This document shows positions 1 to 23,752 of a stretch of DNA of 23,752 bases, piece after piece. The stretch's first letter is position 1. Each line of letters opens with the position of its first letter. The stretch comes from a virus, in the IMG/VR virus record IMGVR_UViG_3300034050_000169, positions 1 through 23,752 of that record; one strand, written 5' to 3'. The notes under the pieces are model-generated. The model was not told the DNA's origin. It was given only the letters and a program-made list of their open reading frames with translations, and did not search any database. The position numbers and the translations under genes were made by a program.

Positions 1-694
1 CTGCACTAGCAGCCGCAGCAGTAGCCTGCGTTGAAGCGGTGGAAGCTGAAGCGGAAGCCCCCGACGCGCTCGTAGCCGCATTCGTAGCCTGAGTTGTAGC
101 CGCCGCCAACTGGCTAGACATGCCAGTGTCAGCATAGTTCTTAGTGGCAGCATCCTGAGCCGAAGTGGGATCAGCCAACCCAGTGATCTTAAACGACCCA
201 GCAGCCAAAGCCGAACCGAGAGTACCTGAAGTTAAAGTAGAGCCACTAAACGTTCCACCACTGACCGTCCCAGTGACAGTCGCAGCGTTAATGACAGGTG
301 CAGTTAAAGTCTTATTCGTTAAAGTTTGAGCATCAATACGCCCAACAACCGCCGAACCCGCACCAAGACCGTGAACATTCTCAGTAGCATCCTCGTGACT
401 ACGCGAATCTGAGAAATCCCTAGCAGACACACCGTGGCGCACCGAAGCGCCAGCAGTATGCGCCACCCCGGCACTACCATCAACAGCGCGAACAATCGTT
501 AAAGTAGTACCAGACCTGGCACTAACCGTAACCAGTTCCTCATTAACAGTGTCCTCATCAACGATCATCGTGTACGGGTAAAGGGAAGGGAAACCTGTGG
601 CAGCAGCAACAACCATGCTAGTTGCTGACGAGTTAATGTCAGCAGTCAACGTAGTACGTTTTGCTACTGAACTGTAGTAACGCGAAACGGTCAT
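1..694 (-). CDS. Tail-fibre-like virion protein, N-terminal part (runs off the left edge)
   Basis: The frame is open from an ATG at 694 to the window edge, giving 231 codons without a stop. The ATG follows a GGGAGAAG ribosome site that overlaps the stop of the upstream gene. Residues ~10-90 look like a small beta-rich docking domain with the motif INSSATSMVVA and the ending HTAGASVRHG. Next comes HGVSARDF, then a linker with QTLTNKTLTAP and LADPTSAQDAATKNYAD, phrases typical of phage tail fibres and minor tail proteins. The last visible ~40 residues are almost only Ala, Ser and Thr, as in a coiled or collagen-like shaft. The receptor-binding C-terminus is outside the window. Tail fibre or spike is likely; a minor tail protein is the alternative. 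Confidence 0.75.
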   Translation of the reverse strand, partial: MTVSRYYSSVAKRTTLTADINSSATSMVVAAATGFPSLYPYTMIVDEDTVNEELVTVSARSGTTLTIVRAVDGSAGVAHTAGASVRHGVSARDFSDSRSHEDATENVHGLGAGSAVVGRIDAQTLTNKTLTAPVINAATVTGTVSGGTFSGSTLTSGTLGSALAAGSFKITGLADPTSAQDAATKNYADTGMSSQLAAATTQATNAATSASGASASASTASTQATAAAASA

Positions 695-703
695 TCTTCT
701 CCC

Positions 704-1597
704 TTAAAGGGTGTAGTGGCTTCTGATCGGGTAAGCGTTTCTAAGCCGGTTAGCTTCTTGCGCTAAACGCAACTGGTACATTTGCAACAGATACCTTCCA
801 AGGGAAGCGCCCGAACCGACGGGGCGCATGTTTGCGGAAAAATCTGCCTCAGCGGAATAGCCGGCAAGGTGTGGTGCGTCAAAGAATGGGATCATTCGAT
901 ACGCAGCACCCATCCGCACCAACTCAGCACATGAATCTGACAGTCCAGTGGTGGCAGCGAAATCATCGGTCCCATTGACCATTGCGGTGGGCTGCTTCGT
1001 GTAAACAACCTTCACGCTTCGACCTGGCATAATTGCGTCATAAACTGAAACAGTCGCACCGGTCGCAAAGGCTGAAGTTGCTGCGCTACCGTCAACTCGC
1101 CAACGGCGAACCGGCGTCCACTCTAACGATGGACCTATTGTTTGGGTTGAAACCTGCAGCACATCCTGCGCCCCGGCTGGAAGGGCATACGTGGACACTG
1201 ACCCGTTGAACGTGAAAGTTGTGGAGCCTACCGCAAACACGTCAGGGAACACCGCGCTGACAGCCTCGTTGATTGCTGCCTTCACGAGTGAACGTGGAAA
1301 CATTGGTGAAGTAACAACACGCACACCTGAAGCGTGCGCCGCAGCGGTCGTAGACCGATACCCGCGACCGTAAGGTGGAACCAGCAGGTTCAACGACACG
1401 CTGTCAACTGAGTCAACCCAGAGAAGTTCATCCTCAATTTCAATCAGACCACGCGAAACAGCAGTCGTGTCAGCGACAGTTAAAGTTGTTGCAGAACTTG
1501 TCAACGACTGGGTGAGGTAGGTTGCCTGATCTTGGACTGTCGTAAACCCTTGAAGATACATGAGGGTCGCGTCAGTGACGGTATTGAGAGTGGGCAT
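704..1597 (-). CDS. Putative head-tail connector/adaptor protein
   Basis: 297 residues, ATG start with GGAAGG five bases upstream. Residues ~25-95 carry a beta-type segment (SLTSSATTLTVADTTAVSRG, IEIEDELLWV, PPYGRGYRSTTAAAH) that resembles the N-terminus of the tail-fibre gene just downstream. Residues ~100-125 (SLVKAAINEAVSAVFPDVF) and the C-terminal half (YALPAGAQDVLQV, CAELVRMGAAYRMIPFF, YLLQMYQLRLAQEANRL) are laid out like small head-completion or connector proteins of actinophages. Its place between head genes and the tail fibre supports a joining role at the portal-tail interface. The functional name is inferred from context and overall look, not from a catalytic motif. Confidence 0.5.
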   Translation of the reverse strand: MPTLNTVTDATLMYLQGFTTVQDQATYLTQSLTSSATTLTVADTTAVSRGLIEIEDELLWVDSVDSVSLNLLVPPYGRGYRSTTAAAHASGVRVVTSPMFPRSLVKAAINEAVSAVFPDVFAVGSTTFTFNGSVSTYALPAGAQDVLQVSTQTIGPSLEWTPVRRWRVDGSAATSAFATGATVSVYDAIMPGRSVKVVYTKQPTAMVNGTDDFAATTGLSDSCAELVRMGAAYRMIPFFDAPHLAGYSAEADFSANMRPVGSGASLGRYLLQMYQLRLAQEANRLRNAYPIRSHYTL

Positions 1598-1598
1598 A

Positions 1599-1913
1599 TT
1601 AGCCTTCCGCGTTCACGAAACGAGCAGCGTTCTTACTAACAATCATGTTCGCTGGGGGATCACGGTCACAGTCATAAGGGCGACCTAAACCACGTGACGC
1701 ATTCTCGGCGGCACGGACCTTCTCCAAGCTCGTACCGGACGGGCGAATGCCATTCAAGCGTGCAGTGCGGTAAGCGGAAAGGTCCTTCTTCGTACCCTCA
1801 AACGCTGCCTGCATGGGACTGTTGATGATCGGGTTCACGACCACGTTAGATGCGATAAGGCAATCGGCGTAAGTTAGGTGGTCTTTAGTTTTGCAACCTG
1901 TACGGCAGTTCAT
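1599..1913 (-). CDS. Conserved small phage protein, CxxGCxTKDH type
   Basis: 104 residues. Its ATG overlaps the stop of the preceding gene in an ATGA (1910-1913), so translation is probably coupled. The N-terminus MNCRTGCKTKDHLTYADCL has three cysteines and the TKDH signature, which I recognise as a recurrent small head-region protein of actinobacterial phages and prophages. The rest is hydrophilic, with an Arg/Lys-rich middle (TKKDLSAYRTARLNGIRPSG) and RPYDCDRDPP, a fourth Cys. Four cysteines could bind a metal, but the spacing is not a standard zinc ribbon. Function is not established; the location between capsid and connector genes suggests a virion or assembly role. Confidence 0.6.
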   Translation of the reverse strand: MNCRTGCKTKDHLTYADCLIASNVVVNPIINSPMQAAFEGTKKDLSAYRTARLNGIRPSGTSLEKVRAAENASRGLGRPYDCDRDPPANMIVSKNAARFVNAEG

Positions 1914-2164
1914 GTGGTGACCACGTATTCGCTAAAACCGGCAGCAACAACAGCGGCATACTCGGTGCTGGAAAGTTCATTAAGGTGACCGCCGGGGAAG
2001 TAGTGGTCAGATGCGGCAATCTGAGTTTGTGAAGGCCATTCAGTGACAGTTCCCGTGGTCCCAGATATTAGGAGTGCCTGTCCTGCGTCAACGTGATAGC
2101 GGCGCAACAGACGGTTGTTTGAAAACATCCGTGGAACACTCGGCATTGTCAACGTGTACGTCAC
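1910..2164 (-). CDS. Small protein downstream of the major capsid gene
   Basis: 84 residues starting at GTG (2164), chosen because AAGGAG lies five bases upstream and no better in-frame start is present. The sequence is moderately hydrophobic and beta-prone, with RMFSNNRLLRRYHVDAGQAL near the start and LNELSSTEYAAVVAAGFSEY near the end. There are no cysteines, membrane segments or catalytic motifs. It sits directly after the capsid gene and is coupled to the next gene by a 4-base overlap. A head decoration, minor capsid or completion protein would fit this slot, but nothing in the sequence proves it. Confidence 0.55.
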   Translation of the reverse strand: MTYTLTMPSVPRMFSNNRLLRRYHVDAGQALLISGTTGTVTEWPSQTQIAASDHYFPGGHLNELSSTEYAAVVAAGFSEYVVTT

Positions 2165-2194
2165 TTATGCTCCTTAAAATGGGGGGATTGAGTT

Positions 2195-2224
2195 GGGGCC
2201 GCCACCCCTGAAGGTGACGGCCCC
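2195..2224 (-). terminator. Hairpin after the major capsid gene
   Basis: Two 12-base arms (2195-2206 and 2213-2224) pair with a single wobble position around a 6-base loop. The hairpin lies 13 bases past the capsid stop. No T-run follows on the minus strand, so it is more likely a partial terminator or an mRNA-stabilising hairpin that keeps capsid mRNA high relative to downstream genes than a full intrinsic terminator. Confidence 0.5.
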
Positions 2225-2237
2225 GAAGCATTGCTAC

Positions 2238-3161
2238 TTACGCAGCGATACTTGAACCCGACTCGACACGGTACAAGGATGCTTCACGCATGCGTGCCCA
2301 GCCTTGCAGGGAGTACCAGCCGATAGGACGACTACGCATAAGCGAATCGACGACCGGACCGATAACGATTCCTGGCTCAACGGCAGTCGCCTCAGCGATA
2401 GCCTGCTTACCACAGATGATCGTGCGGTAAACGCGAGCAGACGAAGCGCCGTCAGTGGCGTTGTACGCACGTGGGGTTTCCACGAAGTACGCGCCACCAA
2501 GAACACCGACGACACCTTTAAGAACACCAGATGGATCAGTGAACTTGTTGATGTCTTCAAACGCTAGCGCGCCGGTCTCAGAGCGCAGATCATGCGCTGC
2601 TTCAGGATGGACATATGCTGCGTACAGCATTCCTTCCCGTGGCACTGCGTTTCCTGCACGCAGTTTAGCAACAGACTTGCGGATTGAAGCACCCGTTAGA
2701 GTGTCACCCGCCACGGTCGTTACGGTGCTGGCGTGTGCCGCGTTTGCGTAAATAACGTTCGTTCCAGCACGAGCCGTAGCGACCACAAGCTTGTCGATGC
2801 TGTCAGCCATGTTGTAAGCGACAATGTTTGCGATTGCTGGATCAACATCAGCAAAAGCAAAATTTGACAGTTTCTTAGACGAAATCACGACGTTGCCATA
2901 TTCTGCAAGAGTCACGGTCACGGTAGAAACATCGGATACTGCGACAGCAGTTGGGTCAGTGTTCTCAGTCAATGCTGTAGTCGCGGACGACAAGTCATTG
3001 TACAAAGAAAACACCACTGACGAACCGGGCATCGCCTGTTGAACTGGACGCTTGTCCACGAGATCGCGGAACATTGGTACAGAACGGAGAGAAAATTCAA
3101 CATAACGGTCATAGGCTGCCTTTACTAGGCCAGCAACCGCAGTTGTATCGGTATATGCCAT
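2238..3161 (-). CDS. Major capsid protein, N4-gp56 family
   Basis: 307 residues, forming the icosahedral shell. The start has the strongest ribosome site of the left arm (AAGGAGGTGA ahead of the ATG), fitting high expression. The order of segments follows the N4-gp56-like capsid family: VKAAYDRYVEFSLRSVPMFR near the N-terminus, PGSSVVFSLYNDL, ATTALTENTDP, VTVTLAEYGNVVISSKKLS, then DSIDKLVVATARAGTNVIYA, IRKSVAKLRAGNAVPREG, YVHPEAAHDLRSE and VGVLGGAYFVETPRAY. Length fits the family. It follows the scaffold gene after 48 bases and is followed by a strong hairpin. HK97-fold is known for such capsids; the family assignment here is by recognised motifs. Confidence 0.88.
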   Translation of the reverse strand: MAYTDTTAVAGLVKAAYDRYVEFSLRSVPMFRDLVDKRPVQQAMPGSSVVFSLYNDLSSATTALTENTDPTAVAVSDVSTVTVTLAEYGNVVISSKKLSNFAFADVDPAIANIVAYNMADSIDKLVVATARAGTNVIYANAAHASTVTTVAGDTLTGASIRKSVAKLRAGNAVPREGMLYAAYVHPEAAHDLRSETGALAFEDINKFTDPSGVLKGVVGVLGGAYFVETPRAYNATDGASSARVYRTIICGKQAIAEATAVEPGIVIGPVVDSLMRSRPIGWYSLQGWARMREASLYRVESGSSIAA

Positions 3162-3209
3162 TGGGGTGTTTCACCTCCTTCAAGGTGGTAAGGGGTTTGT
3201 TAGCGAAAA

Positions 3210-3701
3210 CTAAACGGCGTTCGGGCCAGTAGAGTTACCGAAAAGGATCTTGTTCAAATCCTCCGGTGTCCTAGCACCAGCGATCAGACCCGCTATCTGG
3301 TCTGGATCATTCTGGAAAGGTTGACCGCTCTGCTGCGTTGCAGCAATACGGTTCAAACCGGACAAGTCAGGCGACCCGTTCGTTCTTTCAGTTTCGCTAG
3401 TGGAAGCCTGGACACCGAACACGTCACCGTATTCTTCAACCCAAGCACTCACTTCCTCGGTGGAAGTGAACTCCACTGGAATGAACGCAGAAATTTTCTC
3501 GTTCAAACCTTTAGCTGCGAGTACGTCTTTGACGGATCGTTCACGAACCGACTTCTGCACAGAACTCAACTGTTCCATCAGGTCTTTAATCTGTTTTTCT
3601 TTAGACCTGTTGGCTTTGCGAAGTTCACGTACAGCGGTCGAATCTCCACGCTGAGAATCCTCAGCATCAGTTTCATCGTCATAATCGTCATACTCAGACA
3701 T
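3210..3701 (-). CDS. Capsid scaffolding protein
   Basis: 163 residues, directly upstream of the capsid gene, the usual scaffold position. The N-terminus is very acidic (MSEYDDYDDETDAEDSQRGD), then a charged helix likely to form a coiled coil (residues ~24-53, RELRKANRSKEKQIKDLMEQ). A middle segment (DVLAAKGLNEKISAFIPVEF, then TSTEEVSAWVEEYGDVFG) matches the helical pattern of actinophage scaffolds, and a polar tail ends in PEDLNKILFGN. TAGGGAG precedes the ATG. No protease motif is seen. Scaffold proteins template procapsid assembly and leave before DNA packaging; this role is inferred from composition, coiled coil and neighbour. Confidence 0.75.
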   Translation of the reverse strand: MSEYDDYDDETDAEDSQRGDSTAVRELRKANRSKEKQIKDLMEQLSSVQKSVRERSVKDVLAAKGLNEKISAFIPVEFTSTEEVSAWVEEYGDVFGVQASTSETERTNGSPDLSGLNRIAATQQSGQPFQNDPDQIAGLIAGARTPEDLNKILFGNSTGPNAV

Positions 3702-3793
3702 AACACTCCCTACCTATTCCTTGAATGGTTGATTCGCCACCCGCGCACCAGTTTGGGGAAAGAGGTGCGGCTATGACTACCGGACTTATTCAG

Positions 3794-3816
3794 CGACAGG
3801 GCCGGTCGGTCTGTCG
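3794..3816 (-). other. Inverted repeat just 3' of the tRNA-like element
   Basis: Arms CGACAG and CTGTCG (6 bp) around an 11-base GC-rich loop, starting five bases beyond the 3' end of the tRNA-like element. No T-run follows. It could act as a weak terminator or a processing signal. Confidence 0.35.
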
Positions 3817-3820
3817 TGAG

Positions 3821-3905
3821 TGGAGATGTCGGGAGTCGAACCCGAGTTAGGTCACAGCGCAGGTAACTACACCGTGGCTTACGTGACCTCTATCCTGTCA
3901 TCCCC
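3821..3905 (-). ncRNA. tRNA-like RNA without a recognisable D-arm (tRNA-derived or tmRNA-domain-like)
   Basis: The minus strand gives an 85-base element. A 7-bp acceptor stem forms (GGGGATG with CATCTCC, one G-U), followed by discriminator A. The T-arm is perfect: TCGGG, loop TTCGACT (matches TTCRANY), CCCGA. Between them there is no canonical D-arm and no 5-7-5 anticodon arm. Instead nine unpaired bases (ACAGGATAG) lead into a 7-bp helix AGGTCAC/GTGACCT, continued by GTAA/TTAC with a 7-base bulge and a 12-base loop. This acceptor/T-arm plus long helix resembles the tRNA-like domain of tmRNA, but without room for its reading frame and pseudoknots. It lies in the 228-base gap between two virion genes. 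No CCA is encoded. A decayed tRNA is the main alternative; I cannot assign an anticodon. Confidence 0.6.
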
Positions 3906-3906
3906 G

Positions 3907-3923
3907 CCGAAGTGAAACTTCGG
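3907..3923 (-). other. Hairpin immediately 5' of the tRNA-like element
   Basis: Perfect 6-bp stem (CCGAAG/CTTCGG) with a 5-base loop. It sits seven bases after the stop of the upstream 380-residue gene and one base before the acceptor stem. It may be a processing signal for release of the tRNA-like RNA from the operon mRNA, or a weak terminator. Confidence 0.4.
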
Positions 3924-3929
3924 ATCGAA

Positions 3930-5072
3930 CTAGATTCCGCGCTGCCTTGAAAGAGAGCCTGTAGTTACGGAACCGCTACCACCGAAACGTGCCCGTTCAC
4001 GCGACTGCAAGGCGTTAACCTTTTTAGTCGCATTAGGGTCCGTATCAAATGTGGACTGGGCGATCTCACTATCAGTGAGAGTCGAATTCTCTAATTCTGC
4101 TAAACGTACAGTCGCATCACGAATCTCACGAGTCTTAGCGAGATCAGAACTCAACTGGTTCACCGAAATGTCGTTGTTTCCAGCAAGACCCGCAACCTGC
4201 CCAGCGGTCGAAGCGTCCAGGTTTAAGCCAGCTCGGGTGGCGTAACCGCCAGCGATACTAGCGTTAGCCATCTGGTTGATGCTGTTCTTAGTTCTAGTCG
4301 GATCAAGAACATACTGCACCAACGTTGCCGCCGGCACGTTGTAATACTGCTGCAACGAATCCAGCACCTCTTGTGGAGTGTCAGCGACTACGCGCTGAGC
4401 GTCAAGAACTCGATCACGCACCTCGCTCACCGACAACGAATAGTTACCAACGATGTCAGCGATCTTGGCTTGCTCAGAGGCACTACCTGCATCACCCAGA
4501 AACGATTGTATTCCAGAATCTCGAAACACACTCCGGTACTGTGTCTCCAGATTCAAGTATTCGCTTTCGTTACGAACGTCAGTAACTCCACGAGCCGCTA
4601 AATCTAGTAAACCTTTGAAGCGGGTCTTGTAAGGGTCAGTTTCTTTCAACTTCTCCGCAATTACCCCGGTGTTGTTACCCCACTGTGCGACGAGTGAATC
4701 GACAGATGAGGCGAGGCTACCAAGACCATACTGGGATAGAATCCCACGCAGGAAAGTTGAAGCACCCTCACGACTTTGATTGTTCAAATTATCAAAGTAG
4801 AGGTTTTGGGCAGTGTTATCTTGGGCGGCATAATTGTTGTTAACCACAGTAGGTACAGCCGGAGGTGCTACAGGCTGCTGCGCTTGCACTGGCGCTTTCG
4901 CTAGCTCTGCATACTGGGCGGCGACTGCTTGGACTTTCGCCTGACCTGCGCCTTTAATGTTTGCGGCAGCCTGCGAGTAGGCCGCGGCAGCAGCAGCGTT
5001 ACCTTTAGCCTGCTCAGAGGCGGCAAGGGCGAGATTATCCTTTACTCGCTGTGCTGGAGTTTTAGCAGCCAA
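3930..5072 (-). CDS. Virion structural protein (380 aa), internal-protein module
   Basis: 380 residues from an unusual TTG start at 5072. The only nearby ribosome site, AGGTGA, overlaps the previous stop and is five bases from this TTG. Residues ~1-60 are Ala/Gln-rich and helical, then a Pro/Gln linker (QAQQPVAPPAVPTVVNNNYA). The body contains FLRGILSQYGLGSLASSVDS, DPYKTRFKGLLDLAARGV, EYLNLETQYRSVFRDSGI, VRDRVLDAQRVVADTPQEVL and LVQYVLDPTRTKNSINQM. I recognise this as a widespread actinophage structural family of unknown exact role. The helical, Gln/Ala-rich make-up and position after the giant virion gene suggest an internal or ejected virion protein. Confidence 0.65.
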   Translation of the reverse strand: MAAKTPAQRVKDNLALAASEQAKGNAAAAAAYSQAAANIKGAGQAKVQAVAAQYAELAKAPVQAQQPVAPPAVPTVVNNNYAAQDNTAQNLYFDNLNNQSREGASTFLRGILSQYGLGSLASSVDSLVAQWGNNTGVIAEKLKETDPYKTRFKGLLDLAARGVTDVRNESEYLNLETQYRSVFRDSGIQSFLGDAGSASEQAKIADIVGNYSLSVSEVRDRVLDAQRVVADTPQEVLDSLQQYYNVPAATLVQYVLDPTRTKNSINQMANASIAGGYATRAGLNLDASTAGQVAGLAGNNDISVNQLSSDLAKTREIRDATVRLAELENSTLTDSEIAQSTFDTDPNATKKVNALQSRERARFGGSGSVTTGSLSRQRGI

Positions 5073-5077
5073 TCAAA

Positions 5078-5986
5078 TCACCTAAACCCAAATGTTTGAA
5101 GAAGTTGTTGCGCCACATCGGTGTACGTTGCGTAAGCATTATTGGTCTTCTGCCACCCAGGTTGTGAACGAAAAATCTTCTCAGCCTCATACAAGGGGAC
5201 CACCCTAGGCTTACCGTCAGAACCAACAGCCTGAGTTATTTGCCTCATCATCGGATCATTCAAGTTGATGTCGTCACGCTCCAGCACCCTGTTGCCGGCA
5301 TCCGTGTAGGCGCTAAATAGGGCCGAAGGGTCATTGCCTTGCGCGATCTTGTCTGCCCACGCAGGGTAGGCACCCATTAAGTAAGTTTTACGAAGATCAT
5401 CTTTCACATCTTCTAAACTCTGCTTGTTGAAAGTCATATTGGCTACGTACTTGCTGACCGCATCGGTAGATAGACCTAAACCATTCTGTTGCACCCAAGT
5501 AGTGAGCTGATTCTGATAGTCACCAGCGTTACCTTCAAGTTTGGAACCGAGCGTACTGGCCTTCAGGTATGGTTGTAGCCGCTTGTCAACTTGAGCCGTG
5601 TCGTTTATCCAGTTGTTTTTACGTGAATCGACTGCAAGTTCATCAAGTTCAGCATCAGTTAAAGGGACACCCTTCTCACTGGCATACTTCGCCAAAATGT
5701 CCCGGTTATTTGAGATACCCTTTTGCAGATCAAGCTTCAGCGCAGGGTCAGCCTGCTCCATCTGGAACTTCTGCTGGTCACTATCAAACTGTGACCACCA
5801 AGAATTACTGGCACGCTTCGCTGCCATCCACGTGTTAGGAGGAACCGCGCCCTTATGGGCGTTCATATACTTCTTTATGTCATTGAAGAAGCCGGCAAGC
5901 GCACCAGAAGGGTCTGAAGCAATCAGGTTCGCCGCGTATGCGTATTCCTTATAAACGTCCTGTTCAGTATAAACTTTAGGAGCCAC
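5078..5986 (-). CDS. Virion structural protein (302 aa), internal-protein module
   Basis: 302 residues, GTG start at 5986, overlapping the previous gene by 11 bases. Almost entirely helical and rich in Lys, Asp, Gln and Trp. Recognisable segments are YQNQLTTWVQQNGLGLSTDA, SLEDVKDDLRKTYLMGAYPA, WADKIAQGNDP and a C-terminus with PRVVPLYEAEKIFRSQPGW and QQLLQTFGFR. I know this layout from structural genes next to giant virion proteins in aquatic-type actinophages. No enzyme motif or membrane segment is seen. Role in the virion is likely; exact function unknown. Its six-base gap to the next gene holds the shared stop/ribosome-site arrangement that starts the 380-residue protein. Confidence 0.62.
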   Translation of the reverse strand: MAPKVYTEQDVYKEYAYAANLIASDPSGALAGFFNDIKKYMNAHKGAVPPNTWMAAKRASNSWWSQFDSDQQKFQMEQADPALKLDLQKGISNNRDILAKYASEKGVPLTDAELDELAVDSRKNNWINDTAQVDKRLQPYLKASTLGSKLEGNAGDYQNQLTTWVQQNGLGLSTDAVSKYVANMTFNKQSLEDVKDDLRKTYLMGAYPAWADKIAQGNDPSALFSAYTDAGNRVLERDDINLNDPMMRQITQAVGSDGKPRVVPLYEAEKIFRSQPGWQKTNNAYATYTDVAQQLLQTFGFR

Positions 5987-6806
5987 TGATTACCGCCTGA
6001 CCTTTACGAATTTCGCCAAGAAGCGAATCCATCACCTGGTGGTTCATTTGGAAAGACTCATACTCGGGATTGTCTGCAACCACTTGACGCATAACCTCCG
6101 CACGGTCAACACCCCCAGATCGGATAGCGTTATTGCCGTTAGGGTTAACGCGGTCAGGGTTAGCCATCTCCTGCTTGTTCAACGCACTGGTGTACTTAGA
6201 AAGTTCCTTATCAGTCAAGTCACGACCGATCATGTCCCGTGCTAAAGCGTTCAACGGTGCGGTAGCATTTGATTCGCTAGTTAAAGTGACACTCGATGTT
6301 GGCCCCTTGTAGGCACCGGAACCGCCTCCACTCGCGCCTGAACCGAATAGACTGTTGTCACCACCGCTGAGTAGAGCGAATACGTCCACTTGAGAACGGG
6401 AAGCATCCTTTAAGGCCACACCCCAAGCAGTCTCGGCTGCGCCGCGTGTTCCGATCTTTGAATTTGTGTACACACGCAACGATTGCACAAGATCAGAAAA
6501 CGCTTTCACGTCTGCCGGTTTGGCGCCGGGGATTGAAGCCAGACCGGAAAGTTTATTAAAGTATTCTTTAGCGTCCGTAACATTCGTCATGTTCGGAACC
6601 GCCGGCCCACCACGCCCTGCTGAGTAGTACGCCTCCGACTCATTGCCCATTTGCACTGGCGTTGTGTCCTGATTGTACAAGTAATTGCCGGCAGAAACCG
6701 TATCCTCTGGAACGCCAGCCTTAGTGGCTGTCGCTACGCCACCACCCGAACAGGCATCACCTGGGTTTATTGACGAGATGTATCTAGTTCCGCAATAAGC
6801 ACCCAT
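5976..6806 (-). CDS. Virion structural protein (276 aa), internal-protein module
   Basis: 276 residues; its ATG shares one base with the stop of the giant gene (TAATG at 6804-6808), so translation is probably coupled. The N-terminal third is Gly/Ser-rich with two cysteines (residues 5 and 19). The middle is helical (DVKAFSDLVQSLRVYTNSKI). After a Gly/Ser linker (SGASGGGSGAYKGPTSS) comes an EF-hand-like or helical repeat segment with DMIGRDLTDKELSKYTSALN and a C-terminus PEYESFQMNHQVMDSLLGEI. The phrases GPTSS plus GRDLTDKEL are recurrent in actinophage structural proteins of unknown function. Position argues for a virion protein; no enzymatic residues were identified. Confidence 0.6.
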   Translation of the reverse strand: MGAYCGTRYISSINPGDACSGGGVATATKAGVPEDTVSAGNYLYNQDTTPVQMGNESEAYYSAGRGGPAVPNMTNVTDAKEYFNKLSGLASIPGAKPADVKAFSDLVQSLRVYTNSKIGTRGAAETAWGVALKDASRSQVDVFALLSGGDNSLFGSGASGGGSGAYKGPTSSVTLTSESNATAPLNALARDMIGRDLTDKELSKYTSALNKQEMANPDRVNPNGNNAIRSGGVDRAEVMRQVVADNPEYESFQMNHQVMDSLLGEIRKGQAVISGS

Positions 6807-9800
6807 TATGGCTTCACATCCGTTTCAGTTTCGTATGCCATACCCATCGTGTAGTCAGGGTCACGGCCAAGAACAGCTTCAATGAACCGCTTAGCATTAG
6901 GGTTGTCGGCTGCTTGCATATCAAGCTGGAGAGTTAACTCATCGGCGATGTCTTTCTTCGCTGATGAACGCTGCGCGGAAGAACCTTGAAGTCCCGCCAT
7001 CTGGGACTTAAAGTCTGTATATGTACCGATAGCCTCAGAGATAGCCATCTCGTCAACACTCAACTTGCCATTCGTCTTACGCAAGAAGTTGAGCATATCT
7101 TTCATGTTGTTTAACTCGTCATTGATTTCGATTGAACCAAGCCCACGCAGACCTTCCATGCGCCGAGCGAACCAAGGGTTAGCTTCCTTATTCAATTTGA
7201 GTTGAAACGTCTTTTCCTCAGCCAACGCCTTAACGGCGTCAGCGTCTGGGGCTTCAGCGATCATCTTGTCAAAGTCTTGAGTGATCATATTTGCGTTGTG
7301 TTGACCTGAAAGGGAGAACAGTTCGTTAAGCTTCTCGTCCTCAGTCTTTAATACTTGAAGACCCCACACGTTCTTTACTAAATTCCATGAGGACCAGTCA
7401 AACTCCCCGGTCCTCGGACCCAAGAACAGGTATACCGACGGGTATTTTTCTGCAAGAACTTTAGTGGAATCTAAACGAGTCCAATCAAGAAGTTCACGGG
7501 AAGCTTTAACAGCCGCTAGGGTCGCAATGTTGCCAGGAGCATTCTTGTGATCTGAGATCGTGAAAGGCAAGAAAGAATCAAAATGTGCAAACTGTCCGCT
7601 TTGCATAGACTCAAACTGCAACCCGTAGAAAGCACTCGTCGCCAATTCCATTTGGTTCGGACTGCCCTCAAACTTTTGTAGAGCGGTATGCCATGTATCA
7701 CTCATGTCATCAATGCCGTGGCTCTTGGCGAACTCTGAAGCGTTACCGCTTCCTAACTGCGGTGAAGCGGCTAGCGCCCAGCTCCCACCAACTTTAAGAA
7801 TGAACGCTGCTACAGACATGGTTTGTACCGCTGCATATTGATCGGTGGTCTTAAACCGCGCCAAGTCCAACTGTTGGGTGAGGAGAATCTCACCGTTAGA
7901 GTCGCGCATTGGTTCGCCATAAACGGTTGGCGTGTCAAGCATTCCTTCGGCAGACATCATTGAGAGCGCGTCAAAAATTGAAGCACCCACCTGTGCATTC
8001 ACCCACTGCGGGTCAGCGGTCTTCAACGCTTTAGTTACGCCGGCAGGGAGGAAAGCAGTCAGCATGTCATTTAGAGTGTTGCCAGATGGTTGATTGTACG
8101 GCCCTAGCAAAGCTGAGCGTAAACCCGCGAACTGCGGGAATGCATCAAACAGCGCCACCATCGGGACGGCCACTGGCCCCATAAGTGTAGGTGCCAGTTG
8201 GTTGGGGTCAGTGGACGGTGAAAGTCCCAGTACACGCCCATTGAGGGAGAACGGATCTAAGTCAACGTATTGGCGAGGGCTGGTGTTAGTGAAAAAGCCG
8301 ATGACCGCTGAAAGCTGCTCACGCGCAAACTCATTACCAGGATAAGCGAAGTATTCATCACCGTTATCGTTCGTGTACGTGAACCCGTTGTCACCTAACA
8401 GTTGATAAAGGAGCGCACCCTTCCAAATAGCCGCAGGATCATTCTTGGCTACACGTCCTATGCGCCGGTAGAAGTCTTCAGTTGCACGATAGTAACGTGC
8501 AACGTTACGAATCTTCCAAGCCATGTTGGAACGGTTGCTTGGGTTGTCCACGTAGGAAAGGGTCAAAGAGTAGGCGTCGTCCATCGCCTGACGGGCATAG
8601 ACCGAGTTAGCGACTTCAACCTCAGCAGCGTTCGGGACAGTAGACCCACGCTTGCGTGCCATCGCTTCGGCAAGTTTCGTCCTAGATCCGGCAGTCTTGG
8701 CGAACTGGTCACTGAGATTAGCGTAAAAGATTGGGCCTTTAGAGATTCGAGCGTTCTGCCTGCCCATCCAAGAATACGCTCTATCTTCTGAAAGTAGGCG
8801 AGTATCACTCATCGGCATTGGAATGTACGGTTCGTGAATTACTTCCCGGCCAAAAATGTATTCAGGGCGGTCTTTCACAGAAATTGCTGACAAAGATGCA
8901 CGAGTTGCGCGAGTGCTAACAACTCCTTCTTTAATCATTAACTTGATTTCGTCTGGCTCAAAACCCAACCCTTTAAGTGCTTCCGGTGACATGGCATCGG
9001 TCCACCATAAAGCCCTTGGACCATCAGGTGTTTCCTGCATAAACACTTCACGCAATTTAAGATTCAGTTCGCCGTCTGCTTTAGTGAAATGCTGAAAAAC
9101 ATTCTCAAAATAGTCGTCAGCGAACTTATCCACATCGGCGTCAGAACGTAGACGCGAAAAGGATTCCTTATATTTGTAAACAGTGTCGGTGCGTATCGCA
9201 TTAGCGATAGCGGCTTTCGCTGCCACAGGATCTTGGAGCATTCTTACGGCAATCTCACCGATCGTGCCGTCGCCATCTAAAGTGACTTGCAGTTCCCGCC
9301 ACCACGCATTCAAACCGTCAAGGTAAGGCTGACCGCGCTTCGCCGATTTAGGTTCAATGTTCGCGTAGTCACCAAAACGCCATTCGCGTATTTGCCCAAA
9401 TTCAATACCAGGCACCGCTTCATCAACACCGTTAACTATGGACATGTGGAGCGGGAAACCACCGTCAGTTAGATGCCGTGACGCATCAGATAGGTCGTCC
9501 AGCAGCTCGATCCCGTGTGTGGAGTCGGCTAGGTGGTGGAAGACGATCTTGTCGTCTTCACTCACCATGTTGATCTTGAAGCCAAACAGTTTCTGGGACG
9601 CTAAAGATTGCACGGCGAGCCTAGCGAAAGCTTCCGTATCTCCAGTGGAGAGGGCAACACCTGCCTCTTTGAGTGCTTTCTCGTCTATCCCGTGGAAGAT
9701 AAGTTCGGCAATCCATTCTGGAAAGCCCCTGTTTGTCATCCAACGATTCGCCCACTCGGCCTTATTGGCGATCATGCCAAGGTTGGTGCGTAGGAGAACC

Positions 9801-12556
9801 TTCGCCGTCCCGTCAGGTTGGACCTTCACGATGATTCGTGGGCGTGCCTTTCGTGCGGCTTGATCCATTTTCCGTCCGCGGTACAAGTCGCGGACGCCAC
9901 CACCGAGCAGCCAGTACATGCCTACTTCTTCAACAGCATTTCGTACTGAGAAGCGTAGGCCGAACAAAGTTCCAAGGGACCAGTAGTCAACCGCTTTCGT
10001 GGCGGTCTTTGACCCGGCAACCCAAGCTGGATTGCGGAGCAACTCGAAGTCCCTCAAGTTTGGTAGTGCAACGCGCCTTGCAGTTTGGGATAGATGGATT
10101 GCATGTTCAACGCCGTTAGCGTCAGCAGATAGGGAACGCAGGGGCATTGCCGCGACCTCTGCGGCACGCTCTCCAATAAGGTTATCCACCTCAAGTGCTA
10201 TCTCATCTTTAGTGCCACCTCTGGACCTTAGCTCAGCTTTTAAGTCACGTATTTCAATCTTTAATGCGGCAGCGGCTGCTGCCGACTCGCTGGGAGTGAT
10301 ACTGGCAGGTACGTTGACTCCGTAGCGTTCTCCTTTCATGCTACCGGTAACAAGAGTAGTTGCTTCTTCAGTGAGCTGCTTGGCTTGCGCTTTGGTTATC
10401 GTCGCACCGCGTGAAGCGGCAGCGGCACGAACCAGCCCTGACAGTAGTAGCCGGCGTGCGCCCTCATCACCCATCCTGAAAGAGTCAGCGATGTATTCGG
10501 CGGTGCGCTTCGGGAAGAACGTTCTCGCGTAGCGGTAAACTTCTTTAGCGTCATCAGCAGTAGCTACGCTAACTGAACCCATAGTGGGTAGGGAAGAAAA
10601 TGCCCTACCAACTGCGTCACCGTAGTTTAAGGGATTAAATTTGAAGGTTCGTGCTGCTGTACCAAACTCTATCGCATTGTCACTTAACGCTTCAGCGAAA
10701 ACTTTAGGCATACCGTTGCTGGCAAGGTAAGAATCTACGAGGCGGATAGCCTCCTTCTGCGGCATTAAACTGAAAGCGATCCTGCCAACGGCACCCTTAC
10801 GGATGGCAGCGGCCATACTCATCCGAGGAACCAATGCGGTGCGCCGAGCGTTCTTTGACGCAATTTGACCTACGAAAGATCTCTCCACATAAAGTTCCTG
10901 CATCGCTGCGCGCATGGCCTCTTTAGTGGCACCGGCGACAACAAGTTTCTCCGCGACAGTGCCACTCGATGTGACGAAAGCGTCATTCGCCTCATCAATA
11001 TGTGTGGCGATACTTTGCACAGTGAACTTACCGTCCACCCCACGCATGGGGGAGGTGTACAGCTCTTGAATGGTCTGCTCGGGCATCTGACTGTACCAAC
11101 GTGTCATACGTTGACGCAGTGACGCGCCTTGACCGGTCAGTTTGGTAGCTAAGGTTGAGTTACCTGCGGCTGCCGCTTCCGCTGCACGCACCTTGAAGTC
11201 GTCCAACTTGTTCAGGTCTTTAGCGAGAGAATTAAAATAGCGGTAAGGGGCGGTAGTAACAGCAAGTCTACCCAAGCGCAATTTCCCGATAACTGACATT
11301 GCTGGACCTGAACCTGGTGCGAGCCTTTCCAAACCCCACAAGACGGCACGCGAAACCTTGACAGCCTTGCTACCTGCAAGGGTCGGGTCAAATGCTAGTC
11401 CAGTGACCATCCCGGTGACGTTTGCTAAATTCTGCCTAGAATCTGAACCACGGTAAGGGTTGTATTGCGCTGTCTCATCAGCGGCACCTAAAAGAACCTG
11501 ACCTGTGTTACCTAAAGACGCAGAATCTAGTTGACGTATCAGTTCCTGTGTGTTTCCGGTAGCGTTAGAGTAGATGATGTCTTGAAAGATCGGTACTGCT
11601 TCCTCATTGCCGACAAAATCTTCCTGTAAAGAGTTATTTATGGGGTCAGGATCTCCTGCTTGAATACGGCGCGTGATAGCAGCGACAACCTCAAACTGTA
11701 GAGGGGTGTATTCACCTGAGTCGAGAATTTCTTGCAGGTATTCCTCATTAAACATGCCAGGTTGCACCGCTGCACGGGCATCGCCGCTAAAAAATGAGGC
11801 TACAGTCCTAGGGTCAAAAGGCTGATAGAAGCCTTCGCTCTTTGTCGTCTGCTGGGAACTGTAGTTCGCTGCGCGAATACCTTCCATAACATAATTGTTT
11901 GCTGCCACGAGAGGCGCAATAACGTACCCAGCGGCCTCGGCGATAGCGCCGATGGCTGTAGATACAACAGTAGGATCCTGTATCGCTTCTTCAAGCTTCT
12001 TCGCAACAATATCCGGCACAAAAGAGGCGGTGAGCGGATCATTTTTTTCGAGTGTCTTGTAAATGTTGTTAATGCCGATAAGGTCACCACCGGCAGTGGC
12101 GTTAGCCGCTGCGATAATCGCGTCTGCGGCAGAGTTAGCAACCCCAAAGTTTACGATATTGCGGATATCAGAAGTTGTGAGATTAACATTTGCGAGCTTA
12201 GCGTCCGCAAGAATTGATTTCACTATCGGAAGATTGTCAACAACCCCAAGACCCCGACGCTCATTTTCGTGGGCAGTCAAATCGTCAGACATCTTCTGGA
12301 ACGTAGCGATAGCCAAAGCCGACCGGTTCGCTCCGGCATACATTGGTGCCATTGAAGGTGCAACGGGTGCCGTAGTCGAAATACGGTTAATCTTACTGTT
12401 GTAAGCGCGGTAGGTTTCTTCGTAATCAACCTGCAACGCCTGCTCACGTTTACCTGCGGCAGCTTTCGTGAAATCTTGCTCAGGACGCAGACTTACAACA
12501 TTCTCGCCAAAGCCGAAATTTTCTACACTGCCAGCCAGGTCTTCTTGAGGCTTCAC
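6806..12556 (-). CDS. Giant internal virion protein (1916 aa)
   Basis: 1916 residues in one frame, taking 24% of the window. It starts at GTG 12556, overlapping the previous stop in a GTGA. The protein is mostly helical and has no repeats I can see. Landmarks: a hydrophobic stretch at ~205-225 (IAEAAGYVIAPLVAANNYVM), LFGLRFSVRNAVEEVGMYWL with LGGG near ~865-895, and DNPSNRSNMAWKIRNVARYY followed by RATEDFYRRIGRV near 1335-1365. The C-terminal ~250 residues are charged and helical. The RNAVEEV and RATEDFYRR segments recur in huge virion proteins of actinophages. By size and position after the portal it should be an internal or ejected protein that helps DNA delivery. No lytic transglycosylase, protease or polymerase signature was found by eye. 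Confidence 0.7.
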   Translation of the reverse strand: MKPQEDLAGSVENFGFGENVVSLRPEQDFTKAAAGKREQALQVDYEETYRAYNSKINRISTTAPVAPSMAPMYAGANRSALAIATFQKMSDDLTAHENERRGLGVVDNLPIVKSILADAKLANVNLTTSDIRNIVNFGVANSAADAIIAAANATAGGDLIGINNIYKTLEKNDPLTASFVPDIVAKKLEEAIQDPTVVSTAIGAIAEAAGYVIAPLVAANNYVMEGIRAANYSSQQTTKSEGFYQPFDPRTVASFFSGDARAAVQPGMFNEEYLQEILDSGEYTPLQFEVVAAITRRIQAGDPDPINNSLQEDFVGNEEAVPIFQDIIYSNATGNTQELIRQLDSASLGNTGQVLLGAADETAQYNPYRGSDSRQNLANVTGMVTGLAFDPTLAGSKAVKVSRAVLWGLERLAPGSGPAMSVIGKLRLGRLAVTTAPYRYFNSLAKDLNKLDDFKVRAAEAAAAGNSTLATKLTGQGASLRQRMTRWYSQMPEQTIQELYTSPMRGVDGKFTVQSIATHIDEANDAFVTSSGTVAEKLVVAGATKEAMRAAMQELYVERSFVGQIASKNARRTALVPRMSMAAAIRKGAVGRIAFSLMPQKEAIRLVDSYLASNGMPKVFAEALSDNAIEFGTAARTFKFNPLNYGDAVGRAFSSLPTMGSVSVATADDAKEVYRYARTFFPKRTAEYIADSFRMGDEGARRLLLSGLVRAAAASRGATITKAQAKQLTEEATTLVTGSMKGERYGVNVPASITPSESAAAAAALKIEIRDLKAELRSRGGTKDEIALEVDNLIGERAAEVAAMPLRSLSADANGVEHAIHLSQTARRVALPNLRDFELLRNPAWVAGSKTATKAVDYWSLGTLFGLRFSVRNAVEEVGMYWLLGGGVRDLYRGRKMDQAARKARPRIIVKVQPDGTAKVLLRTNLGMIANKAEWANRWMTNRGFPEWIAELIFHGIDEKALKEAGVALSTGDTEAFARLAVQSLASQKLFGFKINMVSEDDKIVFHHLADSTHGIELLDDLSDASRHLTDGGFPLHMSIVNGVDEAVPGIEFGQIREWRFGDYANIEPKSAKRGQPYLDGLNAWWRELQVTLDGDGTIGEIAVRMLQDPVAAKAAIANAIRTDTVYKYKESFSRLRSDADVDKFADDYFENVFQHFTKADGELNLKLREVFMQETPDGPRALWWTDAMSPEALKGLGFEPDEIKLMIKEGVVSTRATRASLSAISVKDRPEYIFGREVIHEPYIPMPMSDTRLLSEDRAYSWMGRQNARISKGPIFYANLSDQFAKTAGSRTKLAEAMARKRGSTVPNAAEVEVANSVYARQAMDDAYSLTLSYVDNPSNRSNMAWKIRNVARYYRATEDFYRRIGRVAKNDPAAIWKGALLYQLLGDNGFTYTNDNGDEYFAYPGNEFAREQLSAVIGFFTNTSPRQYVDLDPFSLNGRVLGLSPSTDPNQLAPTLMGPVAVPMVALFDAFPQFAGLRSALLGPYNQPSGNTLNDMLTAFLPAGVTKALKTADPQWVNAQVGASIFDALSMMSAEGMLDTPTVYGEPMRDSNGEILLTQQLDLARFKTTDQYAAVQTMSVAAFILKVGGSWALAASPQLGSGNASEFAKSHGIDDMSDTWHTALQKFEGSPNQMELATSAFYGLQFESMQSGQFAHFDSFLPFTISDHKNAPGNIATLAAVKASRELLDWTRLDSTKVLAEKYPSVYLFLGPRTGEFDWSSWNLVKNVWGLQVLKTEDEKLNELFSLSGQHNANMITQDFDKMIAEAPDADAVKALAEEKTFQLKLNKEANPWFARRMEGLRGLGSIEINDELNNMKDMLNFLRKTNGKLSVDEMAISEAIGTYTDFKSQMAGLQGSSAQRSSAKKDIADELTLQLDMQAADNPNAKRFIEAVLGRDPDYTMGMAYETETDVKP

Positions 12557-12999
12557 AGGCCGCGACCTGCCATTTGCTGCGCTAGAGCCAGCAACATTGG
12601 CGAACCGTTCATGTCATATATACGGTTTAACGTATCTGAAAGTTTCGATACCGCAGGTGCGGATCTCATCATTGGCGGAGCGCCCTCGCCGGGACCAAAA
12701 TCTGCACCGGCGGTGACAGGTTCATCAGGGCGTGCAGTTTTAGAGAATAGGGGAGTCGCGGCGACACTTTGGGCAGTGGAACTTGGGTTCTGTGATCTCA
12801 TATTGGACACTGAAGGTGTCGCCGCTAGCGGAGCTGAGGATTGGATATCCATGAAGTCCGCGTTCTCTCCATATCCCATGCCCGTCATCTGGGCATTGGT
12901 CTGTTGCGGTCCACCATCAGTGCGTCTTGACAACTGACCTGGACCAGAAACTGGTGCTGGCTTGCCGGGAGTTCGAGGTCCACCATGACCGTTAGCCAT
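12553..12999 (-). CDS. Conserved small virion-module protein, PGKPAPVSGPG type
   Basis: 148 residues, overlapping its upstream neighbour by 8 bases and its downstream one by 4. The protein is Pro/Gly/Ser-rich and likely disordered. The recognisable signatures are RTPGKPAPVSGPGQLSRRTD near the N-terminus, YGENADFMDIQSSAPLA, and PDEPVTAGADFGPGEG in the middle. The end is a short helix (SPMLLALAQQMAGRGL). I recall this order as a conserved gene just after the portal in actinophages of this type. Disorder and location suggest a linker or scaffold-like assembly factor. Function is unknown. Confidence 0.62.
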   Translation of the reverse strand: MANGHGGPRTPGKPAPVSGPGQLSRRTDGGPQQTNAQMTGMGYGENADFMDIQSSAPLAATPSVSNMRSQNPSSTAQSVAATPLFSKTARPDEPVTAGADFGPGEGAPPMMRSAPAVSKLSDTLNRIYDMNGSPMLLALAQQMAGRGL

Positions 13000-13246
13000 C
13001 TACCTCACCATCCTCATCATCGCCAACAAGGGCAAACTCAACTTCTTCCTCATATTCTTCTTGCCCGGTATCGAGCATTCCGATCTCAGCGAGTTCTTCA
13101 AGGGCGTCATGCCACAAAACTTTCGCACGAGCAACCATGTCAGAGGCCACATCAGGTGACCATGAGACACCCTCGGCAGCTATACCAACTTCAATATCGC
13201 CAAACACGATACGAACAACAATGTCTCTGGAGCGTGTAGGTTGCAT
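12992..13246 (-). CDS. Small acidic conserved protein after the portal
   Basis: 84 residues; AGGAG nine bases before the ATG overlaps the portal stop. The first half (RSRDIVVRIVFGDIEVGIAA) is beta-like and the segment SPDVASDMVARAKVLWHDAL is helical. The last 25 residues are strongly acidic (EEYEEEVEFALVGDDEDGEV). No cysteines or membrane segment. A similar short acidic gene commonly follows the portal in related actinophage operons, but I know of no function. It could be an assembly chaperone; that is only inference from charge and context. Confidence 0.58.
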   Translation of the reverse strand: MQPTRSRDIVVRIVFGDIEVGIAAEGVSWSPDVASDMVARAKVLWHDALEELAEIGMLDTGQEEYEEEVEFALVGDDEDGEVDG

Positions 13247-13258
13247 GTTGCCCCGCTC

Positions 13259-15139
13259 CTATGCTGGTATTCGACGCGAAACGTTCGCTGAAAGGTTTGC
13301 TTGCCCGTTAGCACCAAGGCCAGCGAGAAGCATCTGCAAATCTGGGCGGCCACCAGGTGCCATACCTGCTTGACCTGGTGCAACCCCGCGCATAGAACCA
13401 TCACCGCTCAGGCCGCTGCCGGCCCCACCGTCACCGGGGGGAGCCAAACCGGGGGTGCCGGAAGGTGTGAGGGCATCCACACCCGGTGACTCAACCCCCG
13501 GCGACGGGGGAGTTTCTTTCGGAGCGAAAGCTTCAGCAACGACCTTCTCAATTGACTTACCGCTTTGCCTACCGATGATGATGGCGCTCAGACGGGCAAG
13601 AACCTCACCGGGGTCTTGGCCGCTTTGAGCAAGGACGGGTATCGCTTGGGCATAACCGGAGACAGCCTGCTTGAGCGCATCACGCATTTCTTCAATGTCA
13701 ACGCGCTGCTCCTCCTCGGAGGCGTTCAACGCGAAAGGCATCTGCCGGCGTAGGAAGTCGCGGGAGATAAGTTTGTCTCCACGAGCCTGCAAACCGAACA
13801 CGAGCGCACGGTTAGGGTCAAGGCCAGCCATCAAACCGTATTGCACATCGACCGTGTAGTCGCCTTTAATGTCCTTATCTGGGCGGTACTTGATCTCGTA
13901 CGGTGTGCCGTCAGCGTTACCTCGAAGAACTTTCAAATCTTGCGGGAACAGTGCCTCATCAACCATGAAACACAAACGCACCAAATCCGACAGGGATTTG
14001 GCGAACATCGCTTGGCCGGTACGAACCTGCGTGTCAAAGCCACTCATCAGGGCTTGTACGCCACGGCCAGTAACCACTGAACCGTCAACCGAGCCGTTAC
14101 GGGCCTCAGGGTAGCGGGAACCTTGACGAAGTTCCTGATCCAAGATCCCTTGCTGCTGGAAAGCAGCCATCGGAACTTCAATCGGAACCCGGCGAACCTT
14201 ATCGCCGTTAGCGGTACGAATAACCGCATCCGGCCCAAGAGCTAACTCTTGCGCGTCAGGTGGCAAAACGATAGGTGCCTGAACGGCCTTTTGGGCTGCC
14301 TCTAAAGACAGCAGAGCAAACCTGGCCTTAGCCACCTGAACGGCAAGCACATCATCAAACTGACCGTGGGACTCATCGTCAACACCGGGGCGCTGCGTCC
14401 AAACAATTAGACACTCGCCGACAGGGTTCTTAACCGATTCGAGAACGAGGTTGTTTCTACCGTAAGGCAAAAACAGCATGTCCACGTAACGGTCGTGGTA
14501 GCGGACCACTTCAATCATTTCGCTACCGCTAGTTGGGGAACCTAAAGCAGCATCAGCTTGCGGATACATTGCACAAAGTTCGTCGCGGGTCTTATAGAAG
14601 CAGAAGAAACCAGCCGAAACTTTACCCCAACGGTCAAAGACCGGGTATGCGCCAATAGAGTCAAGGAACCTGATCCTCGGCATCCGCTCATCCGTGTCAA
14701 TCTCAACCATCGCCGGCACGAAACCGTAAGTGAAATAGCGGTCAGTGGCGGTAAACATTTGTGTTTGCATGGAAGAAAAATCCACATACCCGTTAACGAT
14801 CTTGGTGCGCTTCTCAGCGGTAGACCGCGCCGAATCGGTAACCATTGAACTTGAAGCACAGTTAAACGCCGGCAACGGTGCAAGCACTTCAGAAAGGTCA
14901 CGGGCAGCAACATCGACCATGTTCGCAACAATGCCCCGATCAAAGGGGCCTTCAGGGAACAGTGAAGGGAAAACGTCCCGCATACGCCCCTGGCGTACAG
15001 CAAGAACGTTCTGCATACGGGTATCACGTTCACCGTGGCGAGACTTCAAACGGTCATACATGCCGCGAATCTCACGCAACTTAACCGCTGACCCGCCATC
15101 ATCATTGTCCGGTGCATCACCGAACATTGGGTAAGCCAA
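13259..15139 (-). CDS. Portal protein
   Basis: 626 residues starting at TTG 15139, with AGGAGG five bases upstream; there is no stronger in-frame start. It follows the terminase after 9 bases, the usual terminase-portal order. The N-terminal region (RQGRMRDVFPSLFPEG, then MVDVAARDLSEVLAPLPAFN) and the stem region (FALLSLEAAQKAVQAPIVLP, YPEARNGSVDGSVVTGRGVQ, LMSGFDTQVRTGQAMFAKSL) have the composition of large portals, which form the dodecameric ring at the packaging vertex. The last ~90 residues are a Pro/Gly-rich, low-complexity tail (PPSPGVESPGVDALTPSGTP) probably lying inside the capsid. Assignment rests on neighbour order, length and this architecture. Confidence 0.82.
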   Translation of the reverse strand: MAYPMFGDAPDNDDGGSAVKLREIRGMYDRLKSRHGERDTRMQNVLAVRQGRMRDVFPSLFPEGPFDRGIVANMVDVAARDLSEVLAPLPAFNCASSSMVTDSARSTAEKRTKIVNGYVDFSSMQTQMFTATDRYFTYGFVPAMVEIDTDERMPRIRFLDSIGAYPVFDRWGKVSAGFFCFYKTRDELCAMYPQADAALGSPTSGSEMIEVVRYHDRYVDMLFLPYGRNNLVLESVKNPVGECLIVWTQRPGVDDESHGQFDDVLAVQVAKARFALLSLEAAQKAVQAPIVLPPDAQELALGPDAVIRTANGDKVRRVPIEVPMAAFQQQGILDQELRQGSRYPEARNGSVDGSVVTGRGVQALMSGFDTQVRTGQAMFAKSLSDLVRLCFMVDEALFPQDLKVLRGNADGTPYEIKYRPDKDIKGDYTVDVQYGLMAGLDPNRALVFGLQARGDKLISRDFLRRQMPFALNASEEEQRVDIEEMRDALKQAVSGYAQAIPVLAQSGQDPGEVLARLSAIIIGRQSGKSIEKVVAEAFAPKETPPSPGVESPGVDALTPSGTPGLAPPGDGGAGSGLSGDGSMRGVAPGQAGMAPGGRPDLQMLLAGLGANGQANLSANVSRRIPA

Positions 15140-15148
15140 GGTTTCCTC

Positions 15149-17029
15149 CTACGCGCCGATAGCGTGCCACGCTCTTTGCGCTTCCATATCAACCAAGTTG
15201 ATGACATGCTGATTTGACCGATCCCACGGAGTGAGAAACGGATTCTTAACGTGCGAACGGTTATATGAACCCATCGCCTGCACCCGGTCACGGGCAGCAA
15301 GTTCAGCGAACCACAAAGCCATCACACAGTCAGTTTTAGTGTTCTTCGGTGCATCAGGTGACCAAGTAACAAGCTGCTCCACTAAAGCCTTAGCGGCCTC
15401 ATTACCGTGAGTGGAGGGAAGTTCAATCAAATGGTTCTTATCACGCCACCCACTAAACAATGAAGTCATCGAGGCGACACCAAAACTAACATCATGCTTA
15501 TTAGAGCCAGTAAAATGGGGCCGAATCACCGTGCCACGAGCTGAACAGTATTCGTTAATTTCCCGGTCATGGACCAAAAACCCTTGAAACCCGTTCTTCT
15601 CAATACGCCACTCAACAATGTTGTAACGATCCGTCCAACCTTTAATCAAATCGCGGATCGCCTCAGGAGTCATCCCCGGCTGATTAGACACATCCAACAC
15701 GTACCGTTTCTGCGACTTCGGATCAAACCCCATAACCACCGCAGCCGTATGACCGGCAGTAGCCGGGTCAAGGCCAGCCAAAATGATTAACCCATCCATA
15801 GCCTCAGGGCGGCAACCAACCATGCCACGAGGAATAACCCCCGTCATCCGGTTACCGTTAATAGCCGCACGCAACGCATCCAACTCAAACACGCCATTAT
15901 CGGCAACCTGCTTCTGCTGATACAACATCGCCCAAGCACGCGGAGAAACCCGCGCCCGCTTAGCCTTTAACCTGACCCCATCCCACTTCGGGAACAAGCC
16001 ATCAACGTCAGGATCTAAAGCCGCACCCTTCGCCCCAGGCTCAGGCTGATTCGAGCGAGGCCACAACGTCACCCAATCCTTCGGATCATCCTTAAAATCA
16101 AGAACCGCCGGCATAGACAAATACGTCCACGGAGAAACCTCATCAGGATAACGGGCACCATCCCGCAACTCCGAATACAAATCCTTACTTGACAAACGAG
16201 TACCCACCACAAGCATCGCACCCGACGCCGAAATACGAGAAATCACCTCAGACTGAATCCAGTTAATCTGCTTCTCATACTCGTGAGCATTACTATTATC
16301 AACAACGTCATCCAAAATAACAAGATCAGCACGCGCACCATAAACCGTCCCACGGATACCCGTCGTTTGAACAGTAGGATCCTTCTCACCAGAATCACGC
16401 GAATTATCGGACACATAAATCATCGTCTGATTCCACGCCTCAGAATCCTTATCAAAACCACCAACCGGCGCATACCTAGAAATAAGCTCCTGATAGCGAG
16501 GATGAGTCAAACGAGTCTTAATCGCATAAAGCATCTTCTTCGCCATCTCGGCAGTCTTAGAAACCAAAATGACCCTGATATTCGGATCCATCGCAATCCG
16601 GTAAGCCACATAGTTGATAGTGATAGTTGTAGTCTTACCATGCTCAGGAGGCATATTAACAATAATCAGATCAGGCTCACCAGGTTCATAAACCATCGAC
16701 GGATGAACCCAAGAAGGCGACTCACCCTCAATCAAATCCACCACATTACGCATATGGTCAAAAACGTGCGCCGACAAAAACCGGTCAGAAAACTCCGAAA
16801 ACCCCATCCGCTCACCACGCTGCGAAGAAGCCGTAGAACGCATCGCCCTAATCCGCGATACCGCATCCACAAACTCAGAATCAGAACGCCGCCAAGCCTC
16901 ATAAGTCGTCCTCGAACGCCCCGCAGCCTCACACGACTGCGAAACATTCAAACCAGACAACAACCCGGCAAGAACCCGCTCCTTAGCCTCACCCTTCGTA
17001 TCATTAACTTTACGACCAGCAACAGCCAC
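15149..17029 (-). CDS. terL: Terminase large subunit with N-terminal helix-turn-helix
   Basis: 626 residues, the ATP-driven packaging motor and genome-cutting nuclease. Residues ~12-62 form a helix-turn-helix (GLNVSQSCEAAGRSRTTYEA), unusual in a large subunit. ATPase: Walker A MPPEHGKTT at 126-134, Walker B VILDD ending at D240-D241, coupling motif VVGTRLS at 274-280. Nuclease: AGLDP with D421, IEKNG with E477, and KTDCVMALWF with D567, the expected acidic triad. Start is GTG 17029; an in-frame TGA lies nine bases upstream, so no longer form is possible. No separate small-terminase gene is seen next to it, so the helix-turn-helix may provide DNA recognition, or the small subunit lies outside the window. 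Confidence 0.92.
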   Translation of the reverse strand: MAVAGRKVNDTKGEAKERVLAGLLSGLNVSQSCEAAGRSRTTYEAWRRSDSEFVDAVSRIRAMRSTASSQRGERMGFSEFSDRFLSAHVFDHMRNVVDLIEGESPSWVHPSMVYEPGEPDLIIVNMPPEHGKTTTITINYVAYRIAMDPNIRVILVSKTAEMAKKMLYAIKTRLTHPRYQELISRYAPVGGFDKDSEAWNQTMIYVSDNSRDSGEKDPTVQTTGIRGTVYGARADLVILDDVVDNSNAHEYEKQINWIQSEVISRISASGAMLVVGTRLSSKDLYSELRDGARYPDEVSPWTYLSMPAVLDFKDDPKDWVTLWPRSNQPEPGAKGAALDPDVDGLFPKWDGVRLKAKRARVSPRAWAMLYQQKQVADNGVFELDALRAAINGNRMTGVIPRGMVGCRPEAMDGLIILAGLDPATAGHTAAVVMGFDPKSQKRYVLDVSNQPGMTPEAIRDLIKGWTDRYNIVEWRIEKNGFQGFLVHDREINEYCSARGTVIRPHFTGSNKHDVSFGVASMTSLFSGWRDKNHLIELPSTHGNEAAKALVEQLVTWSPDAPKNTKTDCVMALWFAELAARDRVQAMGSYNRSHVKNPFLTPWDRSNQHVINLVDMEAQRAWHAIGA

Positions 17030-17075
17030 AACACATCACTTTCTGCCCCGGCACTTAAAAAAGGGGAAACCATGA

Positions 17076-17100
17076 GCCAAGGCGACGAAGGAGCCTTGGC
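17076..17100. repeat. Inverted repeat in the terminase leader
   Basis: Perfect 8-bp arms GCCAAGGC/GCCTTGGC with a 9-base loop, about 47 bases upstream of the terminase start. On the minus strand a run of six T follows after about 14 bases (17057-17062), so it may act as an attenuator in the terminase leader. Confidence 0.55.
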
Positions 17101-17164
17101 GAAGGAAGGGGTAACATCCCTCAAATGCACGTACCCCACTTAGGTACAAAAAACGTACACTTAC

Positions 17165-17190
17165 GCTCACCGACTTTAAGGTCGGTGAGC
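17165..17190. repeat. Strong 10-bp hairpin in the terminase leader
   Basis: Perfect 10-bp arms GCTCACCGAC/GTCGGTGAGC with loop TTTAAG. On the minus strand it is followed after 13 bases by TTTTTT (17146-17151). Either an intrinsic-terminator-like attenuator for leftward transcription or a large operator for a dimeric regulator. Confidence 0.6.
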
Positions 17191-17199
17191 TACTAACTA

Positions 17200-17237
17200 G
17201 GTTGCGGCTACTTGCAGAGCAACCACTTACTGTGGTT
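17200..17237. promoter_or_regulatory. Two overlapping, mutually exclusive hairpins
   Basis: GGTTGC (17200-17205) can pair with GCAACC (17219-17224). AACCAC (17221-17226) can pair with GTGGTT (17232-17237). The segment AACC is shared, so the two stems exclude each other, the layout of an attenuator or switch. On the plus strand the second stem is followed by ATTTTAAG. Function is inference. Confidence 0.4.
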
Positions 17238-17269
17238 ATTTTAAGTTCTACTTAGTATTTCCTTGTCAA
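17238..17269 (-). promoter_or_regulatory. Possible leftward promoter for the virion operon
   Basis: On the minus strand a perfect TTGACA (17264-17269) is followed after 20 bases by TAAAAT (17238-17243). The -35 is exact and the -10 matches 5 of 6, but the spacing is 2-3 bases too long for a standard sigma-70-type promoter. It lies about 210 bases upstream of the terminase start. Confidence 0.3.
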
Positions 17270-17271
17270 TT

Positions 17272-17299
17272 CTGACACGTCGGACAAAAAGTTTATAAC
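17272..17299 (+). promoter_or_regulatory. Possible rightward promoter
   Basis: CTGACA (17272-17277) and TATAAC (17294-17299), each 5 of 6 to consensus, spaced 16 bases. It precedes the 19-base repeated motif and the GC hairpin at 17329-17353, so it could make a short leader RNA through the control region. Confidence 0.4.
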
Positions 17300-17302
17300 A
17301 AT

Positions 17303-17321
17303 ATGGTAACAATACTGTAAC
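17303..17321 (+). repeat. 19-base repeated motif, copy 1
   Basis: ATGGTAACAATACTGTAAC; a second copy with 16 of 19 matches lies at 21065-21083 in another intergenic gap. This copy is three bases downstream of the -10-like TATAAC. It may be a regulator binding site or shared promoter element. Confidence 0.45.
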
Positions 17322-17328
17322 CCTGTTA

Positions 17329-17353
17329 GAAAGGCCGGAAAACCGGCCCTTTC
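17329..17353 (+). terminator. GC hairpin, terminator-like
   Basis: GAAAGGCCGG pairs with CCGGCC-C-TTTC (one bulged C) around an AAAA loop. The hairpin has the shape of an intrinsic terminator in either direction but only three T on the plus strand. It would separate the upstream promoter-like boxes from the GC-rich section. Confidence 0.45.
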
Positions 17354-17448
17354 GAGCAACAAAATACTACGCAAATCCGTAACGGGATACGTAATATATA
17401 GACCGGCCGCCGCTTAAGCATCCCCCCGGTCAAGCTCGCGCGCTAGCT

Positions 17449-17557
17449 CGCGGTGGGCGCGCGCGCGCCTGGGCGCGGTGTGACGGACTGCTCCCATAGT
17501 CCGCCCCCTCCCACCCGTGTCCGCGCGCGGTGGGCGCGCACGTGTATGCGCGCGGTG
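17449..17557. repeat. Iteron-like CGCGGTG repeats in GC-rich DNA
   Basis: CGCGGTG occurs four times in the same orientation, starting at 17449, 17474, 17526 and 17551. Spacings are 25, 52 and 25 bases, i.e. a pitch of 25-26 with one position skipped. Two copies extend to CGCGGTGGGCGCGC. A 6-bp inverted repeat (CGGACT/AGTCCG, 17484-17503) falls between the pairs. Regular spacing on one face of the helix suggests a protein-binding array such as an initiator or packaging site, but GC-rich low complexity could produce some matches by chance. Confidence 0.45.
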
Positions 17558-17615
17558 GAGGCCGGCGATCATGCATGCATCGGGGGAGACTAGGGCGGGT
17601 GCGTGCGTGTGTGTG

Positions 17616-17636
17616 CGTCGTGCGTCGTGCGTCGTG
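17616..17636. repeat. Tandem repeat CGTCGTG x3
   Basis: Three perfect, adjacent 7-base units, preceded by a GTGCGTGCGTGTGTGTG tract and followed by TCGTGAGGT at 17632-17640 and again at 17648-17656. No coding explanation is seen. Confidence 0.7.
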
Positions 17637-17661
17637 AGGTGGGGAGGTCGTGAGGTTGTGC

Positions 17662-17679
17662 CAGCAGCAGCAGCAGCAG
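17662..17679. repeat. Trinucleotide tract (CAG)6
   Basis: Six uninterrupted CAG units in the GC-rich non-coding stretch, about 50 bases before the rightward promoter. Such a tract may vary in copy number between relatives. Confidence 0.85.
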
Positions 17680-17730
17680 GGCGCGGCGCGCCGGAGTTGA
17701 GGGGGGATTAAAGATTGTTTGTGTTTAGTC

Positions 17731-17759
17731 TTGACAACTTGACAGTGAAGTGTTTGAAT
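17731..17759 (+). promoter_or_regulatory. Rightward promoter of the small-gene operon
   Basis: Perfect -35 TTGACA (17731-17736), 17-base spacer, then TTGAAT (17754-17759; 4 of 6). A second TTGACA starts at 17739. Transcription would begin near 17766, about 35 bases before the first likely start codon (17801). This argues against use of the earlier in-frame GTG at 17750. Confidence 0.6.
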
Positions 17760-17800
17760 GGCGTCAGCACCCAAGGTGGGTAGCAGATATGGGAGACATC

Positions 17801-18112
17801 ATGTGTACTTATTGCGGTGGTTGGGATGAGTCGGGGCCGTTGGGGTTGTGTGCTGAGTGCGTGCGGTTGCACTCGCGGTGGGGGTGCGAGTCGCGCCCTG
17901 ATTCGTGTGATGCGTGCGCGATTTTGGAGCGCGCTGGCATTGTGATTGATCACGAGGATCGTGTGTTGAGTTTGTCGCCTAGTGAGTTGACGGCGTTGGA
18001 TGTTGCGTTGGGTGATTTGTTGGAGGATATGCACTCACATAACGCGGTGCCTTCTGCGGATTTGATCACAGTTGCCGAGCGTGTGCGGATCCTCGCGGGG
18101 GGTGCGGCATGA
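17801..18112 (+). CDS. Zinc-ribbon-like small protein, first gene of the right operon
   Basis: 103 residues. ATG 17801 was chosen over in-frame GTG 17750 because GGGAG sits five bases upstream and the likely promoter lies on top of 17750. Cysteine pairs are CTYC (2-5) and CAEC (~18-21), then a lone C and DSCDAC, enough for one or two zinc sites. The C-terminal half is helical and Cys-free (LSLSPSELTALDVALGDLLE, SADLITVAERVRILAGGAA). Zinc knuckle plus helix suggests a nucleic-acid-binding or regulatory adaptor; no named family is recognised. Its stop overlaps the next start in ATGA. Confidence 0.65.
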   Translation: MCTYCGGWDESGPLGLCAECVRLHSRWGCESRPDSCDACAILERAGIVIDHEDRVLSLSPSELTALDVALGDLLEDMHSHNAVPSADLITVAERVRILAGGAA

Positions 18113-18246
18113 ATGGCATCTCGGAGTGTTGCGGTGCGGCTGTGACTTTCATGGAGAACGATTTGGGGTGGCCGGAGTTGTCGTGTAAGAAATGTTATTG
18201 CGCGGTATCTCTTGACACGTTAATTGGTGGGGAGGGTGAGTCGTGA
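18109..18246 (+). CDS. Tiny Cys-rich protein (45 aa)
   Basis: 45 residues, ATGA overlap with the previous gene and GTGA overlap with the next. The sequence begins MNGISECCGAAVTFME and has a second pair CKKCYC, so five cysteines in 45 residues. The two clusters about 18 residues apart look like a minimal zinc ribbon. No family is recognised. The unbroken coupling on both sides and Cys spacing argue that it is a real gene rather than a chance frame. Confidence 0.6.
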   Translation: MNGISECCGAAVTFMENDLGWPELSCKKCYCAVSLDTLIGGEGES

Positions 18247-18389
18247 ACGCGCCGTGCACGTCGTGCGGGGTGCGTGTGCACCCGTTGGAAGTGTTCCCCG
18301 GTGGCGTGTGTCTAGCGTGTTGGGCAGTTAGTGTTGACGGTCGTCGTATGCCTACGGCGTCCGAACTTGTTTCTATGTGGGGAGGTTAG
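18243..18389 (+). CDS. Tiny zinc-ribbon protein (48 aa)
   Basis: 48 residues from GTG 18243, overlapping the previous stop by 4 bases (GTGA). Two CxxC pairs, PCTSCG near residue 5 and CLACW near residue 23, are 15 residues apart, a compact treble-clef or ribbon spacing. The C-terminus MPTASELVSMWGG is short and helical. The last bases hold the GGAGG that serves the next gene. Function unknown; likely a zinc-bound protein-protein or nucleic-acid adaptor. Confidence 0.6.
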   Translation: MNAPCTSCGVRVHPLEVFPGGVCLACWAVSVDGRRMPTASELVSMWGG

Positions 18390-18392
18390 GAC

Positions 18393-18890
18393 ATGAGCGC
18401 GAACATATGTGGTCCGGAGATCGTGAACCTTATTCTTAGTGCGGCTAATGATCGTCATGTGGAGTCGGCATTGCGTGAGGCATATAAGGGTGATCCTGAT
18501 ATGACCGATACCGACGCCGCGCGCAGTACATTGGGGCGTTACCTTATTTGCATGAATGTGCGGTCGGTCCAATATAGGTACAATGGTGAAAGCTTGGACA
18601 CGTTGCCCGGTTACATGTTCGAATTCCAGGAAGGTACGCACTTCCACCCGCTACCGGTTTACGAGTTTACGCGTGAGCGTTTAACCACTAGGGACCACGG
18701 TTTTAGTCTTTCAATGGCGACGGCGTGTAGGGTGTTGGGTGCTATTGCTGATTATGAATATCAATCGTGCGAGTTGCCCGAGTATTTCGAATCTCCCGCG
18801 TGTGGATTTATGGTTGATGTCATGCGTACGTGTGCAACTAGCGCGGCGCGCGCGTGGGAGAGTTCTAATCTGTCTACGGTGTCGGCATGA
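18393..18890 (+). CDS. Hypothetical protein (165 aa)
   Basis: 165 residues, GGAGG seven bases before ATG 18393. Mixed alpha/beta: helical start (IVNLILSAANDRHVESALRE), then YLICMNVRSVQYRYNGESLD and a basic/aromatic stretch (THFHPLPVYEFTRERLTTRD), then SLSMATACRVLGAIADYEYQ. Six scattered cysteines do not form CxxC pairs. No catalytic motif or family is recognised. It sits in the coupled small-gene run, with an ATGA overlap to the next gene. A role in host takeover or phage DNA metabolism is possible but not shown. Confidence 0.6.
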   Translation: MSANICGPEIVNLILSAANDRHVESALREAYKGDPDMTDTDAARSTLGRYLICMNVRSVQYRYNGESLDTLPGYMFEFQEGTHFHPLPVYEFTRERLTTRDHGFSLSMATACRVLGAIADYEYQSCELPEYFESPACGFMVDVMRTCATSAARAWESSNLSTVSA

Positions 18891-18994
18891 TTTGCGCGGG
18901 GTGTGGTGCGCCGGCGGGGGAGCCGTGCCGGGTGGCGTGTCTAAGTTGGGTTACTAATTCGAGCGGTCAACCTAGTGAGAGTGAGGGTGAGTGA
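18887..18994 (+). CDS. Tiny GEPC-type zinc-knuckle protein (35 aa)
   Basis: 35 residues with ATGA overlap upstream and TGATG overlap downstream. It starts MICAGCGAPAGEPCRVACLS, which matches the CxxCGAxxGxPC knuckle often fused to larger actinobacterial and phage proteins. Here it stands alone with a short polar tail (SSGQPSESEGE). Four cysteines can bind one zinc. It may be a stand-alone nucleic-acid-binding knuckle or a remnant of a larger protein; no frameshifted partner is visible after it. Confidence 0.55.
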   Translation: MICAGCGAPAGEPCRVACLSWVTNSSGQPSESEGE

Positions 18995-19101
18995 TGTGGT
19001 GGGAGCTTGCTACATATTTGGCGCGTGCGGTCGGCGTTGTGGTGATCCTAGGGGTGTTGCCGGCCATTTTTTTAATGGCGCATAGTGACTCTACACAATA
19101 G
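18994..19101 (+). CDS. Single-pass membrane mini-protein (35 aa)
   Basis: 35 residues, start overlapping the previous stop by one base (TGATG). One hydrophobic helix, residues ~11-28 (RAVGVVVILGVLPAIFLMAH), is flanked by a short aromatic N-terminus (MWWELATYLA) and a polar tail ending DSTQ. The single Arg sits before the helix, so orientation cannot be fixed. Size and shape fit phage toxin-like, holin-accessory or superinfection-exclusion mini-proteins. It is not near an endolysin; the transglycosylase gene is 3 kb away. Function is unknown. Confidence 0.5.
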   Translation: MWWELATYLARAVGVVVILGVLPAIFLMAHSDSTQ

Positions 19102-19139
19102 GGTGAGCATCGTGCACGCGCTTAGGTGCGTGCGCTTTG

Positions 19140-19156
19140 CTGGCCATATTGGCCAG
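19140..19156. promoter_or_regulatory. Operator-like palindrome before the sliding-clamp gene
   Basis: CTGGCCA-TAT-TGGCCAG, perfect 7-bp arms, 30 bases upstream of the clamp start. An AT stretch (TATATATAAG, 19165-19174) follows, and a second inverted repeat GCACGC/GCGTGC lies just before it. The layout suggests a regulator site or small leader hairpin controlling the clamp. Confidence 0.5.
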
Positions 19157-19185
19157 ATAGTGCCTATATATAAGGGGTGGTTTTA

Positions 19186-20274
19186 ATGAGTGTTGATCTG
19201 GTGGGTGTGAGTGTGGTTTGTGATGCGGGTGTATTGCGTAGCGCGTTGACGGTAGTGAAGGCGGGGGTCGCGCGTAAGCCTACTAATGCGGTGCTAGCGG
19301 GTGTGGTGCTGGGTTCGGGCAGGGTTCGCGGGTTCGATTATGAGGTGGATGCTGAACACTTGGTGCCCGAGCTCGCAGGTATGCCGGATATCTTGGTGGA
19401 CTATTTGGCGCTCGTGAATGTGCTGAAGGGTGTGAAGGGTGCCGTGAGTTTCGCGGTTGCCGGTGATTATTTGATGGTGACGACACCTACGGGTGTTTCG
19501 CCGTTGAATGTGTTGCCGGTGGAAGACTTCCCAGCGCCACCACTACTCGATCTTGGTGCCGGTGTGAGTTTGCCGGTGTCTAGGTTCGTGCCGGTGCTCA
19601 CTGCTATTGGCAAGGATAAGACGTTGCCGGTGCTCACTGCCGTTAGTTTGCAAAGTTTGCACGGTGTGATTGAAATTGCGGCTACCGACCGTTATCGGCT
19701 GGGTGTGGTGAGTGCCGGTGATGGTGAAATTCCAACGGTGCTAATTCCAGGTAGTTTCGTGAAGCACATGGTGAAAGTTCATAAGGGTGAATGTGTACAC
19801 ATTGCACCCGATAAGTCAGGTTCAATGATGGAATTCCGGGTAGGTGTCGCGCGTTACATGGTGCGGCTACTTGACGGTACTTTTCCTAAGTATGAAAGCC
19901 TTATTCCCACCCAATTTCAGTGGGATATTTCAATAAATCGTGCGGCGATGATATCGGCAGTGGATTCGGCTAGCGCGTATTGCACCCGTAATACGCCGGT
20001 GCGGTTGGATCTTGCGGGGGGTGAGCTGGTGGTGAGTGTTAAGAATGGTGACGGTGTACCACCGGCACGGTGGGTGGTTGGGCAGGGTGTGGCACCGTTA
20101 GGTGTGGAAGAAACTCACGCATTTAATCCCGATTATTTGCTCGATTGCTTGCGCGCGCTGGACGGTGTGGAAGTTAAGTGGTCGATGAATATGCCTACTA
20201 AGCCTTCAGTGTTCACCGGTGACGATACGGGTGTGACTTTGCTAGTCATGCCGGTGCGCCTCTCCGGTATCTAA
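19186..20274 (+). CDS. dnaN: DNA polymerase III sliding clamp (beta subunit)
   Basis: 362 residues, full length for a bacterial beta clamp, the ring that holds the polymerase on DNA. ATG 19186 is preferred over in-frame GTG 19177 because AAGGGG lies eight bases upstream. Hallmarks: ATDRYRLG at 166-173, TFPKYESLIP at 232-241, HAFNPDYLLDCL at 311-322 and the C-terminal strand LLVMPVRL at 352-359. The first ~120 residues are more divergent, as usual in phage clamps. The gene has its own leader with a palindrome and a strong hairpin after the stop, so it may be a separate unit. No polymerase or clamp loader is in the window; the phage probably uses the host loader or genes to the right. Confidence 0.92.
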   Translation: MSVDLVGVSVVCDAGVLRSALTVVKAGVARKPTNAVLAGVVLGSGRVRGFDYEVDAEHLVPELAGMPDILVDYLALVNVLKGVKGAVSFAVAGDYLMVTTPTGVSPLNVLPVEDFPAPPLLDLGAGVSLPVSRFVPVLTAIGKDKTLPVLTAVSLQSLHGVIEIAATDRYRLGVVSAGDGEIPTVLIPGSFVKHMVKVHKGECVHIAPDKSGSMMEFRVGVARYMVRLLDGTFPKYESLIPTQFQWDISINRAAMISAVDSASAYCTRNTPVRLDLAGGELVVSVKNGDGVPPARWVVGQGVAPLGVEETHAFNPDYLLDCLRALDGVEVKWSMNMPTKPSVFTGDDTGVTLLVMPVRLSGI

Positions 20275-20287
20275 TTGTGTGACGATT

Positions 20288-20310
20288 CACCCCCCGCTAG
20301 GGGGGTGTTT
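20288..20310 (+). terminator. Intrinsic terminator after the sliding clamp
   Basis: Stem CACCCCCC/GGGGGGTG (8 bp, perfect) with loop GCTA, followed by TTT, 13 bases after the clamp stop. The T-run is short, but short T-runs are common in high-GC hosts. Confidence 0.7.
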
Positions 20311-20350
20311 CGTGGCATCATTAGGTGTCAGATAACGATAGGGGAGTGTG

Positions 20351-20716
20351 ATGATCACGTATTACGCAGGGTCTGCCATGCTGGATGCGCCGTATGAATT
20401 TTATGGTGAAGGTATTAACGCGCTTCTTGTGAGTGAGCAGAGCGGTAAGGATGAACATCTGATTAGTGATTACGTGGTCGGGTGGCGTGGCTGGCTGATC
20501 GGTGTCACCGATCAGAGTCCGAATGCTGTTCGGGAGGGCAGGGATGTTGAGCGTTGGGGAACCCGCTCAGAACCAAGTCACCTGGTGGGGAGCGACCAAG
20601 TGCGCGAGCGTGGGTTGCTGGGGACCTTTAACGATCTCTGCTTTTACGCTTATGGCTACGTCGAAGTCACTGAAGTTAGGGACGATCTAATTTTGGTAAG
20701 AGATGTGGGGATGTGA
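20351..20716 (+). CDS. Hypothetical protein (121 aa) carrying an internal palindrome
   Basis: 121 residues. ATG 20351 was chosen over the adjacent GTG 20348 because GGGGAG ends four bases before it. Acidic, mixed alpha/beta, no Cys pairs: MITYYAGSAMLDAPYEFYGE, then HLISDYVVGWRGWLIGVTDQ, and YAYGYVEVTEVRDDLILVRD at the end. Codons for LIGVTDQ coincide with a 21-base palindrome. No family is recognised. It starts a new transcription unit after the clamp terminator, although I could not assign a clear promoter in the 76-base gap. Confidence 0.58.
   Translation: MITYYAGSAMLDAPYEFYGEGINALLVSEQSGKDEHLISDYVVGWRGWLIGVTDQSPNAVREGRDVERWGTRSEPSHLVGSDQVRERGLLGTFNDLCFYAYGYVEVTEVRDDLILVRDVGM
20495..20515. 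repeat. Perfect 21-base palindrome inside a coding sequence
   Basis: Arms CTGATCGGTG and CACCGATCAG around a single T. Too long to expect by chance in a window of this size. It may be an intragenic operator or a protein-binding site; as RNA it would need a loop and so a shorter stem. Confidence 0.6.
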
Positions 20717-20720
20717 AGTA

Positions 20721-21014
20721 ATGGATGAGCATGAGCTAGCGGTTTGGTGTGATGAGCAACGAATGTCTTACGCTCGGGGGGAGTTGTCCCTGGATCAAGT
20801 GGATCTATTGGAGTCTTTACCTGGTTGGGCGTGGACGACATCTAACGATTTTGAGCGAGGTCGGGTGCAAGGGTTCGCTGAAGGGCGTGAGTCTGCGGTG
20901 AAAGCGGTGAGGTCGGTGCCATATACCGAGATCGACGGTTGCGGGTTCGTACTGGTTAAGGAAGTTGTCGCGACAATTAACTGCGTTACTCCTAGCGATT
21001 CACTGAATAATTAG
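20721..21014 (+). CDS. Stand-alone helicase-associated (HA) domain protein
   Basis: 97 residues from ATG 20721, four bases after the previous stop (in-frame ATG 20703 would overlap it). The first ~40 residues match the HA domain found in repeats behind helicases of actinobacteria and their phages: W9, QR 13-14, Y17, a GELS segment, and LPGWAW at 33-38. A second half (FERGRVQGFAEGRESAVKAV, PYTEIDGCGFVLVKEVV) is of unknown type. HA domains are thought to bind DNA. Here there is only one and no helicase, so this is probably a small DNA-binding protein. A UUCG hairpin follows. Confidence 0.68.
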   Translation: MDEHELAVWCDEQRMSYARGELSLDQVDLLESLPGWAWTTSNDFERGRVQGFAEGRESAVKAVRSVPYTEIDGCGFVLVKEVVATINCVTPSDSLNN

Positions 21015-21022
21015 GCGTATGG

Positions 21023-21042
21023 TGCCAGCTTTCGAGCTGGCA
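21023..21042 (+). terminator. Hairpin with TTCG loop after the HA-domain gene
   Basis: Perfect 8-bp stem TGCCAGCT/AGCTGGCA with a TTCG tetraloop, followed by TTGTGCTGTT. It lies eight bases beyond the stop and likely ends or attenuates this transcription unit. Confidence 0.65.
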
Positions 21043-21064
21043 TTGTGCTGTTCGGCGTGTCTTA

Positions 21065-21083
21065 ATGGTAACAGTACAGTAAT
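21065..21083 (+). repeat. 19-base repeated motif, copy 2
   Basis: ATGGTAACAGTACAGTAAT, 16 of 19 identical to 17303-17321. It lies in the 128-base gap between a terminator and the next gene, the same type of place as copy 1, which suggests a shared promoter or operator element. Confidence 0.45.
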
Positions 21084-21142
21084 TGTGGCAGGATAGTGCA
21101 TTCGACGGTACTTTAGTGAACCATTAGAGATAGGTGAGAGAA

Positions 21143-21361
21143 ATGGTAACCGAGAATGCTGAATGGGCGTGGGTTCGTGAGCGGCTAGCTCGAAGATTTT
21201 ACCTGGCATATTGCAAGAATAAGAATGTCGCACCGTGGCGTGAAGGAACAATGCCTAAGTGGGCACCAGAGTATGCGTCGATAGCGATGATGGTGCTCGG
21301 GTATGACGATGATGGTGTCGTCAAATTGCGGTTACCGGATGAGATTGTGGTACCGACGTGA
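21143..21361 (+). CDS. Hypothetical protein (72 aa)
   Basis: 72 residues from ATG 21143; AGGTGAGAG precedes it, and the in-frame GTG 21134 lies within that site. Basic, aromatic first half (EWAWVRERLARRFYLAYCKN, PWREGTMPKWAPEY) and acidic second half (DDDGVVKLRLPDEIVV). No metal pairs or membrane segment. It opens a coupled run with the zinc-ribbon and WhiB genes, so it may act in the same regulatory step. No family is recognised. Confidence 0.58.
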   Translation: MVTENAEWAWVRERLARRFYLAYCKNKNVAPWREGTMPKWAPEYASIAMMVLGYDDDGVVKLRLPDEIVVPT

Positions 21362-21504
21362 TTAAAGAAATCGTCACGTGTGACATGTGTGAATATATTG
21401 AACACATGCGTGGTGGCATGGTGCCGGCGTCGTGGGTCACCCATGATGGCCGGCATTACTGCTGTTTGACGTGTGCTGGTGCATATAGGCCGGTGGCTGC
21501 ATGA
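21358..21504 (+). CDS. Tiny zinc-ribbon protein (48 aa) upstream of WhiB
   Basis: 48 residues from GTG 21358, overlapping the previous stop (GTGA) and the WhiB start (ATGA). Pairs CDMC (8-11) and CCLTC (~35-39) are about 24 residues apart with beta-like sequence between (GGMVPASWVTHDGRHY), a typical zinc-ribbon layout. The tail AGAYRPVAA is short. The coupling to WhiB on the downstream side suggests co-regulation and matched amounts. Function is unknown. Confidence 0.62.
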   Translation: MIKEIVTCDMCEYIEHMRGGMVPASWVTHDGRHYCCLTCAGAYRPVAA

Positions 21505-21779
21505 AATATCCCAAGTTTGATGGTAGCCAATCGTGTGCTGAGACTTCTTTTGAGTTTTTTTATGGCGAAAATTCGGATACTGCATCGTCGGTGGTGGCGA
21601 AAAAGATTTGCCGGATGTGTGCGTTTATTGTGCCGTGCGCTGAGTATGCGATTGAGCATGAACAGTTTGGTGTGTGGGGTGGTTTAGGCCCATCTGAACG
21701 GCGCGCGCTTAGGCGTCGAAATAGAATTCGATTGTCCAAACGTACCGATGAATTGTACGGTGCCGCGCGTGCGTCCTAG
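21501..21779 (+). CDS. WhiB-family iron-sulfur transcription regulator
   Basis: 92 residues. The four iron-sulfur cysteines are C12, C37, C40 and C46 (CRMC then five residues to C), followed by the family signature GVWGGLGPSERRALRR (57-72) and a basic C-terminus (RRRNRIRLSKR) that can contact DNA. WhiB proteins occur only in actinobacteria and their phages and act through the principal sigma factor. Phage WhiB proteins are known to affect host WhiB-dependent genes and superinfection. Start is set by an ATGA overlap with the zinc-ribbon gene. Which promoters it controls cannot be seen; the repeated 19-base motif upstream is one candidate. Confidence 0.93.
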   Translation: MKYPKFDGSQSCAETSFEFFYGENSDTASSVVAKKICRMCAFIVPCAEYAIEHEQFGVWGGLGPSERRALRRRNRIRLSKRTDELYGAARAS

Positions 21780-21798
21780 GGTCACTGAGCTGCGTGAA

Positions 21799-22083
21799 AT
21801 GTCAACGATCCTTGACCCTGATGGTGTCGGGGATCCTGACGAAAACAAACTACTCGCCCACGAGTTGTTGGTGAAGGCGTGGCAACTGTTTGATTTGCGT
21901 GACCGTTTCGTGCTGGTACTTGACCAACCTGGTGTTGGTGTCGTGGTTCATGGTCCCTTCGGGACCGTGAATGAGCTGAAGAAAGCTGCTTCAACAACCA
22001 TAGTTGCCGCTGGCCCCGCAAAGGCTAAGGCTGCCGTTTTTCGGCTGCTAGGTGACACTACGGAAGGGCTGTTGCTATGTTAG
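21799..22083 (+). CDS. Hypothetical protein (94 aa)
   Basis: 94 residues from ATG 21799; an earlier in-frame ATG at 21748 would add 17 residues and overlap the WhiB gene by 32 bases. Neither start has a strong ribosome site, so the start is uncertain. Helical beginning (ENKLLAHELLVKAWQLFDLR), beta middle (RFVLVLDQPGVGVVVHGPFG), helical end (ELKKAASTTIVAAGPAKAKA). No metal site or membrane segment. It overlaps the transglycosylase gene by 7 bases. No family is recognised. Confidence 0.55.
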   Translation: MSTILDPDGVGDPDENKLLAHELLVKAWQLFDLRDRFVLVLDQPGVGVVVHGPFGTVNELKKAASTTIVAAGPAKAKAAVFRLLGDTTEGLLLC

Positions 22084-22517
22084 ATGCTCTAGTTTTGACG
22101 GTGGCGGTGATGGCTGGTCCGAATCCTCCACCGGCTACTGAAAGTTCAACATATTCGGGGGAGTACTTCGATTGGCGTAGTGAAGGTACTCGCCGCTGTA
22201 TTGCTCAACGCGAGTCGAATGGGCGGCGTGAAGCAGTCAATTCGACTGGCAAATTTCAGGGTCCGTATCAGATGAGTGCCGATTTGGTGGTTGGTGCGAC
22301 GTGGATGATGTTGCCAGAGTTGAAAAGGTTTTTTGGTCCCGCGTTGGGGCGAAAGGTCGCGTCAGATTTGCGTGTGATCCCTATGCAGAAGTGGGATCCG
22401 TGGTTGCAGGATTTAGGGTTTTGGCGGGTGTGGAATTTTGGTGCCGGCGCTAAGCATTGGACTGGGCATGGTGAGCGTTGGGCTTGCGCCCCACAGATGA
22501 GTGTGTGGGCGCAGTGA
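22077..22517 (+). CDS. Rpf-like lytic transglycosylase / lysozyme-fold protein
   Basis: 146 residues, GAAGGG about nine bases before ATG 22077. Residues 41-75 (CIAQRESNGRREAVNSTGKF, then QGPYQMSADLVVGA) match the resuscitation-promoting-factor / lytic-transglycosylase core, with E46 as the probable catalytic acid. C41 and C137 could form the Rpf-type disulfide. The end (FWRVWNFGAGAKHW, GHGERWAC) closes the fold. The first 13 residues are hydrophobic but lack a positive charge, so export by a classical signal is doubtful. Substrate would be cell-wall peptidoglycan; role may be lysis or cell-wall remodelling. Its stop overlaps the next start (TGATG). Confidence 0.78.
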   Translation: MLDALVLTVAVMAGPNPPPATESSTYSGEYFDWRSEGTRRCIAQRESNGRREAVNSTGKFQGPYQMSADLVVGATWMMLPELKRFFGPALGRKVASDLRVIPMQKWDPWLQDLGFWRVWNFGAGAKHWTGHGERWACAPQMSVWAQ

Positions 22518-22864
22518 TGGGGCCCGAGGGCGCTAAGGAGTTTGCGCGCGTGATCTCTGCTGCCCTTCGTGAAGCCCGAAATACGCAGGCTAAGCGCAAT
22601 GTGGAGGTTTCTGCTTTACCTTTCGGCGCGCTGCTGGAGCCTGCCGGTGGTGACTTTAGGGGTACACCCACGTTGGTGTGTCCGTGCGGGTGTGACATGT
22701 TTTTGATGGCCGCAACATTCGACCCGTCCACTCGACTACCAGGTTTCTACCTCCTTGACGGGCGGTGTGCCTCGTGCGGCTCGTGGGTGACTTTACCGAC
22801 CGATCATCCTGACGAAATAGTTGTAGAGCATCTGTTGTGGGGTGGTGAAGCTAATGATGTGTAG
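22517..22864 (+). CDS. Zinc-ribbon protein (115 aa)
   Basis: 115 residues. ATG 22517 shares a base with the previous stop (TGATG), which decides the start over upstream in-frame TTG. Helical N-terminus (AKEFARVISAALREARNTQA), then two cysteine sets: CPCGC (~56-60) and CASCG (~85-89), joined by FLMAATFDPSTRLPGFYLLD. The order CxCxC, FDPxTRLPGxYxLDG, CxSCG recurs in actinophage small proteins, as a treble-clef or ribbon. Function unknown. It overlaps the next gene by 11 bases. Confidence 0.65.
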   Translation: MGPEGAKEFARVISAALREARNTQAKRNVEVSALPFGALLEPAGGDFRGTPTLVCPCGCDMFLMAATFDPSTRLPGFYLLDGRCASCGSWVTLPTDHPDEIVVEHLLWGGEANDV

Positions 22865-23033
22865 CACATGTAGGTCGGCAGGTTTGTTGAATGAGAAAGG
22901 TTTGTGGCTGGTAGGTGAGGACCGTTTAGAGGCTGCTGAGCACGTTTTCAGTGAGTCTGAAGGGTTACATGATGACTGTTCAAGTAGTGGCTGTACGTGT
23001 CAGCATTTTACTAGGCTGAATTTTGTTCGGTGA
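22854..23033 (+). CDS. Small Cys-rich protein (59 aa)
   Basis: 59 residues; ATG 22854 or the adjacent 22857 are both possible, with GGTGAAG close upstream. CSTC at the start, then a helical middle (EDRLEAAEHVFSESEGLHDD), then C-x4-CTCQH near residues 42-50. Two Cys/His sets frame a helix, as in small zinc fingers. No family is recognised. It overlaps the previous gene by 11 bases and the next by 4 (GTGA). Confidence 0.55.
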   Translation: MMCSTCRSAGLLNEKGLWLVGEDRLEAAEHVFSESEGLHDDCSSSGCTCQHFTRLNFVR

Positions 23034-23179
23034 AGGAATGTTTCTGGTGTGGATCGCAGACACCTGATGATCGTGATGCGTGCATGTGGTGTGCGTCGTT
23101 GGTTTGTGGATGTTCACCTGGTTTCCCGTGCCCTGATGATGATTTCGATAAGGACCATGATGAAAAGGATCAGTGTTGA
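23030..23179 (+). CDS. Small Cys-rich acidic protein (49 aa)
   Basis: 49 residues from GTG 23030 (GTGA overlap). The first 35 residues hold CFWC, CMWC, CGC and another Cys (MKECFWCGSQTPDDRDACMW), enough for two metal sites. The rest is strongly acidic (PDDDFDKDHDEKDQC). The CxxC-x10-CxxC spacing resembles short zinc ribbons or rubredoxin-like knuckles. No family is recognised. Too short for ordinary gene calling, but the overlap and Cys pattern support it. Confidence 0.55.
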   Translation: MKECFWCGSQTPDDRDACMWCASLVCGCSPGFPCPDDDFDKDHDEKDQC

Positions 23180-23225
23180 TTAGGTGCCTGAAAGTACACG
23201 TAAACGTTATGTTTTTGGAGGCATG

Positions 23226-23546
23226 ATGAGTTACGAGCAGCCGTGGGGTGATGAGGTGGGTGAAGGTTGGCAGACGGCAGTGATGCAGTGTCACCAGCAA
23301 CTGAAGCATCTTGATTCGGACTACAGAATCTCTCAGATTAAAGAAAAGTTTGGGGGACTTAGGTACTATTTTGTTAGCAGTTATGACGCTGGATACATAG
23401 TTCACGACATCATGGATGCGGTTGTGCATGTAGCCGAGTATCGCTGCTCTATCACCTGCGAAGTTTGCGGTGCTGACGGGAAAATTCGCTACAACTTTGG
23501 TCATGCGAAAACTTTGTGCAATATACATGCACTGGAGCAGCGATGA
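23226..23546 (+). CDS. KEKFGGLRYY-family phage protein with C-terminal zinc site
   Basis: 106 residues. GGAGG is four bases before ATG 23226; in-frame GTG 23184 and ATG 23223 fit worse. The segment ISQIKEKFGGLRYYFVSSYD is the signature of a widespread conserved phage and prophage family of unknown function. It is preceded by GWQTAVMQCHQQLKHLDSDY and followed by a helix (YIVHDIMDAVVHVAEYRC), then CEVCG and LCNIH, a Cys/His zinc site. The layout matches the family as I know it. Function is unknown; the zinc site suggests binding to nucleic acid or protein. Confidence 0.75.
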   Translation: MSYEQPWGDEVGEGWQTAVMQCHQQLKHLDSDYRISQIKEKFGGLRYYFVSSYDAGYIVHDIMDAVVHVAEYRCSITCEVCGADGKIRYNFGHAKTLCNIHALEQR

Positions 23547-23632
23547 AAGTCTTTGGCGGCAGGTGGAAGTGGAGCAAGAAACGTCAAGTGTTGATTTGGC
23601 GATGGAAACTGCGGAAGGTGAAGAAGCCATGA
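23543..23632 (+). CDS. Possible basic mini-protein (29 aa)
   Basis: 29 residues starting in an ATGA overlap. Thirteen of 29 residues are Lys or Arg and five are Trp (for example GGRWKWSKKRQ and RWKLRKVKKP). A cationic, Trp-rich peptide of this kind could bind membranes or nucleic acid. The frame is short and alternative frames overlap, so this may be chance. Confidence 0.3.
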   Translation: MKVFGGRWKWSKKRQVLIWRWKLRKVKKP

Positions 23633-23693
23633 TGCTGTTTGTCAGATATTTGATACAAAGTTCTGACACGGGTAGGTAGATCCAAAAGTCCCG

Positions 23694-23725
23694 AACGTTA
23701 CATTTCCAACAACGTTAGACGTTAG
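23694..23725. repeat. Three ACGTTA repeats before the last gene
   Basis: AACGTTA at 23694, AACGTTAG at 23711 and ACGTTAG at 23719, within 32 bases and ending 14 bases before the next start codon. AACGTT is self-complementary. Possibly a regulator site at the promoter of the downstream gene. Confidence 0.45.
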
Positions 23726-23739
23726 GAAGGGTAGTCACC

Positions 23740-23752
23740 ATGAGCGGTCACA
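23740..23752 (+). CDS. Start of a gene cut by the window edge
   Basis: ATG 23740 preceded by GGAAGGG at eight-base spacing; only MSGH is visible. The strong ribosome site and the preceding 107-base gap support a real start. Nothing can be said about the product. Confidence 0.5.

Follow-up and report, generated by a model that had tools for sequence, protein, structure and literature searches.

In tmRNA the third acceptor pair is a fully conserved G-U and acts as a strong determinant for alanyl-tRNA synthetase (PMC3985003). Mycobacteriophage DS6A encodes an RNA with only the tRNA-like domain (TLD), which was reported to inhibit the host tmRNA in E. coli, perhaps by titrating SmpB, chargeable or not (PMC4131195, PMC11915505). 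Mitochondrial tmRNAs without a coding sequence (CDS) occur together with SmpB, and a helping role with incomplete mRNAs is ascribed to them (PMC11915505). The tmRNA database of 2025 holds 97,179 unique sequences, of which only 9 are 'standard, no CDS' forms and 79 come from phages (PMC11915505). The tmRNA genes also serve phages as attB (PMC10865867).

An 85-nt RNA element on the minus strand (3905->3821) of the window, i.e. the whole stretch of 23,752 nucleotides of viral DNA analysed here (IMG/VR record IMGVR_UViG_3300034050_000169), is a hitherto overlooked, divergent member of a widespread phage family of tagless tmRNAs. The element shares its strand with the head operon and sits between the phrog_8424 gene and a scaffold-like gene that is followed by the major capsid gene. 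It reads GGGGATG-ACAGGATAG-AGGTCAC-(27 nt)-GTGACCT-AAC-TCGGG-TTCGACT-CCCGA-CATCTCC-A, where AAC links the P2 helix to the T-arm. The features of the locus are:

3930-5072, minus strand: upstream gene, phrog_8424, unknown function (PHROGs)
3821-3905, minus strand: TLD-only tmRNA-like RNA, 85 nt (fold, RF00023 E 4e-16, model R1 46.7 bits, homologues at the same place)
3899-3905, minus strand: acceptor stem 5' strand GGGGATG (7/7 pairs with 3822-3828)
3890-3898, minus strand: D-loop ACAGGATAG without a stem (its GG is conserved: 48/48 lineages, 82/82 motif-defined elements)
3883-3889, minus strand: P2 helix 5' strand AGGTCAC (partner-swap tests in relatives and family)
3856-3882, minus strand: capped inner arm, 27 nt (MFE structure; differs between subfamilies)
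3849-3855, minus strand: P2 helix 3' strand GTGACCT (compensatory changes among relatives)
3829-3845, minus strand: T-arm TCGGG-TTCGACT-CCCGA (5/5 pairs; covarying T-stem among relatives and in the family)
3822-3828, minus strand: acceptor stem 3' strand CATCTCC, yielding G3·U70 (25 of 26 unique relatives; all 82 motif-defined elements)
3821, minus strand: discriminator A73 (26/26 relatives; CCA is not encoded in the window element)
3737-3815, minus strand: scaffold-gene leader with H1, PK1 (3802-3806 with 3779-3783), H2 and a possible PK2 (28-sequence alignment)
3210-3701, minus strand: scaffold-like gene, phrog_7813, weakly matching head scaffolding protein (PHROGs)
2238-3161, minus strand: major capsid protein (phrog_1357, E 1e-72)

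The minus strand folds at -34.4 kcal/mol (z -2.9), with 2 of 200 shuffled sequences equally good, and its MFE structure consists of exactly the acceptor stem, the T-arm and the central helix. This P2 helix has 7 bp (AGGTCAC/GTGACCT) and is topped by the capped arm. There is no anticodon arm, the D-loop carries GG without a D-stem, and the elbow is formed by the D-loop GG and the T-loop. A 7-bp acceptor with G3·U70 and A73 is the signature of alanine identity. An earlier note, which was made from the sequence alone and gave no strand, had claimed a set of tRNA-like elements at 3821-3905; all of them are present on the minus strand, and the D-armless middle with a 7-bp helix that it described is what the MFE fold gives, with the capped arm on P2. 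We rejected a reading on the plus strand, which folds more weakly (z only -2.0) and lies opposite to the genes.

The Rfam tmRNA model RF00023 matches the window with 38.9 bits (E 4e-16 for the 23.7-kb record), spanning model positions 1-374 except for the tag and pseudoknot region, all of which is deleted, and the suspected likeness to the tRNA-like domain of tmRNA is thereby borne out. This score falls under the 47-bit gathering cut-off, and no Rfam family matches the window at its gathering threshold; the organelle tmRNA models of Rfam leave this window stretch unmatched even when hits up to E 10 are allowed. ARAGORN, which looks for a cloverleaf with D-arm and anticodon arm, reports no tRNA gene in the window (0 genes). 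Since RF00023 matches with the tag and pseudoknot region missing and ARAGORN finds no tRNA, we take the element to be a tmRNA reduced to its TLD. It has no mRNA-like domain, resume codon or tag frame, the 27 nt inside P2 leaving no room for them, and the pseudoknots PK1-PK4 of tmRNA are absent, the model region between the two TLD halves being deleted. The features of an alanine-accepting TLD (G3·U70, A73, 7-bp acceptor, T-arm) are all found, and so are those by which a TLD-only tmRNA is defined (PMC11915505), i.e. a TLD kept without a coding sequence and encoded by a phage. The D-loop of the window element (GGATAG) lacks the TTCGAC signature.

A covariance model, R1, scores the window element with 46.7 bits (E 1e-7 in 676 kb). 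It was built from four other phage elements of equal length, and covariation was assessed on fixed blocks, because MAFFT misplaced the 5' ends where the D-loop lengths differ. Some forty other elements from the pattern searches or the relatives score above 40 bits, and the control loci named tRNA by ARAGORN mostly reach ~34 bits or less. The controls above ~34 bits we read as misnamed members of the mini-tmRNA family; ARAGORN calls them a permuted tmRNA (L063, 9953-10030), a tRNA-Gln (L090, 789-861) and a tRNA-Cys (L097, 1599-1677). Its permuted tmRNA call in Streptomyces phage BRock (L209, 1776-2401) covers a mini-tmRNA plus a tRNA. The labels on these four loci are likely misannotations.

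The element is kept at the same place in most phages with related capsids. Eighty loci encode such capsids, and in 64 of them the leader and the upstream DNA could be checked. A D-armless RNA of 77-97 nt lies in the same gap in about 52 of the 64 (L199 is counted here on inspection, although the script scored it 'none'), and a normal tRNA adjoins it in six of these. Only a tRNA-Tyr is found in the gap in two relatives and neither RNA in about 10, so the element is dispensable. One relative (L120) has an identical element and a capsid 100% identical to that of the window. The element sequences differ widely among the relatives and P2 still pairs (5.78 vs 4.68±0.15 with partners swapped, 0/1000). 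The earlier note had asked for compensatory changes in AGGTCAC/GTGACCT, and relatives do carry them, e.g. CTTGTTC/GAACAAG, TGGACAA/TTGTCCA and AGGGAAC/GTTCCCT; the T-stem covaries as well. A73 is found in all 26 unique versions and G3·U70 in 25, the exception being a G-C (L192-L194), in a search that demanded neither. Ordinary tRNA-Tyr/Ile or whole tRNA arrays occupy the gap in some relatives. It is filled by 14-21 ordinary tRNAs in the Streptomyces beephviruses (L202-L205), and the arrays of the four records checked hold no D-armless element.

The family extends to unrelated phages. A first pattern, which fixed the acceptor and the T-arm, brought in about 48 more lineages from contigs of unrelated phages. 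Many of these share an inner arm of the form P2-AARR-CCN-CANG-NGG-P2' and a tmRNA-like D-loop GGTTTCGAC; the tmRNA-type D-loop TCGAY occurs in 17 of 48 lineages, with 0.96 expected. The inner motif AARR-CCN-CANG-NGG belongs to a subfamily other than that of the window element. A second pattern, based on this motif and leaving positions 66-70 and the entire 5' half free, matched 118 stretches in IMG/VR, which reduce to 82 unique elements in 46 sequence groups. It had 0 matches in 84,980 bacterial and archaeal species genomes, a search without positive control that is suggestive only.

All 82 motif-defined elements form seven acceptor pairs and carry GG in the D-loop, which reads TYGA in 77 of them. 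G3·U70 is present in 82/82 while the pairs 4:69, 5:68 and 6:67 vary among as many as six pair types; the pattern fixed C71-C72-A73, so that G1, G2 and A73 are not independent evidence in this set and G3·U70 is. P2 forms 6.20 of 8 pairs, compared with 3.74 (maximum 4.13) when the partners are swapped. The T-stem covaries in the wider family too, and no subfamily has a D-stem. The CCA end is directly encoded in 12 of the 48 lineages (1/64 expected by base frequency) and in 15 of the 82 motif-defined elements. The RF00023 cut-off is passed by 13 of 14 wider-family members, as ~81-nt matches. The strong class has one copy per record in 14/14 phage records, and these are the copies of which 13 pass that cut-off. 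A search for an SmpB gene came up empty in these 14 records and in 13 capsid-relative records, so the SmpB of the host would be used. The element is unannotated in the cultured Streptomyces phages BRock, LuckySocke, pSt2308 and Alone3, where it lies inside tRNA arrays, with coordinates 17977-18054 in LuckySocke; Enterococcus phage EfsSzw-1 has a full-length tmRNA of 348 nt instead. Some loci found by pattern (L038, L076 and perhaps L026, L064, L078 and L105) may be odd tRNAs, and we base our conclusions on the capsid relatives and the motif-defined elements. L038 has, at 5058-5303 on the minus strand, three different tRNA-like RNAs in tandem with long D-arm-like hairpins, at least one of which ARAGORN missed; they are perhaps unusual tRNAs.

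The genomic positions of the element vary. It lies between head protease and capsid genes in L108 and L067, between head morphogenesis and protease genes in L095, between terminase and portal genes in L043, in tRNA arrays in L091 and L117, and elsewhere in other lineages. Among 90 lineages it runs along with both neighbours in 42, lies between divergent genes in 18 and is antisense to both neighbours in 6. Because of the antisense and divergent placements we consider the element to be a gene in its own right and not a mere mark for mRNA processing.

A structured leader of the scaffold gene follows the element. The hairpin at 3794-3816, which the earlier note had taken to bracket the RNA, is H1 of this conserved, pseudoknotted leader, and for the one at 3907-3923 no counterpart was seen upstream of the element in the relatives inspected. 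In the leader alignment of 28 sequences (A8), 95.9% of the cells are paired, vs 81.7% after shuffling and <=53% in slid controls, and 13 pairs changed on both sides support H1, the pseudoknot and H2. The pseudoknot joins a loop RYCGG to a downstream CCGRY. No Rfam family matches 3737-3815. The leader is kept in nearly all capsid relatives, with or without the mini-tmRNA, and could serve as a regulatory site for scaffold or capsid synthesis. A73 and the leader helix are 4-8 nt apart in 41 cases. By inspection, the pseudoknot pairing (GCTGG/CCAGC) seems to be kept after the last tRNA in L202-L205. An HNH-like endonuclease gene is apparently inserted between mini-tmRNA and leader in L149, L159 and L160 (around 3763-4330), where a short acceptor/T-arm-like remnant adjoins the leader. 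A ~44-nt minihelix-like remnant (GGAGAGT...ACTCTCCA) replaces the mini-tmRNA just before the leader in L153 and L176-L178, and is possibly a further reduced form.

Judged from the sequences, alanine identity, a tRNA elbow, the loss of tag and pseudoknots and a structure maintained by selection are properties of the element. We lean towards reading it as a phage tmRNA reduced to its TLD, a tagless mini-tmRNA, that would lower trans-translation by competing with the host tmRNA. Its most likely function would be that of an alanylated, SmpB-binding decoy or dead-end substrate blunting trans-translation. The tRNA-processing enzymes of the host would cut the RNA out of the late head-operon transcript, after which it would receive CCA, be alanylated by the host AlaRS, bind the host SmpB (and EF-Tu) and compete with the host tmRNA. 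Being messageless, it could neither tag nor properly release stalled ribosomes, and trans-translation would therefore be lowered during the synthesis of virion proteins. The invariant G3·U70 is hard to explain if charging is irrelevant, so it suggests that the RNA may enter the stalled ribosome as a dead-end substrate, beyond passively soaking up SmpB. A broader proposal is that, in many unrelated tailed phages, an ~80-nt alanylated tagless tmRNA mimic enters stalled ribosomes together with SmpB of the host, serving there as dead-end or tagless-rescue substrate, that trans-translation is a general target of counter-defence and that charging is essential, beyond SmpB titration; we offer it tentatively and hold it to be rather doubtful as a whole.

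Against the main reading stand the window D-loop without TTCGAC, the score below the Rfam cut-off and the relatives without the element. The RNA could instead work in tagless rescue, entering the stalled ribosome with SmpB, taking over the nascent chain and letting it leave untagged, which would help phage proteins to survive, as suggested for the tagless mitochondrial tmRNAs. The strict G3·U70 and the CDS-less mitochondrial tmRNAs found alongside SmpB (PMC11915505) agree with this, but no release step is known without a stop codon and a TLD-only RNA reportedly inhibits in E. coli (PMC4131195); we regard such rescue as unlikely. We think it a little less likely still that the element serves in cis, RNase P and a tRNA 3' nuclease cutting the fold so that the scaffold/capsid mRNA gains its 5' end there, and the RNA being a by-product. 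The spacing of 4-8 nt before the structured leader would fit a cis role too, tRNA-Tyr/Ile or tRNA arrays can fill the same gap, and other lineages have the element between head protease and capsid genes. However, cutting does not need an invariant G3·U70, many copies lie in tRNA arrays or antisense to their neighbours, and about 10 relatives keep the leader without any tRNA-like RNA. The suggestion of an RNase P substrate that sets mRNA ends therefore survives as maybe a side effect in this operon, where cis and trans roles may coexist, and leaves the conservation of G3·U70 and the copies outside operons unexplained.

A decayed or odd ordinary tRNA is very improbable and was rejected: real tRNAs do occupy the slot in some relatives, but diverged sequences keep the fold, with compensatory changes, and G3·U70, no subfamily has a D-stem and the tmRNA model matches. 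We give even less weight to a phage attachment site whose sequence copies a host tmRNA gene's 3' end. Although phages use tmRNA genes as attB (PMC10865867) and a Streptococcus-like group among the pattern hits (L011, L016, L029, L054, L092, L119) looks att-like by inspection, the window element is a complete TLD that itself has P2 and a matching 5' acceptor strand and lies in a head operon, the relatives have the same head genes on its flanks, and no integrase is found among the window proteins scanned; this reading was rejected as well. The mini tmRNA-like decoy is thus the best supported of the three readings offered in the earlier note, given the tmRNA model match, the alanine identity, the tmRNA-type D-loops of many relatives, the lack of a tag and the DS6A precedent.

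The present work contributes 82 unique TLD-only RNAs of phages that are defined by the motif (46 sequence groups) and 26 diverged ones at the capsid-relative slot. That RNAs of this type recur in dozens of unrelated phages suggests that phages may commonly block or hijack ribosome rescue, and if the family acts as the DS6A RNA reportedly does, the blocking of ribosome rescue would be a recurrent strategy. The invariant alanine identity predicts that charging is needed, which separates SmpB titration from entry into the ribosome.

The family shares with full-length tmRNA (RF00023) the TLD with a stemless D-loop, G3·U70, A73 and the T-arm, but its members are 77-97 nt long and lack the mRNA-like domain, resume codon, tag and pseudoknots. 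The CDS-less tmRNAs of mitochondria (jakobid, oomycete) and of Mallomonadaceae plastids have likewise lost the tag and kept the TLD; they differ in obtaining SmpB from the nucleus of the same organism, and their reduction is independent. Ordinary phage tRNA arrays, as in the Streptomyces beephviruses, share the intergenic slot and the processing logic, whereas they consist of canonical cloverleaf tRNAs with anticodons. The RNA of DS6A, set beside the family by its description, is also phage-encoded, hardly more than a TLD and without a tag reading frame. It is the one phage example in the literature consulted, while the present family covers dozens of unrelated phage lineages, has a defined architecture of P2 and capped arm and often lies in head operons.
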